NCBI RefSeq assembly: GCF_008000815.1 | Contig: NZ_CP042806.1 | Location: 1,364,001 to 1,428,000, forward strand | DNA length: 64,000 nucleotides | Source of the DNA: Terriglobus albidus | GTDB lineage: Bacteria > Acidobacteriota > Terriglobia > Terriglobales > Acidobacteriaceae | Reading direction: 5' to 3' | Shown here: positions 1 to 64,000 of the stretch, piece after piece | Position numbering within the stretch: position 1 is the stretch's first letter | Layout of the letters: each line of letters starts with the position of its first letter | The notes under the pieces: model-generated | The model's database searches: none | What the model was told of the DNA's origin: nothing | Seen by the model: the letters and a program-made list of their open reading frames with translations, nothing else | Translations under genes and position numbers: made by a program

Positions 1-36
1 GTCGAGAAGGCCGAACCGGTTGCGGCAGAAGCCTAA
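1..36 (+). CDS. C-terminal end of an unidentified protein
   Basis: The first reading frame is open from base 1 and ends at a TAA at 34-36, giving the tail VEKAEPVAAEA. Only 11 residues are visible, so the protein cannot be identified. The Ala/Glu/Pro-rich tail and the strong terminator hairpin 55 bases downstream support a real gene end. Confidence 0.5.
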   Translation, partial: VEKAEPVAAEA

Positions 37-90
37 CCCGGATCGTTTCCCAGATCACTCCTCAGATCTGCACGGTTGCAATACACAAGA

Positions 91-115
91 AAGCCCCGCT
101 CTCAGCGGGGCTTTT
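91..115. terminator. Bidirectional intrinsic terminator
   Basis: Perfect stem AAGCCCCGCT / AGCGGGGCTT with a three-base loop, followed by a T tract on the plus strand and preceded by A residues that give a T run on the minus strand. It lies between the plus-strand gene ending at 36 and zapA on the minus strand, so it can serve both. Confidence 0.85.
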
Positions 116-157
116 TCGTGTCTGTTCGCTCTATTGATTCGGGGGTCGGAAACCTCG

Positions 158-481
158 TCAGCCGACGCGGCGTTCTTCCAGAATCGAATCGAGCAGACCG
201 GCCAGCGAATCGGCGCGGTTGCGTACTGTTGTCGAGGTCTCTTCCACGCTGCCCTCAAGCTCTGAGTAACGGCCGCGTGCCTGTTCCAATTCATCGGCGA
301 TATTCAGTGCGGCCAGAACAGCGACACGCAGAGAATCTACGGTTGCGCCATGCGAGGCAACGGCGCGCATCTTCGCATCGACCAATGCAGCCAGGCGCTC
401 GATGTACTGCGGATCGGTACCGCGCAGATTGTAGATCTGCCCATAGATATCAACACTGACGGCCTGGGGGACTTCTGCCAT
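158..481 (-). CDS. zapA: Cell division protein ZapA
   Basis: A 107-residue cytoplasmic protein of the ZapA family, which binds and cross-links FtsZ filaments at the division site. Visible family features are the N-terminal beta segment with VDIYGQIYNLRG, then DPQYIERLAALVDAKMRAV, and a C-terminal coiled-coil helix from about residue 60 to 100. Length matches the family (about 100 residues). The ATG is preceded by AGGAGG at ideal spacing. It is the last gene of a minus-strand group pheT, zapB-like, zapA; the zapB-like coiled coil ends nine bases upstream, which fits joint action in Z-ring assembly. The C-terminus runs towards the terminator at 91-115. Confidence 0.88.
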   Translation of the reverse strand: MAEVPQAVSVDIYGQIYNLRGTDPQYIERLAALVDAKMRAVASHGATVDSLRVAVLAALNIADELEQARGRYSELEGSVEETSTTVRNRADSLAGLLDSILEERRVG

Positions 482-489
482 CGTTCCTC

Positions 490-771
490 CTACAGTGTCT
501 CGAGCTGCTCGAGCAGCTTCTCCATGCGTCCGCGCACGTTCTCGCGCTCACCCTTCAGGCTCTCGACCTGCGTCTGAACGTCCTGGGTCTCCATCTGCTG
601 CAGCTCGAGCTGTTCGCGCAACGACTGCAGTTGCTGCGTGAGTTGCGCGACCTTCGCCTCGGCGGCGGCGCGCTCTTCGCGCTCCTTGCGGACAATCTCA
701 ACGGCACGGAGCACCTTCTGTTCGAGTGCCTGCAGTTCATCAACGGTTACGGTGGTTGCGGTGGTGCTCAT
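490..771 (-). CDS. Short coiled-coil protein, ZapB-like
   Basis: The 93-residue product from the ATG at 771 is almost entirely predicted coiled coil: heptads rich in Leu, Gln, Glu and Arg run from about residue 10 to the end. This composition and the position directly upstream of zapA suggest a ZapB-like cell division factor, though ZapB-type coiled coils are too simple in sequence for a firm family call. A longer frame opens at 864, but its first 31 residues (Pro, His and Arg-rich) do not look like part of the coiled coil, so the start at 771 is preferred. No strong ribosome binding site is seen close to that ATG. Confidence 0.65.
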   Translation of the reverse strand: MSTTATTVTVDELQALEQKVLRAVEIVRKEREERAAAEAKVAQLTQQLQSLREQLELQQMETQDVQTQVESLKGERENVRGRMEKLLEQLETL

Positions 772-912
772 AGCTGAAAATCTACCTCTTCTGGGCGAAG
801 TATAGCCTTCGCGCGGGTGAATATGCGGCTGGAAATCCACAACCTGGGGAATCTGGCTTGGCACCCCAGGCTGTCACTCAACTCCGGACTGACAGGAATT
901 GGATGACACGCG

Positions 913-2985
913 CTATGCACGCAGTTTTCCGCCAAGCCCTTCCAGCGTTTTGATGATCTCGGCTGACCAGCCCGTCAGCTCTTCGTCGCGCAACGTGCGC
1001 TCCTGCGACTGGAAGACAACACGGGTCAGCAGGGAATAGTGCCCGGCAGCGACAGCCTTGCCCTTCGCATCGCGGAAGATCTCCTCCGGGGCCACTCGCA
1101 ACAGTTCGGTGTTGTCGAGCCCGTAGATCGCCGATTCTACTGTTGCCCATGTCACGGCATCCGGGAAGACAAACGAGAAGTCGCGTTCGACCGCCTGATA
1201 ACGCGAGATTTCATGCGCTACCGGCGTGCGCAATGGGAAAGCGAAGAGCTTCGCCAGATTCACCTCGGCCAGCCACACCGGCTGCCGCAGCTTGCGCTTG
1301 CCGGCTTCTGCAGAAGAGAGTTCTCCCAACACGGCCACAATCTGGCCTTCGATGGAGATGGTGGCCCCGCGGCCTGGCTCGACCCACGATGGCAGGTTCG
1401 CCTGCGCATACACATGCGCCGGAATGCGGAAGCGAGCAAACAGCTTCTCGATCGCGCCCTTCAGCTCGTAGAAGAGAGCATCGGCCTCGCTTACAACTGC
1501 GGTGGCACGGGCTCCGCCGGTTGCTCCCAGAGAGAGTGACGGCTCTTCGACGACCGTTGTCGTGGATCCGGTGAAGCGTGTGCCCATCTCATAAAGCCGC
1601 ACGTCGTTCACATCGCGATTCAGGTTCGTCGCCAGCATGGTCACCATGCCTGGCAGCAGCGAGGGACGCAGGTTACCGGCCTCTTCATTCAGCGGATTGC
1701 CCATCGGCACGCCGCCACCGGCGAAGGTTTGCGAATCGGCATCAGAGGCAAAGGTACTGGAGATCGCTTCTGTGAAACCCGCTGCAAGCAATGTTGACCG
1801 GACTGCGCGCTCCGGAGCCTCGTAGGGCAGCTCTACCACTCCACCGGAGAACGACGGCAGCGTGTTTTCGAAACGGTTGTAGCCATACACGCGAGCGACC
1901 TCTTCGATCAGGTCGATCTCGCGCTCAAGATCAAGCCGCCACGAGGGAAGCGTTACCGCATAAGCGCTATCGCCGGCAGGAGCCAGGACGCAGCCGAGGG
2001 CACGCAGATACTGCTCCACGACACAGGCGGTAATGCCTTGGCCATCGGTTGTTGAGCCAAGCAGGCGCTGTACTTCGCTTGCCGCCAACGCAATGGGAGG
2101 GCGTTTCGCCGTCTTTGCCTCGATCTCCGGAATCAAAACGTCGGTCATGGCTCCGGTCAGGGTGCCGCCGCAGAACTGTACAAGGAGCTTCGAGACCAGG
2201 GCATTGGCCGCCGGAGCAGCTGCGATATCCGCACCGCGCTCGAAACGATGCGAGGCATCCGTATGCAGACCGTGACGGCGAGAGCTGCGGCGGATGCTCG
2301 ACGGATCGAACCACGCAGCCTCTACCAGAATGTTCTTCGTCTCTTCCGTGACGCGCGAGTCCCAGCCGCCCATTACGCCGGCCAGACCAAGGGCCTTCTT
2401 CTCGTCGGCGACGACCAGGTCATCGGCTTCCAGCACCTTATCGGTTCCGTCCAGCAGCTTGATGGTCTCGCCTTTGCGGGCAGTACGCACCACAATGGCG
2501 CCCTCGATCTTGTCGAGGTCGAAGACGTGGGTCGGGTGGCCCATCGCCAGCCAGGTGTAGTTGGTAATGTCGACCGCGTTCGAGATCGGCTTCTGCCCCA
2601 GCGCCGCAAAACGCGAGGCGATGTCGCCATCGGTCGCCTTGACGGTGACGCCGCGAATTACCTGGGCTGTAAAGCGTCCGCACAGGTCTTTGGCCTCAAT
2701 GCGGACCGGGTGAGACTCACCGGCAGCTGGTGCAGGCAGCGCCAGATCCAGAGGCAACAGCGGAACGTCATAGATAGCTGCTGCTTCACGGGCTACGCCG
2801 TAATGGTTCATCGCATCCACACGGTTGGTGGTGATGTCCATCTCGAACAGAGAGCCATTGTCGTCGTTCAGTTCGAAGACACCCTCGACGGCGATGCCGC
2901 GCAGGGTCAGGTCATCGGCCAGTTGACGGTCAGAGACAGTGAGCGCAGGAAGGTAGGAGCGGAGCCAGTTGGAGAGGATCTTCAT
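913..2985 (-). CDS. pheT: Phenylalanine--tRNA ligase beta subunit, short form
   Basis: A 690-residue PheT, the beta chain of the (alpha-beta)2 enzyme that charges tRNA-Phe. The N-terminus (MKILSNWLRSYL) and the segment EMDITTNRVDAMNHYGVARE are diagnostic. B3/B4 editing region follows with NAVDITNY and THVFDLDKI, then the B5 DNA-binding-like region, the catalytic-like core with GFTEAISSTF and NPLNEEAGNLRPSLLPG, and a C-terminal ferredoxin-fold anticodon-binding domain from about residue 595 (ISRYQAVERDFSFVF). The usual EMAP-type tRNA-binding OB fold between about residues 40 and 150 is missing: residue 45 runs straight into the EMDITTNR segment. No pheS lies upstream. Downstream on the same strand are the zapB-like gene and zapA. 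Confidence 0.95.
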   Translation of the reverse strand: MKILSNWLRSYLPALTVSDRQLADDLTLRGIAVEGVFELNDDNGSLFEMDITTNRVDAMNHYGVAREAAAIYDVPLLPLDLALPAPAAGESHPVRIEAKDLCGRFTAQVIRGVTVKATDGDIASRFAALGQKPISNAVDITNYTWLAMGHPTHVFDLDKIEGAIVVRTARKGETIKLLDGTDKVLEADDLVVADEKKALGLAGVMGGWDSRVTEETKNILVEAAWFDPSSIRRSSRRHGLHTDASHRFERGADIAAAPAANALVSKLLVQFCGGTLTGAMTDVLIPEIEAKTAKRPPIALAASEVQRLLGSTTDGQGITACVVEQYLRALGCVLAPAGDSAYAVTLPSWRLDLEREIDLIEEVARVYGYNRFENTLPSFSGGVVELPYEAPERAVRSTLLAAGFTEAISSTFASDADSQTFAGGGVPMGNPLNEEAGNLRPSLLPGMVTMLATNLNRDVNDVRLYEMGTRFTGSTTTVVEEPSLSLGATGGARATAVVSEADALFYELKGAIEKLFARFRIPAHVYAQANLPSWVEPGRGATISIEGQIVAVLGELSSAEAGKRKLRQPVWLAEVNLAKLFAFPLRTPVAHEISRYQAVERDFSFVFPDAVTWATVESAIYGLDNTELLRVAPEEIFRDAKGKAVAAGHYSLLTRVVFQSQERTLRDEELTGWSAEIIKTLEGLGGKLRA

Positions 2986-3262
2986 TGCCAGGGTACTGGC
3001 AATAGTCTATCGAACCTAAGGCCTGTGACCGTCTGAGAACGGGGCGTATCGGCAAATTCGGTTAAGCCACTACCTTCGTTGCCCTATTCGTCGCAGTTTT
3101 ATCGCGAAGGGCGGGTATCGCCCTGGGAGCGACCGCTTTTTGTGATCCCAAAGGGATCTGCTTTTCGGAGTCTGCCCGGGTGAGAGGCCTCGGTAGAAAA
3201 GCAGATTTCTCCGCTAACGCTCCGAAATGACAAACAAAAAAATGTCTAGCTCTAGACTCGTC
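2986..3262. other. Intergenic region between pheT and the zinc-ribbon gene
   Basis: No gene is supported. It holds a small hairpin, GATCCC aaa GGGATC at 3144-3158, followed by CTGCTTTT, and around 3197-3238 a stretch ending CGAAATGACAAAC that resembles short dispersed intergenic repeats seen in acidobacterial genomes. The pheT promoter should lie here, but no clear -35/-10 pair was recognised. Confidence 0.4.
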
Positions 3263-3442
3263 TCAGTAATAGTCCGCGCACGACATGTAATACCCGCACT
3301 GGTCGCAGATCAGCTTGCACCGCCGGCTGGTAAGGCGCGCCGAGCACGTTGGACAGTACACTTGGTGGTGTTCGCCGGGCAGCGGGCAGCTCTCCGTATC
3401 CTCGGCGGCCGTCTCAACCGTTTGTTCAGGTTGCGTCTGCAT
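3263..3442 (-). CDS. Small zinc-ribbon protein
   Basis: A 59-residue protein with two cysteine knuckles: CPTC at about residues 30-33 and CDQC at about 47-50, ending GYYMSCADYY. Two CxxC pairs about 13 residues apart fit a zinc ribbon; the extra Cys and a His pair lie nearby. The acidic first 25 residues look unstructured. The frame can also start at a TTG at 3463, but the ATG at 3442 is chosen because the leader added by TTG is short and featureless; neither start has a good ribosome binding site. Function is unknown. The closely spaced, divergent neighbour is osmC. Confidence 0.65.
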   Translation of the reverse strand: MQTQPEQTVETAAEDTESCPLPGEHHQVYCPTCSARLTSRRCKLICDQCGYYMSCADYY

Positions 3443-3510
3443 GGCAGGAGCATACACCTGCAACGCGAAAAAAATCGCAGCATCTAACCCGGTACAAGGA
3501 GAAAGAATCG

Positions 3511-3945
3511 ATGGCTATCGCAGATCGCACCGCAACCGCGGTATGGAAGGGTGGATTGAAGGACGGCAGCGGCGTTATCTCGACGCAGAGCGGCGTTCTC
3601 AAGGATCAGGAGTACTCGTTCGTTACGCGCTTTGAGAACAAGCCCGGCACCAACCCTGAGGAGCTGATCGCCGCCTCCCATGCCGGCTGTTACTCCATGG
3701 CTCTCTCGGCTGAGTTGACCAAGAACAACACCCCGCCGGCCTCAATCGACACCACCGCGAAGGTTACCCTCGACATGGTGAATGGCGCACCTACGGTCAA
3801 CAAGATCCTGCTCACCGTCAAGGCCAGTGTCCCCGGTCTTGATGCCGCGAAGTTTCACGAGATCGCAGACGGCGCTAAGAAGAACTGCCCCATCTCGCGG
3901 CTTCTTGCCGCTGCCGAAATCACCCTCGACGCCACTCTTCTGTAA
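3511..3945 (+). CDS. osmC: OsmC/Ohr family peroxiredoxin
   Basis: A 144-residue OsmC-family protein that reduces organic and inorganic hydroperoxides with a pair of cysteines. Cys60 lies in the helix HAGCYSMALS and Cys126 in KKNCPISRLL, the two conserved redox positions. NPEELIAASHAGC is the family signature. The start at 3511 is set by AAGGAG at 3496-3501, ten bases upstream; the open frame extends further back but without family similarity. Length is normal. It is followed by a strong terminator, so it is probably monocistronic. Confidence 0.92.
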   Translation: MAIADRTATAVWKGGLKDGSGVISTQSGVLKDQEYSFVTRFENKPGTNPEELIAASHAGCYSMALSAELTKNNTPPASIDTTAKVTLDMVNGAPTVNKILLTVKASVPGLDAAKFHEIADGAKKNCPISRLLAAAEITLDATLL

Positions 3946-3957
3946 ACCAGGTTTAAA

Positions 3958-3990
3958 CAAAAATCCCCGCTCCGTGGGGCGGGGATTTTT
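3958..3990 (+). terminator. Intrinsic terminator of osmC
   Basis: GC-rich hairpin with arms AAATCCCCGC and GCGGGGATTT followed by TTT, starting 13 bases after the osmC stop. The flanking A and T runs mean it can also end the minus-strand gene at 4002-4322. Confidence 0.85.
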
Positions 3991-4001
3991 AATGCTTTCC
4001 G

Positions 4002-4322
4002 TTACCGGACGCGGACTCCGAAACTGACGCCCGGGCGGTAGTAGTAGGGCGGAGGTACCGGCCGCACATACACCGGACGCGGAGCGTAGTAGACAGGTCT
4101 CGGACCGTAGTAGCCATAAGGCCGGTAGCCATAGGGGCGGTAATAACCGCCATAGTAAGGCCGGTAATAAGGCGGCGGAACCGGACGAGCCACAACTACG
4201 GGCCCGCCAATTTGAACACCAACCGCAACCTGGGCTTCACTCTTCTGCGGGGCCGCCACGAATATCGCACCGGCCACCGCCGCACCGGCAATCCACCTGG
4301 AAACTGTCTTCAGAGCACTCAT
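4002..4322 (-). CDS. Secreted Pro/Tyr/Arg-rich small protein (paralogue 1)
   Basis: A 106-residue protein with a clear signal peptide (residues 1 to about 30, basic start, hydrophobic AGAAVAGAIFVAAP, cleavage near SEAQ). The mature part begins VAVGVQIGGPVVVARP and continues as a low-complexity stretch of Pro, Tyr, Arg and Gly with repeated PYYRPYYGG and PRPVY units. The start at 4322 has a perfect AGGAGG at 4331-4336. The next minus-strand gene upstream, 4484-4840, is a paralogue sharing the signal peptide layout and the GVQ(I/V)GGPVVVA block. Function is unknown; a cell-surface or periplasmic role is inferred from the signal peptide only. Confidence 0.8.
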   Translation of the reverse strand: MSALKTVSRWIAGAAVAGAIFVAAPQKSEAQVAVGVQIGGPVVVARPVPPPYYRPYYGGYYRPYGYRPYGYYGPRPVYYAPRPVYVRPVPPPYYYRPGVSFGVRVR

Positions 4323-4440
4323 CGCATTTACCTCCTGCGTACATCGGGTTGAACGGCGAACTTCGCTTTGTGTTGCGCGCAACCTTTCAAAAAATCCCGG
4401 GTCGCTACTGTAAGTTGCTGATTTAAAAGAAGAAAAATAC

Positions 4441-4465
4441 GGGGCGGGAAACGTACGCCCGCCCC
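4441..4465 (-). terminator. Terminator of the paralogue-2 gene
   Basis: Stem GGGGCGGG / CCCGCCCC with a nine-base loop; read on the minus strand it is followed by GTATTTTTCTTC, a T-rich tract. It sits 18 bases after the stop of the 4484-4840 gene, so the two paralogues are probably separate transcripts. Confidence 0.75.
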
Positions 4466-4483
4466 GGGTGGAAGATCTTTCAA

Positions 4484-4840
4484 CTAGCGGCGTCCGTAGC
4501 CGTATCCGTAGCCGTGGTCACGGTCGAAGCCGCGTCCACGATCATGGTCATAGTCCCGACGGTAGTCACGGTCGTAGTGGCGTTCGCGCTCCCAACGCTC
4601 ATGCTCCCAATGCTGGCGACGGCGCCAGTCGTCGCGGTAGTAGCCGTTATAGCCGTTGTAGTAGCCACCGTTGTAGGCATACGCATACGGATACGCAGGC
4701 TCCGCGACTACGACGGGACCTCCGACCTGCACACCGAACGAGACATGCTGCGCCTCAGCCTTGTGTGAGAGACCGAAGAACATCACGGCAGCCATTGCCG
4801 CTCCGCCAATCCACTTCGTTGCCGACTTGATCGTATTCAT
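4484..4840 (-). CDS. Secreted Tyr/Arg/Asp-rich small protein (paralogue 2)
   Basis: A 118-residue secreted protein: signal peptide to about residue 31 (IGGAAMAAVMFFGLSHKAEAQ region), then VSFGVQVGGPVVVAEP, a Tyr/Asn/Gly-rich segment (YNGGYYNGYNGYY), and a highly charged tail of Arg, Asp and His ending GYGYGYGRR. The signal peptide and GVQVGGPVVVA block match the neighbour at 4002-4322, so the pair arose by tandem duplication, with the tails diverging strongly. The start at 4840 has GGAGG at 4850-4854. Function is unknown. Confidence 0.8.
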   Translation of the reverse strand: MNTIKSATKWIGGAAMAAVMFFGLSHKAEAQHVSFGVQVGGPVVVAEPAYPYAYAYNGGYYNGYNGYYRDDWRRRQHWEHERWERERHYDRDYRRDYDHDRGRGFDRDHGYGYGYGRR

Positions 4841-4952
4841 ATGCGGTAACCTCCGCCTTACGTTCTGCTCAAACGCGCTTTGTCGCGCCTTGTTTCGCGC
4901 AACAAACATGGTGGCCACGGGTTGCGGGCAAGCTGCGTCGGATAGGCAACAG

Positions 4953-4978
4953 AAAAGGGAGCCCGAAGGCTCCCTTTT
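4953..4978 (-). terminator. Terminator of the TonB-dependent receptor gene
   Basis: Perfect 11-base stem AAAAGGGAGCC / GGCTCCCTTTT with a CGAA tetraloop, 22 bases after the receptor stop codon; on the minus strand the 3' arm ends in a T run. Confidence 0.9.
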
Positions 4979-4999
4979 CCGTTGCTGGCTTGTGTTCCG

Positions 5000-7900
5000 T
5001 TAGAAGAGGACACGTCCGCCGATCTGGATGACGCGGACGCCGCCACCGCTGCCGGTGATCTGGCCGAAGTTCGATGCCGACATTGACGCCGAAGGTCCAC
5101 CCAGATTGACCAGGTTGAAGACATTCTGGAACTCGCCGCGAAGCTGGAACTTCACTTCTTCGTAGACATTGAAGCTGCGGAAGAGCGAAGCATCGACATT
5201 GCGATAGCCAGGGACGTCGAGCGTTGCAGGACGCGTATTGCCCAGCAGACCTCCCGGACCGACGCCCGGGCAGCCGGCATCCGTACCCGGACGGCAGTAG
5301 ACCGAGGTATCGAACCACTGCTTCATCTCAGCCACACGCGAGCCCTGCGGCAGCGTGTGGGCAACGGCGCCAGGCTTCAGGCTCGGGCGGTTGTTGCCCA
5401 GGCCGGAGAAGTAGTTGTCATTACCGGTGGTGACGGTGAACGGTTGACCGCTGTTCGCAGTCCAGATACCCGTGACGGTCCAGCCATTCAGCGCTGTGCG
5501 CACAAGACGGTTGTACTGCGTGAAGTAGTCAGGCTTCCAGACGAAGGACATCGTCATCATGTGACGGCGGTCCTGGTCAGAACGCTGACGGTATTCCAGT
5601 TGTGGATAGTTGGCGTCGACGAACGTGCCATTCAGGCCGCCGGTTGAGTCGAGTGTGTTGCTCTGCAGCGTCTTGCTCCAGGTGTAGTAACCGCTGGCGC
5701 TGAAGTGGTGTGACAGGCGCTTCTCGAGCTTGATCTGCAGGGCGTTGTAGTTCGAGTTCTGGTTCGAGCGGATGATCCACACGTTGCTGTAGATCGGGTT
5801 TGCCGCCGAGGAACCGAACTGCGAGTTCAGAGGACGCCGATTGTTGATCGTGGCGCTCGTATTCGCGTAGCCGCAGGCCTTGGTGGTATCCGGTATCTTG
5901 TGAGCCGTATCCGTAAAGCAGGAAGGGCCGGAGAGTCCGGTGTCCGGATTGATGTTAAAGATCGGTCCGTTGATGTCGTTGTACAGCGGCGTCTTGCGAT
6001 TGAGCGAGCCCACATAGTTCGCGCTCAGCGCCAGGCCGTTACCGAATTGCTGCTGGAAGCCGAAGTTGATCTGGACAGAGTACGGCCAGCGGTAGTTCGG
6101 ATCCATTGCAACGAGCTGGTTGAACGGTAGGAAGGCTGCTGTACCCGACTTGTAGTCGAACTGGAGAGAGGGATAAGGGTTCGTGCCCGTTGGAAACTCG
6201 GTCGGGTCGCCCTGGTACGGATGCGTCATGGAAACTACTTTGGTGTAGCCGCTATTACGTACGGCATACGGAGCGTAGTTCGACGGGAACTCCCACTGGT
6301 TGCCGGAGATGCCGCCGAAGAACAGCCCGGCCGCTCCGTGGAACACCGTCTTACCCTTGCCATTCGGGTCCCAGTTGAAGCCGAAGCGAGGCGAAACGTG
6401 GTTAAGCGGAGTGAAAGCGCCACCGTTCGGAACTCCCGGGTCACCCGGAAACTGCATACCGAGCGGAGCCAGTTTTTGTGTCGTTCCCACAATCGATACG
6501 TTCTGGAATGCGTGCGACTGCGCACCCGGGACGAAGTTCGAGTTCATGTGGCGGTTGTCGGTCGGCGCCAATTGGATGTCGTAGCGCAGACCCGCATTCA
6601 GCGTCAGATTCGGAAGAATGCGCCAGTCGTCCTGGGCAAACATGCCATAGGTGAACCAGTTCGCGTTCGCATACAAGCCGGTGTCCTGGCCCATGCCCGA
6701 AGGCCGTCCAGACATAAAGTCAGCCAGGGCGTTCGTGGTGCGCGCAAAGGTGCTGCCGGTCGTGCTCGAGAAGTTGAACGTTCCGTAGTTGTTGAGTGAC
6801 GTTAGCTGGAAATCCTTCTCCAACCCAGCCTCACCGCCGAAGTACAGCGAGTGATTGCCGCGCATTGTTGAAAGAACGTCGCGGACACCATACACGTTCG
6901 CTCCGGCCTTCGGTCCGGTGATGGCCTGCGTCAGTGTGAAGCCTTCCACACCGCCAATCGAGATCTGCGCCAGCGAGGGAGTGCCTACAACACCCAGGTC
7001 GGAACCGAAGTCCGCCAGAGTCTTCTTGGACGGATCTCCAGAAATCGCATTACGTCCGCCGTTCTGCCGCGTGTAGCTTAGCCAGAACTGGTTGACGGTG
7101 CGGCCGCTGATCGTCCAGATATCGCTGACGTTCGCATTCTGCTGCTTGTTCTTATAGTCAGAGGACGACCACTGCTGCGTGAAGCCGCCCAGGTTGACGT
7201 GCAGCTTATAGTTCAGCAGGAAGTAGTTCAGGGTCACCCGGTGTGCCGGCGTGATCTGGTGATCGGTCTTGATCAGATACTCTTCGTTCTGCTCCGGTGC
7301 GGGTTCGCGTACACGGTAGGTGTACTGCGTATCTCCTGTCTGAAACGGCAGCTTCGGCATCTTCGAGACCGCGCTGCGAATGTAGGTCAGCACGTTAACG
7401 GCTGTCGGGTCGAGATACTTCAGCTTATTACCCGGCAGCGGCAGCTTATAGGTTGGGCTATTAGGGTCAGGATCGCAGACCAGGAACTTCTGGTTCGCGT
7501 TGTCGAACGATGTGGGGGTGTCGCTGCACTTGGTGATGTCCGAGGGCAGGTTTTCGGAGAAGTCGCCGTTGAGCTGCGCAGCGCTCGGCAGGCTGCCGCT
7601 GTTTGTCGCTGTTGTACGAAAACGGTACACGCCGAAGCTGCCGAAGAAGAAGTCCTTGTTCTTCCGGATCGGCCCGCCAAACGTCGCGCCAAAGCGATGC
7701 TGGTTGTAGTCGCCCTTTGTGGTCGAGTTATGCGCGACCGAGTTGAAGTTCTTGTCGCGGAAGAATTCGAAGACCGAACCGTGAAAGCTGTTTGTACCGC
7801 TCTTGGTCACAATACTGACCACGGCAGACGAGTAACGGCCCAGTTGTGCGGCGTAGTTGTTGGTTACGACGTTGAACTGGTTGATCGCATCGGGGTTCGG

Positions 7901-8539
7901 TACCTGGTTGCCCGAGTTGCGGAGACCGGTCATGTTCAGCCCGCCGTCCAGATAATAAGAGACCTGGCCGACGAAGCCGTCCGTCGATCCGTTCACCAGG
8001 ACCTTGATCTCCTGGTAACCGAGGTTGTTGATGGTACTCACCGACTGCACGCCGGGTACAAGCTGCAGCAAGCGGTCGACGTTGCGGTTAACCAGCGGTA
8101 GATTATCGATCTGCTGGTTGTCCACCGTAGCACCCAGTGTCGCGGAGCCCAGGTTGACCAGCGGGACATCGGCTGTGACGTTGATGGTTTCGGTCGTGGT
8201 TCCTACCTCCATCGTCAGGGGCAGGCTCGCATTCTGCATGACGGTCAGCTCGATACCGGAGCGCTCCAGCGTCTTGAAGCCATCAGCTGTCACCGTAATC
8301 TTGTACGAGCCAATCGGAAGGAATTCCTCGCGGAAGGAACCATCCTCCTTGGTTTTGCCAACGCGGACGAAGTTGGTTTGCGTTTGCGTGAAGGTAATGG
8401 TGGCATTTGGGACCACCAATCCGGTTTGATCAGTCACCGTTCCGAACATCGTCGCCGTGCTTAACTGGGCGAAGGCGGTCGGCAATCCGGTGCAAAGTAA
8501 TAGCGCGAGGATAATCGCGCAACTACGAACTATTCGCAT
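5000..8539 (-). CDS. TonB-dependent receptor, Oar-like
   Basis: An 1,179-residue outer-membrane protein. Residues 1-24 are a signal peptide (hydrophobic run ILALLLCTGLPTAFA). Residues about 28-115 form a carboxypeptidase-regulatory-like fold (GTVTDQTGLVVPNATITFT, then YKITVTADGFKTLERSGI). A plug domain follows at about 120-250 (QQIDNLPLVNRNVDRLLQLVPG, KSGTNSFHGSVFEFFRD), then a long beta-barrel to the terminal aromatic residue (GGRVLF). This architecture is the one greatly expanded in Acidobacteria and is assumed to import large substrates such as oligosaccharides or peptides; the substrate is not visible. A GGGGGAG ribosome site precedes the ATG. The divergent 415-residue membrane protein and the inverted repeats between them suggest linked regulation. 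Confidence 0.92.
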   Translation of the reverse strand: MRIVRSCAIILALLLCTGLPTAFAQLSTATMFGTVTDQTGLVVPNATITFTQTQTNFVRVGKTKEDGSFREEFLPIGSYKITVTADGFKTLERSGIELTVMQNASLPLTMEVGTTTETINVTADVPLVNLGSATLGATVDNQQIDNLPLVNRNVDRLLQLVPGVQSVSTINNLGYQEIKVLVNGSTDGFVGQVSYYLDGGLNMTGLRNSGNQVPNPDAINQFNVVTNNYAAQLGRYSSAVVSIVTKSGTNSFHGSVFEFFRDKNFNSVAHNSTTKGDYNQHRFGATFGGPIRKNKDFFFGSFGVYRFRTTATNSGSLPSAAQLNGDFSENLPSDITKCSDTPTSFDNANQKFLVCDPDPNSPTYKLPLPGNKLKYLDPTAVNVLTYIRSAVSKMPKLPFQTGDTQYTYRVREPAPEQNEEYLIKTDHQITPAHRVTLNYFLLNYKLHVNLGGFTQQWSSSDYKNKQQNANVSDIWTISGRTVNQFWLSYTRQNGGRNAISGDPSKKTLADFGSDLGVVGTPSLAQISIGGVEGFTLTQAITGPKAGANVYGVRDVLSTMRGNHSLYFGGEAGLEKDFQLTSLNNYGTFNFSSTTGSTFARTTNALADFMSGRPSGMGQDTGLYANANWFTYGMFAQDDWRILPNLTLNAGLRYDIQLAPTDNRHMNSNFVPGAQSHAFQNVSIVGTTQKLAPLGMQFPGDPGVPNGGAFTPLNHVSPRFGFNWDPNGKGKTVFHGAAGLFFGGISGNQWEFPSNYAPYAVRNSGYTKVVSMTHPYQGDPTEFPTGTNPYPSLQFDYKSGTAAFLPFNQLVAMDPNYRWPYSVQINFGFQQQFGNGLALSANYVGSLNRKTPLYNDINGPIFNINPDTGLSGPSCFTDTAHKIPDTTKACGYANTSATINNRRPLNSQFGSSAANPIYSNVWIIRSNQNSNYNALQIKLEKRLSHHFSASGYYTWSKTLQSNTLDSTGGLNGTFVDANYPQLEYRQRSDQDRRHMMTMSFVWKPDYFTQYNRLVRTALNGWTVTGIWTANSGQPFTVTTGNDNYFSGLGNNRPSLKPGAVAHTLPQGSRVAEMKQWFDTSVYCRPGTDAGCPGVGPGGLLGNTRPATLDVPGYRNVDASLFRSFNVYEEVKFQLRGEFQNVFNLVNLGGPSASMSASNFGQITGSGGGVRVIQIGGRVLF

Positions 8540-8674
8540 CTCTAGCTCCCCCTATGAAAGGTGATCCAGGTCGTTCCTGGAAACACCCGCAACGCCTCAG
8601 GAGCTCTTTTGGGGCTTCCTTAAGGCCAAAAGCCACGCTCGTCTCTCTGATCACGCGTTGGCAAGTGACTCACT

Positions 8675-8737
8675 GTTTGAAACGGAGTATTTGCTCCAGC
8701 TTTGAAGAAAAACGTTTGTCTCAAACATGGGACAAAC
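8675..8737. promoter_or_regulatory. Cluster of GTTTG-type inverted repeats between divergent genes
   Basis: Within the 223-base divergent spacer lie three related elements: GTTTGAAAC (8675-8683), the palindrome GTTTG TCT CAAAC (8714-8726), and GACAAAC (8731-8737), which also pairs with GTTTGTC at 8714-8720. Such spaced half-sites look like an operator for a dimeric regulator of the TonB receptor, the 8763 gene, or both. This is inferred from symmetry only. Confidence 0.4.
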
Positions 8738-8762
8738 AATTGGTGGATGACCGGAAGCATTG

Positions 8763-10007
8763 ATGTGCGCTATGATTTCGGCTTATCAGCACATGTCAAC
8801 GGTTGGTCTAGAGCGGATCTTATGGACGCCTGTCACAGAGGCGGACCGGGAAGAGGTGCGCGCCTCGCTGCAAAAGGTGCTAAGCAGCCCGCAGTTCTCC
8901 AGCAGCAAGCGCTACCCGGCCTTGCTGAAGTATCTGGTGGAGAAGACGCTCGAAGGTCAGGCTGATCAGCTCAAGGAACGGACCATCGGTGTCGAAGTTT
9001 TTGGGCGCCCGGCGGACTACGATACCAATACCGACACTGCTGTCCGTTATTCCGCGGGCGAGGTGCGAAAAAGGCTTGCTCTTTACTATCACGCCCGCGA
9101 AGCTGACCCGATTCATATCGGGTTATCCACGCGATCGTACGTGCCCGAGTTTCAGCGGCTTGAGGCGACAGAGAGTGGAGTTGCGCAGGCAAGCCCGGCT
9201 CCTGTGGACGATCGGGCCTTTGCTGGACTGATAGCGGAGTTGCGATCTGCCGAAAAGTGGAAGCGGACCGCGCTGGCATCGATCTCTTTGCTGTGCCTCC
9301 TTATATTAGGAGCGGGCTTTTTATGGGTACGGGGCGTTCTACACAGGGATGCGTTGGCGGGTTTCTGGCGTCCCGTGCTCGAAACAAAGCAGCCGGCTTT
9401 GATCTGTCCTGGCGGTGTCGTGTTCTCCGCAGTTTCGCCGTCGGGGACAAAGGTAGCCGATCAGTCCATCCCTGATCCGTTTCTCTCCTTCGGAAGCACG
9501 CTGGCCGTGGGGCGGGTGGCGGTAGTGCTGAACGGTCATGCAGGCCAGTATCGAATCGAATCGGCCGCAACGACGACGCTAGCCCAGATCTCAGAGGGCC
9601 CCGTCATCTTCATTGGCGCCTACAACAACCAGTGGGCACAACGCTTTCTTATGCCACTTCGTTTCCACTTCCAGGCGAAACCCGACCAAGCGATTCTTGA
9701 TAACGCAAATCCTGGAAGAATCTGGAGACGGGATCCGTCAAAACCTTTCGACCAGAAGCCGGACTATGCCATCGTCGCGCGCTTTCGGGAGGCGTCAACC
9801 GCGAACACGATCGTGGTGATTGCGGGACTGCAGCGATTTGGGACGGATGCCGCATCGCAGTTCGCTGTGAATCCGGGCCTGCTGGCCCAGTTGGATCGTC
9901 GCTTAGGTCCGGACTGGATCCATAAGAACATCGAGGTCGTTCTGAAGGTGGACGTCGTTGATGGACGAATCGGCGCGCCACAGATCGAGGATGCCGCCAT
10001 CATCTAA
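8763..10007 (+). CDS. Single-pass membrane protein of an expanded acidobacterial family
   Basis: A protein of about 414 residues. The cytoplasmic N-terminus (about residues 25-130) is a conserved block: VRASLQKVLSSPQFSSSKR, LLKYLVEKTLEG, then VFGRPADYDTNTDTAVR and AGEVRKRLALYY. It is followed by one membrane helix at about 160-182 (ALASISLLCLLILGAGFLWV) and an extracytoplasmic C-terminal domain of about 230 residues. I do not know a defined function. The N-terminal block occurs, as far as I recall, at the start of other large acidobacterial signalling-type proteins, and its position divergent to a TonB receptor suggests a sensory or regulatory job; this is inference. ATG codons at 8763, 8775 and 8793 are all possible starts and a TTG lies at 8760; no strong ribosome site decides between them. 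Confidence 0.75.
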   Translation: MCAMISAYQHMSTVGLERILWTPVTEADREEVRASLQKVLSSPQFSSSKRYPALLKYLVEKTLEGQADQLKERTIGVEVFGRPADYDTNTDTAVRYSAGEVRKRLALYYHAREADPIHIGLSTRSYVPEFQRLEATESGVAQASPAPVDDRAFAGLIAELRSAEKWKRTALASISLLCLLILGAGFLWVRGVLHRDALAGFWRPVLETKQPALICPGGVVFSAVSPSGTKVADQSIPDPFLSFGSTLAVGRVAVVLNGHAGQYRIESAATTTLAQISEGPVIFIGAYNNQWAQRFLMPLRFHFQAKPDQAILDNANPGRIWRRDPSKPFDQKPDYAIVARFREASTANTIVVIAGLQRFGTDAASQFAVNPGLLAQLDRRLGPDWIHKNIEVVLKVDVVDGRIGAPQIEDAAII

Positions 10008-10048
10008 GCGGATGATGGGTCGTGAGGAGGGCGTAGACTGGTCTCCTC

Positions 10049-12199
10049 ATGCGATCCCTCGTTCTCTTCAGTGCAATTACCTTCAGTGCTGTCGTAGCAG
10101 CTTCGGGGCAGGCAAAACGCCCGATGACCTTTGAAGACCTGCAACAGATCAGGCGCGTTACCGACCCGCAGGTCTCGCCCTCAGGCAAGTGGGTAATGTT
10201 CTCGGCCACTTCTGTGGATCTGGCGACCAACAAAAAGACCATGCACCTCTATACCGTTCCCGTCGACGGCAGCGCGAAGGAAAAGGCCGTCACCGCCGGC
10301 AAAGACGGCGAGACTGCAGGCCGCTTCTCGCCTGATGGCAAACAGGTGCTCTTCCTATCAAGCAACGAAGGGAACCAGCAGATCTATCTCGCTCCCTGGG
10401 ATGAGCAGCAGGGAATCGTTGGCCCATCGCACAAGCTCACAAGTATCTCGACTGAAGCTGATGGAGCCACCTGGTCTCCGAAGGGTGACTGGATCGCGTT
10501 CGTCAGCGAGGTCTATCCGGAGTGCGCGACTGAAGGTGCTGTAGACGATGCCTGCAACAAGGCAAAGGACGATGCCGCAACAAAGAGTCCAGTAAAGGCT
10601 CAGATCTGGGATGGTCTTCTCTATCGCCATTGGGATCATTACCAGGGCTCGAAGCGGAGCCACATTCTGCTGGTCAGTGTTGATGGCAAGCAGATGCGCG
10701 ATGTGACCCCCACACGCGATATCAAAGACCACATCGCTCCTACCTTTTCGCTCGGCGGTCCTGTGGGCTATGCGTTCTCGCCCGATGAGAAGGAACTGGC
10801 CTATGTGGTGAACATGGACGAGGTTCCGGCGGCCAGCACCAACAATGACATCTATACCGTAGATCTCGCTACGCCGGGTGCAAAACCGGTCAAGATTACG
10901 ACCTCACCCGGTAGCGACGACGGCCCGGCTTATTCTCCGGACGGGAAGTATCTTGCCTTCCGTTCGCAGGCGCGAGCGGGATATGAGTCGGACCGCTTCC
11001 GGTTGATGTTGTACGACCGGGAAAAGAAGACAACCAAAGAGGCAGTCAGGAAATTTGACAACTGGGTTGACGAATTTACCTGGTCGCCGGATTCGAAGCG
11101 AATCTATTTCGCGTCTGCCTCCGAGGGGCAGGAGCCTGTACTTGCCGTTGATATTGATGGTCAGGCAGCCGGAGAAGCAAAAGACATCGTTCATGGAGCG
11201 GAGTTCAGTTCTCTAGCTCTGACGTCGGATGGCAAGACATTGATCGCGACTGCGATGAAAGTAGATGGTCCCGCCGGCATTGTCTCGGTAGCGACAGCAG
11301 GCTCGTCGGATCATTACACGGAGTTGTCAAAGGGGAACGATGACCTGATCCATTCGCTTGAACTTCCGGCGATGGAGTCCTTCAAGTTCCCAGGCGCCGG
11401 TGGCACTTCGGTCCAGGGTTTCATCATTCGTCCGCCGAACCTCGATCCACAGAAGAAGTACCCGCTGAAGTTTCTTATCCACGGCGGCCCGCAGGGCGCC
11501 TGGGGAGACGCATGGAGCTACCGCTGGAACCCTGAACTCTTTGCTGCCAACGGCTATGTCGTTGTCATGATCAACCCACGCGGATCTACTGGTTATGGTC
11601 AGGCCTTCATCGATGGTGTGAATGGAGACTGGGGCGGTAAACCGTACCTCGATCTGATGAAGGGGCTTGATTACGCTGAAGCGCATTATCCCTTCATCGA
11701 CAAAGAACGTGAGTGCGCTCTCGGAGCGAGTTATGGCGGTTTCATGGCCAACTGGATTCTGACGCATAGCAACCGCTTCAAGTGCATTGTGACGCACGAC
11801 GGCATGTACAACCCCCAGTCGGCTTACGGCTCTACGGAAGAGATGTGGTTCAACGAGTGGGAGTTTCGCCGCGCGGGCGACAAGGAGCCGGGGCAGCCCT
11901 GGCGTTACGCGTCGCTACCCGTCGCGCAGGATCCCTTCCGCAAATGGTCGCCGATGCTGAACATCAAAAATGCAAAAACACCCACGCTGGTTGTTCATAG
12001 CCAGAGAGATTACCGTCTCGATGTGAGCGAGGGCTTCCAGATCTTTACCGCACTGCAGCGGCTTAAGGTGCCAAGCAAGATGCTGTACTTCCCGGATGAA
12101 GGCCACTGGGTATTGAAGCCGCAGAACTCGCGGCTGTGGTATCAGACGGTCAATGACTGGTGTGACCGCTGGACCCACAGCAACGCCTACGCAAAGTAA
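10049..12199 (+). CDS. Secreted S9-family (prolyl oligopeptidase-type) peptidase
   Basis: A 716-residue serine peptidase. Residues 1-21 are a signal peptide. Residues about 30-430 form a beta-propeller with repeated WSPKGDW, FSPDEKELAY, YSPDGKYLAF and WSPDSKRIYF blades. The alpha/beta-hydrolase domain follows at about 440-716 with the oxyanion-side HGGPQGAWGD, the nucleophile Ser561 in GASYGGF, the acid Asp654 in HSQRDYR, and the base His686 in DEGHW, so the triad is intact. It resembles acylaminoacyl-peptidase and dipeptidyl-peptidase enzymes that trim peptides in the periplasm. Start is 42 bases after the previous stop; a terminator follows. Confidence 0.93.
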   Translation: MRSLVLFSAITFSAVVAASGQAKRPMTFEDLQQIRRVTDPQVSPSGKWVMFSATSVDLATNKKTMHLYTVPVDGSAKEKAVTAGKDGETAGRFSPDGKQVLFLSSNEGNQQIYLAPWDEQQGIVGPSHKLTSISTEADGATWSPKGDWIAFVSEVYPECATEGAVDDACNKAKDDAATKSPVKAQIWDGLLYRHWDHYQGSKRSHILLVSVDGKQMRDVTPTRDIKDHIAPTFSLGGPVGYAFSPDEKELAYVVNMDEVPAASTNNDIYTVDLATPGAKPVKITTSPGSDDGPAYSPDGKYLAFRSQARAGYESDRFRLMLYDREKKTTKEAVRKFDNWVDEFTWSPDSKRIYFASASEGQEPVLAVDIDGQAAGEAKDIVHGAEFSSLALTSDGKTLIATAMKVDGPAGIVSVATAGSSDHYTELSKGNDDLIHSLELPAMESFKFPGAGGTSVQGFIIRPPNLDPQKKYPLKFLIHGGPQGAWGDAWSYRWNPELFAANGYVVVMINPRGSTGYGQAFIDGVNGDWGGKPYLDLMKGLDYAEAHYPFIDKERECALGASYGGFMANWILTHSNRFKCIVTHDGMYNPQSAYGSTEEMWFNEWEFRRAGDKEPGQPWRYASLPVAQDPFRKWSPMLNIKNAKTPTLVVHSQRDYRLDVSEGFQIFTALQRLKVPSKMLYFPDEGHWVLKPQNSRLWYQTVNDWCDRWTHSNAYAK

Positions 12200-12212
12200 G
12201 GCAGTAAAAGCA

Positions 12213-12244
12213 AAGCGGGATTCAGCAAGAGCTGAATCCCGCTT
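12213..12244. terminator. Bidirectional terminator between convergent genes
   Basis: A 14-base perfect stem AAGCGGGATTCAGC / GCTGAATCCCGCTT with an AAGA loop, followed by TT. It lies between the S9 peptidase (plus) and the giant repeat protein (minus), whose stops face each other. Confidence 0.9.
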
Positions 12245-12268
12245 TTGCGTGGATGTTGTCGGCCAAGC

Positions 12269-15200
12269 CTACGGCTCGATGACGATGGAGAAGTTGAAGG
12301 ACTGTGTTGACCCTCCATTGGCGGTTGTCTGAGCGTTGATGGTGACGGTCTGCTGTCCTGTCGCCGCAGAGTTGGAGGTGGTGGGGCTACCGCCGCATCC
12401 GCTTGTTGGCAGCAGAAGCATTGCGGCGAACAGCACCAGCAATCCACGCAGTAGCATGCGGCGTCGACGTAAGCCGAAGGCGAGCAGGGGCAGCGCGAGG
12501 ATCGAAGCCAGGCGCAGGTTCGAAGTGCTCATAAGGGTGGCTGAGGTCGTGCGTGTGCTCACCGTAATGGTGGTGGTCTGCGGCTGGTTGTCTCCGTTGA
12601 AGGTCAGCGTTGCAGGGGCGAAGCTGCAGGAGACACTGGAGGGCAGGTTGCCGCAGGAGAAGGTTAATGCGCCGGTGTAGTTGCCGGTCGGTGTGGCCGT
12701 GATTGTTGCTGTGCCGCTCTGCCCCTGCTTGATCGTCAGCGTGGTCGGATTGGCCGCAAGGCCAACGCCGAAGAGTACGACAGCCTCATTGAAGGCAGCG
12801 GATGTAACGGTATTGAAATTCGCATCGCCGGTGTACAGCGCCGTGATCGTATGGATTCCAGTGGTGGAGAAAGTGGTGGTAACGCTGGCCGCACCGCTGA
12901 CCAGGGGGGCACTCCCCAGCAGAGTTGTGCCTTCATAGAAGCCCACGCTGCCCGTCGGTGTTCCGTAGGACGCGGCGAGCGCTGCACGGAAGGTCGTTGC
13001 CACGCCGGTGCCAACACCGATCGTAATTGGTGAGGATTGGGTTACGGTGATCGAAGGCGTCGCCTTATTGACCACTAGTGTTGTCGAGCCGGTGGCACTG
13101 CTGTAGTTTGCCGTATCGGTCGGAGTGAAGGTGGTGGAAAGCGCTTGTGATCCGGTGCCCGGAATCGTGCCTGCGGCCGGAGAGTAGGTGAAGGCTCCGG
13201 CGACCGGGCTGGTTGCATTCAACTGGGCTGCTGACAATGCTGTTCCATAGGTGATTGCTGTCGGCGTCGACCATGTGATCGAAGGCGTCGTTTTGTTCAC
13301 GACCAAAGTCGTTGTAGCCGTGGTGCTGTTATAAGACGTAGCGTCGGTAGGGGTAAATGTTACTGAGAGCGTTTGGGTGCCAACCCCAAGGACTGCACCT
13401 GCCGCGGGTGAATAAACAAAGGTCCCTGCCACAGAGCCGGTTGCATTCAACTGCGTTGCAGAGAGCGCCGTTCCGTAGGTAATGGCGGCCGGTGTCGCCC
13501 ATGTAATCGAAGGCGTTGACTTGTTCACCACCAAAGTCGTTGTAGCCATGACGCTGTTATACGAGGTTGCGTCGGTAGGGGTAAATGTTACTGAGAGCGT
13601 TTGGGTGCCAACGCCCGGCACTGCGCCTGCCGCAGGTGAATAAACGAAGGTCCCAGCCACGGTGCTGGTCGCGTTCAATTGTGTTGCCGACAATGTCGCG
13701 CCGTAGGTGATGGCGGCTGGCGTTGCCCATGCGATCGACGGCGTTGCTTTGTTTACTACCAAAGTTGTCGTTGCCGTCGCGCCGTCATACGAGGTCGCGT
13801 CGGTTGGAGTAAATGTCACTGAGAGTGTTTGTGGGCCGACGCCCAGGACTGTACCTGCCGCGGGTGAATAAACAAAGGTTCCAGCCACGTTGCTGCTTGC
13901 ATTCAACTGCGTTGCAGACAGTGCTGTCCCATAGGTGATAGCGGTCGGAGCTGCCCACGTGATTGCAGGAGTTGACTTGTTCACGACCAAAATCGTTGTG
14001 GCACTGGCGCTGTTATACGAAGTCGTATCGGTAGGGGTAAATGTCACTGAGAGCGTTTGTGAGCCAACGCCCAGGACAGTACCTGCCGCAGGCGAGTAAA
14101 CGAAGGTTCCGGCGGTGGAGCTGGTCGCATTCAACTGTGCTGCCGAGAGTGCGGTTCCATAGCTGATCGCGGCGGGTGTTGCCCACGTAATCGAGGGGGT
14201 TGCTTTGTTGACTGTCAGGGTCACGGTTGCCGTTGCGTTGCTGTAGGTCGTCGTGTCCGTAGGAATAAATGTTACCGAAAGCGTCTGCGCCCCCCCTGCC
14301 AGGACCACTCCTGCGGCAGGGGAATAAACGAAGGCTCCTGCCACGGAGCTGGTTGCATTCAGCTGAGTTGCAGAGAGCGCCGCTCCGTATGTAATAGCTG
14401 CGGGTGTGGCCCAGGTAATGGCGGGCGTGAGCTTCGAGACAACTTCGCTGAAGCCTGCCGACGTAACGGTATTGAAGTTGGTATTGCCCGAGTACACCGC
14501 GGTGATTGTGTGGGAACCCGCCGTGGTAAATGTTGTTGTGATGCTGACCGTGTTGCCACTCAGTGTTCCTGCACCGATCGAGGTGGCGCCGTCATAAAAC
14601 GTAACGGTGCCGGTAGGTGTCCCGTAGGCTGCGGCGAGTGTGGCCAGTAACGTTGTGGCTGTGCCCACGTTGGTACCCGTCGTCGCGGGTGAGGTCTGCG
14701 TCACCGCGATTGTGGGTGTGGCTTTATTTACAACCAGTGTTACCGTTGCGGTGGTAGTGCTGTACGTTACCGTATCGGTTGGCGTGAAGGTTGCCGACAA
14801 TGTTTGAGTTCCGGGCGCAAGCACCGTTCCTGCCACGGGCGAATAGGCAAAGCTGCCTGCAATCGCTGTACTCGCATTGAGCTGCGTTGAAGAAAGAGCC
14901 GTGCCGTAGGTGATCGCGGCTGGCGGAGGCCAGATGATGTTCACGGCCGTGGGGCCGACTTGCATCGAGAGGGGCGTGCTGGAGGCTTGCCCGAAGAAAC
15001 CACTGCCAGGAAATTGCGCGACGATGCTATGCGATCCTGCGGAGAGCGATGACGTCGTAAACTGCGCTACACCATTGTTTAAAGTGCCGGTGCCAAGGAT
15101 CGTCGATCCCTCCGAAAAGTTGATCGTTCCACCTGCCGTTTGATTCCCTTCGTTGAACGGAGACAGTGTTGCGGTAAATGTCACCTGCTGGCCGGTATTA

Positions 15201-18200
15201 ATGGGATTGCGGTTCACCGCCAGCGTTACTGTGACCGGAATCGGCGCGATAATCGTGGCGGTGTTGGAAGTCTCATCCAGATAGTTGGTATCTCCTGGAT
15301 ACGTGGCCTGAATGGAATGGTAGCCATACGGAGGGCCGTTCACTGTAATCCCTGTCGCGGTGGCAGTGTAGACCGTAGGCGCGGTGTACAGGGTTATCGC
15401 GATACTTAGGGGGGGCCCAATATATGCCTGGGTATATACGGGGATGTCGGAGGTGGTATCTCCATTGAAATCCGGCAGATAGGTCGGTATAGCAGGTAAT
15501 TCAAAATCCTGGTTCGAGAATCCGCGAGTTGATGTTTTGTTCCCGAAAGCGCCTGTGCCATCGCCAAAGGTTACGGACACGAAGTAATAGCCCGGCACGT
15601 GGTAACCCCCGGCGTAAGCCGTGGCCATCCCGAGATCGGCTTTGCCGTCTCCATTGAAGTCACCTGTGAAATAGATTCCGTTCGAATACCCATACGGGTC
15701 AGAAAGATCGACAGCAATGGGAGCCTGGAAGGTGCCGTCTCCGTTGCCCAGGACCACGGCGTCACCCGTAAAAAGATCCGGATTGCCATCGTGGTTGAAG
15801 TCGGCGATGAGTGCTGTGTAATAAGTCGGAGCAGGTATGGCTGTAAATGTTCCATCCGACTGTCCCAGATAAAGGGTCCCGTGAGCAAACAGATCCGTCC
15901 GCCCATCATGGTTGAAATCGGCAGCTAATTGTCCGGAAACTCCAGTGGCAATTACCCTCTGGAAGGTCCCGTCGCCATTGCCGAGGAAGAGGGTTTCGCG
16001 GTTGTAAATATCTTGTTTGCCATCACCATTGAAATCACCTACGAAAACACTGGAATATGATGTGTCGCCACTGCCGATGGTAGTAGCGGTCGCGAAGGTC
16101 CCATCCCCGTTTCCCCGCAGCAGAGATAGACCGGAGGTTCCTGTCAAAACGACATCCAGCTTGCCGTCATGATCGAAGTCGGCGACTGCGAAAGATGGGC
16201 TCAATCCATCGGCAGTTGGCGTTCCTGAAAATGTCCCGTCGCCGTTTCCGTGCAGAAAAGCTATGGAATTCCCTCCCACCGGATACACCGGATAAATGAG
16301 GTCAGCCTTGCCGTCGTTGTCAAAGTCTGCGGCATAGAGAGCGCCAGGCAAGTGGGTCATGCTGGTGTACTTCGTCGGTTGCAATACTGGTGTTGGAGGA
16401 CCAAACGTAGCAGTCGCGAGCGAGCTGTTGTTTGCTGTGAGGTCGACGAACGAGACGCTGCCCGTCGGAGCGATCTCGAGGGCCGGTGTGGTGAGCTGTG
16501 CGCTAAGTGTGTAGGTACTACCGACCTGCTGGGGATCAGCCAGGGTGAGGGTGCTCACAATGCCGAGCGGCGGTCCAACAGTCAATGTCACCGCATTACT
16601 GGTGGCGGAGGACAGATTGGTGTTGCCGCGAATTCGGGCCGTGATCAGATGTGTTCCCTGACTGAAGTTCCTCCAGATCACATGAGCCACACCGCCGGAC
16701 GGATAACCGCTGGTCACCGCGGTCGATCCGTCATAGATATCGACCCAGTTGCTGTCGCAGGAGTAGCTGCCGACCGTGCAGGGAGTCACCGTGACGGTCA
16801 TGTCGGCCCTGGCCCCATACGTCGATGGATTGGGACTAATGGCCAACGAGAGCGTCGCCTGCGAAGTGCTTCCGGTAATCGCCTGGGTTGTAGAGATAGC
16901 GGCACCGTAATTTGCATCGCCGGCGTAATGTGCCCGCACCTGATGGGTGCCACCCGGCGACACGATCACGTTGGTGGCGGTTGCAGTGAAGGTATTGGTC
17001 GCTGTGTATCTGCGTACACCTGCAAACTGCGTCGAGTCATCAGCGCCCGGATAGAATTCGAGCAATGTATCGATGCCGCTTCCGGCTAGATCAACCGATA
17101 GGAAAGGGTGAGGATAATAAGCTATAAAACTTATATCTGTAAAAGTCTGTGAAGAAGAAAAGCTGCCGTCCGAGCGTCCAAAGAGAACGGTTAATATACT
17201 GAACGGCGAATATGGATTCTGTATCGGGTAGTTTCCGAGAAACGCCAGGTCAGGCACTCCGTCCCCATTGAAATCTCCGCTCGCGATCGACGAGTAGGTA
17301 AATTGGTAGGAATTCCCGTACCAGTTGATGGGGCCGGGGCCAGGATCGATACTGTAAGTGGATACAGCCTGGAACGTGCCATCGCCATTTCCGAGAGAGA
17401 CCATAGCATTCCCACCACTGAATCCCGCTACATCAAGCTTGCCGTCATGATTGAAGTCTGCGACGGTTACTCGGGTGCCGGTGGGTCCGGAGGTGTGATT
17501 GACGGTCTGGAAGGTTCCGTTGCTCAACCCCAGCAGGGTGAAATTGTCTCCGTAGATGTCAGCGCGGCCGTCATTGTTAAAATCCGCGACGGGACCGATG
17601 GCTGCTGCATTGGTGTTTACGGCCGCCGCAAACGTGCCGTCACCATTTCCAAGATAGAGATGGCTCGGGTAGTAACCTGTACTGAATAGATCCAGTTTTC
17701 CATCGCCATTGAAATCGCCGCTTTGCAGTGAGACATGGCCAGATTGGGGTATAGTCTCGGTGAATTGCGTGGGGGCCTGGAAGGTTCCGTCGCCGTTTCC
17801 CCGGCGTATCAGGGTCGTTGCGTTAGCAGGACCTGAACTCGTATCGACGAGTGCTCCAGATGAGGCGGCAATATCAAGTTTACCGTCTCCATCCCAGTCG
17901 CCCACTGCCAGCGAGGTGGTCTGCATCGTGACCGAACTGTCGGCGATGCCGGCCTGAAAGGTGCCGTCTCCATTCCCTTTGAAAAAGGTCAGGTAGTAGT
18001 TGCTGTCGACAAACAGAAGGTCGGCTTTACCGTCTCCATCGAAGTCACGAGCAAGAACGTTGGACGTGTATCCGGATAACGAGGTGAACGACTGGGATCC
18101 ATTTTGCACGATCGAAGAAGTCAGGGAAGAAGAAAACGGCGCTGAGCCAAGAACCGCATTCGAATACGTTGTATCTTCGAAGGCCACATTTCCTGTGGGT

Positions 18201-18355
18201 GGATGGACCTGCGCCAGTGCCGTGTATTGACCGGCGAGCGTGTATACGCCGGCGGTTCCAGTTGGAGTAACCGTAATAGTAGGCGTCTGGGCTGACAAGC
18301 CTATAGAAAACGCAAGGCAAACTGCGATGCGACCAACGGCAGCGAGGCGGTTCAT
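12269..18355 (-). CDS. Giant secreted FG-GAP / Ig-like repeat protein
   Basis: A 2,028-residue protein with a signal peptide (residues 1-22). The N-terminal 1,000 residues carry two blocks of FG-GAP/VCBS-type repeats, with 13 calcium-loop motifs of the form DFNGDGKxD (for example DFDGDGKADL and DFNHDGKLDV), separated by Ig-like domains. After about residue 1,050 come Ig-like domains of two kinds: six contiguous 76-residue copies beginning ITWATPAAITYG plus one separate copy, and two longer domains with GTPTGTVTFYDG. Near the C-terminus are two hydrophobic runs, LRLASILALPLLAFGLRRRR and LLRGLLVLFAAMLLLPTSGCGG, then a Thr/Ser-rich tail. The architecture fits a calcium-stabilised surface or adhesion protein. 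The SGCGG after the last hydrophobic run looks like a lipobox but is far from the N-terminus. Confidence 0.88.
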   Translation of the reverse strand: MNRLAAVGRIAVCLAFSIGLSAQTPTITVTPTGTAGVYTLAGQYTALAQVHPPTGNVAFEDTTYSNAVLGSAPFSSSLTSSIVQNGSQSFTSLSGYTSNVLARDFDGDGKADLLFVDSNYYLTFFKGNGDGTFQAGIADSSVTMQTTSLAVGDWDGDGKLDIAASSGALVDTSSGPANATTLIRRGNGDGTFQAPTQFTETIPQSGHVSLQSGDFNGDGKLDLFSTGYYPSHLYLGNGDGTFAAAVNTNAAAIGPVADFNNDGRADIYGDNFTLLGLSNGTFQTVNHTSGPTGTRVTVADFNHDGKLDVAGFSGGNAMVSLGNGDGTFQAVSTYSIDPGPGPINWYGNSYQFTYSSIASGDFNGDGVPDLAFLGNYPIQNPYSPFSILTVLFGRSDGSFSSSQTFTDISFIAYYPHPFLSVDLAGSGIDTLLEFYPGADDSTQFAGVRRYTATNTFTATATNVIVSPGGTHQVRAHYAGDANYGAAISTTQAITGSTSQATLSLAISPNPSTYGARADMTVTVTPCTVGSYSCDSNWVDIYDGSTAVTSGYPSGGVAHVIWRNFSQGTHLITARIRGNTNLSSATSNAVTLTVGPPLGIVSTLTLADPQQVGSTYTLSAQLTTPALEIAPTGSVSFVDLTANNSSLATATFGPPTPVLQPTKYTSMTHLPGALYAADFDNDGKADLIYPVYPVGGNSIAFLHGNGDGTFSGTPTADGLSPSFAVADFDHDGKLDVVLTGTSGLSLLRGNGDGTFATATTIGSGDTSYSSVFVGDFNGDGKQDIYNRETLFLGNGDGTFQRVIATGVSGQLAADFNHDGRTDLFAHGTLYLGQSDGTFTAIPAPTYYTALIADFNHDGNPDLFTGDAVVLGNGDGTFQAPIAVDLSDPYGYSNGIYFTGDFNGDGKADLGMATAYAGGYHVPGYYFVSVTFGDGTGAFGNKTSTRGFSNQDFELPAIPTYLPDFNGDTTSDIPVYTQAYIGPPLSIAITLYTAPTVYTATATGITVNGPPYGYHSIQATYPGDTNYLDETSNTATIIAPIPVTVTLAVNRNPINTGQQVTFTATLSPFNEGNQTAGGTINFSEGSTILGTGTLNNGVAQFTTSSLSAGSHSIVAQFPGSGFFGQASSTPLSMQVGPTAVNIIWPPPAAITYGTALSSTQLNASTAIAGSFAYSPVAGTVLAPGTQTLSATFTPTDTVTYSTTTATVTLVVNKATPTIAVTQTSPATTGTNVGTATTLLATLAAAYGTPTGTVTFYDGATSIGAGTLSGNTVSITTTFTTAGSHTITAVYSGNTNFNTVTSAGFSEVVSKLTPAITWATPAAITYGAALSATQLNATSSVAGAFVYSPAAGVVLAGGAQTLSVTFIPTDTTTYSNATATVTLTVNKATPSITWATPAAISYGTALSAAQLNATSSTAGTFVYSPAAGTVLGVGSQTLSVTFTPTDTTSYNSASATTILVVNKSTPAITWAAPTAITYGTALSATQLNASSNVAGTFVYSPAAGTVLGVGPQTLSVTFTPTDATSYDGATATTTLVVNKATPSIAWATPAAITYGATLSATQLNATSTVAGTFVYSPAAGAVPGVGTQTLSVTFTPTDATSYNSVMATTTLVVNKSTPSITWATPAAITYGTALSATQLNATGSVAGTFVYSPAAGAVLGVGTQTLSVTFTPTDATSYNSTTATTTLVVNKTTPSITWSTPTAITYGTALSAAQLNATSPVAGAFTYSPAAGTIPGTGSQALSTTFTPTDTANYSSATGSTTLVVNKATPSITVTQSSPITIGVGTGVATTFRAALAASYGTPTGSVGFYEGTTLLGSAPLVSGAASVTTTFSTTGIHTITALYTGDANFNTVTSAAFNEAVVLFGVGLAANPTTLTIKQGQSGTATITATPTGNYTGALTFSCGNLPSSVSCSFAPATLTFNGDNQPQTTTITVSTRTTSATLMSTSNLRLASILALPLLAFGLRRRRMLLRGLLVLFAAMLLLPTSGCGGSPTTSNSAATGQQTVTINAQTTANGGSTQSFNFSIVIEP
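13051..14420 (-). repeat. Six tandem 228-base coding repeats
   Basis: Six contiguous copies of a 76-codon unit encoding ITWATPAAITYGTALSATQL... through VVNKATPS. Neighbouring copies share long identical or near-identical DNA runs, for example the recurring segment GGTAAATGTTACTGAGAGCG. A seventh, more diverged copy starts near 14930. They are in-frame coding repeats and could recombine to change domain number. Confidence 0.85.
15434..16330 (-). repeat. FG-GAP/VCBS repeat block 2
   Basis: Seven FG-GAP-like units in the giant protein, each with a calcium-binding loop such as DFDHDGKLDV, DFNGDGKQDI, DFNHDGRTDL, DFNHDGNPDL and DFNGDGKADL, usually followed by LGNGDGTF. The last loop, DFNGDTTSDI, has lost the usual Gly-Lys pair and is degenerate. 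Confidence 0.8.
17237..18048 (-). repeat. FG-GAP/VCBS repeat block 1
   Basis: Six FG-GAP-like units near the N-terminus of the giant protein: loops DFDGDGKADL, DWDGDGKLDI, DFNGDGKLDL, DFNNDGRADI, DFNHDGKLDV and DFNGDGVPDL, spaced about 45-75 residues apart. Such loops bind calcium in beta-propeller blades; six or seven make one propeller. Confidence 0.8.
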
Positions 18356-18442
18356 AATTTGTCCTGGGAAAAGGGAAATCGTGCAGTTCCAAGTAAAGCG
18401 CGACTTTACCGGCTGGTCAACCGTTTGATTGTTACCGCTCCG

Positions 18443-19231
18443 TTAACGGGGGATGGTAAACATCCGGCTCCAGCGCGCGAGTCCATGGATACCTCGCTGC
18501 TGTTCCTCTGGCGCGGGCACGGAGAAATACACCAGCATCGGCATGCCCTCGGCGAACTCGCGCGGCATGAATCCCCAGTAGCGGCTGTCGCGGCTGTTGT
18601 TGCGATTGTCGCCCATCATGAAGTAATTGCCTGTTGGAAGAATAAGATCGCCGTTATCGATCAGCGTGCGCATCTGCATCCACCACTGTGCATCGATCTC
18701 AGGATCTGCATCGTGCAGCGTCGGAAAGTTATCGCGGAAATGGTCCGGCCGTGACGGTATGTAGATAGCATACGGCTCGTCGACCGGCTGGCTATTGATC
18801 AGCACACGTCCGCCTCTCAGGCGAATGCGCTCTCCCGGTTGCGCGATCATACGTTTCACCAGGTGATCATTCGCATCCAGCGGATTATGGAAGACAATGA
18901 TGTCTCCGCGACGTGGATTGCGATAAGGCATCAGCCAGTGCCACGCTCCACCGGGAGCGTATATCTGCTTATTTACCAACAGAAAGTCACCGACCAGAAG
19001 TGTGTTTTCCATCGAGCCGGAAGGAATCCGGTAAGGCTGCGCCAGGAAGGTGATGATGAAGATCGCTACCGTAATAATCGGCAGCAGGCTGGTGAATGCC
19101 TCCAGTGGGCCGTTTGCCGGCAGCTCTCGCCGGGTGACGATGACCGTCTTTCGCACAAACGTCTCTTCCGGCGTCTGTACGACGACCACTTCGGCGGCGG
19201 CTTCGACGATCTCGTCCTTCTGGTCAGACAT
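18443..19231 (-). CDS. lepB: Signal peptidase I
   Basis: A membrane-bound type I signal peptidase (262 residues from the start at 19231) that cleaves Sec and Tat signal peptides. A transmembrane helix lies at about residues 45-65 (LLPIITVAIFIITFLA). The catalytic serine is at about residue 73 in PSGSMENTL and the lysine base at about 126 in DHLVKRMIA, and the family box MGDNRNNSRDSRYWGF is present near residue 210. The start at 19231 overlaps the end of rnc by eight bases; a second ATG at 19252 would add seven residues and neither has a good ribosome site. It is translationally coupled to rnc, a pairing common in bacteria. Confidence 0.93.
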   Translation of the reverse strand: MSDQKDEIVEAAAEVVVVQTPEETFVRKTVIVTRRELPANGPLEAFTSLLPIITVAIFIITFLAQPYRIPSGSMENTLLVGDFLLVNKQIYAPGGAWHWLMPYRNPRRGDIIVFHNPLDANDHLVKRMIAQPGERIRLRGGRVLINSQPVDEPYAIYIPSRPDHFRDNFPTLHDADPEIDAQWWMQMRTLIDNGDLILPTGNYFMMGDNRNNSRDSRYWGFMPREFAEGMPMLVYFSVPAPEEQQRGIHGLARWSRMFTIPR

Positions 19232-19985
19232 CAGCGGCCAGCAGTCTTTCATAGGCTACGCGTGCGGCAGCCTGCTGTGCTTCCTTTTTCGTGCGCCCTT
19301 CGGCTTCGGCAGGAGCTTCGGTCTGTTCCCGCAGCTGCACCTGTACGCGAAAACGCTTCTTATGATCTGGGCCGCTCTCTTCTACGACTGTGTACTTTGG
19401 CTGGCCCTTGCCTCGCGCCTGCAGAAACTCCTGCAATGCGCTCTTGTAGTCCCCAATCGCTCCACCGAAACGCGCGCCCTCGGTGACCGCGATACTCAGC
19501 TCTTCGATCTTCGGAGCAATGACGTGCTGCTCGACGAACGCTCGTGCCGGCGGCAATCCGCCATCCAGATACATCGCGGCAATCACGGCCTCAAGAGCGT
19601 TTGAGAGCAGCGCACGTTTCTGGCGGCCGCCGCTCTGCTCCTCACCTCGCCCCAGGCGAAGGTAGTTGCCAAGAGTTAAGGTTTCGGCCACTTCACCCAG
19701 ATGCGAACGGCTTACCAGCAGAGCCCGCATGCGTGTCAGCTCACCCTCCGTTAATGCGGGGAAACGCATATACAGAGCTTCAGCGACAAGCAGACCCAGC
19801 ACGGCGTCGCCTACAAACTCAAGCTGCTCATTGTCCTTGCCGGCGGTTGCGACACTGGAGCTTTCGGCAGCAAGTGAGCTGTGTGTGAGTGCCGTTTCCA
19901 GCAGAGCCGGACGTTGGAACTTATGGCCCAGGGCCGACAGCAGGGAATCGAGCTCCGCCGGGCCGTTTTGTTTTTTCGCTCGCAT
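19224..19985 (-). CDS. rnc: Ribonuclease III
   Basis: A 253-residue RNase III, the double-strand-specific endonuclease that processes rRNA precursors and other duplex RNA. The catalytic signature NEQLEFVGDAVLG is present at about residues 52-64, and the second acidic motif in NALEAVIAAMYLDGG supplies the remaining metal ligands. A double-stranded RNA binding domain spans about 180-250 (DYKSALQEFLQARG, then GRTKKEAQQAAARVAYERLL). Length and layout are normal. It overlaps lepB by eight bases and lies 27 bases after the TPR gene, so these minus-strand genes probably share a transcript. Confidence 0.95.
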   Translation of the reverse strand: MRAKKQNGPAELDSLLSALGHKFQRPALLETALTHSSLAAESSSVATAGKDNEQLEFVGDAVLGLLVAEALYMRFPALTEGELTRMRALLVSRSHLGEVAETLTLGNYLRLGRGEEQSGGRQKRALLSNALEAVIAAMYLDGGLPPARAFVEQHVIAPKIEELSIAVTEGARFGGAIGDYKSALQEFLQARGKGQPKYTVVEESGPDHKKRFRVQVQLREQTEAPAEAEGRTKKEAQQAAARVAYERLLAADV

Positions 19986-20012
19986 TCAGGGACCTGGTCT
20001 CGCTCGCCGCTC

Positions 20013-21773
20013 TTACTTTGGCCGGTAAGCCTCTTTTTCCTTCTTGCCGGTGGGATCGATCGGCTCGTTATCTTCTTCGTCGCTGGTGGAGTGCTCCCTC
20101 TTCGGCGCCGCAAAGGGCTTCTTCAGTCCAGCTTCAGCCGCAAGCTTCGTGTCCGGACGAGCATCACGCACCGCGAGTGCTGCCTTGTACTCGCTGATGG
20201 CGCGAGGACGGTCCGGTTCGCGCTGCGTGTCATACATGCGCCCCAGGTAAATATGCGTCCAGGCCAGAGTGCGTGGGTCCTTGGAAAGCTTTAGCACCTG
20301 GTTGAACTCGTCAAGGGCAGAATCCGGATCGGCGTCCAGCACTGCGATGCGTGCTTTCAGATAGTGGGCTTGAGGGTTGTTCGGATTCACCGCCAGCGCT
20401 TTCTGCGCCATCTCGTCGGCGCCTGCGCGATCACCCTTCATCAGCTTGATCTCAGCGAGGTCTAGCCCCTTTGGCTGACGTACCGGTGTACGGCCCACAA
20501 ACTCGCGCGTGCCTTCAGGATAGAACTGAATGTTCTTCGCCACGCTGACCTGGTGTTGCACGTCCATGCCGTAGACGATCTCACCAATGCTGTCCTTCAG
20601 TGCCTCGTTGGTGTGCTCCAGTTGAGCCAGCTTGCCATAGAGATAATCGGTCAATACATAGCCGAGACGCATATCGCGATCGACCAGGCGCTGACGCACG
20701 ACCTCTGCCCGGCGTTCATAGTCGGCAAGGTCTGCTTCATACTTTTCCATGTCGCTACGCTGTTTGACCTGCGATGGCTTCTTCGGCTTCGGGAAGCCGA
20801 CATCCATCACGCGAGCTTCGATCGCCTTGATCATGCACTCGGTAGTCAGTGCCACCATGTCGTTCTTGTAGATGAACTCCAGCGGAGCGTCCTGCACCGT
20901 CTTCAGCAGCGGTGTCAGCCGGTCAATCGACTGCGGCCGGGCATAGATCATCGGTTCTACCAGGTAGTGCAGATACATGTGCCGTACATCATCCAGACGT
21001 ACCTCCGCGCCCTGCGTGGGAGAGAACACCACCACGTAGTCCAGGCCGTAGACGCGCGCATTCACTGCCGCCGGAGCGAACATCGGCTCCATGAAGACCA
21101 GGAAGCGCCGGCCATCGTAACTCGAAACCGGCTGGTGCAGATAGATGTTCGAATCCAGAATGGCCTTGGTCAGCGGATCGTGGATGCGGGCGATGAATTC
21201 TTCATACTCCGGACGATTGCGCACCCAGATCAGGTGGAGCTGCGTCGTTTCGGCAAAGGTGCGTAGCAGCGGCAGGATTTCGACGACCTGCGCGGCATCG
21301 GGTGGCAGCTCGGTCAGATCGGTGATCGGCGTCAGATCCGGCGGAGGGTTGAGATAGATGCCAAGTGAGACAAACTGCGAAAGATTCCGTGTCGAATCGC
21401 CCAGGTTGTGGGCGGAAATGTAAGCGCAGACTTTATCGCGGGCATCGCGAGCTTCGGCGCTGTCCTGCAGAGCGGCATTGAGGTCGTCGCGGACCTTCTG
21501 GCGCACTGGAGAAGAGTTGGTAAGGTCTGCGTCGTAGCCGCAGGCGTTCAACGCCGCTCCAATATCGAAGAGCGATTCGCTCGGTTCCAGTTGGATTCCG
21601 GAGCCGGCTCGCTCGACGCCACCCAGCCGCAAAGGGCCGGTTTGGGCCGGTTGTTGCGAGGTGGAATCCGACGGCGCCTGGGACGAAGACGAGCTGGAAG
21701 ACGATTGTTGTGCGGCTGCCGCCAGGGGCAGGGCGAAGAGTAATCCGAGCGAAATGATGCGATTAAAAGACAC
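20013..21773 (-). CDS. Secreted protein with C-terminal TPR repeats
   Basis: A 586-residue protein with a signal peptide (about residues 1-21), then a Ser/Gln-rich linker containing eight consecutive serines. A long middle domain (about 60-440) of unknown fold includes IYLNPPPDLTPITDLTELPPD and several Tyr/His-rich helices. Tetratricopeptide repeats follow at about 455-545 (ALAVNPNNPQAHYLKARIAV, WTHIYLGRMYDTQREPDRPR). The tail is acidic and basic. I do not recognise the middle domain; the combination is typical of conserved periplasmic acidobacterial proteins. It sits between the sigma/anti-sigma pair and rnc-lepB on the same strand, which hints at an envelope-related role. Confidence 0.8.
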   Translation of the reverse strand: MSFNRIISLGLLFALPLAAAAQQSSSSSSSSQAPSDSTSQQPAQTGPLRLGGVERAGSGIQLEPSESLFDIGAALNACGYDADLTNSSPVRQKVRDDLNAALQDSAEARDARDKVCAYISAHNLGDSTRNLSQFVSLGIYLNPPPDLTPITDLTELPPDAAQVVEILPLLRTFAETTQLHLIWVRNRPEYEEFIARIHDPLTKAILDSNIYLHQPVSSYDGRRFLVFMEPMFAPAAVNARVYGLDYVVVFSPTQGAEVRLDDVRHMYLHYLVEPMIYARPQSIDRLTPLLKTVQDAPLEFIYKNDMVALTTECMIKAIEARVMDVGFPKPKKPSQVKQRSDMEKYEADLADYERRAEVVRQRLVDRDMRLGYVLTDYLYGKLAQLEHTNEALKDSIGEIVYGMDVQHQVSVAKNIQFYPEGTREFVGRTPVRQPKGLDLAEIKLMKGDRAGADEMAQKALAVNPNNPQAHYLKARIAVLDADPDSALDEFNQVLKLSKDPRTLAWTHIYLGRMYDTQREPDRPRAISEYKAALAVRDARPDTKLAAEAGLKKPFAAPKREHSTSDEEDNEPIDPTGKKEKEAYRPK

Positions 21774-21833
21774 GGCTGATCAGTCTGACGTACCGGAATA
21801 GTCTACGTCAGCGGACCCTGCCTTGAAGAGGGG

Positions 21834-22514
21834 CTACCCCCGGACCGAGATGCCGGAGAAGGTAAGGATAATGCGGCTCCGCACCGGGGTTCCGAAGACC
21901 TTGGCCGGTTCGTAGACGCTCACCAGCAGCCGTTGCTCCAGGTTATGGCGGGCATCAGCCGAAAGCGTTCCGGAGACGATGCTGTAGTCGTAAATCTGCC
22001 CACGGGCGTTCAACAGGGCCTCGACGACGACAGGATTGTCTGCGTCGACCACGACGCCATCCATATTGGCGGCTGAATATTTGTAATGCGGCTGGCTGTA
22101 AGCACCCAGGTCGTCATCGGCCATGACCGACTGCGCCGTCGGCGTCACCGCCGTCAGCATGCCCAGCATGCCGCCCACGATGATGGTGGCGGAGGCCAGG
22201 CCGGCAGCGGTACGAAGCACGACTGGACGCAGAGTGTTGGCCCAGGCCAGCTCCAGGCGATCCTTCCAGGTCGTATTGCTCTTCACTTTTTCGTGTGAGA
22301 TGGCCAACCGCAGCTTCAAGCCCAGGTTCTCCGGAGCCTTTGCCGTGCCGATCATTGCCAGGCCGTGCTGCATCGTGCGCCAGCCAGCGAACTCCGCCTT
22401 GCAGGCTTTGCAGCTTTCGAGATGCGAACTGACATCCATCATCTCGTGACCGGTGAGAGCCCCGTCGAGATAGTCCGAAAAGAGGGAGCGCACATGTTCA
22501 CAGTTCGTATTCAT
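21834..22514 (-). CDS. Zinc-finger anti-sigma factor with TonB-like C-terminus
   Basis: A 226-residue membrane protein. The N-terminus carries the anti-sigma zinc-finger signature: Cys near residue 5 and HLESCKAC at about 36-43 (HxxxCxxC). A membrane helix at about 120-140 (ASATIIVGGMLGMLTAV) separates it from a periplasmic domain whose last 75 residues resemble a TonB C-terminal fold (VVVEALLNARGQIYDYSIVSG). By family knowledge it would hold the upstream ECF sigma factor inactive until an envelope signal arrives. The ATG at 22514 overlaps the sigma stop as ATGA, which fixes the start; a longer frame opens at 22532. Confidence 0.85.
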   Translation of the reverse strand: MNTNCEHVRSLFSDYLDGALTGHEMMDVSSHLESCKACKAEFAGWRTMQHGLAMIGTAKAPENLGLKLRLAISHEKVKSNTTWKDRLELAWANTLRPVVLRTAAGLASATIIVGGMLGMLTAVTPTAQSVMADDDLGAYSQPHYKYSAANMDGVVVDADNPVVVEALLNARGQIYDYSIVSGTLSADARHNLEQRLLVSVYEPAKVFGTPVRSRIILTFSGISVRG

Positions 22515-23212
22515 CGTGCAGCCTCCAACCACTTTTCCGTTGCTCGTTTGGATGCGGCGGCTCTCTGTTCGGATTCGAGAGCTTCGCGCGTTTCCAATGC
22601 CTGCCGCATCGCTGCCCGTCCGCGCATCAAACGGCTTTTTACCGTGCCCATGTTGATATCGAGAATCTCGGCGATCTCGTCATAGGCAAATCCTTCAATC
22701 TCGCGCAGGATCAGCACCGTCCGGAACGACTCCGGCACTTCATGCAGTGCTGCCTCCACCCGGGCGCGCATCTCGCTCTGGATGGCCTTATCGAACGGCG
22801 ATCCATCCCGCGAAGCTAATGTGTCCCGCAGCAGGAAGGTCTCTCCGGGGTCGTCCGATTCGAACTCTCCGTCGATGGTGATTTCCTGCTTCTTATGTCG
22901 CTTCCACCAGCGGCGCTGATTGCTTGCTTCATGCAGTGCAATCCGGTAGACCCAGGTTCTCAGCGAAGAGTCTCCATGAAAGCTTCCAATATTGCGGAAG
23001 ACTTTAATAAAGACGTCCTGGGTGATGTCGGCGGCGTCAGCCGGATCCTGCAGGCTGCGGGCAATCAGAGAATAGATGGGCTGCGAATACTGCCCGATCA
23101 GTTGCGCGAAGGCTTCTTCCGAGCCAGCCTTCAGCTCGGCCACCAAAGCGGCATCCTCCGCACGAATTCCGATCGCACTTACCAGGTTTCCCATCGCCGT
23201 TCCAGCCTGCAT
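22511..23212 (-). CDS. ECF RNA polymerase sigma factor (RpoE-like)
   Basis: A 233-residue ECF sigma factor. Region 2 at about residues 35-100 includes DPADAADITQDVFIKVFRNI and the -10 recognition helix RTWVYRIALHEASNQRRWWKR; region 4 at about 160-215 includes VPESFRTVLILREIEGFAYD and the helix-turn-helix EIAEILDINMGTVKSRLMRG. The segment between them (about 105-150) is acidic and longer than minimal. The gene overlaps its anti-sigma factor by four bases, so the two are translationally coupled. The frame could start at residue 7 (MGNLVS) instead. Its regulon is not visible; the TPR, rnc and lepB genes downstream may be co-transcribed. Confidence 0.92.
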   Translation of the reverse strand: MQAGTAMGNLVSAIGIRAEDAALVAELKAGSEEAFAQLIGQYSQPIYSLIARSLQDPADAADITQDVFIKVFRNIGSFHGDSSLRTWVYRIALHEASNQRRWWKRHKKQEITIDGEFESDDPGETFLLRDTLASRDGSPFDKAIQSEMRARVEAALHEVPESFRTVLILREIEGFAYDEIAEILDINMGTVKSRLMRGRAAMRQALETREALESEQRAAASKRATEKWLEAAR

Positions 23213-23530
23213 CGGGGGTGTCCTTTAAGGTACGACGTCCGGGATTTCCAAAGCAAATCGCCCTATCCCGGAGAGTGAGCAAAAAACTGCGCCGCCGGCG
23301 GCCGAGTGCTCGCTCACTCTAAAGAGATAGACACCAAAGGTTGCCTGAAATGTTCCCGTAACTGCAACTATTTTTGAGCCTTGCTCAAACAGGCAGCGCC
23401 AGGAAGGGGCCCTTCGGGTGGGTTTGCAACATCATTTAAGGCCCGAGCGGCATGTTTCGAGCCACGACTTTTCCGTCAGAACGCCATTTAAATCGATATC
23501 GGGCCACACGAGAGCCCGGAGGAGATATCG
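23213..23530. promoter_or_regulatory. Spacer upstream of the sigma operon and YXWGXW gene
   Basis: No gene is seen in these 318 bases. It contains a 12-base perfect palindrome GCCGCCGGCGGC at 23291-23302, and on the minus strand GGAAC at 23352-23356 followed 19 bases later by GTCTA at 23328-23332, which resembles an ECF sigma promoter though the spacing is two bases longer than usual. Autoregulation of the sigma gene is possible but unproven. Confidence 0.3.
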
Positions 23531-23833
23531 ATGAACAGAAAACCCATGCTCGCACTTCTAGGCGCCGCTCTCACCCTGTCTGCAGCTGCGGCAGAGGCGC
23601 AGGTTTATGTACGCATTGGGCCTCCCCCACCTGTACGCGAGGTCGTTCCCGTCCGCCCTGTCGGCCATCCAAACTGGGTCTGGCAACCTGGCTATCATCG
23701 CTGGGACGGCGGCCGTTACGTCTGGGTCCCCGGAGCCTATGCCGCTCCGCCACGCCCGTATGCACGCTGGGTGCCCGGCCACTGGGCCCGCCGTCCAGGC
23801 GGCTGGTACTGGATGGACGGCCACTGGAGATAA
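23531..23833 (+). CDS. Small secreted YXWGXW-repeat protein
   Basis: A 100-residue protein with a signal peptide (residues 1-23, ending AAAAEAQ) and a Trp/Tyr/Pro-rich mature part. It contains WVWQPGYHRWDGGRYVW and VPGHWARRPGGWYWMDGHW, the repeat pattern of the YXWGXW family found in small secreted proteins. The start is set by GGAGGAG at 23518-23524. Function of the family is unknown; a cell-surface location is inferred. It stands alone, followed by a terminator. Confidence 0.85.
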   Translation: MNRKPMLALLGAALTLSAAAAEAQVYVRIGPPPPVREVVPVRPVGHPNWVWQPGYHRWDGGRYVWVPGAYAAPPRPYARWVPGHWARRPGGWYWMDGHWR

Positions 23834-23841
23834 AGTCAACG

Positions 23842-23874
23842 CGGGCTGAAGGCGCTTCCTCGTCCTTCAGCCCG
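23842..23874 (+). terminator. Terminator of the YXWGXW gene
   Basis: Perfect 11-base stem CGGGCTGAAGG / CCTTCAGCCCG with an 11-base loop, followed by TTCGCTTT, starting eight bases after the stop codon. Confidence 0.8.
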
Positions 23875-23947
23875 TTCGCTTTGCCCGCGCCCCGGGTTTG
23901 ACTTGCCCCGCAAAGCAGGAGAAAATAAAAAAGTCCTTCCCGAGAGT

Positions 23948-24023
23948 GGGCCTGTGGCGCAGCTGGGAGCGCGCTTCCATGGCATGGAAGAGGTCATCGG
24001 TTCGATCCCGATCAGGTCCACCA
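23948..24023 (+). tRNA. tRNA-Ala, anticodon GGC
   Basis: A complete 76-base cloverleaf with encoded CCA: acceptor GGGCCTG / CAGGTCC (one G-U pair), D stem GCGC / GCGC, anticodon stem CTTCC / GGAAG with loop ATGGCAT giving anticodon GGC (reads GCC, alanine), and T arm ATCGG TTCGATC CCGAT. The discriminator is A. The degraded integrase just downstream suggests it has been used as an integration target. Confidence 0.97.
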
Positions 24024-24183
24024 AATAACCCCTTACAAATCAAATAGATGCCGGAATCAGGCCAACCCCTCTCTGACCAGTTTGGTGTCATTTGGTGTCA
24101 AATTTCCAAATACCGCTGGGTGCACCGCTGCGTTCTGGTGCTGTTTCGCAGGTTGCCGCCCGTCGTCTTTTCGCTTCTGGGAG

Positions 24184-24647
24184 TTCACGCCGATTCGTGA
24201 AAATCGGGGCTTCGGGAGAAGGATCAGGGACACCGTTCGTGCCAACACTGAAGATCATCCGCAAGGTTCGGGGGGAACGTGGATGAAGCCGAGGCTCTTC
24301 TTTGTCTTGCCCCAGGGACGGACCTTGCTCTTGTCGATCGTTTCCGCGATCTTCAAGGTGCAATCCTCGTACGAGAAGCACTTCCAGCGGAAGGCGAGCA
24401 ATTGGCTCGGACGCAGAGCGTTCGCCATATCCAGTTCCAACAGAATGCGATCCTGGAGCGCCAGTTGCGTGAGAGCAAGGCGAAGTTGATCCCAAGTGAG
24501 TGTGTGGTTGTATCGGTCTCGCGCAGCTCCGCTGGGGACCTTGCGCGCGGGATCCTTAATTGAGGAAGTCCTGATCGACTGCCTCGGCAAAGATGTCCCG
24601 AAATACCTCGCTATTCCCGGACGGTGGTACTGGCTGTTGACCAGCAA
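24184..24647 (-). pseudogene. Broken tyrosine recombinase (integrase) remnant
   Basis: The minus frame 24255-24647 encodes the middle of a phage-type integrase: KDPARKVPSGAARD, then LTWDQLRLALTQLALQDRI, the box I arginine region ANALRPSQLLAFRW, and KVRPWGKTKKSLGFIHVPPE. The N-terminal SAM-like domain is absent, being cut at the stop of the next gene. The frame ends at 24255, but the integrase-like text continues in another frame as VPDPSPEAPIFTNRREL to about 24184, so there is at least one frameshift, and the C-terminal His-Arg-Tyr catalytic part is missing. It lies 160 bases from tRNA-Ala, the usual place for an island integrase. Confidence 0.82.
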
Positions 24648-24648
24648 T

Positions 24649-24921
24649 CTACTTGAGATAGGAACGAACCAAGTCGATCAGATCCTCGGCTAGTTCTGGA
24701 GCAATACGCTCTTTGGATGATGCGGCCAGATGAAAGCGGATGTGATCTTCGAGGACCTCGGCCATCAACCCGTTGATGGCTCCACGAACTGCGGCCAGCA
24801 GCATGAGGAGGTCACCGCAATCCTTACCCGCGGTCAGGTCGCGCTCGAATGCGTCGAGTTGACCTCTAAGTTTCTTGCTCCGCATGAGGAGCTTTGCCTG
24901 TTCTCTATCTGAATGTGACAT
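24649..24921 (-). CDS. RcnR/CsoR-family metal-sensing repressor
   Basis: A 90-residue all-helical repressor of the CsoR/RcnR/FrmR family, which releases DNA when it binds metal. The start MSHSDREQAKLLMRS and the body GAINGLMAEVLEDHIRFHL resemble E. coli RcnR closely. The ligand positions are His3, Cys35, His60 and His64, the exact HCHH fingerprint of the nickel/cobalt sensor RcnR, not the Cys-His-Cys set of copper CsoR. The start at 24921 has GGGAGAAAG directly upstream. It is divergent from the czc-type operon and its operator-like G-tract lies in the shared promoter, so it very probably represses that pump. A frame opening at 24942 is less likely. Confidence 0.88.
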   Translation of the reverse strand: MSHSDREQAKLLMRSKKLRGQLDAFERDLTAGKDCGDLLMLLAAVRGAINGLMAEVLEDHIRFHLAASSKERIAPELAEDLIDLVRSYLK

Positions 24922-24930
24922 CTTTCTCCC

Positions 24931-24977
24931 TTGACTACCCACGGGGGGTATAGTACATACCTAGGAGGGGTATGTAC
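24931..24977 (+). promoter_or_regulatory. Sigma70-type promoter with G-tract operator for the efflux operon
   Basis: TTGACT at 24931-24936 and TACATA at 24954-24959 are 17 bases apart, a good -35/-10 pair reading into the efflux operon. The spacer contains TACCC then a G6 tract followed by TATAGTA, close to the known RcnR site (TACT-G6-N-AGTA). A second element, the perfect inverted repeat GTACATACC / GGTATGTAC (24953-24977), overlaps the -10 and start region. Repressor binding here would block transcription. Confidence 0.7.
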
Positions 24978-25130
24978 GCATTATCCTACTCCTTCCATCC
25001 TTTGAGATGGGAAAACACTTTGAACTCGCGGACGAGTGCCGTTTATGAGCCAATAAAACTCATCGGGTATCGTCGTATGGCTCGAAGTGGGATCTCTCCG
25101 GTCTTTGAACGAATCGTGGTGTCCGCTTTT

Positions 25131-26435
25131 ATGAAGAAAAAATATACAAAAATCCTTTTTGCCTCCGTTCTGGCATTTGGGGCGATCACGCTAGCGCATG
25201 GGCAACAGTCTAGAGACGTGCTCACCGTTGACCAGGCGGTGGATGAGGCAATCAAGCACAATCTTGACTTCCTCGCGCAGAAGTACGATCTCAGTGTTGC
25301 TGAGGCACAGATCGTTACCGCGAAATTGCGCCCCAACCCGCTGCTTACCCTGGATGCGGACCACCTCGACCTACTGGGGACCGGCTTCACTACCGCCGGG
25401 ACGAACCCGAACAACGGTGGTCCGGTGGAGTACAGCGTTCGTGGTGACTATCTCTACGAGCGTGGTGGGAAGCGCCAGGCCAGGACGGCGCTCGCCGTCG
25501 GCAACCGGGATGTGACTCGACTCTCGTTGGCAGATTCCGTGAGAGGGCTGATCCTGACGGTGCAGGGCGCGTTCGTGGACGTCCTGAATGCCAAGCAATC
25601 GCTGCAGCTCGCCCAGGAAAACCTGAAGACCTTTCAGGACATCGTCACCATCAATCAGACCCGGTTCAAGGATGGCGATATCGCGCAGGTTGAGTTGATG
25701 CGCTCCGAAGTTGCGGAGCTTCAGTATGCCAACGCCGTTCGCCAGGCGCAGTTGCAGGAGGTCTCAGCCTTGTCGCGGCTGCAGCTCCTGCTGGGACGCA
25801 CACCGTTGCAGCCGATCGATGTGCAGGGCGATCTCCGGGAGGATTTTCCCGACGGAACCAGGGAGGCCCTTTTCAATCTCGCGCTGCAGGACCGGCCTGA
25901 TCTACAGGCTCTGGTTCGCGATGAGGGACGGGCCGATGCCGACCTACGCCTGCAGAAGGCAAATGGAAAAGTAGATTGGCAGATCGGCGCGGAATACCGC
26001 CGGCAGACTGTCACCGCCCAGGCCAACACGCTGGGATTCTTTGTCCAGAGTCCGGTTGCTCTGTTCAACCGCAACCAGGGCGAGATTGCGCGGGCACAGC
26101 AGGCGCTGCTGCAAGCTCAGGCGCGTAGCCGCGCGATGAAGGCTACCGTACAGAATGACGTCGATCAGGCGTTTTTGCAGTATCAGGCCTCACGCGATAC
26201 TTTGCAGAACGTGGAGCGCTCGATGCTTGGCAAGGCGAAGGACGTCCGCAGTATCTCGGACTATGCCTACAAGCGAGGCGAGATCAGCCTAGTCGAATTT
26301 ATCGACGCCGTCCGCGCCTATAACGACACGATGCAAACCTACAATGACGCCCGCGCCGGTTACGCGCGGAGCCTCTACGGTCTCGACGCTGCGACCGGCT
26401 CCACTACAGCGGCTGGAAAGGTGCCACTGCCATGA
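25131..26435 (+). CDS. Heavy-metal efflux outer-membrane factor (CzcC/CusC-type)
   Basis: A TolC-family protein of 434 residues from the ATG at 25131, forming the outer-membrane exit duct of an RND metal pump. The signal peptide (KKKYTKILFASVLAFGAITLAHG) begins at this ATG, which is why it is preferred to the longer frame from 24972, whose start would lie inside the operator. Two OEP repeats with long helices are visible (LTVDQAVDEAIKHNLDFLAQ at the start of the first; ALFNLALQDRPDLQALVRDE in the second) with the typical RPDLQALV motif. It overlaps the next gene as ATGA. Metal specificity is not readable from this subunit. Confidence 0.9.
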   Translation: MKKKYTKILFASVLAFGAITLAHGQQSRDVLTVDQAVDEAIKHNLDFLAQKYDLSVAEAQIVTAKLRPNPLLTLDADHLDLLGTGFTTAGTNPNNGGPVEYSVRGDYLYERGGKRQARTALAVGNRDVTRLSLADSVRGLILTVQGAFVDVLNAKQSLQLAQENLKTFQDIVTINQTRFKDGDIAQVELMRSEVAELQYANAVRQAQLQEVSALSRLQLLLGRTPLQPIDVQGDLREDFPDGTREALFNLALQDRPDLQALVRDEGRADADLRLQKANGKVDWQIGAEYRRQTVTAQANTLGFFVQSPVALFNRNQGEIARAQQALLQAQARSRAMKATVQNDVDQAFLQYQASRDTLQNVERSMLGKAKDVRSISDYAYKRGEISLVEFIDAVRAYNDTMQTYNDARAGYARSLYGLDAATGSTTAAGKVPLP

Positions 26436-27583
26436 AGCTCTCCCTGATCTCTCTTTTCGCTCTCTGCCTGTTGGCGAGCGGTTGCTCGAAGAAGCAAGAC
26501 CCGGCAAACGCCGCGGAGAAGGCTGTCGTCAGCGGCAGTCACATCAAGCTGCCGGTGGACTCGCCACAGCTTGCCCGCATTCAGACACAAGCGGCCAGTG
26601 TGGAACAGGTACCGCAGCAAGAGTTGGTATTGCCCGCAAAGATCGAAGCCGATCCAACGAAGGTTTCTCATATTGCGCTTCCCGTAAGCGGCCGCATCCG
26701 CCAGGTGCTGGTAGCCCTAGGGGATAACGTGCGTCAGGGACAGCCTGTACTCACCGTCGACAGCCCGGATGCCGCTACGGCCATGAGCGCCTACCGGCAG
26801 GCACAGTCGAATATCGCAGTATCGAAAGCTCTTCTGGCAAAGGCAGACGCAGACCTGACGCGCGCGAAGGACCTCTTCGCACATGGCGCCGCCGCGGAGA
26901 AGGATGTTTTTGCAGCGGACGCGGTGAGAGTGCAGTCGGAACAGGCGTTGGTACAGGCGGAGGCCTCCTTTGAGGAAGCAGGCAAGCGTCTTTCCGTCCT
27001 CGGAATTCAGCCCGGCAGTGTGATCAATCAGTACATCACTATTCGATCCAGTGTGACCGGCAAGGTAACTGAGATCAATGCGGTGGGCGGAGAACTGCGC
27101 AATGACACCAGCACTCCCTTCCTGACGGTCGCCGATCTGAGCACCGTATGGGTCTCCGCGGATGTTCCGGAAGATCAGGTGCGCTTCGTCCGCGTAGGAT
27201 CGCCGGTATCGATCACCATCAATTCATTTCCCGGAGAGGTCTTTGCAGCGAAGGTCATGCGCATTGGGGATACGGAGGATCCACAGACCAGAACCATCAA
27301 GGTACGAGCCTTCCTCCCGAATCCCCAGGGCCGGTTCCGTCCCGACATGTTCGCATCGATCCGTGCACAGCAGGGAGCAGTAGAACTACCGACAATTCCT
27401 CGGAGCGCCGTCCTCGAAAGTGAAGGCAGGATCACCGTCTTCGTTGAGCGGGCCAAGGGAGACTACGAACAAGTTCCCGTGCAGTTTGGTTGGCAGGGAC
27501 AGGACCGTGTCGCGGTTGTCAGCGGCATTCACGCCGGAGATCGTGTCGTCGTAAGCGGCGGCATGCTTCTCCGGGGATATTGA
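26432..27583 (+). CDS. Heavy-metal RND efflux periplasmic adaptor (CzcB-type)
   Basis: A 383-residue membrane fusion protein. A lipoprotein signal (LLASGC, Cys at about residue 18) anchors it to the inner membrane. The lipoyl-like halves are at about 80-110 (VSGRIRQVLVALGDNVRQGQ) and 205-225, flanking an alpha-hairpin at about 115-190 rich in Ala/Lys/Glu; a beta-barrel domain and membrane-proximal domain follow. No His-rich metal-binding N-terminus is present. Translationally coupled to the upstream outer-membrane gene by ATGA and nine bases ahead of the pump gene. Confidence 0.92.
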   Translation: MKLSLISLFALCLLASGCSKKQDPANAAEKAVVSGSHIKLPVDSPQLARIQTQAASVEQVPQQELVLPAKIEADPTKVSHIALPVSGRIRQVLVALGDNVRQGQPVLTVDSPDAATAMSAYRQAQSNIAVSKALLAKADADLTRAKDLFAHGAAAEKDVFAADAVRVQSEQALVQAEASFEEAGKRLSVLGIQPGSVINQYITIRSSVTGKVTEINAVGGELRNDTSTPFLTVADLSTVWVSADVPEDQVRFVRVGSPVSITINSFPGEVFAAKVMRIGDTEDPQTRTIKVRAFLPNPQGRFRPDMFASIRAQQGAVELPTIPRSAVLESEGRITVFVERAKGDYEQVPVQFGWQGQDRVAVVSGIHAGDRVVVSGGMLLRGY

Positions 27584-27592
27584 GGTAAATCG

Positions 27593-30500
27593 ATGATCTC
27601 TCAGATCCTTCGCTTTGCCCTGCGTCAGCGCTTCATCACGCTCCTGCTCTGCCTGCTCCTGATCGGATTCGGCCTCTGGTCTTTCGAGCAGTTGAAGATC
27701 GAAGCTTATCCCGACATCTCCGACACTCAGGTTGAGGTCATTACGACCTATCCGGGTCTTGCCGCCCAGGAGATGGAACAGCAGATCACCATCCCACTGG
27801 AACGCGCGCTGAATAACGCTCCCAAGCTGGAGGCGCGCCGTTCGCGCACCATCTACGGTTTGTCGATCATCGATCTGACCTTTGCCTATGGAACGGACGA
27901 CTACTTTGCCCGCCAGGTGGTGAATGAAAAGCTCGGTCAGGTCACCTTGCCTCCGGGCGTCGTGCCCTCACTCGCGCCATTGTCCACGCCCATTGGCGAG
28001 ATGTATCGCTTCACGCTCGAAGGCCCGCAGGGCATGGGCGAAATGCAGCTCCGGGAACTGGAAGACTGGGTTATCGCTCCGCGGCTTCTTCAGGTTCCCG
28101 GAGTAGCGGACGTAACGCCGTTCGGTGGCCTGATCAAGCAGTACCAGATCGCGATCGATCCTGCGTTGCTGGAGAAGTACGGTCTGACCGTAAATACCGT
28201 GGTCAACGCCGTGAAATCCAACAACCGCAATGCCGGCGGAGCCGTTATCGACAATACCCAGCAGTCGATGGTGGTGCGCGGCACCGGTCTGCTGCGCTCG
28301 ACAGACGATATCGCCAATATCGTACTGACCGCGATCAAAGGCACCCCAGTGCTTGTGAAGGATGTTGGCACCGTACAGATCGGCGCTGCTCTGCAAACAG
28401 GCATCTTCGGACTGAATCAAAAATCGGGTGGTATCGAAGGTATCGTCCTGATGCGCCGTGGAGAGAACCCATCGGAGGTACTGGCAGCGCTCAAGGACGC
28501 GATTACAGAACTCAACGAGACCCGGCTGCCGCCCGGCGTACGCATTGTCCCCATCTACGACCGCACAGAGCTGGTGGACAACACGTTGCACACCGTCTCG
28601 CATACTCTGCTCGAAGGATTCATCATCGTCATTTTAGTGCTGATGTTTTTTCTCGGAAGCCCAAAAGCAGCGTTGTTGACAGCCATTACCGTCCCTCTCT
28701 CTTTGCTGTTTGCATTCATCTGCATGTACCTCAATGGCGTGCCGGCAAACCTGCTCAGCCTTGGCGCCCTGGACTTCGGCATCATCGTCGATGGAACGCT
28801 CGTCATGGTGGAGCACATCGTGCGTAACCTTGCCCACCGCAAGCCCATGCCCGGTGAAGGTGTCATGGATGTCATTCGCGATTCAGCTCTCGAAGTCGAG
28901 CGGCCGATCTTCTTCTCGTTGCTGATCCTGATTGCCGCCTACATCCCGCTTTTTACACTGCAGCGGGTCGAACGCCGTCTCTTCACGCCGATGGCCTTCA
29001 CTGTCTGCTCGGCTCTCGTCGGGTCGCTCTTGCTCGCACTCACAGTAATTCCGGTGTTGGCGACCTATCTCTTCCGAGACAAGTTCCCAACCTGGGAGAA
29101 TCCGGTGCTCGGATGGTTGAGTGAACGCTATGAGCGCGTATTACATGTTCTGATGGAGCGCCCCCGCACCGTTGTGCTGGCAGCTTCGGGCATCGTTCTA
29201 GCCGCCCTGTTGATCGGTGGCACGCTCGGCAGTGAGTTCTTGCCAACACTCGATGAGGGCGTGATCTGGATTCGCGCCAACCTTCCTCCGGGAATCTCGC
29301 TCCAGGAGTCTTCTCATATCGCGTCCGACATGCGGGCAATCATCCAGTCCTATCCGGAAGTAAAGCTCGTAACCTCGCAGACGGGACGCAACGACTCGGG
29401 TACGGACCCATTTGGTCCGAATCGCAACGAGATGCTGATTGCGTTGAAGCCCTACAACACATGGCCCTCTGGTGTTTCCAAGGCCGATCTGATTCAGGAA
29501 CTCCGGGCACGGCTAAATCGAGAGATTCCCGGAGCGACGCTTAACTTTACGCAGCCCATCATCGATACGGTAACCGAAACGATTACGGGATCGTCCGCGG
29601 ATCTCGCCGTAATCATCAGTGGGCCTGACCTGGCAGAACTTCGCGGCCTGGCGAACGCTTCATTGAAGACGATCCGCGACGTCAAAGGCTCGACCGATGT
29701 CTCCATCGAGCAGGAAGCGGATCAGCCTGGCTTGCGCATCGACGTCGATCGCGGAAAGATTGCACGGTACGGTCTGAATATCGAAGACGTGAACAGCATC
29801 ATCGAATCAGCCGTCGGTGGCATCCCTGTCGGCACGCTTTACGACCGGGAGCGTCAGTTCGATGTCATCACCCGGTATGTCCCGAGCGCTCGCAGCACTC
29901 CGAGTGATATTGGGAACCTTCTGCTCCACACTGCCGATGGCGGGCGCGTACCGTTGCGTGATGTTGCCTCGATCCAGGTCGTCAACGGAGCCAGCATCGT
30001 AGCTCGACGTGAGAATGAACGCCAGATTACCGTGCGCACAAACATCATTGGTCGCGATCAGGGAGGATTTGTAGCCGAGGCACAAGAGCACTTTGCATCC
30101 CAGATCAAGTTGCCGCCTGGATATCGCGTGACGTGGGGAGGGCAGTTCGAGAATCTCGACCGTGCCCGGCGGAGACTTTATGTCATAATGCCGGTCACCA
30201 TCGGCATTATCTTTGCGCTGCTGTTCTTTGCTTTCGGATCTACATCGAACGCTCTCCTTGTCTTGATCAACGTTCCGTTCTCTGCTGTCGGAGGCATTCT
30301 TCTCCTGTGGTTGCGGGGAATGCACTTCAGCGTCTCCGCCGCAGTTGGATTCATCAGTTTGTTCGGCGTCGCCGTGATGAGCGGAGTACTTTACATCTCC
30401 GAGATCAATCGCCGCCGCCATGAGGACGGAGCGAGCCTTGAAGAAGCTGTCATCCAGGGCGCGAAGTCACAGCTCCGCCCACGCCTGATTCTTATTCTTG

Positions 30501-30670
30501 TCGCGCTGCTGGGCATGGTACCCGCGGCAACGGCAGTCGGTATCGGATCGGACGTGCAGCGTCCTCTTGCCAGCGTAGTCGTGGGCGGTCTACTATCCAC
30601 GCTGTTTTTGACGCTGTTGGCGCTGCCCAGTCTCTACTATCTGGTCGAACACCGGAAGGAGCAACGATGA
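27593..30670 (+). CDS. Heavy-metal RND efflux pump (CzcA-type)
   Basis: A 1,025-residue inner-membrane proton antiporter of the HME-RND family, with 12 membrane helices in the standard pattern and two large periplasmic loops. In helix 4 the motif DFGIIVDG starts at Asp394 and continues to Glu407 (DFGxxxDGxxxxxE), the pattern of divalent-cation pumps (Zn, Co, Cd, Ni), unlike the monovalent Cu/Ag group. The N-terminus MISQILRFALRQRFITLLLC and the EAYPDISDTQVEVITTYPG segment are typical. Together with the RcnR-like sensor this points to nickel or cobalt, possibly with zinc. The next gene overlaps it as ATGA. Confidence 0.93.
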   Translation: MISQILRFALRQRFITLLLCLLLIGFGLWSFEQLKIEAYPDISDTQVEVITTYPGLAAQEMEQQITIPLERALNNAPKLEARRSRTIYGLSIIDLTFAYGTDDYFARQVVNEKLGQVTLPPGVVPSLAPLSTPIGEMYRFTLEGPQGMGEMQLRELEDWVIAPRLLQVPGVADVTPFGGLIKQYQIAIDPALLEKYGLTVNTVVNAVKSNNRNAGGAVIDNTQQSMVVRGTGLLRSTDDIANIVLTAIKGTPVLVKDVGTVQIGAALQTGIFGLNQKSGGIEGIVLMRRGENPSEVLAALKDAITELNETRLPPGVRIVPIYDRTELVDNTLHTVSHTLLEGFIIVILVLMFFLGSPKAALLTAITVPLSLLFAFICMYLNGVPANLLSLGALDFGIIVDGTLVMVEHIVRNLAHRKPMPGEGVMDVIRDSALEVERPIFFSLLILIAAYIPLFTLQRVERRLFTPMAFTVCSALVGSLLLALTVIPVLATYLFRDKFPTWENPVLGWLSERYERVLHVLMERPRTVVLAASGIVLAALLIGGTLGSEFLPTLDEGVIWIRANLPPGISLQESSHIASDMRAIIQSYPEVKLVTSQTGRNDSGTDPFGPNRNEMLIALKPYNTWPSGVSKADLIQELRARLNREIPGATLNFTQPIIDTVTETITGSSADLAVIISGPDLAELRGLANASLKTIRDVKGSTDVSIEQEADQPGLRIDVDRGKIARYGLNIEDVNSIIESAVGGIPVGTLYDRERQFDVITRYVPSARSTPSDIGNLLLHTADGGRVPLRDVASIQVVNGASIVARRENERQITVRTNIIGRDQGGFVAEAQEHFASQIKLPPGYRVTWGGQFENLDRARRRLYVIMPVTIGIIFALLFFAFGSTSNALLVLINVPFSAVGGILLLWLRGMHFSVSAAVGFISLFGVAVMSGVLYISEINRRRHEDGASLEEAVIQGAKSQLRPRLILILVALLGMVPAATAVGIGSDVQRPLASVVVGGLLSTLFLTLLALPSLYYLVEHRKEQR

Positions 30671-31044
30671 GCACCCGAATTTTGATGATCTTCTGTGATG
30701 AGACTGACCTTTGGATGGGTGGCGAACAGCTCTATGCCGCAATTGTGCGTAAACTCCATCGCCACGGCATTGCCGGTGCGACGGTCTTGCGCGGTCTGAT
30801 GGGCTACGGAGTCCACCGCCGTATCCACAAGAAGGGACTCTTCGGCGTCTCCGATGAGACTCCGATTGTGATCCTCGCCATCGACGAAGAACAGAAACTG
30901 CGAGAGATGTTGCCGATCCTTGTCCCGATGGTCAAAGAAGGCCTCATCAATCTGGTGGATACAGAAGTGATCTCCTTCGGTGCAGATCGTGCATTATCCG
31001 GCGAAGAAGACGCAGGAACTCGGGATGATGAAGATGGCGACTAG
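30667..31044 (+). CDS. PII-like DUF190 protein
   Basis: A 125-residue cytoplasmic protein of the DUF190 family, which has a PII-like ferredoxin fold and is assumed to sense small molecules as a trimer. Visible family text: LYAAIVRKLHRHGIAGATVLRG, then GYGVHRRIHKKGLFGVSDETPIV (T-loop-like region) and MLPILVPMVKEGLINLVDTEV. The C-terminal 20 residues are acidic. Its ATG overlaps the stop of the pump gene by four bases, so it is translated with the pump and may modulate it or report metal or nucleotide state. The effector is unknown. Confidence 0.88.
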   Translation: MSTRILMIFCDETDLWMGGEQLYAAIVRKLHRHGIAGATVLRGLMGYGVHRRIHKKGLFGVSDETPIVILAIDEEQKLREMLPILVPMVKEGLINLVDTEVISFGADRALSGEEDAGTRDDEDGD

Positions 31045-31060
31045 AGCCGAAAAGCTTACC

Positions 31061-31225
31061 TTATTGGCTGTGCTGTTGCCCGGCATGGTGCAGGCGCAGC
31101 GGCACTGATCGGGCCAAAGGAGGGGCATCCACTTCGAGTGCGTATATCCCAGGCTGAAGTTGCTGAAACTGGTAGGCTCCGCTGGCGTCGGTCACGCCCG
31201 CGCGAATGGCTCCAGTGAGATTCAT
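31061..31225 (-). pseudogene. Fragment of a carboxypeptidase-regulatory-like domain
   Basis: A short minus-strand frame of 54 codons reads GVTDASGAYQFQQLQPGIYA, the core of the CarboxypepD_reg-type fold that starts acidobacterial TonB receptors, then ends with a Pro/Leu/His tail. Upstream the frame is open for about 25 more codons without a clear start or signal peptide. It is far too short to be a working receptor, so it is most likely a gene relic left when this region was rearranged. Confidence 0.5.
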
Positions 31226-31367
31226 ATTGGGTCGGTTTATTCGAATCCCTGGGTAGAGTTGTTTGAAGACAAACTGAACTTCCAGTTCGATTACAAGAGT
31301 TATTCGCGCGTGTCACTGCCAGCCGCTGTTACTGAAGAAATTGCCGTTCTCTCTACACAGAGAAACA

Positions 31368-31982
31368 CTATCTGTCTCGTGAGGACTGTTTGCCTGGCCA
31401 GATCTGAAGCGCAAGTTTCCCGATCTTCAAAAGCGTTTCCTTGCTCGCACCCGCACGGGCTTGCAGCGACATCCCTAAGAGCGTCGTTCTGAAGAACGAG
31501 ACCAGCAGACGAAGGTCCGTCGATTTTGGAATCTCCTTATCCCGCACCGCCTTCTCCAACCGTTTCAATAAAACCATGTCGGAGAGTGCCCGAAGCCGAT
31601 CCAGCTCTTGTTGCAAGTGGTCGTACTTTGGGGAACATGTAGGAAGGGCGAGGCAAAGCATGCAGCCACTAGGCTGATCTTTGCGGGTCAATTCGGCAGC
31701 AGTGACGCGAAACAGGTTCTCAAAACCCTCTTTGGCCGTTTTGCCTTCCATAACAGCAGCGTCAAAGACACTGCCTCTTCCTGTTCGGTAGTGGTTTACT
31801 GCATCGAGAAATAGCGTCTCTTTATCACCGAACGATGAATAGAGGCTCGAGGTTTGGATGCCCATAGCGCCGGCGAGATCGTCAACGGAGGTCTGCTCGA
31901 ATCCCCGGTTCCAAAACAACAGCATGGCCGCGTCTAATGCGGTCTCTCTGTCGAACGTCTTTGGCCGTCCACGTTGACTCAT
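31368..31982 (-). CDS. TetR-family transcriptional regulator
   Basis: A 204-residue TetR-type repressor. The DNA-binding region lies at residues 8-55 (FDRETALDAAMLLFWNRGFE, then the helix-turn-helix SVDDLAGAMGIQTSSLYSSF and GDKETLF). The ligand-binding half contains CMLCLALPTCSP, a Cys-rich stretch seen in several TetR regulators of this subgroup. It is divergent from the AcrAB-OprM-type pump and would be expected to repress it and itself; a palindrome in the shared spacer could be the operator. The inducer is unknown. Confidence 0.9.
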   Translation of the reverse strand: MSQRGRPKTFDRETALDAAMLLFWNRGFEQTSVDDLAGAMGIQTSSLYSSFGDKETLFLDAVNHYRTGRGSVFDAAVMEGKTAKEGFENLFRVTAAELTRKDQPSGCMLCLALPTCSPKYDHLQQELDRLRALSDMVLLKRLEKAVRDKEIPKSTDLRLLVSFFRTTLLGMSLQARAGASKETLLKIGKLALQIWPGKQSSRDR

Positions 31983-32070
31983 GCCTGTGTACCCCTTTTA
32001 TTGGAGCACACGTTTCAAAAAAAGTTGCAGCCTGCTGAATCCTACGCAAGCTGTACACATCTATTTCTGA

Positions 32071-32080
32071 AACGATCGTT
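32071..32080. promoter_or_regulatory. Candidate TetR operator palindrome
   Basis: AACGATCGTT is a perfect 10-base palindrome, 90 bases before the tetR start and 65 bases before the adaptor gene start; TATAAA follows at 32082-32087. Position and symmetry fit a dimeric repressor site overlapping the pump promoter, by inference. Confidence 0.45.
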
Positions 32081-32144
32081 CTATAAAAATGCCGCCAAGT
32101 CAGGCGAGACGCGAGAACGATGCGACACGATTTTAGGAGATACC

Positions 32145-33347
32145 ATGCAAGGCATTCTCAAAAAGGGATCATCGCTGGTGCGTACAGGGATGTGGTTGAT
32201 CGCTTTGTCCGCTATCACAGTTGCTGCCGCCGGCTGCAAGCAAGCAGCACCTGAAACGAAGCCAAAACTAGCGGCGGCTCCGGTCGATGCGGCGCAGGTC
32301 ATCACCAGAGATGTTCGCGTCTCCGATGAATTTAATGGCCGCGTGTGGGCGACGAACTCCGTAGAGATTCGGCCCCGCGTGACAGGCTACATCGACCGCA
32401 TTGCCTTCCGGGAAGGGCAAATGGTCCATAAGGGTGATCTGCTTTATGTCATCGATCCCCGGCCCTACAAGGATGTGGCAGATAGCGCCAAGGCTGGATT
32501 GGACCGGGAGCACGCGGCGGCAGACTTCGCGAAGATCCAGACGGAACGGGCGCAACGGCTCAAGCAGCAGGACGCCGTCTCCCAGGAGGAATTACAGAAC
32601 CGCAGTTCTGACCTGCTGCAGAGTGGAGCACGGGTCAAAGCAGCAGAGGCAGCCGTGGCTTCCGCTGAGCTGAACCTCTCCTATACCGAAGTGCGCTCGC
32701 CGATCGATGGCCGCATCAGCCGAACCCTGCTGACGTTGGGAAATCTTGCCCAGGCGGATCAAACCGTGCTGACATCGGTCGTTTCGGTGGACCCGGTTTA
32801 TGTCTACTTCGACTGTGATGAACAAAGCTATCTTCGCTTCCAGCAGAGCTCGCATCGCGGAAGCGGCGTTGGCGCTGAGAATCCAGTCCGGGTTGCCCTG
32901 GCGAATGAGGCAGGTTTTCCGCATGCCGGCCACATCGATTTCGTTGATAACCAGCTCAATCCGACTACTGGCACTATTCGAGCCCGTGTGGTGCTCGCAA
33001 ATCCTGACCAGACACTGACACCCGGCTTGTTTGCCCGCGTTCAGTTACAGAGCGCTGCGCCGGCACAGGCGATTCTGATCGACGATAAGGCCGTTTTGAC
33101 GGATCAGGACCGCAAATATGTCTATGTCGTCGGAGAGGGTAACGTCGCGCAACGTAAGGATATCGTTCTGGGCGGCACGAATGATGGACTGCGCATTGTG
33201 AAATCTGGCTTGACGCCTCAGGACCGGGTGGTTGTGGGAGGGCTGCAACTGATTTATTTCCCCGGCGCACCGATCACGCCAAAGGAAACCAGCATGGAAG
33301 TCTCAACCGCGGGTCTGAACAATATCGCCGTCGCGGCAAAGAAATAA
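32145..33347 (+). CDS. RND multidrug efflux periplasmic adaptor (AcrA/MexE-type)
   Basis: A 400-residue membrane fusion protein with a lipoprotein signal (hydrophobic LIALSAITVAAAGC; lipid-modified Cys at about residue 30). The lipoyl motif region is RVTGYIDRIAFREGQMVHKG with DLLYVIDPRPY, then an alpha-hairpin (about 100-160), the second lipoyl half SYTEVRSPIDGRISR, a beta-barrel and a membrane-proximal domain. The start at 32145 has AGGAG at 32135-32139; the longer frame from 31974 runs through the promoter. It is the first gene of a three-gene pump operon. Confidence 0.93.
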   Translation: MQGILKKGSSLVRTGMWLIALSAITVAAAGCKQAAPETKPKLAAAPVDAAQVITRDVRVSDEFNGRVWATNSVEIRPRVTGYIDRIAFREGQMVHKGDLLYVIDPRPYKDVADSAKAGLDREHAAADFAKIQTERAQRLKQQDAVSQEELQNRSSDLLQSGARVKAAEAAVASAELNLSYTEVRSPIDGRISRTLLTLGNLAQADQTVLTSVVSVDPVYVYFDCDEQSYLRFQQSSHRGSGVGAENPVRVALANEAGFPHAGHIDFVDNQLNPTTGTIRARVVLANPDQTLTPGLFARVQLQSAAPAQAILIDDKAVLTDQDRKYVYVVGEGNVAQRKDIVLGGTNDGLRIVKSGLTPQDRVVVGGLQLIYFPGAPITPKETSMEVSTAGLNNIAVAAKK

Positions 33348-33359
33348 GAGGTCACGGCA

Positions 33360-36300
33360 ATGAACATCTCGAAATTCTTCATCGATCGTCCCATCTTCGC
33401 GATTGTTCTTTCCATCATCATCTTTTGCCTTGGGCTCATCGCGATCCCAATTCTTCCGTCGGGACAATATCCCGAAGTCGTGCCGCCGAGCGTGGTCGTG
33501 CGCACGAACTATCCCGGAGCGAATCCTAAGGCGATCGCTGAGACAGTTGCCGAACCGCTGGAAGAAGCCATCAACGGTGTTGAAGGCATCATGTACATGA
33601 AGTCTGTTGCCGGCTCGGACGGCAGCCTTCAGGTCATCGTTACGTTCCGTCCGGGTGTCGATCCGGATACCGCGGCTGTTCGTGTACAGAACCGTGTCAG
33701 CCAGGCTTTATCCCGTCTGCCAGACGAAGTTCGCCAGTTCGGTGTGACTACTCAGAAGCAGTCGCCGACACCGCTGATGTATGTCGGCCTGCTGTCTAAG
33801 AAAGGCCACCACGATGCGCTATACCTTCGGAACTATGGTGTCCTTCATGTGAAGGACGAGTTGTCGCGGTTGAATGGCATTGGCGATGTTCAACTGCTGG
33901 GTTCCGGCGACTATTCCATGCGGGTATGGCTGGATCCGAACCGCCTGGCATCGCGCGGTATCACCTCGGACGACGTTGTCAGTGCTATCCGGGAACAGAA
34001 CGTGCAGGTGTCCGCGGGTCAGCTTGGCGCGGAACCTTCGCCGAAGAAGCCGGACTTTCTCACCTCCATCAACGTTCGCGGGCGGCTTACAACGCCGGAA
34101 GAGTTCAGCAACATCGTGCTGAAGTCCGGAGCAAACGGTCAGGTGGTTCACCTGTCAGACGTCGCGCGTGTAGAGCTCGGATCGAGTGACTACACACTTC
34201 ACACGTACCTTGATACTCAGGACACCGCCATTGTTGGCATCTTTCTGACGCCCGGCGCCAATGCACTCGGCGTCGCGAAAGAGGTCTATGCCAAGCTGAA
34301 GGAGCTGTCGAAGGCGTTCCCGGACGATCTGGACTATAAGGTCATCTGGGATCCGACGGAATTTATTCGGGATTCGATTGACGCGGTGCAGCACACGCTG
34401 ATCGAAGCTGTATTCCTGGTAGTTCTTGTTGTCATCGTGTTTCTGCAGACATGGAGAGCTTCGATCATCCCGTTGATCGCAGTCCCCGTTTCCATCGTTG
34501 GCACCTTCGCGTGGCTCTACATCCTGGGCTATTCGATCAACACCTTGACCCTCTTCGGCATGGTCCTGGCGATCGGTATCGTAGTGGACGATGCAATTGT
34601 TGTGGTCGAGAATGTTGAGCGGTTTATCGAACATGGGCTTACCCCACGTGAGGCCGCTCACCAGGCAATGAAGGAAGTTTCGGGGCCAATCATCGCTATC
34701 GCGCTCGTCCTCTGCGCGGTGTTCGTTCCGATGGCTTTCCTTACGGGAATCACGGGCCAGTTCTACAAGCAGTTCGCGGTGACCATTGCGATCTCGACGG
34801 TCATCTCCGCGATCAACTCACTCACTCTTTCGCCGGCGCTTGCAGCGAAGCTTCTGCATACGCCAGGCGCGCAAAAAGACTGGTTCGCACGTGCTATCGA
34901 TGTTGCTCTCGGCTGGTTCTTCCGCCCCTTCAACCGGCTCTTCAAAAGAAGTTCTGAAGCGTATCAAGGCGTTGTTGGACGGAGCTTCCGCTTCCGTGGC
35001 GGTGTGTTTCTGGTCTACTTTGTGTTGATCGGGTCGATCTACCTGTTGTTCAACAACGTGCCCGGTGGCTTCATTCCCACCCAGGATGAGCTGTATCTCT
35101 TCGGAGGGGCGAAACTGCCTGAGGGCGCATCCCTGGCACGTACGGATGATGTCCTTAGACAGATGGTGAAGGCGGCGCATGAAGTCGACGGCGTCGAGAT
35201 GCTCCCGGCCATGTCGGGCTTCAACGCATTACAAGCCGCGAACACACCGAACCTCGCAACTTCTTACATTCGCCTCAAAGACTTCAAAGACCGACACGAG
35301 ACTGCCGAGCAGATCCTCGTTGAGCTCAACAAGAAATATTCCCGCATCCCCGGCGCCATCGCCTTCGCTTTGATGCCGCCGCCGATTCAGGGACTCGGGA
35401 ATGGATCCGGTTACTCGCTCTATATCGAGGATCGTGCTGGACTTGGTTATGGCGCTCTGCAGAGTGGATTGGCAGCATTTCAGGCTGCCGTCTCGCAGAC
35501 ACCCGGCATGACCTATCCGGTCTCTTCGTATCAATCGAATATTCCTCAACTGGAAGTTCAAGTGGATCGAGAGAAGGCGAAGGCGCAAGGCATCTCGCTC
35601 ACCGATGTCTTCAACACGCTCCAGAGCTATCTTGGCTCGATCTACGTGAACGATTTCAATACCTTCGGCCGCGTATATCGCGTGATGGTGCAGGCGGATG
35701 CTCAATTCCGCCAGCGCCCTGAAGACATTACAAATCTTCGAGTGCGGAATGGGAACGGAGAGATGGTTCCGATTGGCTCGATCGCGACAATTACGCAGGC
35801 ATTTGGTCCAGATCCGGTGATGCGCTACAACGGTTATCCCGCTGCAGACCTCATCGGTGATGCCGATCCGCGTGTGCTCTCATCAGGTCAGGTCATCGAC
35901 AAGCTCAACGAGATTGCAAAGAAGACGCTGCCTCCGGGTATGGTGCTGGAATACACCGACCTGAGCTATCAGCAAACGACGCAAAGCCATTCCGCGGCGA
36001 TCGTGTTCCCGTTGGCAATTCTGCTCGTCTTTCTCGTTCTGGCTTCACTCTACGAGAGTTGGACTCTACCGCTCGCCGTTATCCTCATTGTCCCGGTATG
36101 TATCTTTGCCGCACTCTTTGGCGTGTGGCTTACAGGAGGCGACAACAACATCTTTGTCCAGGTTGGCCTGGTAGTACTGATGGGCCTCGCCTGCAAGAAC
36201 GCCATTCTGATTGTCGAATTCGCCCGCGAACTCGAGATGCAGGGTATGACGACGGTAGAGGCTGCTCTCGAAGCCTGCCATCTGCGTCTTCGTCCCATCA

Positions 36301-36539
36301 TCATGACCTCGATTGCCTTCATAGCAGGTTCGGTTCCATTGCTTCTTAGCCATGGCGCGGGCAGCGAGGTCAGAAAGGTGACCGGTATCACCGTATTCTC
36401 GGGAATGCTCGGAGTCACGTTGTTTGGGTTGTTTCTAACGCCAGTTTTCTACGTAGTGTTGCGGAAGTTGAGCGGGCAAAGACTCCATAGCCATGATGAA
36501 GAGAGCTTCGAGGAAGAGGTAGAGGTAAGCCATGTCTAA
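33360..36539 (+). CDS. RND multidrug efflux pump (HAE1/AcrB-type)
   Basis: A 1,059-residue inner-membrane drug:proton antiporter of the hydrophobe/amphiphile group. It starts MNISKFFIDRPIFAIVLSII, the canonical HAE1 N-terminus, and the proton-relay pair Asp410-Asp411 is in GIVVDDAIVVVEN. The periplasmic porter loops and 12 helices are of normal length (AcrB 1,049). The acidic tail is typical. It begins 12 bases after the adaptor gene and overlaps the outer-membrane gene by eight bases. Confidence 0.95.
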   Translation: MNISKFFIDRPIFAIVLSIIIFCLGLIAIPILPSGQYPEVVPPSVVVRTNYPGANPKAIAETVAEPLEEAINGVEGIMYMKSVAGSDGSLQVIVTFRPGVDPDTAAVRVQNRVSQALSRLPDEVRQFGVTTQKQSPTPLMYVGLLSKKGHHDALYLRNYGVLHVKDELSRLNGIGDVQLLGSGDYSMRVWLDPNRLASRGITSDDVVSAIREQNVQVSAGQLGAEPSPKKPDFLTSINVRGRLTTPEEFSNIVLKSGANGQVVHLSDVARVELGSSDYTLHTYLDTQDTAIVGIFLTPGANALGVAKEVYAKLKELSKAFPDDLDYKVIWDPTEFIRDSIDAVQHTLIEAVFLVVLVVIVFLQTWRASIIPLIAVPVSIVGTFAWLYILGYSINTLTLFGMVLAIGIVVDDAIVVVENVERFIEHGLTPREAAHQAMKEVSGPIIAIALVLCAVFVPMAFLTGITGQFYKQFAVTIAISTVISAINSLTLSPALAAKLLHTPGAQKDWFARAIDVALGWFFRPFNRLFKRSSEAYQGVVGRSFRFRGGVFLVYFVLIGSIYLLFNNVPGGFIPTQDELYLFGGAKLPEGASLARTDDVLRQMVKAAHEVDGVEMLPAMSGFNALQAANTPNLATSYIRLKDFKDRHETAEQILVELNKKYSRIPGAIAFALMPPPIQGLGNGSGYSLYIEDRAGLGYGALQSGLAAFQAAVSQTPGMTYPVSSYQSNIPQLEVQVDREKAKAQGISLTDVFNTLQSYLGSIYVNDFNTFGRVYRVMVQADAQFRQRPEDITNLRVRNGNGEMVPIGSIATITQAFGPDPVMRYNGYPAADLIGDADPRVLSSGQVIDKLNEIAKKTLPPGMVLEYTDLSYQQTTQSHSAAIVFPLAILLVFLVLASLYESWTLPLAVILIVPVCIFAALFGVWLTGGDNNIFVQVGLVVLMGLACKNAILIVEFARELEMQGMTTVEAALEACHLRLRPIIMTSIAFIAGSVPLLLSHGAGSEVRKVTGITVFSGMLGVTLFGLFLTPVFYVVLRKLSGQRLHSHDEESFEEEVEVSHV

Positions 36540-37971
36540 AGTCCTGTTTGCAACACTGGTGCTTTTCGGGACTCTCGGGTGCTCCGTCGGGCCGCGCTAT
36601 AAGCAACCAAATGTTTCTCTTCCGAGTCAATTTACTGCACCTGTTTCGGCCGGCTCAACCGATACAAGTGCCAAGGCAGAGCCATCTGATCCGGAGTTCT
36701 GGCACAGCTTTCACGACCAGGAACTGACAAACCTTGTCGAACGATCTCTGTCGGCCAATAACGACCTCCGATCGGCTCTTGCCCACTACGACGCCGCGGC
36801 TGCTCTTTTACGCCTCAGCAAGTTCGACAAGTACCCGACAGTGACCGCCAGTGAGGATGTCGGACGCCAGAGGCTCGCAGCCAATCAGGCGTTTGGCTAT
36901 CCGCGCAATTATCGCTATTCGACCTCGTCGATTAACGCCAGTTGGGAACTCGATTTCTATGGACGTATCCGCCATAACGTCGAGGCGCAGCGTCAGCAAC
37001 TCCTTGCGAGCGGAAATGATCTCGCTGCGATGCAAGTCGCCATCGTGGGAGAGCTGGCAACAACCTATATCGATCTTCGGGGCCAGCAGGAGCGTCTCCG
37101 TGTGGCTCGAGAGAACGCGGCCAACCAGGAGCGCACCGTAAAGTTGGTGGAGGCGACCTTCAACGCCGGTCGCGGAACGCAATTCGATACCGCTAGAGCC
37201 CGTGCGCTGTATGAAAGTACGACCTCGCGCATTCCTGCGCTTCAATCCGCGATCGCTATCGATGAGCATCGCCTTGCCGTGCTGTGCGGTCAGTCGCCTG
37301 ATGCTCTCGTCGGTGAGCTTGAAGTCGAAAAAGCTCTGCCCGATCTGCCCGAGAGCATCGATCCGGGAACTCCGGCAGATCTCGTCCGCCGTCGTCCGGA
37401 CGTCAATGCATCCGAGCAAAGGCTCCATGCGGCAACTGAGCAGATTGGCGTCAACACCGCCGACCTGTTTCCTCGCGTGAACTTCGGCGGTCTGCTGGGT
37501 CTGATGCAATATCACTCCGACACAGCCTTCGATGGCGTCAGTCCAACGAATCTTGCGGGACTCAGCATCGACTGGTCCTTTCTGGATCGAGGCAGGGTGA
37601 AGGCGCGCATTGCAGCCAGCCGTTCAGATGGAGATGCCCAACTGGCCCAGTATCAACAAGCGGTCTTGTTGGCGCTTGAAGATGTTGAGAACGCACTTGT
37701 GAGATACGCGCGCTCGCGTGAGCAGGATGCCGCACTCCGGCAGGCTGCTCTCGACAGTAAACGGGCAGCGGATCTGGCGAACGTCCGATACAAGGAGGGC
37801 GCGACCGGTCTTCTCGATCTACTGGACGCACAACGTGTGCAGCTCCAGGATGAGGACGCGTATGCAGAGAGTCATTTGGAGAGTGCCGCCGACGCTGTCA
37901 GCCTATACAAGTCATTAGCCGGCGGCTGGCCTCAACGGCAACCGCAGCCCGTAAGGTCCGGAAAGCCATAG
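36532..37971 (+). CDS. RND efflux outer-membrane lipoprotein (OprM/NodT-type)
   Basis: A 479-residue outer-membrane factor. The lipobox LFGTLGC places the acylated Cys at about residue 17, followed by SVGPRYKQPNVSLPSQF, a typical NodT-family start. Two OEP repeats follow, with LDFYGRIRHNVEAQR in the first and DLVRRRPDVNASEQRLHAAT opening the second, and a final GATGLLDLLDAQR segment. It completes the tripartite pump with the two preceding genes, which it overlaps or abuts. Confidence 0.94.
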   Translation: MSKVLFATLVLFGTLGCSVGPRYKQPNVSLPSQFTAPVSAGSTDTSAKAEPSDPEFWHSFHDQELTNLVERSLSANNDLRSALAHYDAAAALLRLSKFDKYPTVTASEDVGRQRLAANQAFGYPRNYRYSTSSINASWELDFYGRIRHNVEAQRQQLLASGNDLAAMQVAIVGELATTYIDLRGQQERLRVARENAANQERTVKLVEATFNAGRGTQFDTARARALYESTTSRIPALQSAIAIDEHRLAVLCGQSPDALVGELEVEKALPDLPESIDPGTPADLVRRRPDVNASEQRLHAATEQIGVNTADLFPRVNFGGLLGLMQYHSDTAFDGVSPTNLAGLSIDWSFLDRGRVKARIAASRSDGDAQLAQYQQAVLLALEDVENALVRYARSREQDAALRQAALDSKRAADLANVRYKEGATGLLDLLDAQRVQLQDEDAYAESHLESAADAVSLYKSLAGGWPQRQPQPVRSGKP

Positions 37972-38018
37972 AGTCCGGTTTCCCTTTGACGTGGCCGGAT
38001 ACAGCCACGGAAGGTGAG

Positions 38019-38048
38019 ACGATGTCCTCGCATTCGCGAGGACATCGT
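38019..38048 (+). terminator. Terminator of the multidrug efflux operon
   Basis: Perfect 12-base stem ACGATGTCCTCG / CGAGGACATCGT with a six-base loop, followed by TTCTG, 47 bases after the outer-membrane gene stop. The T tract is short. It lies between convergent genes. Confidence 0.7.
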
Positions 38049-38120
38049 TTCTGCGTCAGCAAGAAGCGCCCCGTGGTTGCAAGACGTTTATACTCATCGG
38101 TTTGACAGCCCGCAAAAAAT

Positions 38121-38384
38121 TTATGGAATACGACCACACCCCGTCGAAGGTGAGGGCGACGCATACACGCTCAGCCTGACAACGCTATGGATCTTCCATA
38201 AAAGTGATTCCATGCGTGCGCGACGCTGGCTGTCGACCTGAGCGATAAGACAGCAATGCAATCGCCCCGCGCGCCGATCCAACGTCAGATGTTCGACGAT
38301 TGCCTGGGCATGCTCCAACGCCTGCAGCACGCGTGACAACATCCGGTGATGATCTTCCAGTTCCAACTGTACTTCGTAACGCAT
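38121..38384 (-). CDS. Lone ACT-domain protein, acetolactate synthase small subunit-like
   Basis: An 87-residue protein with an excellent ribosome site (AAGGAG at 38390-38395, six bases from the ATG). The sequence MRYEVQLELEDHHRMLSRVL then ALEHAQAIVEHLTLDRRAGR and LHCCLIAQVD resembles the ACT fold of regulatory subunits of acetohydroxyacid synthase (beta-alpha-beta-beta-alpha-beta). The last 14 residues (ASPSPSTGCGRIP) look unrelated to ACT domains and may be read-through into non-native sequence. No ilvB, ilvC or leu gene follows: the next gene is the convergent efflux operon. A leader peptide and terminator immediately upstream imply control by branched-chain amino-acid supply. Whether the gene still works is uncertain. 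Confidence 0.65.
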   Translation of the reverse strand: MRYEVQLELEDHHRMLSRVLQALEHAQAIVEHLTLDRRAGRLHCCLIAQVDSQRRARMESLLWKIHSVVRLSVYASPSPSTGCGRIP

Positions 38385-38401
38385 CCTGTCTCCTTAAAAG
38401 C

Positions 38402-38438
38402 AAAAAGCCACCCTCCGCCAGAGGCGAAGGGTGGCTTT
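38402..38438 (-). terminator. Attenuator terminator in front of the ACT-domain gene
   Basis: On the minus strand a 16-base-pair stem (AAAGCCACCCTTCGCC / GGCGGAGGGTGGCTTT, one G-U pair) with a three-base loop is followed by TTTTT. It ends 18 bases before the ACT gene ATG, that is, inside the leader, where it would stop transcription before the gene. Confidence 0.8.
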
Positions 38439-38480
38439 GCGAATCCGTATCGAGTTGCTCTAAGCCGTCCCGTTCGCCTC
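38421..38480 (-). promoter_or_regulatory. Antiterminator pairing of the attenuator
   Basis: GAGGCGAA(C)GGG at the end of the leader peptide (38469-38480) is complementary, with one bulged C, to CCCTTCGCCTC in the 5' arm of the terminator (38421-38431). Forming this 11-pair helix would prevent the terminator, giving the mutually exclusive structures expected of ribosome-mediated attenuation. Confidence 0.6.
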
Positions 38481-38582
38481 CATAGCGATGCAAATCACCC
38501 GAATTCCAACCAGAATGCGCACGGCCACAGCATCAACAAAGAGTTGAGTAGATGCGAGCGGTGTTGGACGATGGGCTGTCAT
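38460..38582 (-). CDS. Branched-chain amino-acid leader peptide
   Basis: A 40-codon minus-strand frame whose second half reads VAVRILVGIRVICIAMEANG, with nine Val, Ile or Leu codons within 14 residues (19-32), then a stop 22 bases before the terminator stem. Such runs of control codons stall ribosomes when Val, Ile or Leu tRNAs are uncharged, as in the classic ilv leaders. The ATG at 38582 has no clear ribosome site; an internal GTG (about codon 19) could be the true start. It is too short to be recognised by homology; the case rests on codon content, position and the antiterminator pairing. Confidence 0.6.
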   Translation of the reverse strand: MTAHRPTPLASTQLFVDAVAVRILVGIRVICIAMEANGTA

Positions 38583-38696
38583 GAAGAGATCGGGTCGAAC
38601 GGTTGAAGCTCCTGGATCAGTTTTTAGAATACTCCACTTGAGTCGAACGAAACTCGGTTCATACGTCGCTTTTCTCGAGACTGTAGGAGCAATGCT

Positions 38697-39875
38697 CTAG
38701 CGTTCAACCGCGAGGGCCACGGAGTTTCCTCCGCCGAGACATAACGCTGCAACGCCTTTCGTCACATCTCTGCGAATCATCTCGTGCAGCAGTGTGACAA
38801 GAATTCGAGCGCCGCTTGCGCCAATCGGATGGCCGATCGCAACGGCTCCTCCATTCACATTCACATTGGAGAGATCCAGGTCGAGCTCTTTGGTCACGCC
38901 GAGAGCCTGCACGCTGAACGCCTCATTGAGTTCGTAGAGGTCGACCTCGTCTTTCTTCCAGGCTGCCTTCTCCAGCACCCTGGTCACACCTATGACCGGA
39001 GCAAGCATGACCCATCGCGGCGCAACCCCGCTCTGCGCCTGGGCTCGGATGCGCGCCATGGGCGTGAGTCCTAACTTTGCAGCGCGATCCGCGGTCATCA
39101 GGAGCACTGCCGCCGCAGCGTCATTAAGTCCCGGTGCGTTGCCGGCAGTCACCGTCCCGTCTTTTTTAAAGGCGGGACGCAATGCAGACAGTGCCTGAAG
39201 GGAAGCATCCTCGCGAATGCTTTCATCTGACTCGAAGCTCGTGATCGTCCCTTTCCTGTCCGGAATCTGCACGGGAACGATCTCGTCCTTGAATCTTCCC
39301 TCACGTCGAGCCGAAGCCGCTCTTCTGTGTGATTCGAGGGCATAGGCATCCTGTTGTTCCCGGGTTAGATGGTGCTTGTCAGCAACCAGTTCCGCGGTGA
39401 GACCCATGTGCTGGTTGTCACAGGCGCACCACAGGCCGTCCTTGATTACAGAGTCGACGATGCTGCCGTCGCCCATGCGCAGTCCTTTACGTGCTTGTGG
39501 CACCAGATAGGGCGCGTTTGACATCGATTCCATCCCGCCGGCGACGACAATCTCCGCATCACCGAGCATGATTGCCTGTGCTCCCAGCCCGACTGCTTTC
39601 AATCCACTACCGCAAACCATGTTGACGGTGAGCGCGGCGACGGTGTCGGCAAGTCCACCGCCCAACGCTGCCTGGCGCGCAGGATTCTGGCCGAGGCCGG
39701 CCGGCAACACGCAGCCCATGATGCACTCATCCACGGAGTCTGGCGCAATTCCTGCACGGCTTACCGCCTCGCGCACAACGACCGAGCCGAGCTGGGTTGC
39801 GGCTACCTCGCTCAGTCCACCGAGAAACTTGCCAACCGCTGTCCGAACCGCCGATACGATGACTACATCTCGCAT
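38697..39875 (-). CDS. Acetyl-CoA C-acetyltransferase (thiolase)
   Basis: A 392-residue biosynthetic/degradative thiolase that splits acetoacetyl-CoA into two acetyl-CoA. The nucleophile is Cys88 in [11 protein letters not shown], the same number as in E. coli AtoB when the start at 39875 ([13 protein letters not shown]) is used, which supports that start over the ATG at 39890. The other catalytic motifs are [17 protein letters not shown] (His) and [10 protein letters not shown]; here the second cysteine is in ALCLGGG. It is last in a minus-strand set scoA, scoB, thiolase, so it takes the acetoacetyl-CoA formed by the CoA-transferase. Confidence 0.95.
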
Positions 39876-39922
39876 TGTTACCACTCTCATCAGGTTGTTC
39901 TCACAAAGGGATCGATGCGGGC

Positions 39923-40561
39923 TCAGTGAAGTTCAAAGTGCACAGAGACACCGGAGCGCCTGGCAACCTCTTCAGAGGTTACTCCTTCGGCTAATTCAAT
40001 GACCACAACCCCATTCTCCGTAATATCCATGACGCATAAATCGGTGATGACACGGTTTACTACTCCTGCGCCGGTCAATGGAAGCGTGCATTGGGGAAGC
40101 AGCTTTGGCGAACCATCCTGGGCGTTGTGTTCCATCATGATCACCACCTGCCGCACGCCGGAGACGATGTCCATGGCCCCTCCCATGCCTTTGACGCGTT
40201 TACCGGGAATCATCCAGTTCGCCAGATCACCCTTTTCAGAGACCTGCATGGCTCCAAGGATGGCGAGATCGACGTGGCCTCCGCGGATCATGGCAAATGA
40301 GTCAGCGCTGGAAAAGATCGATGCTCCAGGCAGCAGAGTGACGGTTTCTTTGCCGGCGTTGATCAGGTCCGGATCGACATCGCTTTCCAGGGGAAAAGGT
40401 CCCATGCCGAGAAGGCCATTTTCCGACTGCAGAATTACGGTCATACCTGCAGGAATGAAGTTGGCAACCAGAGTCGGCATGCCGATGCCGAGGTTAACGT
40501 AATATCCATCCTTCAATTCAGCCGCTGCACGCTGAGCCATCTGGTGACGTGTCCATGGCAT
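39923..40561 (-). CDS. scoB: 3-oxoacid CoA-transferase subunit B
   Basis: A 212-residue beta subunit of a succinyl-CoA:acetoacetate-type CoA-transferase. The catalytic glutamate that carries the CoA thioester is Glu47 in [25 protein letters not shown] and [17 protein letters not shown] are family blocks. The ATG at 40561 is two bases after the scoA stop; a longer frame to 40792 only overlaps scoA and is rejected. Works with subunit A to activate acetoacetate. Confidence 0.95.
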
Positions 40562-40563
40562 GG

Positions 40564-41262
40564 TCAGATCGTCCTCGTTGTCTTGCGTTCGATTCGTTTT
40601 TCGGGAGAAGGATTGTGGACGACTCGCTGTACGAAGATGCCGGGAGTATGTATCTCGTCGGGGTCGAGCTCTCCCGGAGCGACGATGATCTCGGCCTCGG
40701 CGACGGTGATCTTTCCGCAGGTTGCGGCCAAAGGATTGAAGTTGCGTGCTGTGCGTCGAAAGACCAGGTTTCCGTGCAGGTCGGCTTTCCATGCCTTTAC
40801 CAGGGCTAGGTCGGCCCGGAGACCGCGTTCGAGGATGTAGGTCGCCCCATCGAACTCTTTGTGTTCCTTGCCTTCGGCGACGATGGTTCCGACTCCGGTG
40901 CGCGTATAGAAGCCGGGGATTCCCGCACCTCCGGCGCGCATGCGTTCTGCCAGCGTGCCTTGAGGCACGAACTCGACCTCGAGTTCTCCCTGGAGAAACT
41001 GCCGTTCGAATTCGGCATTCTCACCGACATAGCTGGAGATCATCTTTCGGATCTGACGACTTTCGAGCAGCAGGCCCAGTCCCCAACCGTCCACTCCCGC
41101 GTTATTGCTGGCTACGGTAAGATCCCGGGCTCCAGAATCGCGCAGAGCCAGAATCAATGCTTCCGGGATGCCGCATAATCCGAATCCACCGATGGCCAGG
41201 AGCATGCCATCTTTTACGATTCCCTCGAGTACCGCCGCTGCACTTGGCCAGAGTTTGTCCAT
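40564..41262 (-). CDS. scoA: 3-oxoacid CoA-transferase subunit A
   Basis: A 232-residue alpha subunit. Family text includes [19 protein letters not shown] (the glycine-rich CoA site), [16 protein letters not shown], and [14 protein letters not shown]. Length fits the family. First gene of the minus-strand acetoacetate-activating operon, divergent from the large catabolic operon that makes acetoacetate; an 11-base inverted repeat lies 25 bases upstream of its start. Confidence 0.95.
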
Positions 41263-41286
41263 TATCCCGTGCCTGTTGCGAGCCGT

Positions 41287-41323
41287 CCGCTATCGAACGG
41301 CCGTTACGGCGATTCGATAGCGG
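41287..41323. promoter_or_regulatory. Inverted repeat upstream of scoA
   Basis: Perfect 11-base arms CCGCTATCGAA (41287-41297) and TTCGATAGCGG (41313-41323) separated by 15 bases. Position 25-61 bases before the scoA start suggests an operator or a hairpin in the 5' leader. No matching regulator is encoded in the cluster. Confidence 0.5.
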
Positions 41324-41727
41324 CGAACGCTCGTTCTCCACAACATCGAAGGACGATAGCACCTTTGCGCGGGAAAGAAAAATCAAATGCTCCCTTCTCT
41401 AATAGGATTGTCTTTCTCTTCTGGCGGTGCCATACTCCGTGTCGAAGATGGATACGCTGATTGGCGATTCGCGATGGAAGTCGCCCGCACGTGGAGCAAC
41501 GGTGAAGGCGCAAAGACTGAGCAGCAAAAACGTTGCGATCCGGTTAGCTCCACTGCGATATCACGGGCTGAAGAAGGATTCGGGGTCATCCATCGGCCTT
41601 TGCAGCGATCGTTCCCCTCTCACAACCCCTTTGGAAGCCCTTACAGACTTCCCCAACTTTATTTCAGCCTGCGGTTTCGCAGGCCCAAACCGCAACATGG
41701 GCAGATGGCTGCTCATGGGAGCGATCT
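41324..41727. other. Divergent spacer between scoA and the catabolic operon
   Basis: About 400 bases without a convincing gene. Open frames occur on both strands (for example 41387-41731) but show no family features, signal peptide or ribosome site. The region must hold the promoter of the plus-strand operon; GAACGCTCGTTC at 41324-41335 is a further imperfect palindrome. Confidence 0.4.
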
Positions 41728-42894
41728 ATGACGGGAAAAACTGGAACAGGAAGAACTGGCTTTGAACTGACGGAAGAACAAGAAGAATTGCAGCGAGTGA
41801 TTCGCCGCTTTGCGCAGACTGAGATTGCTCCACACGTCCGCGAGTGGGATGAAAAGTGTACCTTTCCCAGCGAGGTTGTACGGCAGTTAGGCCAGATGGG
41901 TCTGCTGGGTGTTCTCTTTCCTCCGGAACTGGGCGGGAGCGGGATGGGCTATGTGGAGTACGTGCTGGCCATCGAGGAGCTGTCCAGAGTGGATGGTTCG
42001 GTCGGAATCATCGTGGCGGCGCACAATTCGCTGTCCACGAACCACATCTATCTTGCAGGCAACCCGGAACAACATCGCCGATGGGTAACGCCGCTGGCGT
42101 CTGGCGAATGGCTTGGATGCTGGGGGCTCACTGAGCCTGGCTCCGGCTCCGATGCCCTTGGCGCTCGCACCACGGCGGTACGTTCTGATCGCGGTTGGGT
42201 ACTGAACGGCAGCAAGACCTTTATTACGAATGGAAGCCATGCGGATTGTGCTGTTGTGATTGCTGTGACCGACCGGACAAAGGGAAGCCACGGTATGACA
42301 GCCTTCGTCGTGGAGAAAGGCACACCCGGTTTTCGTCCCGGCAAGAAAGAAGACAAGCTGGGACTGCGCGCTTCCGATACTTCGGAGTTGATCTTCGAAG
42401 ACTGTCTGATTCCCGATGAAAATCGGCTGGGCCAGGAGGGCGAAGGTTTCATTGATGCTATGAGGGTTCTTGATGGTGGGCGTATTTCCATTGCCGCCCT
42501 GGCACTCGGAATTGGCCGGGGTGCGTATGATGCCGCGCTGAAATATGCCAAGGAGCGGCACCAGTTTGGCAAGTCAATAAGCCAGTTTCAGGCGATCCAG
42601 TTCAAGCTGGCTGATATGGCGACGAATCTAGAGGCCGCAAAGCTGTTAACGCTTAATGCGGCGCGCCTGAAAAATGCCGGGCACAAGACGACTTTGGAGT
42701 CCTCGATGGCGAAACTCTTTGCAGGTGAGGCTGCTGTACGTATCTGCGATGAATGCGTGCAGATTCATGGCGGCTATGGTTTCATCAAGGACTATCCGGC
42801 AGAGAAGTTCTATCGGGACGTAAAATTGTGCACAATCGGCGAGGGTACCAGCGAGATTCAGCGCATGGTGATTGCACGCGAGATCTTGAAGTAG
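41728..42894 (+). CDS. Acyl-CoA dehydrogenase, short-chain type
   Basis: A 388-residue FAD flavoprotein that makes the 2,3-enoyl-CoA. Signatures: [15 protein letters not shown] and [11 protein letters not shown] (FAD contacts), [18 protein letters not shown] and [20 protein letters not shown]. The catalytic base is Glu372 in [10 protein letters not shown], the position used by short/medium-chain enzymes; isovaleryl-CoA dehydrogenases have Ala or Gly there and use a Glu in an earlier helix, where this protein has Gly (LDGGR). So although it heads a leucine-type operon, it is not a canonical isovaleryl-CoA dehydrogenase and may act on other short or branched acyl-CoAs. Confidence 0.92.
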
Positions 42895-42926
42895 AAGTTC
42901 GTATTCCGACGAATACCGGGGAGTCG

Positions 42927-44636
42927 ATGTCAGAGGCCGCCAGCAAGAACACGTTGCCGACAAAACTGGATGGCACTGCTCCGCGCGTCCGCAACAACCA
43001 CCAGGCGCTGCTCACGTTGCTTGCGGCAATGCGCGAAGAACAGGCAACGATTCGCCTGGGCGGCGGAGCCAAAGCCACTGAAGCGCAGCACGCTAAGAAG
43101 AGGCTGACAGCTCGCGAGCGCCTGGAGCTGCTGCTCGATCCCGGCACTCCATTTCTGGAGCTTGGTCTTTATGCAGCCCATGGCATGTACGAGGAGTGGG
43201 GCGGGGCTCCGGCAGCGGGAGTTGTCACCGGCTTAGGACGGGTTTGCGGAAGGCTGGTCATGCTGGTTGCCAATGATGCAACCGTGAAGGCCGGCGCCTT
43301 CTTTCCGCTGACCGCGAAGAAAGTGATTCGTGCGCAGACGATTGCTCTCGATAACCGCATTCCTACGCTCTATCTCGTCGATTCCTCCGGAGTCTTCCTG
43401 CCGTTGCAGGAGGATGTCTTTCCCGATCAGGATGACTTCGGCCGCGTCTTCCGCAACAACGCTGTGATGTCAGCACGAAACATTCCCCAGATCACCGCAA
43501 TTATGGGCATGTGCGTGGCGGGCGGAGCCTATCTTCCCGTCATGACCGATACCGTACTGATGACCGAAGGCAGCGGACTTTTTCTTGCTGGTCCCGCTCT
43601 TGTCCAAGCGGCCATCGGGCAAAAGGTTGGCGCCGAGGAGTTAGGTGGGGCGACCATGCACGCGGAGATCTCCGGGAGCGTCGACTTCAAGGAGCCCGAT
43701 GATGCCGCTTGCCTTACACGGCTGCGTTCTCTCGTTGACAAGCTGGGACATCGAAATCGTGCGCCGTTCGATGCCATTCCCTTCGATCCTGAGAAGGATG
43801 CTCCCCTCTATCCTTCGGACGAACTCTATGGATTGATTGATCCTGATCCAGTACGCGCGGCCACGAATACCTATGACGTGCATGAGGTAATTGCGCGCAT
43901 TGTCGATCGCTCTGCGTTCGATGAATATCGCGCTAACTACGGACGAACTCTGGTTTGCGGCTATGCGCGGATTGGCGGCTATGCCGTAGGGATCGTTGCG
44001 AATCAAAAGCAGCACCAGAGTATGGTGATGCCGGGCGGGGAACGTCGCACGGAGTTTGGCGGCGTCATCTATACCGAGAGTGCAGAGAAGGCCGCCAGAT
44101 TTATTCTCGACTGCAACCAGAGCCTGATCCCTCTGGTCTTCCTCCATGATGTCAACGGGTTCATGGTCGGCCGCGACGCCGAACAGAACGGCATCATCCG
44201 CGCGGGAGCAAAGATGGTCACCGCGGTTTCGAATTCAGTCGTGCCCAAGATCTCTGTGATCCTTGGCGGCAGCTTCGGAGCAGGGCACTATGCGATGTGC
44301 GGCAAAGCCTATGATCCGCGTTTTATCTTTGCCTGGCCAACGGCGCGTTATGCCGTGATGAGTGGGGCGTCTGCCGCGAATACGCTGGTAGAAGTGCGCG
44401 TCAAGCAGCTCGAGCGCAAGGGCCATGCGATCTCAGATGAGGAGCGAAAGCAGATCTTTGATGAGATCAAGAGCACCTACGATGCGCAAGCCGATCCGCG
44501 CTATGGCGCCGCTCGCTTATGGATTGATGCGATCATTGATCCCGCGGAGACGCGTACAGTATTGATCAGCACGCTTGAGGCCGTCAGCCTCAACCCTGAC
44601 GTTGAGAAGTTCAATCCAGGCGTGATTCAAACGTAG
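42927..44636 (+). CDS. Acyl-CoA carboxylase carboxyltransferase subunit, methylcrotonyl-type
   Basis: A 569-residue carboxyltransferase that moves CO2 from carboxybiotin to an acyl-CoA. The N-half has KKRLTARERLELLLDPGTPF and the acyl-CoA site; the C-half has FLHDVNGFMVGRDAEQNGII and KISVILGGSFGAGHYAMCGK, closest by eye to methylcrotonyl-CoA carboxylase beta chains. The start at 42927 has GGGGAG upstream; the longer frame from 42753 overlaps the dehydrogenase gene. No biotin carboxylase/biotin carrier partner is encoded nearby, so it must be elsewhere. Confidence 0.9.
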   Translation: MSEAASKNTLPTKLDGTAPRVRNNHQALLTLLAAMREEQATIRLGGGAKATEAQHAKKRLTARERLELLLDPGTPFLELGLYAAHGMYEEWGGAPAAGVVTGLGRVCGRLVMLVANDATVKAGAFFPLTAKKVIRAQTIALDNRIPTLYLVDSSGVFLPLQEDVFPDQDDFGRVFRNNAVMSARNIPQITAIMGMCVAGGAYLPVMTDTVLMTEGSGLFLAGPALVQAAIGQKVGAEELGGATMHAEISGSVDFKEPDDAACLTRLRSLVDKLGHRNRAPFDAIPFDPEKDAPLYPSDELYGLIDPDPVRAATNTYDVHEVIARIVDRSAFDEYRANYGRTLVCGYARIGGYAVGIVANQKQHQSMVMPGGERRTEFGGVIYTESAEKAARFILDCNQSLIPLVFLHDVNGFMVGRDAEQNGIIRAGAKMVTAVSNSVVPKISVILGGSFGAGHYAMCGKAYDPRFIFAWPTARYAVMSGASAANTLVEVRVKQLERKGHAISDEERKQIFDEIKSTYDAQADPRYGAARLWIDAIIDPAETRTVLISTLEAVSLNPDVEKFNPGVIQT

Positions 44637-44650
44637 CGTTTGCAAAAGAG

Positions 44651-45541
44651 ATGATGAATACGGTCAAGTTGATTGAGTGTCCACGCGACGCCTGGCAAGG
44701 GCTCTCCAGGATTATTCCTGCCGAGGTCAAAGCCGATTACCTTCGCATGCTGATCGCTGCCGGATTTCGCCATATCGATGCAGCCAGCTTTGTCTCTCCG
44801 AAAGCCGTTCCACAGATGGCTGACTCTGAGAAGGTGCTTGCCTTCGTTGATCCGCCAGGGGATGTTGAGATCATCGGGATAGTGGTCAACGCAAAAGGAG
44901 CGGAGCGGGCAGTTAAGACGGAAGTGGTAACGACGCTCGGTTTCCCCTACTCCATTTCGCCGGAGTTTTTACATAGAAACCAAAATCAGACTGCGGAGCA
45001 GGCGTTGGATGAACTTGAGGCTGTAGGCGAGATGGCTTATAAAGCAGGCTTGAATGTAGCGGCGTATGTATCGATGGGTTTTGGCAATCCATACGGCGAC
45101 CCGTGGAGCATCAACGAAGTTACCGCCGCTTGTGAACTGCTCGTTGAGAGCGGTGTCAGGCAGATCTCCATCGCCGATACGGTCGGCCTGGCTACCGCGG
45201 AACAGATCGGCGAAGTCTTTTCGGCAGCACGTGAGTCAGTGGACAGCGAAATTGAAGTCGGACTCCACCTGCATTCGAAGCCAGGAGATGCGGCACCAAA
45301 GGTTCGCGCGGCTTATCTCGCGGGCTGCCGCCGCTTCGACACCGCCATTGCCGGGCTCGGCGGATGTCCCTTTGCACAGGATGACCTGGTCGGAAATATG
45401 CCAACCGAGGCGGTTATGGCTGAGCTTGCCGGCATGGGAGTCCCCCCGCCGGAGATTTCTCCGCTAGAGACATTGATCGCGCTGAATCGAGAGTTTTCCA
45501 GGCGCTATGGGCAAGTGGAAACACAGAGGACGGCTCCGTGA
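44651..45541 (+). CDS. Hydroxymethylglutaryl-CoA lyase-like enzyme
   Basis: A 296-residue DRE-TIM-type lyase expected to split HMG-CoA to acetyl-CoA and acetoacetate. The N-terminal catalytic Arg12-Asp13 are in IECPRDAWQG, a variant of the usual PRDGLQ seen, as I recall, in Bacteroidota-type lyases. The metal-binding HxH is in GLHLHSKPGD and the active-site Cys loop is GLGGCPFAQDDLVGN. Two ATGs open the frame (44651, 44654). The stop overlaps the GTG start of the next gene. It supplies acetoacetate to the scoAB operon. Confidence 0.88.
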   Translation: MMNTVKLIECPRDAWQGLSRIIPAEVKADYLRMLIAAGFRHIDAASFVSPKAVPQMADSEKVLAFVDPPGDVEIIGIVVNAKGAERAVKTEVVTTLGFPYSISPEFLHRNQNQTAEQALDELEAVGEMAYKAGLNVAAYVSMGFGNPYGDPWSINEVTAACELLVESGVRQISIADTVGLATAEQIGEVFSAARESVDSEIEVGLHLHSKPGDAAPKVRAAYLAGCRRFDTAIAGLGGCPFAQDDLVGNMPTEAVMAELAGMGVPPPEISPLETLIALNREFSRRYGQVETQRTAP

Positions 45542-46311
45542 ATACGCTGCTGACAGATCTGGAAGAAGGCATTCTGACGATCACACTGAACCGTCCGGAG
45601 CGGCGCAATGCATTGACTCCTGAGATGCAGGAGGAGCTGATCGCAGCATTTGAAGCTGCGAAAACAGGTGCCGTGAAGGTGGTTATCTTGACCGGTGCCG
45701 GTGCGGCTTTCTGTTCCGGGCTGGATCTGGCTGTGCTGGAGTCAATGTTCGAGCAAACAGTCGAAGAGCAGAAGGCGGATGCGCAGCGTACCGCGCAGCT
45801 CTTTCGTACGCTGTATGCCCTTCCGATACCAGCTATTGCGGCGGTGAATGGTCACGCCATCGCCGGCGGGACAGGGTTGGCGACTCTCTGCGACTTCACC
45901 TTTGCCGTCCCAGGGGCAAAGTTCGGATACACGGAAGTGAAGATCGGTTTCATCCCGGCGCTGGTCTCCGTCTTTCTCGGTCTGCAACTCGGCGATAAAC
46001 AGGCAAGAAACCTTTTGCTGACGGGGCAGCTTTTTGACGCTCAGCAAGCGCACGAACTGGGGCTGGTAAACGAGATTGTCGCGAGCGAGATGTTGTTGGA
46101 GCGGGTGCACCTCTTCGCGCAGGAGCTCCTCCAGAACAGCCCATCTGCAATGCGGAAGACAAAAGAGCTGCTGATCGCTCAGACCGCTTCGGAACTGGAC
46201 GCGAGAATTGAACGGGCCGTGGCTGCCAGTCTCCACACCAGGCAACACCCTGACTTCCAGGAGGGCGTAACCGCATTCCTGAGCAAACGAAAGCCCCGCT
46301 GGCAAGACTAG
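45538..46311 (+). CDS. Enoyl-CoA hydratase/isomerase family protein
   Basis: A 257-residue crotonase-fold enzyme starting with GTG, overlapping the previous stop as GTGA. The oxyanion-hole segments are GAAFCSGLDLAVL and AVNGHAIAGGTGLATLCDF; the catalytic Glu region is GYTEVKIGFIPALVS. One of the two usual catalytic Glu positions is clear. By context it is the best candidate for methylglutaconyl-CoA hydratase, which feeds the lyase encoded just upstream. Substrate is inferred from position. Confidence 0.88.
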   Translation: MNTLLTDLEEGILTITLNRPERRNALTPEMQEELIAAFEAAKTGAVKVVILTGAGAAFCSGLDLAVLESMFEQTVEEQKADAQRTAQLFRTLYALPIPAIAAVNGHAIAGGTGLATLCDFTFAVPGAKFGYTEVKIGFIPALVSVFLGLQLGDKQARNLLLTGQLFDAQQAHELGLVNEIVASEMLLERVHLFAQELLQNSPSAMRKTKELLIAQTASELDARIERAVAASLHTRQHPDFQEGVTAFLSKRKPRWQD

Positions 46312-46324
46312 GCAAATAGGGGTT

Positions 46325-46345
46325 CCGCCGAACTTAGTTCGGTGG
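46325..46345. other. Hairpin between enoyl-CoA hydratase and hppD genes
   Basis: CCGCCGAAC TTA GTTCGGTGG forms a nine-pair stem (one G-T pair) 14 bases after the hydratase stop and 195 bases before hppD. There is no T tract, so it may be a weak terminator or an operator separating the leucine-type and tyrosine-type halves of the operon. Confidence 0.45.
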
Positions 46346-46539
46346 GGTGGTAAGGCGATGGGTGGGACGCGGTAGTGGGACTTTGGCATCATCGCAAATG
46401 CTTGAAAATAAAGCAGAAGAGACCCGTTGCATTAAATTCTGACGGTTTCTCTCGAATCGGTATTCCAAAAGCACAAGAGGAAGCCTATGCTGTTCCGTTG
46501 CCGGAAGGCGACGCTGCCTTGCGGCAGAGACGGAGCTCT

Positions 46540-47685
46540 ATGTCAGCTACGAAGAGCATTCTTTCCCAACCGGCCGAGGCGGCTCCCCCAACGAACGTTG
46601 ATTTTCTTCCACTCAAGGGAATCGATCACCTGGAGTTCTATGTCGGCAATGCCCGGCAGGCTTCGTATTTTTACCGGACAGCTTTTGGCATGTCTCTGGT
46701 GGCCTATGCTGGCCCTGAGACCGGGCAACGAGATCGAGCCTCGTATGTTGTTCAGCAGGGCAAGATTCGCTTTGTGCTGACGACGGTCCTTCGTCCAGTT
46801 CATGCGATTGCGGAACATGTGCAGCACCACGGAGATGGAGTCCGTTGCGTGGCGCTATGGGTGGATGATGCTCGCCAGTCGTGGCATGAGACAGTCAACC
46901 GCGGCGCTGTCAGCGTTGCCGAACCCTATGTCGTATCGGACGATCACGGTCAGGCCGTACTGGCAAGCATTCGCGCCTACGGCGATACCATCCATACCTT
47001 TGTTCAGCGTGGAGACTATCAGGGGCCGTTTCTTCCTGGTTTTCGTGCCATAGAGGAAGACCCCGTCGCTCGCCCTGTGGGCCTGTTGCACATTGATCAC
47101 GTTGTGGGCAACGTCGGCTGGCATGAAATGAATACCTGGGTTGATTTTTACGCCAAGGTGATGGGATTCAGTCTCTATCAAAGCTTTGATGACAAAGATA
47201 TTTCGACCGAATACTCCGCGCTCATGTCCAAGGTGATGTCCAACGGCAACGGGTATGTGAAGTTTCCTATCAACGAGCCGGCGGAGGGCAAACGCAAGTC
47301 CCAGATCGAAGAGTACCTGGACTTCTACGGCGGCCCTGGGGTACAGCATATTGCTTTGGCGACCAAGGACATCCTGCATACGGTCAACAAACTCCATGAG
47401 CAGGGCGTGGAGTTTCTGCGCGTTCCGCATACGTATTATTCCGAGCTACAGCAGCGCGTCGGCCGGATTGATGAGCCTGTTGATGAACTCGAACGGCTCG
47501 GCATCCTGGTGGATCGCGACGATGAAGGTTACATGCTGCAGATCTTTACCCGTCCTGTGGAAGATCGCCCCACTCTGTTCTTTGAGATCATTCAGCGCAA
47601 AGGAAGCCGTAGCTTCGGAAAAGGTAATTTCAAAGCCCTCTTTGAGGCCATCGAAAGGGAACAGCAGGCTCGCGGCAATCTGTAA
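46540..47685 (+). CDS. hppD: 4-hydroxyphenylpyruvate dioxygenase
   Basis: A 381-residue non-haem iron enzyme converting 4-hydroxyphenylpyruvate to homogentisate. Two vicinal-oxygen-chelate halves are visible: GIDHLEFYVGNARQASYFY in the first and LLHIDHVVGNVGWHEMNTWV in the second. The iron ligands are the His in HIDHVVGNV, the His in GVQHIALATKD, and the Glu in LFFEIIQRKG. The start at 46540 follows CGGAG; the frame is open upstream without family similarity. The 13-base gap to phhA puts both in one transcript. Confidence 0.95.
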   Translation: MSATKSILSQPAEAAPPTNVDFLPLKGIDHLEFYVGNARQASYFYRTAFGMSLVAYAGPETGQRDRASYVVQQGKIRFVLTTVLRPVHAIAEHVQHHGDGVRCVALWVDDARQSWHETVNRGAVSVAEPYVVSDDHGQAVLASIRAYGDTIHTFVQRGDYQGPFLPGFRAIEEDPVARPVGLLHIDHVVGNVGWHEMNTWVDFYAKVMGFSLYQSFDDKDISTEYSALMSKVMSNGNGYVKFPINEPAEGKRKSQIEEYLDFYGGPGVQHIALATKDILHTVNKLHEQGVEFLRVPHTYYSELQQRVGRIDEPVDELERLGILVDRDDEGYMLQIFTRPVEDRPTLFFEIIQRKGSRSFGKGNFKALFEAIEREQQARGNL

Positions 47686-47698
47686 GAGGAGAACGACC

Positions 47699-48451
47699 AT
47701 GACAACTGCAACACTTTCCGCGGCGGCGCCTTACCTCATCAACCAGGACTACTCGTCCTATACCGAGGAGCAGCACAGCATCTGGGCCGAGCTTGTCGGA
47801 CGTGTTCTTCCCGAACTTGAGAAACACGCGGCACAGGAGTATCTCGACGGCTTCCAGATCATCGGTCTAAAACGCGACCGGCTACCCAATCTTGCAGAGG
47901 TGAACGCACGATTGGGACCAAGAACCGGATGGAACTCCACCGCGGTAAGTGGTTTTCTGCCTTCGCAGGCATTCTTTGAGATGCTGGCTGCGCGCAAATT
48001 CCCAACGACGGTTTGGCTGCGCAGCCGGGAATCGATGGAATATACGCCTGAGCCGGATATCTTTCACGATGTCGTCGGTCATGTGCCGATGCATGCGCAT
48101 CCGGTTTTTGCAGACTTCCTGGAGCACTATGGCCGTGTCTGTGTTGCTACTCCGGAGGAGCCAATTCGTGAAAAGCTTTCTCGCCTCTTCTGGTATACGG
48201 TCGAGTTCGGATTGATTCGCCAGCAAGGGGAGATCAAAGTGTATGGCAGCGGCCTCATCAGCTCGCATGGAGAATGTCTGAATGTCATGGGCGGCCACTG
48301 CGCCATCAAGGAATTCTCGCTGGCTGAAGTGGTAAATACGCCGGTCAAGATCGACGAGCTTCATAAGTTGCTCTTCGTCGTAAACAGCTTCGATCAGCTC
48401 TACGAAATTATGCACGAGGCAGAGCGGCTCGCCACGAGCGGTCGCCTGTAG
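47699..48451 (+). CDS. phhA: Phenylalanine 4-monooxygenase
   Basis: A 250-residue bacterial phenylalanine hydroxylase, pterin-dependent, converting Phe to Tyr. The iron ligands His123 and His128 are in IFHDVVGHVPMHAHP and Glu169 in FWYTVEFGLI. Length fits single-domain bacterial enzymes (about 260), with no ACT regulatory domain. AGGAG precedes the ATG at 47699. It links Phe to the homogentisate genes around it; the needed tyrosine aminotransferase is not in the cluster. Confidence 0.95.
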   Translation: MTTATLSAAAPYLINQDYSSYTEEQHSIWAELVGRVLPELEKHAAQEYLDGFQIIGLKRDRLPNLAEVNARLGPRTGWNSTAVSGFLPSQAFFEMLAARKFPTTVWLRSRESMEYTPEPDIFHDVVGHVPMHAHPVFADFLEHYGRVCVATPEEPIREKLSRLFWYTVEFGLIRQQGEIKVYGSGLISSHGECLNVMGGHCAIKEFSLAEVVNTPVKIDELHKLLFVVNSFDQLYEIMHEAERLATSGRL

Positions 48452-48463
48452 AGAGGGTTATCC

Positions 48464-49816
48464 ATGACGGTTGGCGTCCTGTATCAGTCCGGCTTCGGCA
48501 ATGAATTTGTGTCGGAGGCTGTCCCCGGAGCGTTGCCTCTTGGCCAGAATGCTCCGCAGAAACATCCTTTAGGTCTCTATACTGAGCAGCTCAGCGGAAC
48601 GCCTTTTACCGCGCCGCGATCTCAGAATCGCCGTACTTGGACCTATCGCATACGTCCATCGGTGACTCACCAGCCATACGAAGAGATTCCCTCACGCCTT
48701 ATCCGGAGTGGCCCGTTTACTGAGATCCCGACCCCACCCAATCAGTTGCGGTGGGACCCGTTGCCAATCCCCGAGGAGCCCACAGATTTTGTGGACGGCA
48801 TCGTTACGTTAGGCGGGAATGGCGATCCTGCCATGCAGACCGGAGTCGCGATTCATCTCTATGCCGCGAACCGATCCATGAACGATAGATTCTTCTACAG
48901 TGCCGATGGAGAGTCCCTCGTCGTTCCCCAGCTAGGCACACTGCGTCTCCACACCGAATTGGGCATTTTAGAAACGGCGCCTGGTGAGATCTGCGTGATC
49001 CCTCGCGGAATCAAATTCCGTGTTGAATTGATCGATGGGCAGGCACGAGGGTATCTCTGTGAGAACTACGGCCAGACCTTTCGTCTGCCGGACCTGGGGC
49101 CCATCGGAGCGAATGGATTAGCAAACGCGCGAGATTTCCAGGCGCCGACAGCGGCCTTTGAAAACCTCGATGGAGAATTTCATATCACAGCGAAATTCCT
49201 CGGCCGGCTCTGGACCGCACAGATCGACCACTCGCCCTTAGATGTCGTTGCCTGGCACGGTAACTATGCGCCGTACAAATATGATCTTGCGCGCTTCAAT
49301 TGCATCAACACGGTTTCGTTTGACCATCCCGATCCTTCGATCTATACCGTCTTGAGTTCTCCGTCAGCGATACCTGGTACCGCAAACTGTGACTTCGCGA
49401 TCTTCCCCCCGCGCTGGCTTGTGGCTGAACACAGCTTCCGGCCTCCCTGGTTCCATCGAAACTTTATGAATGAATTTATGGGGTTGATCGTGGGGGCCTA
49501 TGACGCGAAGGCCGAGGGCTTTCTTCCGGGAGGAGCCAGCTTACACAACTGCATGGCCGGTCATGGACCTGATGCCGAAACCTTCGAACGGGCTAGTTCC
49601 GCTGAACTGAAACCACAGTATCTCGACAACACTCTGGCCTTTATGTTCGAGACGCAACTGGTCGTGCGGCCTACTGAGTTCGCAATGCATACTCGCATCC
49701 TTCAGCATGAATATTTCGAATGCTGGCAGGGGCTCAGAAAGCATTTTCAGGCTGAAGTCTCGCCGAATGGAAGGCCTAAGCCCTCCGGCGAGAAGCTGAA
49801 ATTCACGACCCGATGA
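48464..49816 (+). CDS. hmgA: Homogentisate 1,2-dioxygenase
   Basis: A 450-residue iron dioxygenase that opens homogentisate to maleylacetoacetate. The N-terminus [19 protein letters not shown] is diagnostic. Catalytic and ligand residues are in [30 protein letters not shown] (His, Glu) and [14 protein letters not shown] (His). Length is typical. It starts 12 bases after phhA and its stop overlaps the next gene as ATGA. Confidence 0.96.
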
Positions 49817-50667
49817 CCGCGACCGATAGCCTCCTCTCGGGCCTGATCGATTACGCAGGCCTGTATCCACCTGCCGGTCTCGACATGAAGTCGGCTGTCA
49901 GCAGCTACCTTGCCTACAAACGCAATCGACATTCGGAGTTATTGGGCCGTTTTATTGTTGATAGGAAGCGCCTCTCCGAGCTTCGCGAAGTTGCGGGTGA
50001 TGCCATTGCCGATATGCCTTTGAGTGTCATTGCATCTTCTGTCGCGGAGGTGAGCAACATCGCACAACTCCACAAGGGTGGGTTTCGCGTCGAATCTATT
50101 GAAGTGAAGCCTGACGGGCTGGATGAAATAGGCCTCAAGACCGCATGGAGGCCGCCAGAGAGTACCGTTTACTTCGAGGTACCGATGATGCCTCTCGACG
50201 TAGAGGTGCTGACGTCCATACGTATGGTGGGTGCCCGCGTCAAAATACGGACGGGTGGCATAACTGCCGCGGCATTTCCTTCCTCGGAGGCAATCGCCGC
50301 AATGTTGACTGCAATGGCCGGCAGGGACCTGGAATTCAAGGCTACAGCGGGCCTTCATCACCCAATCCGTGGATGCCACCCATTTACCTATGAACCCGAT
50401 AGCGAAACGGGAATCATGCATGGTTTTCTTAACCTGTTTCTCGCGGCTACAGATATTTACTTCGGAGGAACGGAAGACAGAGCACAACAAATACTTGATG
50501 AGCAAGACCCGGAAGCTTTCCGCGTGACTGCGGATACGATTGGATGGCGGTCGTTTCAGTGGAGCGCGGAGAAACTCCGCACCGTTCGAGGAGAGTTTGC
50601 CATAAGCTTTGGTTCCTGCTCCTTCGTGGAACCAATTCAGGACCTGGAGAGATTGGGATGGCTATAG
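49813..50667 (+). CDS. Uncharacterised protein between hmgA and fahA
   Basis: A 284-residue soluble protein with no signal peptide or membrane helix. I do not recognise a named family. Conserved-looking blocks are [19 protein letters not shown] at the start, [37 protein letters not shown], then [15 protein letters not shown] and [11 protein letters not shown]. Alternating short beta strands and helices and the basic, Gly-rich strand ends ([14 protein letters not shown]) suggest a TIM-barrel-like enzyme. It overlaps hmgA by four bases and fahA by ten, so it is made with them in fixed ratio. The pathway step between those enzymes, maleylacetoacetate isomerisation, has no other gene here; assigning it to this protein is a hypothesis. 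Confidence 0.85.
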
Positions 50668-51944
50668 CAAGCAGGAGCTGGATATCGTCGGCCAATGATC
50701 CTGAGTCGGATTTCCCCATCCAGAACTTGCCCTACGGTGTGTTTCTTTATCGCGAGACGGCTCACATCGGTGTTGCTATTGGAGATCAGATCCTTGATCT
50801 TTATGCCTGCGCCGATCAAGGTTTCCTTTCCATTCTCTCAAAGGAAGTAGCCGCTGCTTGTAAGGCTCGTACCTTGAATCCATTGATGTCTCTCGGGCCG
50901 GAGGCTTGGTCTGCTTTGAGGCGACAACTCATGACACTGCTCGATGAGGGTTATGAGAAGAAGAGCGATGTCGAACCGCTACTCCTTTCGAGGAAGGATG
51001 CGGTCATGAGACCGCCGGCGGATATCGGAGACTATACGGATTTCTATGCATCGATTTATCACGCAACCCGCGTCGGACGTCTCTTCCGTCCGGACAATCC
51101 ATTACTGCCGAACTACAAGTATGTTCCCATCGGCTATCACGGCCGCGTATCTTCCATCGTGATCAGCGGTGCGGATATTCGCCGTCCGTGTGGGCAGATA
51201 AAGCCTCCTGCGGCCGAAGCCCCGGTCTTTGGACCGTCGAAGTCCCTCGATTACGAACTGGAAGTCGGCATCCTGGTGGGTACCGGGAATCCACTGGGGC
51301 ACAGTATCCCGATCGATAAGGCCGAAGAGCACATCTTTGGTTTATGCCTTGTCAACGATTGGTCGGCGCGCGATATACAGTCCTGGGAGTATCAGCCCCT
51401 AGGCCCATTTCTCGCCAAGAACTTTGCGACGACGATCTCTCCCTGGATTGTGCCTCTCGAAGCTCTCTCCCCATATCGCGTTCCTTCCTTCGAGCGTCCG
51501 GCAAATGATCCAGCTCCGCTACCCTATCTCGCTTCATCCTCTCGCGACAGAGACGGCATCGATCTGACGCTGGAGGTCTATCTCCAATCCGAAGCAATGC
51601 GGCAGCAACAGATGCAGGCCATGATGCTCAGTCGCGGTAACCTGCGTGACCTTTACTGGACCATCGGTCAACTCGTGACGCATCACACCTGCAACGGCTG
51701 CAACCTACGTCCGGGTGATCTGCTTGCCACAGGAACGATCTCCGGGCCGGAGGCAGGTTCCGAAGGATGTCTCCTGGAAAAGCGACATAATCCCGAACCC
51801 CTGCGCTTGCCTACCGGAGAAATTCGAACCTTCCTTGAGGATGGCGATGAGATTACCTTCCGTGCCTATACCCAGAAATCAGGGCTGCCAAGAATTGGCT
51901 TTGGTGATTGCACAGGCAGGGTAGTCGCTCTTGAAGCTTGTTAG
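50658..51944 (+). CDS. fahA: Fumarylacetoacetase
   Basis: A 428-residue enzyme that hydrolyses fumarylacetoacetate to fumarate and acetoacetate. The N-terminal SH3-like domain is followed by the FAH fold: DYTDFYASIYHATRVGRLFRP, PIGYHGRVSSIVISG, LDYELEVGILVGTGNPLG (metal-binding acidic residues), LVNDWSARDIQSWEYQPLGP and LATGTISGPEAGSEGCLLE. The start at 50658 is chosen by GGAGAGATTGGG before the ATG and by family length (about 420); a longer frame from 50544 lies inside the previous gene. Last gene of the operon; acetoacetate passes to ScoAB. Confidence 0.95.
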   Translation: MAIASRSWISSANDPESDFPIQNLPYGVFLYRETAHIGVAIGDQILDLYACADQGFLSILSKEVAAACKARTLNPLMSLGPEAWSALRRQLMTLLDEGYEKKSDVEPLLLSRKDAVMRPPADIGDYTDFYASIYHATRVGRLFRPDNPLLPNYKYVPIGYHGRVSSIVISGADIRRPCGQIKPPAAEAPVFGPSKSLDYELEVGILVGTGNPLGHSIPIDKAEEHIFGLCLVNDWSARDIQSWEYQPLGPFLAKNFATTISPWIVPLEALSPYRVPSFERPANDPAPLPYLASSSRDRDGIDLTLEVYLQSEAMRQQQMQAMMLSRGNLRDLYWTIGQLVTHHTCNGCNLRPGDLLATGTISGPEAGSEGCLLEKRHNPEPLRLPTGEIRTFLEDGDEITFRAYTQKSGLPRIGFGDCTGRVVALEAC

Positions 51945-51977
51945 TACGCCACTGCAATCACCAATCATCAATCGCGG

Positions 51978-52505
51978 TCAGGCTTTCGCCTTTAAGATTC
52001 GTATGACTGCCATGATCGTATTCCAACTACGAGTTGCTGCGGTCGCCCCGAACAGTTCGTCAATCTGGCTGAGGTAACCGATTGTCTTCATGCTACGTCG
52101 ATACTCTCCGAAAACAAATCGTCCCTCGGAGGCCATGATGCGTACGAACCACTCTCCGCTTGCAGGAAGAGCGCATGGAAGAGAGGTCGTGCGGCGGCCC
52201 GACTTCGAGAGGACACTCATGAAGCGGACGATATCGCGGGGCGGTGGAGTGATCTCAAAAGGATTTTCGTCCTCCATGCGTATAAGATCAGCGCCGTCGC
52301 AGAACATTACCTGCGTGTCGAAAGGAAGCATTCGGAGCAACTCAGCGCGAAGTTTGGTCCGAGATCCCGGTTTTCGAACGACGAATGTGCCTGCAGTACC
52401 TACATTCACGACATCATATTGGCGGAGGTTCTCCGCCAATATGCTTGGGCGAAATGTTCTATGGCCGCCGACATTAACGCCCCGAAGAAAGATAACGAGA
52501 GCCAC
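51978..52505 (-). CDS. DUF1697 family protein
   Basis: A 175-residue cytoplasmic protein. The start MALVIFLRGVNVGGHRTFRPS, with NVGTAGTFVVRKPGSRTKLR and MSVLSKSG further on, matches the DUF1697 family, which has no established function. Its 3' end is convergent with fahA, 33 bases apart, with no clear hairpin between them. Confidence 0.85.
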   Translation of the reverse strand: MALVIFLRGVNVGGHRTFRPSILAENLRQYDVVNVGTAGTFVVRKPGSRTKLRAELLRMLPFDTQVMFCDGADLIRMEDENPFEITPPPRDIVRFMSVLSKSGRRTTSLPCALPASGEWFVRIMASEGRFVFGEYRRSMKTIGYLSQIDELFGATAATRSWNTIMAVIRILKAKA

Positions 52506-52558
52506 GGCGGAATTATAGAAAAAGATGGATAGCGACTCGCTGCGATAACGTGGCTGAC

Positions 52559-52771
52559 ATGAGCCATGACGACATATCGAACTCTCCGTTTCTGTGTTTG
52601 GCTCTTTTGCTGATTCCTTTGTCTCTTGCCATGTACGGAACTTTTACTGGGACAGCGGTTCTCAAGTGGGGTAAGGTCCATCGCTCGGAGAGTCCATTCC
52701 GATACTGGTTATGGCTCGCATTTGAATATGCACTTTTTGCGGTTCTCTTCGGCTTATTCATTGTGGGTTAG
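52559..52771 (+). CDS. Small two-helix membrane protein
   Basis: A 70-residue protein with two hydrophobic segments (PFLCLALLLIPLSLAMYGTF and YWLWLAFEYALFAVLFGLFI) joined by a basic loop, KWGKVHRSESPF. The pattern of two helices with a positive loop is typical of small inner-membrane proteins. An in-frame GTG at 52550 is an alternative start; no good ribosome site is seen for either. The reverse strand has an overlapping frame without such features. Function unknown. Confidence 0.6.
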   Translation: MSHDDISNSPFLCLALLLIPLSLAMYGTFTGTAVLKWGKVHRSESPFRYWLWLAFEYALFAVLFGLFIVG

Positions 52772-52827
52772 CCAGGTACATTGATGCCGATGCAAACTAT
52801 GAATGAAACACAAAATGGAGGCTGATC

Positions 52828-53136
52828 ATGATCGCGCGTCATTGGCGGGGATGGACAACAGCTAAAAAGGCAGACGCTTATGAGAGCCATCTAAAAGGAA
52901 AGATTCTTCCTGCGCTCAGCGAAATTCCTGGTTACAAAGGCGGGTATGTCCTTCGTAGAGAGACGACTGACGAAGTCGAATTTGTTGTCATCAACCTGTT
53001 TGACTCTCTCGAAGCTGTCCAGATTTTTGCCGGGCCCGACTATACTGCCGCCAAATTTGAGCCAGAGGCAAGGCAGCTGTTGTCCAGAGTGGAGTCGGTC
53101 GCTCTTCACTATGAGATATGCGCGAGCACGGTCTGA
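52828..53136 (+). CDS. ABM-domain (antibiotic biosynthesis monooxygenase-like) protein
   Basis: A 102-residue protein with the dimeric ferredoxin-like ABM fold: MIARHWRGWTTAKKADAYES, GYKGGYVLRRETTDEVEFV, then LFDSLEAVQIFAG. Related small proteins degrade haem, quinones or act as oxygenases, but many have no known role. A GGAGG site lies eight bases before the ATG. It has no partner gene close by. Confidence 0.8.
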   Translation: MIARHWRGWTTAKKADAYESHLKGKILPALSEIPGYKGGYVLRRETTDEVEFVVINLFDSLEAVQIFAGPDYTAAKFEPEARQLLSRVESVALHYEICASTV

Positions 53137-53524
53137 GGACGCTCGTTTTCCCAAAGCTGTTCAACCTTAGAATGATCGAGCAATTCAAGAACTCGATGGG
53201 CAGCAGGCGTGACCGTTCCGCAGCATAGGCCGGAGGTGGGGATCTCGAGTTCGGGCGGGTGCTGAGTCTGTGTCAGGACAGCAACGGCGCATAGCCCAAA
53301 TGTGAGAGCGATTGTCCTGGGTATTTCTAAGGTACCTACCTAAAGTAACCCGGTCATGAGCCGCTGTCTTCGCGAATCCAGAGACGGAAGGGACGGGTTA
53401 GCTGCGGCGGGAGGTGGGTATTCCACGTGCATGTTGACCAAAGACCTGCCTTCCGCGCAGAATTGTCATCTTCGCGGGCCCGGTAAGATCTGGAAAAGGT
53501 CTACGTGTCTGCAATCGAGACCGT
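53137..53524. other. Spacer before the sensor kinase gene
   Basis: No supported gene in these 388 bases. AGGTACCTACCTAAAGT around 53330-53346 includes the small palindrome GGTACC and a repeated TACCTA, but no regulator can be linked to it. Confidence 0.35.
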
Positions 53525-55699
53525 ATGCCGATCCAGAACCAACGAGCCGTTCACGCTCAGGCGTTTAGCCGTTTGGCGCTCTTGTTGGCGATTCCGATTG
53601 CCATCGGACTCGTGATGTGGCTCGTTGCCCGATTTGCGGATCGTCGGGCCCAGTTGGTCGAACACACACTCCAGGTAGAGGTCTCGCTTGAGAGACTGAC
53701 TTCTGCAATTGATACGGCGGAAGAAAGCGGGCGTGGATACCTGCTCACAGGCGAAGACAAATTCCTCGAAGACTACAACGTGGATCTGGATGACCTGCGG
53801 AAAGAGATCTCTACCATTGCTGATCTCACCGCCGATAACCCCGCGCAACAGAAGAACGTTTTGAAGCTTCGGGAGGAACTCGAAGCGCGGATTTCGATCT
53901 ACCAATCCTCAATTGACGAATATTTGAAGCGCAGAAGCGATCCCGCATCCATGAAATCTCAGATCGATCAGCAGCGTGAACTGTTGGCGACGAGCAAAGG
54001 CGTGATCCGGGAGATGGAGCGTGAGGAACAGCGCCTGCTTAGCTCTCGGGAAAGTGCGCTCACAAAGGCGCGCTCCGACTTTCTCGGCATCCTGGTGATC
54101 GGGTATGCGGTCATTGTGTTGATCGTCACTTCGTTGTACTTCAGCGTCAGGCGGCATAGTCTGCAATCGGCTGTAGCCGCGGCGCGGCTCTCCCGGCTCA
54201 ATGCTGAACTTGACGACCGGGTGCGTGAGCGGACCGCTCTTCTGAAAACGCGTGAGGATCTGCTCAATACCTTCGTGCGCTATGTTCCCGCAGCGGTTGC
54301 AATGCTCGATCGAGATATGCGGTATGTGCAAGTCAGCGATCGATGGGCCTTGGAGTACCGGATGGACCGCTCACAATTCGAGGGAAACTCACACTACGAC
54401 TTATTTCCGGATATTCCCGATCGCTGGAAAGAGGTCCATCGCCGCTGCCTCGCTGGAGAGACCATGCGTTCGGAAGAAGATCGATGGGTTCACCAGGATG
54501 GCCAGGTCAGTTGGTTGCGTTGGGAGATCAGGCCCTGGGGAGGTCAGGATCATAAGCCTGCTGGAATCCTGATCTTTACAGAAGACATCACCGCGCGCAA
54601 AGAGCTCGAGGAGTCCCTGCGCGAGAGCGAAGAAACCGTCCGAACGCTGCTGGATACCGCGGCACAGGCAATCATTGCCATTGATAGCGACGGTACGATC
54701 GTGCTTGCCAATCGGCAGGCCGGCAAGATGTTTGGCTATGGTCAAGGCGAGCTGATCGGCAGGCAGCTTGAAACCCTGGTCCCCGTGAGGCTCCGCCATC
54801 TGCATCAATCACGTCGGCAGGACTTTAATATGTATCCCGCGAGCCGTGTTATGGGATCAGATCTGGACCTCCTGGGATTACGCAAAGATGGCGCGGAGTT
54901 TCCAATCGAGGTGAGTCTCAGCGGTGTCCACACCAAGCGAGGGTTGCTCGCAGTAAGCTTCGTCTCCGATATCACTGCACGCAAGACCGCTGAATCTGCG
55001 TTGCGTGAGAGCGAGCAGAGACTTCGTGCACTGGCGGCACGCCTCCTCTCTGCGCAGGAAGAAGACCGTCGAAACCTGGCACGAGAACTCCACGATGACA
55101 TTACCCAGCAGCTGGCACTTCTCTCCATCGAACTAGGGCGGCTGGGAACTGAGTTTCCTGAGGAAGCGCTACATCGCAAACGGATCGAAGCGCTGCAGCA
55201 GCAGGCTTCGCGCGTTTCGTCCGAAGTGCGCCGGATCTCACACGGGCTTCATCCTTCCGTCATTACCGATTTCGGCCTCAGCATTGCGCTCGAGGAGTTT
55301 TGCGGTGAGTTCGAGAGAGGACACGGAATTACGGTCGTTTTCGATGGTCTGGTGGAAGACTCCTGCCTGACCGATACGGAGGCAGCGTGTCTTTATCGCA
55401 TCGCGCAGGAGAGTCTCCGTAATGCGCTCATACATGGACAGGCAAAGAAGATCTGGGTTACGTTGCAGGCCGCCGGCGATATGTTTGAGCTCAAGGTGCA
55501 GGACAACGGCGTTGGCTTCTCCGTGGAGTCCCGGCGAAGCAGGGCCGGCCTGGGAATCCTGGGCATGACCGAGCGCATTCGCCTGGTCAACGGAACACTC
55601 GATATTACTTCCAGGCCGGGGCATGGAACCTCTGTCACGGCCACTGTACCTTTGCACGGAGATTGGCGCCATGAAAGCCAGAATTCTTCTCGCCGATGA
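53525..55699 (+). CDS. CHASE3/PAS sensor histidine kinase (NarL-type)
   Basis: A 724-residue membrane sensor kinase. Two membrane helices at about 15-35 and 185-207 flank a periplasmic CHASE3 domain (TAEESGRGYLLTGEDKFLEDY). Two PAS domains follow (about 245-355 and 370-485; FTEDITARKELEESLRESEE and FVSDITARKTAESALRESE linkers). The HisKA_3 dimerisation box is ARELHDDITQQLALLSIEL with the phosphorylated His, then an HATPase domain with the N box ESLRNALIHGQAKKI and G boxes DNGVGF and RAGLGILGM. Its 3' end overlaps the response regulator, making a two-component pair. The stimulus is not evident. Confidence 0.93.
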   Translation: MPIQNQRAVHAQAFSRLALLLAIPIAIGLVMWLVARFADRRAQLVEHTLQVEVSLERLTSAIDTAEESGRGYLLTGEDKFLEDYNVDLDDLRKEISTIADLTADNPAQQKNVLKLREELEARISIYQSSIDEYLKRRSDPASMKSQIDQQRELLATSKGVIREMEREEQRLLSSRESALTKARSDFLGILVIGYAVIVLIVTSLYFSVRRHSLQSAVAAARLSRLNAELDDRVRERTALLKTREDLLNTFVRYVPAAVAMLDRDMRYVQVSDRWALEYRMDRSQFEGNSHYDLFPDIPDRWKEVHRRCLAGETMRSEEDRWVHQDGQVSWLRWEIRPWGGQDHKPAGILIFTEDITARKELEESLRESEETVRTLLDTAAQAIIAIDSDGTIVLANRQAGKMFGYGQGELIGRQLETLVPVRLRHLHQSRRQDFNMYPASRVMGSDLDLLGLRKDGAEFPIEVSLSGVHTKRGLLAVSFVSDITARKTAESALRESEQRLRALAARLLSAQEEDRRNLARELHDDITQQLALLSIELGRLGTEFPEEALHRKRIEALQQQASRVSSEVRRISHGLHPSVITDFGLSIALEEFCGEFERGHGITVVFDGLVEDSCLTDTEAACLYRIAQESLRNALIHGQAKKIWVTLQAAGDMFELKVQDNGVGFSVESRRSRAGLGILGMTERIRLVNGTLDITSRPGHGTSVTATVPLHGDWRHESQNSSRR

Positions 55700-56324
55700 T
55701 CATTCGTTGGTTCTCGATGGCATTCGACGGCTGCTGGAGAACCAGCACCACGTTATCGGTTCCGCAGCTGATGGGCAGAGTCTCGTTCGAGAGGCTCTGC
55801 GGCTTCGGCCGGAGATCGTGATTCTGGATGTGACCATGCCGGTCCTGAACGGTATCGATGCCGCACGGGAGATACGAAAGGTCCTTCCAAAAACCAAGCT
55901 GGTTTTTATCAGCATGCACTCCAATCCGGTCTATGTGCGCAAGGCAATCGAAGCAGGCGGAGTGGCGTATGTCTTGAAATCCGGCGCCTCAGAGGAACTT
56001 CTCAACGCGATCCAGATTGCTCGAAGCGGAGGTAAGTACTTTTCTCCGGCTTTGGATCAGAGCATTGTTACGGAGGTGACGGAACGCTCGGATCAAGCGT
56101 CACAAACTGTTTTAGAGCTTACGGGCAGGCAACGCCAGATCCTTCAGCTCATCGTAGAAGGCAAACAAAATAAAGAGATTGCAGACGCTCTCTATATCTC
56201 TGTAAGAACGGTCGAATTCCATCGTGCGCGCCTGATGTCTCGCCTTGGGGCGCGGAGTGTCGCCGATCTGACGCGGTTTGCCGTGCAGGAGGGCATCATT
56301 GCTCCGACCGATGGTTTGTCTTAG
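55671..56324 (+). CDS. NarL/FixJ-family response regulator
   Basis: A 217-residue regulator: receiver domain with acidic pocket ADDHSLVLDG, phosphorylation site Asp53 in VILDVTMP and Lys in VLKSGAS, then a LuxR-type DNA-binding domain (LTGRQRQILQLIVEGKQNKE, VRTVEFHRARLMSRLG). The ATG at 55671 has GGAG upstream and lies 29 bases inside the kinase gene, so translation is coupled; a frame from 55623 adds non-family residues. Targets unknown. Confidence 0.94.
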   Translation: MKARILLADDHSLVLDGIRRLLENQHHVIGSAADGQSLVREALRLRPEIVILDVTMPVLNGIDAAREIRKVLPKTKLVFISMHSNPVYVRKAIEAGGVAYVLKSGASEELLNAIQIARSGGKYFSPALDQSIVTEVTERSDQASQTVLELTGRQRQILQLIVEGKQNKEIADALYISVRTVEFHRARLMSRLGARSVADLTRFAVQEGIIAPTDGLS

Positions 56325-56503
56325 GGGGAAACAAAATCCCAATTGAAAAACTAGTAGTTGTACGAGATGCCTGCCGATTCGATTTGATGCCATTATTGGT
56401 TCACTCTCGTCGGTCTGGTTTGTGCTCCTCTCCTCCATCACAGAACCCTCTGTGTCTTTCTGGGCAAAACGGGAAAATCCAAAAGCATGGAGAGAGAGAA
56501 AGA

Positions 56504-57556
56504 GTGACAAATCATGGATTGCACCTCGTAGAACGTAAGGATCGCAACTTGCCCGCCTCGGCCCAAAACCGCTGGGGACTCGTTCTGGCCGGCGGAGACG
56601 GCACGCGCCTGCAGTGCTTGACGCGCGTCATCTATGGCGACGATCGGCCAAAGCAGTTCTGCGGCCTCCTGAGTCAGGAGACCCTGCTTCGCCAGACTCG
56701 CAACCGCGCGGCAAGAAGCATCCCCGAAAATCAGACAATCTACGCGGTGACGGAAGGCCACCGCCTGTACTTTCAGGAAGACCTCGCCGGAACTTCGTCG
56801 TACAAGCTGGTGCAGCCATTCAATCGAGGTACGGCGCCTGCAATTCTTCTCAGTCTCTTCCATATCGCGGAGGAGCAGCCGAATGCGCTGGTAGCGATCC
56901 TGCCTTGCGATCACTACTACTCCAACGAACTATCATTTACTGCCGCGATTGAATCTGCATTCGAGACGGCGGCTCAACATCGCGATTGCGTCGTGCTGCT
57001 TGGAGCGCACCCTTCAGGACCTGAGGTTGAGTTTGGCTGGATTGTGCCTGGCCCCGCAGTTAGCGAGAACCTGTTTCAGGTGCAGCGCTTCGAAGAAAAG
57101 CCGAGCTTGTGTGTGGCCGAGCAGCTTCTGACGCACGGAGGGCTATGGAATACATTCGTCATGGTCGGCTCTGTTCAAACTTTGCTGAACATATGCTTCG
57201 ACGCACTTCCCCAACTGGCAGTTCTCGAGCGCGTCCGTGCGGTAGCGAATGAGAGACGGGAGCTTCGCATTGCAACGTTTGTGTATGACAACATTCCCAC
57301 CATCGATTTCTCTCGTCACATTCTCTCTCCAAATGCGAGCCGGCTCCTGGTTTCAGAACTCAATGGGCTGGATTGGCATGATCTTGGTCAGGCCGAACGC
57401 GTGCTATCCGTGCTGCGATCTCGTGACGCCGAGATGCCGTACTGGTTGCGGCAGTGGGAGACAGCGCGGCGGCCAGTACAGCGCTTGCATCATCGCGATC
57501 CCGGATCTATCCCGCTGCGGAGTTCGTTACGGTTCGAGCAGCCGCCGGGCGCTTAA
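56504..57556 (+). CDS. Sugar-phosphate nucleotidyltransferase (mannose-1-phosphate guanylyltransferase-like)
   Basis: A 350-residue nucleotidyltransferase from a GTG start that follows a purine-rich GAGAGAGAGAAAGA site. The nucleotide-binding loop is VLAGGDGTRLQ with the activator RPKQF, then ILPCDHYYSNE (metal-binding Asp) and GWIVPG, VQRFEEKPS, GGLWNTFVMVG. These fit GDP-mannose-type pyrophosphorylases, but the usual C-terminal extension is short. No polysaccharide genes surround it, so the sugar is uncertain. The preceding two-component system may control it, but a 180-base gap separates them. Confidence 0.8.
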   Translation: MTNHGLHLVERKDRNLPASAQNRWGLVLAGGDGTRLQCLTRVIYGDDRPKQFCGLLSQETLLRQTRNRAARSIPENQTIYAVTEGHRLYFQEDLAGTSSYKLVQPFNRGTAPAILLSLFHIAEEQPNALVAILPCDHYYSNELSFTAAIESAFETAAQHRDCVVLLGAHPSGPEVEFGWIVPGPAVSENLFQVQRFEEKPSLCVAEQLLTHGGLWNTFVMVGSVQTLLNICFDALPQLAVLERVRAVANERRELRIATFVYDNIPTIDFSRHILSPNASRLLVSELNGLDWHDLGQAERVLSVLRSRDAEMPYWLRQWETARRPVQRLHHRDPGSIPLRSSLRFEQPPGA

Positions 57557-57568
57557 TGACTAAGGCCC

Positions 57569-57596
57569 GATGCACTGGGTTTCTCCAGTGCATCGA
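57569..57596. terminator. Hairpin after the nucleotidyltransferase gene
   Basis: Perfect 11-base stem CGATGCACTGG / CCAGTGCATCG with a six-base loop, 13 bases after the stop codon. There is no T tract, so termination strength is uncertain. Confidence 0.6.
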
Positions 57597-57788
57597 GTCG
57601 AAGTGAACGTAGAGATTCTTGAAATCGTTTTGCCTGGAAATTGTGTGGCGTGTTGTTCCCCCTCCAAAAAATGAGTGTTGCGATGGAAGAATCTCTCCGA
57701 ATCAACGCCTAATTTGAGACGTACAAATCAGCTTTGGATGAAGGAACGGCAGAACAAAAAACAAACAGAGCAATGGATGGAGTGAGTA

Positions 57789-58190
57789 GTGGGCTGTGTC
57801 TATTTCTTCGATGAGTTTACGTTCGAAACGGGTCCTAATAGCTTGAGCCGGGGAATACAAAAAATCCCAATCCCTGCGAAACAACTTGATCTGCTTTGCG
57901 CCCTGGTACGGGCACAGGGTGAGCCAGTCCGAAAAGATACGTTATTGCGAGAGGTATGGCCGAATACTAACGTTGAACACCACACCCTCATTCAAACCGT
58001 GTATCTCCTGAGGCTGTCACTCGGCAAGATGGCTGACGGACAGGAATACATCCAGACCGTAAGCGGTTACGGATATCGACTGGCGGCTCATATCACGACA
58101 TCAGAGTTGAGTCCATCCAGAGTCTCGCAACGGCACGGCATTCGGAACTCACTTACAGATCTCTGGCATCGATTGGGTCTCTTCTCCTGA
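57789..58190 (+). CDS. Winged-helix DNA-binding protein, CadC-like, lacking an effector domain
   Basis: A 133-residue protein, GTG start with GGAG at about 57778. Residues 1-105 are an OmpR/PhoB-type winged helix: VYFFDEFTFETGPNSLSRG, then QLDLLCALVRAQGEPVRKD, LREVWPNTNVEHHTLIQTV (recognition region) and QTVSGYGYRL. In acidobacteria this domain usually precedes a membrane helix and TPR or propeller domains; here it ends after about 28 further residues, so it is either a free DNA-binding protein or a truncated relic. The 445-base gap downstream holds no continuation that I can see. Confidence 0.75.
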   Translation: MGCVYFFDEFTFETGPNSLSRGIQKIPIPAKQLDLLCALVRAQGEPVRKDTLLREVWPNTNVEHHTLIQTVYLLRLSLGKMADGQEYIQTVSGYGYRLAAHITTSELSPSRVSQRHGIRNSLTDLWHRLGLFS

Positions 58191-58635
58191 TGTTGTTCGC
58201 CTCTCAAGCCTCGGTAAACGAGCACCGCTATATAGCATGAGATAAGTTGAGAACGGCATTCTATATGAGAGCCTTGAGGAAGTTACTCCGAATTTGTGTA
58301 AAAGATATTTCATGCGAGAGATATTGGAACTGGAATCGACGAAGCTGAAGTGACATTGCTTCAAAGTAGTGATTCCACAAGAAGAGCAAGCTCAAAAACT
58401 GGACTGTGGAAAACCGCGAGCTGGTTCATGCGGAAACCCGCTCCCCACACTGCTCTCTGAGCCGATAGGGAAGTTTTGTCCCTTCATGGGGAGAATATTT
58501 ACCCCTCCGACATCGGTAAATCTCCATTTTTTACCCACAACAACCTGTTTTCAGAATCATCGAATTCCCGGCATAGTTGGCCACCAACTTGCATGAAGCC
58601 CCGCACAGCTTCAATCCCCAAGGGAGTTTTTTGAT
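58191..58635. other. Gap between the winged-helix and beta-helix genes
   Basis: No gene, tRNA or known riboswitch was recognised. A plus-strand frame of 75 codons at 58369-58596 lacks a ribosome site and family features. The last 20 bases hold AAGGGAG, the ribosome site of the next gene. Confidence 0.4.
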
Positions 58636-60564
58636 TTGAATCAGTCAATAATTCGTCTCCTCATCGTAGGGAGCAGTGTGTCTATACTCGCCGCAGGCTC
58701 ATCCGCACACGGTCAGTACTGGCACAAACATAAATCAGGGTCTACTACGACTACGTTGTCGGCTTCCATCAACGCTTCGCCAACTTCTATTACGGCGGGG
58801 AATCAATCAACCATCTCGTGGAGTACTTCCGGCGCAACTTCAGTGACGATCAACGGCAGCGCAGTTGCTGCTTCAGGAAGTACAGTCGTCACTCCAACAC
58901 AGTCGACCAGTTACAACCTGGTAGCAAGTAACAGTACAAGTAGCCAGACGGCATCGACCGCCATCACGGTTACGGCAGCTTCTACAACCCCAACCACTCC
59001 TACATCGCCCACCACGGATCCGTCTTCGGGCAGCACAACGTCTGGCGCTCCGCATATCAACTTCACTGATCTGAATGTTGGTGCAGGCACAGGCGGTGAT
59101 ACCGGCAATGGTGTGTATGTACGCATCTTCGGTAGTAACTTTGGCTCATCGCAGGGCTCAAGCACACTGACGCTTGGTGGATCGCTTGTGACCAACTGCA
59201 GCCTGTGCTCGTGGACCAATACGCAGATCGTTGCTCAACTTGGCCCGGCTGCAACCACGGGAAATATCGTGGTGAATGTGAACGGTCTGGCATCGAACGG
59301 CGTACCGTTCACAGTAACCCCAACCAACATCATCTTCGTCTCTCCCAACGGCGTAGACACCAACCCGGGAACCTATGCGCAGCCCTTCAAGACCTGGCGC
59401 GCGGCGTTCAACTCCGTAACGTCAAACGACAACAGCTCGCCATCGAAGAACACGGTCATCTACATCATGCCCGGCACCGATGTCAGCTTCAATGACGGTC
59501 GTGGCTACAACGCTGCGATGTCAACCGATATCGGCGGCTCGTCGCCGACCAGCCAGTTGTCGATCGTTGGGTTCCCAGGTGGAACGGTCAATGTAGGCAG
59601 CACCAGCGTTACCAATGGCATAAAGGGATGGGGTAAGAACATCACCATCGCCAACTTCAATATCGTCGGCCAGGTTTCGGCCATCGATGCTGAGGCCGGC
59701 AACATGCGCATCATCAACAACAGCATCTCCTGCCCGGCTCCGCCCAGCGGTGTTGGCGGAACGGCTTGCGTACTTGGAGAGACAAACAGCCCTTCAGATA
59801 CATGGGCCTTCCAGGGCAACAACGTACACGATACCGGCGGCAACGTGGATAAGACCTATCACGCTGTCTACTTCTCCACCGGTGTCAACCATGCGGACGC
59901 AGGTTGGAACAGCATTGGCCAGAACTTCAAGGGCTACTGCCGCAGCATCATGTTCCATGCGACCACCGGCGGAAACCTGTTTGACATTCACGTGCACGAC
60001 AATGTCATCACCGGCGGATACTGCGACGGTATCGGTCTGGCCTCTGTCGATCCATCGCAGGGCACGGTCGAGGTGTACAACAATGTGATCTCTCACGTTG
60101 CAATTGCATCGAACCCCTACGGTGTTGCGAACGAAGCTGGTATCGCCATTAACTCCGATCCGCCGGCCGCTACCAGCGGTACTGTGCAGATCTACAACAA
60201 CACCGTCGTGGATGCCGGCGGTTACGTAACCGGCAACCAGAACGGCTGCTTCGGCATCGTCTTTGCCGGAGCCGGAATGAACCTGACAAACAACATCTGC
60301 GTTCAACCCAGCGCAGCTCAGCCGTACATCGAGCCAGGCACTACAAACGTGACTGGCTCCAACAACCTCTGGTCCGGCGCCGGAGCTGCTCCTTCATGGG
60401 ATTCGGCTCCTCTGACGACGGCTCCGAGCTTTGTCTCAAGCACCAACTTCGCGTTGCAGTCGAGCTCGGCCGGTAAGGAAGCCGGAACAACGTCGAAGTT
60501 CTCCCCGGTCGATATCGTCGGAGCACAGCGTGGTAGCACTCCGTCGATGGGTGCCTATCAGTAA
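58636..60564 (+). CDS. Secreted right-handed beta-helix protein with IPT-like domain
   Basis: A 642-residue exported protein starting with TTG, ten bases after AAGGGAG. Signal peptide about residues 1-26. An Ig-like region (about 40-115, STISWSTSGATSVTINGS) and a Thr/Ser/Pro linker precede an IPT/TIG-like domain (about 135-230, YVRIFGSNFGSSQGSSTLTL). From VSPNGVDTNPGTYAQPFKTW (about 235) on, the sequence has Asn-ladder coils (RIINNSISC, VEVYNNVISHV, VQIYNNTVVDAGG, MNLTNNICVQ) typical of pectate-lyase-like parallel beta-helices. It probably binds or cleaves polysaccharide outside the cell; catalytic residues cannot be assigned. Confidence 0.85.
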   Translation: MNQSIIRLLIVGSSVSILAAGSSAHGQYWHKHKSGSTTTTLSASINASPTSITAGNQSTISWSTSGATSVTINGSAVAASGSTVVTPTQSTSYNLVASNSTSSQTASTAITVTAASTTPTTPTSPTTDPSSGSTTSGAPHINFTDLNVGAGTGGDTGNGVYVRIFGSNFGSSQGSSTLTLGGSLVTNCSLCSWTNTQIVAQLGPAATTGNIVVNVNGLASNGVPFTVTPTNIIFVSPNGVDTNPGTYAQPFKTWRAAFNSVTSNDNSSPSKNTVIYIMPGTDVSFNDGRGYNAAMSTDIGGSSPTSQLSIVGFPGGTVNVGSTSVTNGIKGWGKNITIANFNIVGQVSAIDAEAGNMRIINNSISCPAPPSGVGGTACVLGETNSPSDTWAFQGNNVHDTGGNVDKTYHAVYFSTGVNHADAGWNSIGQNFKGYCRSIMFHATTGGNLFDIHVHDNVITGGYCDGIGLASVDPSQGTVEVYNNVISHVAIASNPYGVANEAGIAINSDPPAATSGTVQIYNNTVVDAGGYVTGNQNGCFGIVFAGAGMNLTNNICVQPSAAQPYIEPGTTNVTGSNNLWSGAGAAPSWDSAPLTTAPSFVSSTNFALQSSSAGKEAGTTSKFSPVDIVGAQRGSTPSMGAYQ

Positions 60565-60601
60565 ATTCCACAACACTCAATAACCTTTAACCTGCGAACG
60601 T

Positions 60602-60632
60602 AGCAAGGGACGGCAAACCAGCCGTCCCTTGC
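60602..60632 (+). terminator. Terminator of the beta-helix gene
   Basis: Perfect 13-base arms (60602-60614 and 60620-60632, AGCAAGGGACGGC / GCCGTCCCTTGCT) with a short loop, then GTATTTG; 37 bases after the stop. Confidence 0.8.
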
Positions 60633-60719
60633 TGTATTTGGGGAAGCAATGAGTGCTGCCCCTTGTTGGCGTTGGCAGCTCGTCTACCCGGAATGAATAC
60701 ATTATGGTATACATTCTGC

Positions 60720-63110
60720 ATGCTTTTACCTGCACCTCAGATCACCCGCCGCGGCTTTTTGTATGGCCTGGCAGCCTCCGTTGCCACAAGGAACGCAGAC
60801 GCCATGGCGGTTTCGTCATCGCTGCTTCCGGCTCACGCCAGGCCTCTGCCGCTGTCGTCGGTCCGTCTGTTGCCTTCGGTGTATGCAAATGCGGTGGAGG
60901 TGAATCGCGGATATCTGCTGGGTCTGAGCGCTGACCGGTTCCTGCACAATTTTCTGCAGTATGCCGGGCTACCACCCAAGGCTCCTATTTATGGGGGATG
61001 GGAGAGCGACACGATCGCGGGGCACTCACTCGGTCACTACCTCACTGCATTGGTTAGAACGTACGAACAGACTGGCGATGCCACATGCCGCGAGCGCGCT
61101 AACTACATCGTGGAGGAGCTTGCCAGGGCGCAGGCGGCGCGTGGGACAGGCTACGTCGGTGCGCTGGGGAGGAAGCGTAAAGACGGAACCATCGTTGATG
61201 GAGAAGAGATCTTTCGTGAGGTAAAGCAAGGCGAGATCCGCTCCGGTGGATTCGATCTGAATGGTTCCTGGTCTCCGCTCTACACCGTCCACAAGGTCTT
61301 TGCCGGTTTGCTGGATGTTTATGAGAGCTGGGGCAATCCCACTGCCCTGAAAGTGGCGACCGGGCTGGCCGGGTATTTTGCGGACATCTTCGATGCCTTG
61401 AACGATGAGCAGATGCAGAAGTTGCTTGCATGTGAGTATGGCGGCCTGAATGAGAGCTATGCGGAGCTCTATGCCATCACTCACAACAAACGTTGGCTCG
61501 CCGTTTCGGAGCGGCTGTATGACCGCCGTGTACTGGATCCGCTGGAAGCCGGCGAAGATAAGCTGACAAACTTCCACGCGAATACACAGGTACCGAAGCT
61601 GATCGGCCTTGCCCGGATTCACGAGCTCACGAATAGGCCGGAACCGGGACATGTGGCGGAGTTCTTCTGGGAGGCGGTGACGAAGCATCACAGCTATGTC
61701 ATTGGGGGCAACGCAGACCGCGAATATTTTTCGGCTCCCGACACGATCGCCGCGCACATTACGGAACAGACCTGCGAGCACTGCAACACCTACAACATGT
61801 TGAAGTTGACGCGGCATTTGTATGCCTGGCATCCAGATGGAACCTACTTCGACTACTACGAGCGAGCTCACCTGAATCACGTAATGGCGGCGCAGAATCC
61901 GAAAGACGGCGGGTTTACCTATATGACGCCGCTGATGTCAGGAGCGGAGCGCGGCTATTCCACTCCAAAGGAAGACGCCTTCTGGTGTTGTGTGGGCACT
62001 GGAATGGAGAGCCATGCCAAACACGGTGAGTCGATCTTCTGGGAAGGCGATGGAACGCTGCTGGTCAATCTGTACATTCCCGCCGAAGCAGATTGGGCAA
62101 GCAGAAAGGCGAAACTCAGGCTCGAGACCAACTATCCCTTCACGCCGGAATCGAGGCTGACTCTGACGGCTCTGCCGGACCGGCAACACTTTGCGATAGG
62201 TCTTCGTTCTCCAGGATGGGCTGAAGGCAAAGCGAAGGTCACGGTGAATGGAAAGGCGGTTGCTGCCGAACGAGCACGCGGATATCTGCTGGTGAAGCGA
62301 ATGTGGAAGCAGGGCGACGTGCTGGCAATCACTCTGCCGCTCGATCTACGGCTGGAGCCTGCGCCCGGAGACAACGACACGGTGGCGTTGCTTCGCGGCC
62401 CCATGGTTCTGAGTGCCGATCTTGGTCCGGCATCGGAGAAGTGGGATAGACCCGACCCATCTCTGGTAGGCGAGAACCTGCTGGCGAGTCTTTCGGCTGT
62501 CTCCTCCGAAAAAGCGATTTACGCATCGAAGGGCATCGTGCGACCGGCGGACCTGAAGTTTGTTCCGTTCTATAGTCAGTATGATCGGCGCAGCGCCGTC
62601 TACTTCAAGCGCTTCACGGAAGCTGCATGGAAGGTGGAAGAGAGCAACTTCCTGGCGGAGCAGGCGAAGGCCCGCGATATCGCCGCACGGTCCGTCGATG
62701 TGATGCATCTGGGCGAGATGCAGCCCGAGCGAGACCATAATCTGGTCTCGGAGATCTCGTATCCGGTGTCGTATCGCGGGCGAAATGGCCGCGATGCGCG
62801 TTCCGGTGGATACTTCGAGTTCACGCTGAAGTGCAAGCCCGTGGAGATGGTGCTGCAGGCTACCTACTGGGGTGACGAGCGTGAACGGAGCTTCGACATC
62901 CTGGTGGACAATGTGAAGGTTGCCACTCAGACGCTGAAGCAGGATCGTCCGGGAAAGTTTTTCGATGTGGAGTACCCGTTGAGCACTGATCTGACAAAGG
63001 GCAAAGAGAGCATCCGCGTACGCTTTCTCCCACATGACCGGTCGACAGTAGGACCGGTCTTCGGAGTTCGCTTGTTCACCGCAAAGAAAGACGCAAACGT
63101 TTCGCTATAA
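60720..63110 (+). CDS. Tat-exported GH127 (DUF1680) beta-L-arabinofuranosidase-like protein
   Basis: A 796-residue glycosidase of the GH127 family, which removes beta-L-arabinofuranose from plant or bacterial glycans using a zinc-bound cysteine nucleophile. The Tat signal ITRRGFLYGLAASVA begins near residue 8, which favours the ATG at 60720 over the frame opening at 60663 or ATG at 60693. Key catalytic blocks are present: GGWESDTIAGHSLGHYL, GGLNESYAELY, HITEQTCEHCNTYNMLK (Glu and Cys ligands) and EDAFWCCVGTGMESHAK (Cys pair), so the zinc-thiolate site looks intact. A C-terminal beta-rich region follows from about 490. It sits next to a beta-helix protein and a DUF885 protein, suggesting glycan or peptide use outside the cell. 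Confidence 0.92.
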   Translation: MLLPAPQITRRGFLYGLAASVATRNADAMAVSSSLLPAHARPLPLSSVRLLPSVYANAVEVNRGYLLGLSADRFLHNFLQYAGLPPKAPIYGGWESDTIAGHSLGHYLTALVRTYEQTGDATCRERANYIVEELARAQAARGTGYVGALGRKRKDGTIVDGEEIFREVKQGEIRSGGFDLNGSWSPLYTVHKVFAGLLDVYESWGNPTALKVATGLAGYFADIFDALNDEQMQKLLACEYGGLNESYAELYAITHNKRWLAVSERLYDRRVLDPLEAGEDKLTNFHANTQVPKLIGLARIHELTNRPEPGHVAEFFWEAVTKHHSYVIGGNADREYFSAPDTIAAHITEQTCEHCNTYNMLKLTRHLYAWHPDGTYFDYYERAHLNHVMAAQNPKDGGFTYMTPLMSGAERGYSTPKEDAFWCCVGTGMESHAKHGESIFWEGDGTLLVNLYIPAEADWASRKAKLRLETNYPFTPESRLTLTALPDRQHFAIGLRSPGWAEGKAKVTVNGKAVAAERARGYLLVKRMWKQGDVLAITLPLDLRLEPAPGDNDTVALLRGPMVLSADLGPASEKWDRPDPSLVGENLLASLSAVSSEKAIYASKGIVRPADLKFVPFYSQYDRRSAVYFKRFTEAAWKVEESNFLAEQAKARDIAARSVDVMHLGEMQPERDHNLVSEISYPVSYRGRNGRDARSGGYFEFTLKCKPVEMVLQATYWGDERERSFDILVDNVKVATQTLKQDRPGKFFDVEYPLSTDLTKGKESIRVRFLPHDRSTVGPVFGVRLFTAKKDANVSL

Positions 63111-63163
63111 GCAAGAGCCACGTTGAGCGGCTTTTGTTCTGCCTTGAGGAGAAGAACGACGTC

Positions 63164-64000
63164 GTGGATAGAACGAACAAATTTTCAACATACCTTGTGC
63201 GGACCATCGTTCCCGTCGCATTCTCCTGTTTCTGTTTTCAGACTTGGGCCGCAACTCCACGGCTTGCTGAGCCGAAGCTGCCATCGATGATCCAGCAGTT
63301 CAGCGCCGATCGCAGAGCGCTGGAGGCGGCATATGTCATTTCCTTTTCAGGGAGCCGTCTGGACAGGATGGAGGCGTTTTATCAGCAGGAACAGCAGCAG
63401 CTTGCCGCGGTTGACTTCAAGACGCTGGCGGAAGACGAAAAGCTGGATTACCTACTGCTGCAGAACCAGCTCCGAGGCGAGTTGTACGAACTCGGTTTGC
63501 AGCGCGAGAAGGCCACGGCCATGAGACCGTTGTTGCCTTTTGCCGGAACGATTGAAGATCTGGAAGACGAGCATCGGCACATGGTGCGGCCGGATTCTGA
63601 GAAGACAGCAGCGACTCTGACAGCCATGGTGCGGACTATTGAAAATGCGAAACACACGCTCGACCCGGCGAAGAGTGAAGGCAAGCCGAAGTCCGATGCA
63701 GTTGTGGCTAACCGCGCTGTTGTCGCGACAGAGCAACTAAAGAAGGTCCTTCATGATTGGTATGGACAGTACAGTGGCTATGATCCAGGTTTCACCTGGT
63801 GGGTGGAGCAGCCGTATCGCGATGCAGATAAGGCGCTGGAAGGATATGAGGCATTCCTTCGGGAGAAGCTGGTTGGGATTGCCGCTGACGATAAGAAGAC
63901 CATCATCGGAGATCCCGTGGGTCACGAAGCATTGATGCGCGAGCTATCAGCCGACCTTATTCCATACACCCCCGAAGAGCTGACGGCCATTGCCCAGACA
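63164..64000 (+). CDS. DUF885 family protein (5' part; cut by window end)
   Basis: A frame of 279 codons open to the end of the window, starting with GTG at 63164 after TTGAGGAGAAG. It begins with a signal peptide (TIVPVAFSCFCFQTWAA) and then helical text ALEAAYVISFSGSRLDRMEA, DEKLDYLLLQNQLRGELYEL and DPGFTWWVEQPYRDADKALE, which fits the N-terminal half of secreted DUF885 proteins, a family related to metallopeptidases with an HExxH motif in the C-terminal half. That half lies beyond the window, so activity cannot be judged. Confidence 0.8.
   Translation, partial: MDRTNKFSTYLVRTIVPVAFSCFCFQTWAATPRLAEPKLPSMIQQFSADRRALEAAYVISFSGSRLDRMEAFYQQEQQQLAAVDFKTLAEDEKLDYLLLQNQLRGELYELGLQREKATAMRPLLPFAGTIEDLEDEHRHMVRPDSEKTAATLTAMVRTIENAKHTLDPAKSEGKPKSDAVVANRAVVATEQLKKVLHDWYGQYSGYDPGFTWWVEQPYRDADKALEGYEAFLREKLVGIAADDKKTIIGDPVGHEALMRELSADLIPYTPEELTAIAQT

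Follow-up and report, generated by a model that had tools for sequence, protein, structure and literature searches.

In the textbook homogentisate pathway, maleylacetoacetate is isomerised by a glutathione-dependent enzyme, although many bacteria do not produce glutathione. This enzyme, MaiA or HmgC, is a zeta-class GST (TIGR01262) with a thioredoxin-like plus helical fold, in which glutathione adds to the double bond of the substrate, the bond turns and glutathione leaves. Maleate isomerase and the mycothiol-dependent maleylpyruvate isomerase also turn a maleyl group from cis to trans, using either a cysteine of their own or a thiol cofactor. In Gram-positive bacteria, a glutathione-independent maleylacetoacetate isomerase activity was reportedly described by Hagedorn and Chapman in 1985, to which, to our knowledge, no gene has been assigned. 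For some strains of Bacillus there is a report of a maleylacetoacetate hydrolase (Crawford 1976, cited by PMC4457819). The citing paper states that in Bacillus anthracis no gene for a maleylacetoacetate isomerase can be recognised and that further work is needed on what becomes of maleylacetoacetate (PMC4457819).

The window analysed here (the whole 64,000-nucleotide stretch of the Terriglobus albidus genome) contains a homogentisate cluster in which a gene for a 284-aa protein, hereafter X, occupies the operon slot beside fahA that can also be taken by maiA. The reaction proposed for X is that of MaiA/HmgC; however, X has no GST domain match and its predicted fold, a TIM barrel, is another one. 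Judged by this reaction, X would correspond to MaiA without being its orthologue. The genes of the cluster are as follows.

46375..47685, + strand: hppD, 4-hydroxyphenylpyruvate dioxygenase (TIGR01263; coordinates from the first start of the open frame, domain match from residue 81)
47351..48451, + strand: phhA, phenylalanine 4-monooxygenase (NF008877; coordinates from the first start of the open frame, domain match from residue 118)
48464..49816, + strand: hmgA, homogentisate 1,2-dioxygenase, which makes maleylacetoacetate (TIGR01015, 688 bits)
49813..50667, + strand: gene X, candidate glutathione-independent maleylacetoacetate isomerase, a predicted TIM barrel, DERA-like
50658..51944, + strand: fahA, fumarylacetoacetase, which uses fumarylacetoacetate (TIGR01266, 531 bits)

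The order is thus hppD-phhA-hmgA-X-fahA, so that the succession hmgA-X-fahA given in the preliminary description stands, while its placing of phhA before hppD does not. The open reading frame of X starts with an ATG and, with fahA taken from the ATG at 50658 (a longer fahA frame opens at 50544), it overlaps hmgA by 4 and fahA by 10 bases, exactly as previously described. X is a real gene with stop-free homologues in relatives, found in 31 of 150 genomes of Acidobacteriaceae (the T. albidus genome counted); a search of genome contigs with the single X protein gave four loci. Upstream of hppD (window 42753-46311) lie carboxyltransferase, hydroxymethylglutaryl-CoA lyase-like and enoyl-CoA hydratase genes, which we read as being of leucine-degradation type. 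Downstream of fahA, a 175-aa open reading frame (window 51978-52505, - strand) has no NCBIfam match at 1e-10 and presumably resembles a DUF1697 protein.

The absence of MaiA from the cluster, already noted in the preliminary description, holds for the genome as a whole (6,405,582 bases in one contig, 99.74% complete, with a single X). A genome-wide search, which had been proposed as a check, found no match to TIGR01262 at E <= 0.001 and no GST_N_3 domain over the cut-off (best E 0.42); glutathione synthetase (TIGR01380) was not found either, the best match having E 0.28. Among 14 control genomes, the same models gave matches over the cut-off in one (TIGR01262), six (GST_N_3) and three (TIGR01380). 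Together with a kept gene position, co-occurrence with fahA, a TIM-barrel model and invariant strand residues, the lack of MaiA, GST_N_3 and glutathione synthetase matches over threshold makes it rather probable that X turns maleylacetoacetate into fumarylacetoacetate without glutathione, in the place of MaiA.

Sequence searches assign X to no described family. Against Pfam there was nothing credible (best DUF179, E 0.044), searches of NCBIfam, PHROGs and PDB sequences gave no match, and a viral fold search gave nothing at E <= 0.001. Extending the comparison to 38 members of the family (alignment A1, which leaves out the duplicates L001 and L006 as well as L033) revealed no family below E 0.03 in either Pfam or NCBIfam, and a profile of these members found nothing below E 0.47 among PDB sequences. 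In particular, neither X nor any of the 38 members has a GST domain in Pfam or NCBIfam, in agreement with the earlier remark that the protein has no GST features, nor is there a Pfam match to FAA_hydrolase in X or the members, a match of the 38 members to DeoC family models in Pfam or NCBIfam, or a match of X to Pfam families of the maleate isomerase or maleylpyruvate isomerase kind. No paper on the family was found in the open-licence text of PubMed Central.

An idea of the nature of X came from its predicted structure (pLDDT 96.4), in which eight alternating strand-helix units match TIM barrels in a fold search, bearing out what had been guessed from glycine- and histidine-rich blocks. The barrel is of the DERA type and bears no thioredoxin-like plus helical GST fold. 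Maleate isomerase and maleylpyruvate isomerase likewise have folds that differ from this TIM barrel, their likeness to X lying in cis-trans isomerisation, which for X is proposed. Nine residues are invariant in the family (D13, E97, E122, K144, R146, K176, H182, N207 and C269), as checked on alignment A2, which leaves out plasmid loci, duplicates, L021, L033, L054, L058 and L063, after L033, L054, L058 and L063 had been restored to it. Three of these residues have the following codons.

50242..50244, + strand: Lys144 codon; the residue is invariant and falls on predicted strand 6, where DERA has its Schiff-base lysine
50338..50340, + strand: Lys176 codon; the residue is invariant and falls on predicted strand 7, where DERA has its second lysine
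50617..50619, + strand: Cys269 codon; the residue is invariant and belongs to the GSCS sequence with which predicted strand 8 ends

Lys144 and Lys176 lie within predicted strands 142-146 and 175-178, respectively, and a weak profile alignment pairs them with K167 and K201 of E. coli DERA. These we take to be the Schiff-base lysine (K167, strand 6) and the second lysine (K201, strand 7) of that enzyme, and the DeoC model carries its lysines on the same two strands as X. In DERA, a GAS(S) turn after strand 8 binds phosphate; at the end of this strand X has GSCS, a comparison made by eye and outside the profile alignment. The likeness is one of fold, while the differences are the missing DeoC family match, an identity of 10-20% in structural alignments and an insertion between strands 7 and 8 that DERA does not have. 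Alignment of X to the DeoC profile with hhalign gave a weak match (P 0.027 and 0.009, probability 2-3%) and, in global mode, no useful alignment, the sequence evidence for a descent of X from DERA being weak. A by-eye match of Glu97 and Glu122 to the acidic residues of DERA is not borne out by the profile alignment, which puts them two columns and one column off, respectively.

A mechanism can be outlined in which X would take maleylacetoacetate, the product of HmgA, and deliver fumarylacetoacetate to FahA. In maleylacetoacetate the cis C2=C3 bond adjoins the C4 ketone, with which Lys144, assisted by Lys176, could form a protonated Schiff base that would make C2 electrophilic. An enzyme nucleophile, for which Cys269 is the first candidate, might then add reversibly at C2, allowing the resulting single bond to turn before elimination gives the trans form, while arginines such as Arg146 and Arg259 would hold the two carboxylates. 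The nucleophile would thereby play, as part of the protein itself, the role that glutathione has in MaiA. That X represents a new class of cis-trans isomerase, in which a lysine Schiff base and the enzyme's own cysteine on a class I aldolase-type TIM barrel replace glutathione in four phyla, is a tentative proposal that we hold to be somewhat doubtful. If true, the Schiff-base mechanism would be a new route to cis-trans isomerisation, since we know of no other enzyme that uses it. The reaction itself is known; the protein family that would carry it out is probably undescribed, and its mechanism is perhaps new.

The distribution of X was examined in 297 genomes of Acidobacteriota, of which 56, including T. 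albidus, gave matches. One of these (G239), covering 43 positions only at E 4.8e-4, was spurious and was dropped, which leaves 55 X genomes. In the same set, fahA (TIGR01266 over the cut-off) was found in 67 genomes, and X is almost always accompanied by it (both in 54, X alone in one, fahA alone in 13, neither in 229; Fisher p 1.5e-45, kinship ignored). A match to hmgA at E <= 0.001 is present in 53 of the 55 (over the cut-off in 31). The sole X genome without fahA (G330) and the two without hmgA (G330 and G213) have X at a contig start. Homologues of X are therefore not common in genomes lacking hmgA and fahA, whereas their being common there would have spoken against the proposed role; with no MaiA found in the T. 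albidus genome either, the candidate reading of the preliminary description, a non-orthologous and glutathione-independent isomerase, is supported, if indirectly. In 44 of the 55 genomes X precedes fahA within 2 kb and in the same orientation; in two more (G249 and G328) hmgA sits between them and fahA is 2.8 kb off, and in the remaining nine X and fahA are far apart, on different contigs, or fahA is missing.

This constancy also bears on the possibility that X is a lyase or hydrolase, which would split maleylacetoacetate or one of its side products without isomerisation, giving for instance maleate plus acetoacetate. The DERA-like fold and the pair of invariant lysines would suit C-C bond chemistry on ketones, and PMC4457819 mentions a maleylacetoacetate hydrolase activity in Bacillus whose gene was not directly identified in the species studied. 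However, fumarylacetoacetase would then be superfluous, yet fahA is mostly the next gene, and its presence with almost every X favours isomerisation over cleavage by the same lysines. Moreover, seven annotated neighbourhoods list no product labelled for maleate use, although two list a protein with a maleylpyruvate isomerase N-terminal domain. Direct cleavage therefore seems unlikely.

The 13 fahA genomes without X (G034, G066, G116, G186, G236, G245, G286, G294, G302, G332, G372, G412 and G420) also lack a TIGR01262 match at E <= 0.001, and 11 of them have hmgA over the cut-off, which indicates that some lineages do without either protein. A third route through the maleylacetoacetate step may exist in these genomes. 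No stand-in isomerase was found near hmgA or fahA in 19 stretches from them (L069-L087), where neighbours were labelled by similarity and 11 proteins were scanned with Pfam, four of them without a match. The families detected were alpha/beta hydrolase, regulator, carboxypeptidase-regulatory, aldehyde dehydrogenase, dimethylarginine-hydrolase-type and a weak FAA_hydrolase. The last is a 260-aa protein near fahA-hppD (L076:9903-10682, - strand) whose match is just over the limit (24.4 bits, cut-off 23.9); it has similar genes in L077, L078 and L079, all four genomes being X-negative (Pfam was run on the L076 protein alone), and it is possibly a second hydrolase. In Nocardia farcinica, too, an hmgA-fahA pair has no X between its genes. 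On a FahA tree of 79 rows, from which pieces of 330 or fewer aligned residues and near-duplicates were left out, the 14 X-negative rows (the 13 genomes and N. farcinica) need eight changes, at least five of which are forced by well-supported branches, so that X has been gained or lost several times. The idea of a distinct FahA clade in X-negative genomes was rejected, the rows being scattered over the tree.

That the step is apparently possible by other means would suit a role of X as a helper of FahA or in the clean-up of a by-product, the cis-trans step being spontaneous, catalysed by FahA or by an unrecognised enzyme. The same could be said of genomes such as G184, G256 and G296, in which X stays next to fahA even though hmgA sits on another contig. 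We nevertheless consider such a helper quite improbable, because the nine invariant residues look enzyme-like and because in an Acinetobacter plasmid maiA adjoins fahA and X is not listed there, which shows that this slot can be that of an isomerase.

Within the phylum, the anticorrelation between X and MaiA that had been anticipated was not significant, since TIGR01262 matches at E <= 0.001 occur in six of 55 genomes with X and in 47 of 242 without it (p 0.17). Similarly, glutathione synthetase is over the cut-off in one of 55 and 12 of 242 genomes, respectively (p 0.47), X-negative genomes lacking it about as often as X genomes; at E <= 0.001 its model matches 13 of the 55 X genomes, 12 of these below the cut-off. 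The notion that X excludes GSTs or glutathione synthesis throughout the phylum is thus without statistical support, and one genome (G291) has glutathione synthetase and X together. The 13 genomes with glutathione synthetase over the cut-off comprise 12 of one family and G335, the sole genome with MaiA over the cut-off; a fahA match at E <= 0.001 is absent from G335, which therefore offers no test of MaiA replacement. Eight of the 13 have hmgA over the cut-off, all of them X-negative and of a single genus (g140), and in seven of these eight the gene just before hmgA gives a GST match (e.g. L098:5144-5830, + strand; Pfam on one genome, the others by match positions), tblastn giving no GST match in the eighth (G250). 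This pattern linking glutathione synthetase, GST and the absence of X is suggestive, not statistical, and since the g140 genomes have no TIGR01266 match over the cut-off it is not a clean comparison.

Outside the Acidobacteriota, X was surveyed in plasmid records, of which 23 were found by tblastn (Streptomyces 11, Priestia six, Pseudonocardia two, Rhodococcus two, Nonomuraea one and Kovacikia one). X hence occurs in four or more phyla (Acidobacteriota, Actinomycetota, Bacillota and Cyanobacteriota), and it offers one protein on which the question of glutathione-free isomerisation becomes directly testable. Its occurrence in Gram-positive genera, and its proposed activity, are shared with the glutathione-independent isomerase of Gram-positive bacteria. 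Neighbourhoods were viewed in nine of the 23 records, and fahA directly follows X in all nine. In Pseudonocardia, Nonomuraea, Streptomyces sp. Alt3 and both Rhodococcus records, X is immediately preceded by hmgA or by a cupin gene resembling it. In Priestia, hmgA stands two genes beyond fahA, in Kovacikia it lies nearby on the opposite strand, and in two other Streptomyces records the stretch shown contains none. These two Streptomyces plasmids carry, 3-5 kb from X, a gene annotated with a maleylpyruvate isomerase N-terminal domain (L035:2985-3641, + strand; L110:308-964, - strand), possibly a thiol-dependent isomerase, which would count against X.

In one acidobacterial genus (G238, G264 and G304; L088:6205-7041, + strand, L089 and L090), X is distant from fahA, surrounded by PF04371 deiminase-like, alpha/beta hydrolase, aldehyde dehydrogenase-like and thiolase genes (Pfam scan on G238 alone, the others labelled by similarity). 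This setting would suit an X that belongs to another branch of catabolism sharing the operon and acts, for example, on acetoacetate or 4-hydroxyphenylpyruvate. This appears very unlikely, however, because X is constant while the rest varies: none of the Rhodococcus, Pseudonocardia and Streptomyces loci viewed lists hppD or phhA next to X, some of them having an FAD monooxygenase or a CoA-transferase instead, and the link to fahA persists. Variation is also seen in the preceding enzyme of the pathway, as the HmgA proteins of Priestia, Kovacikia, Pseudonocardia, Nonomuraea and Streptomyces sp. Alt3 (L036-L040) are only 24-27% identical to that of the window, which indicates that X kept its place while HmgA changed type. 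HmgA-like proteins of this low identity sit in homogentisate clusters of Bacilli, Cyanobacteria and Actinomycetes.
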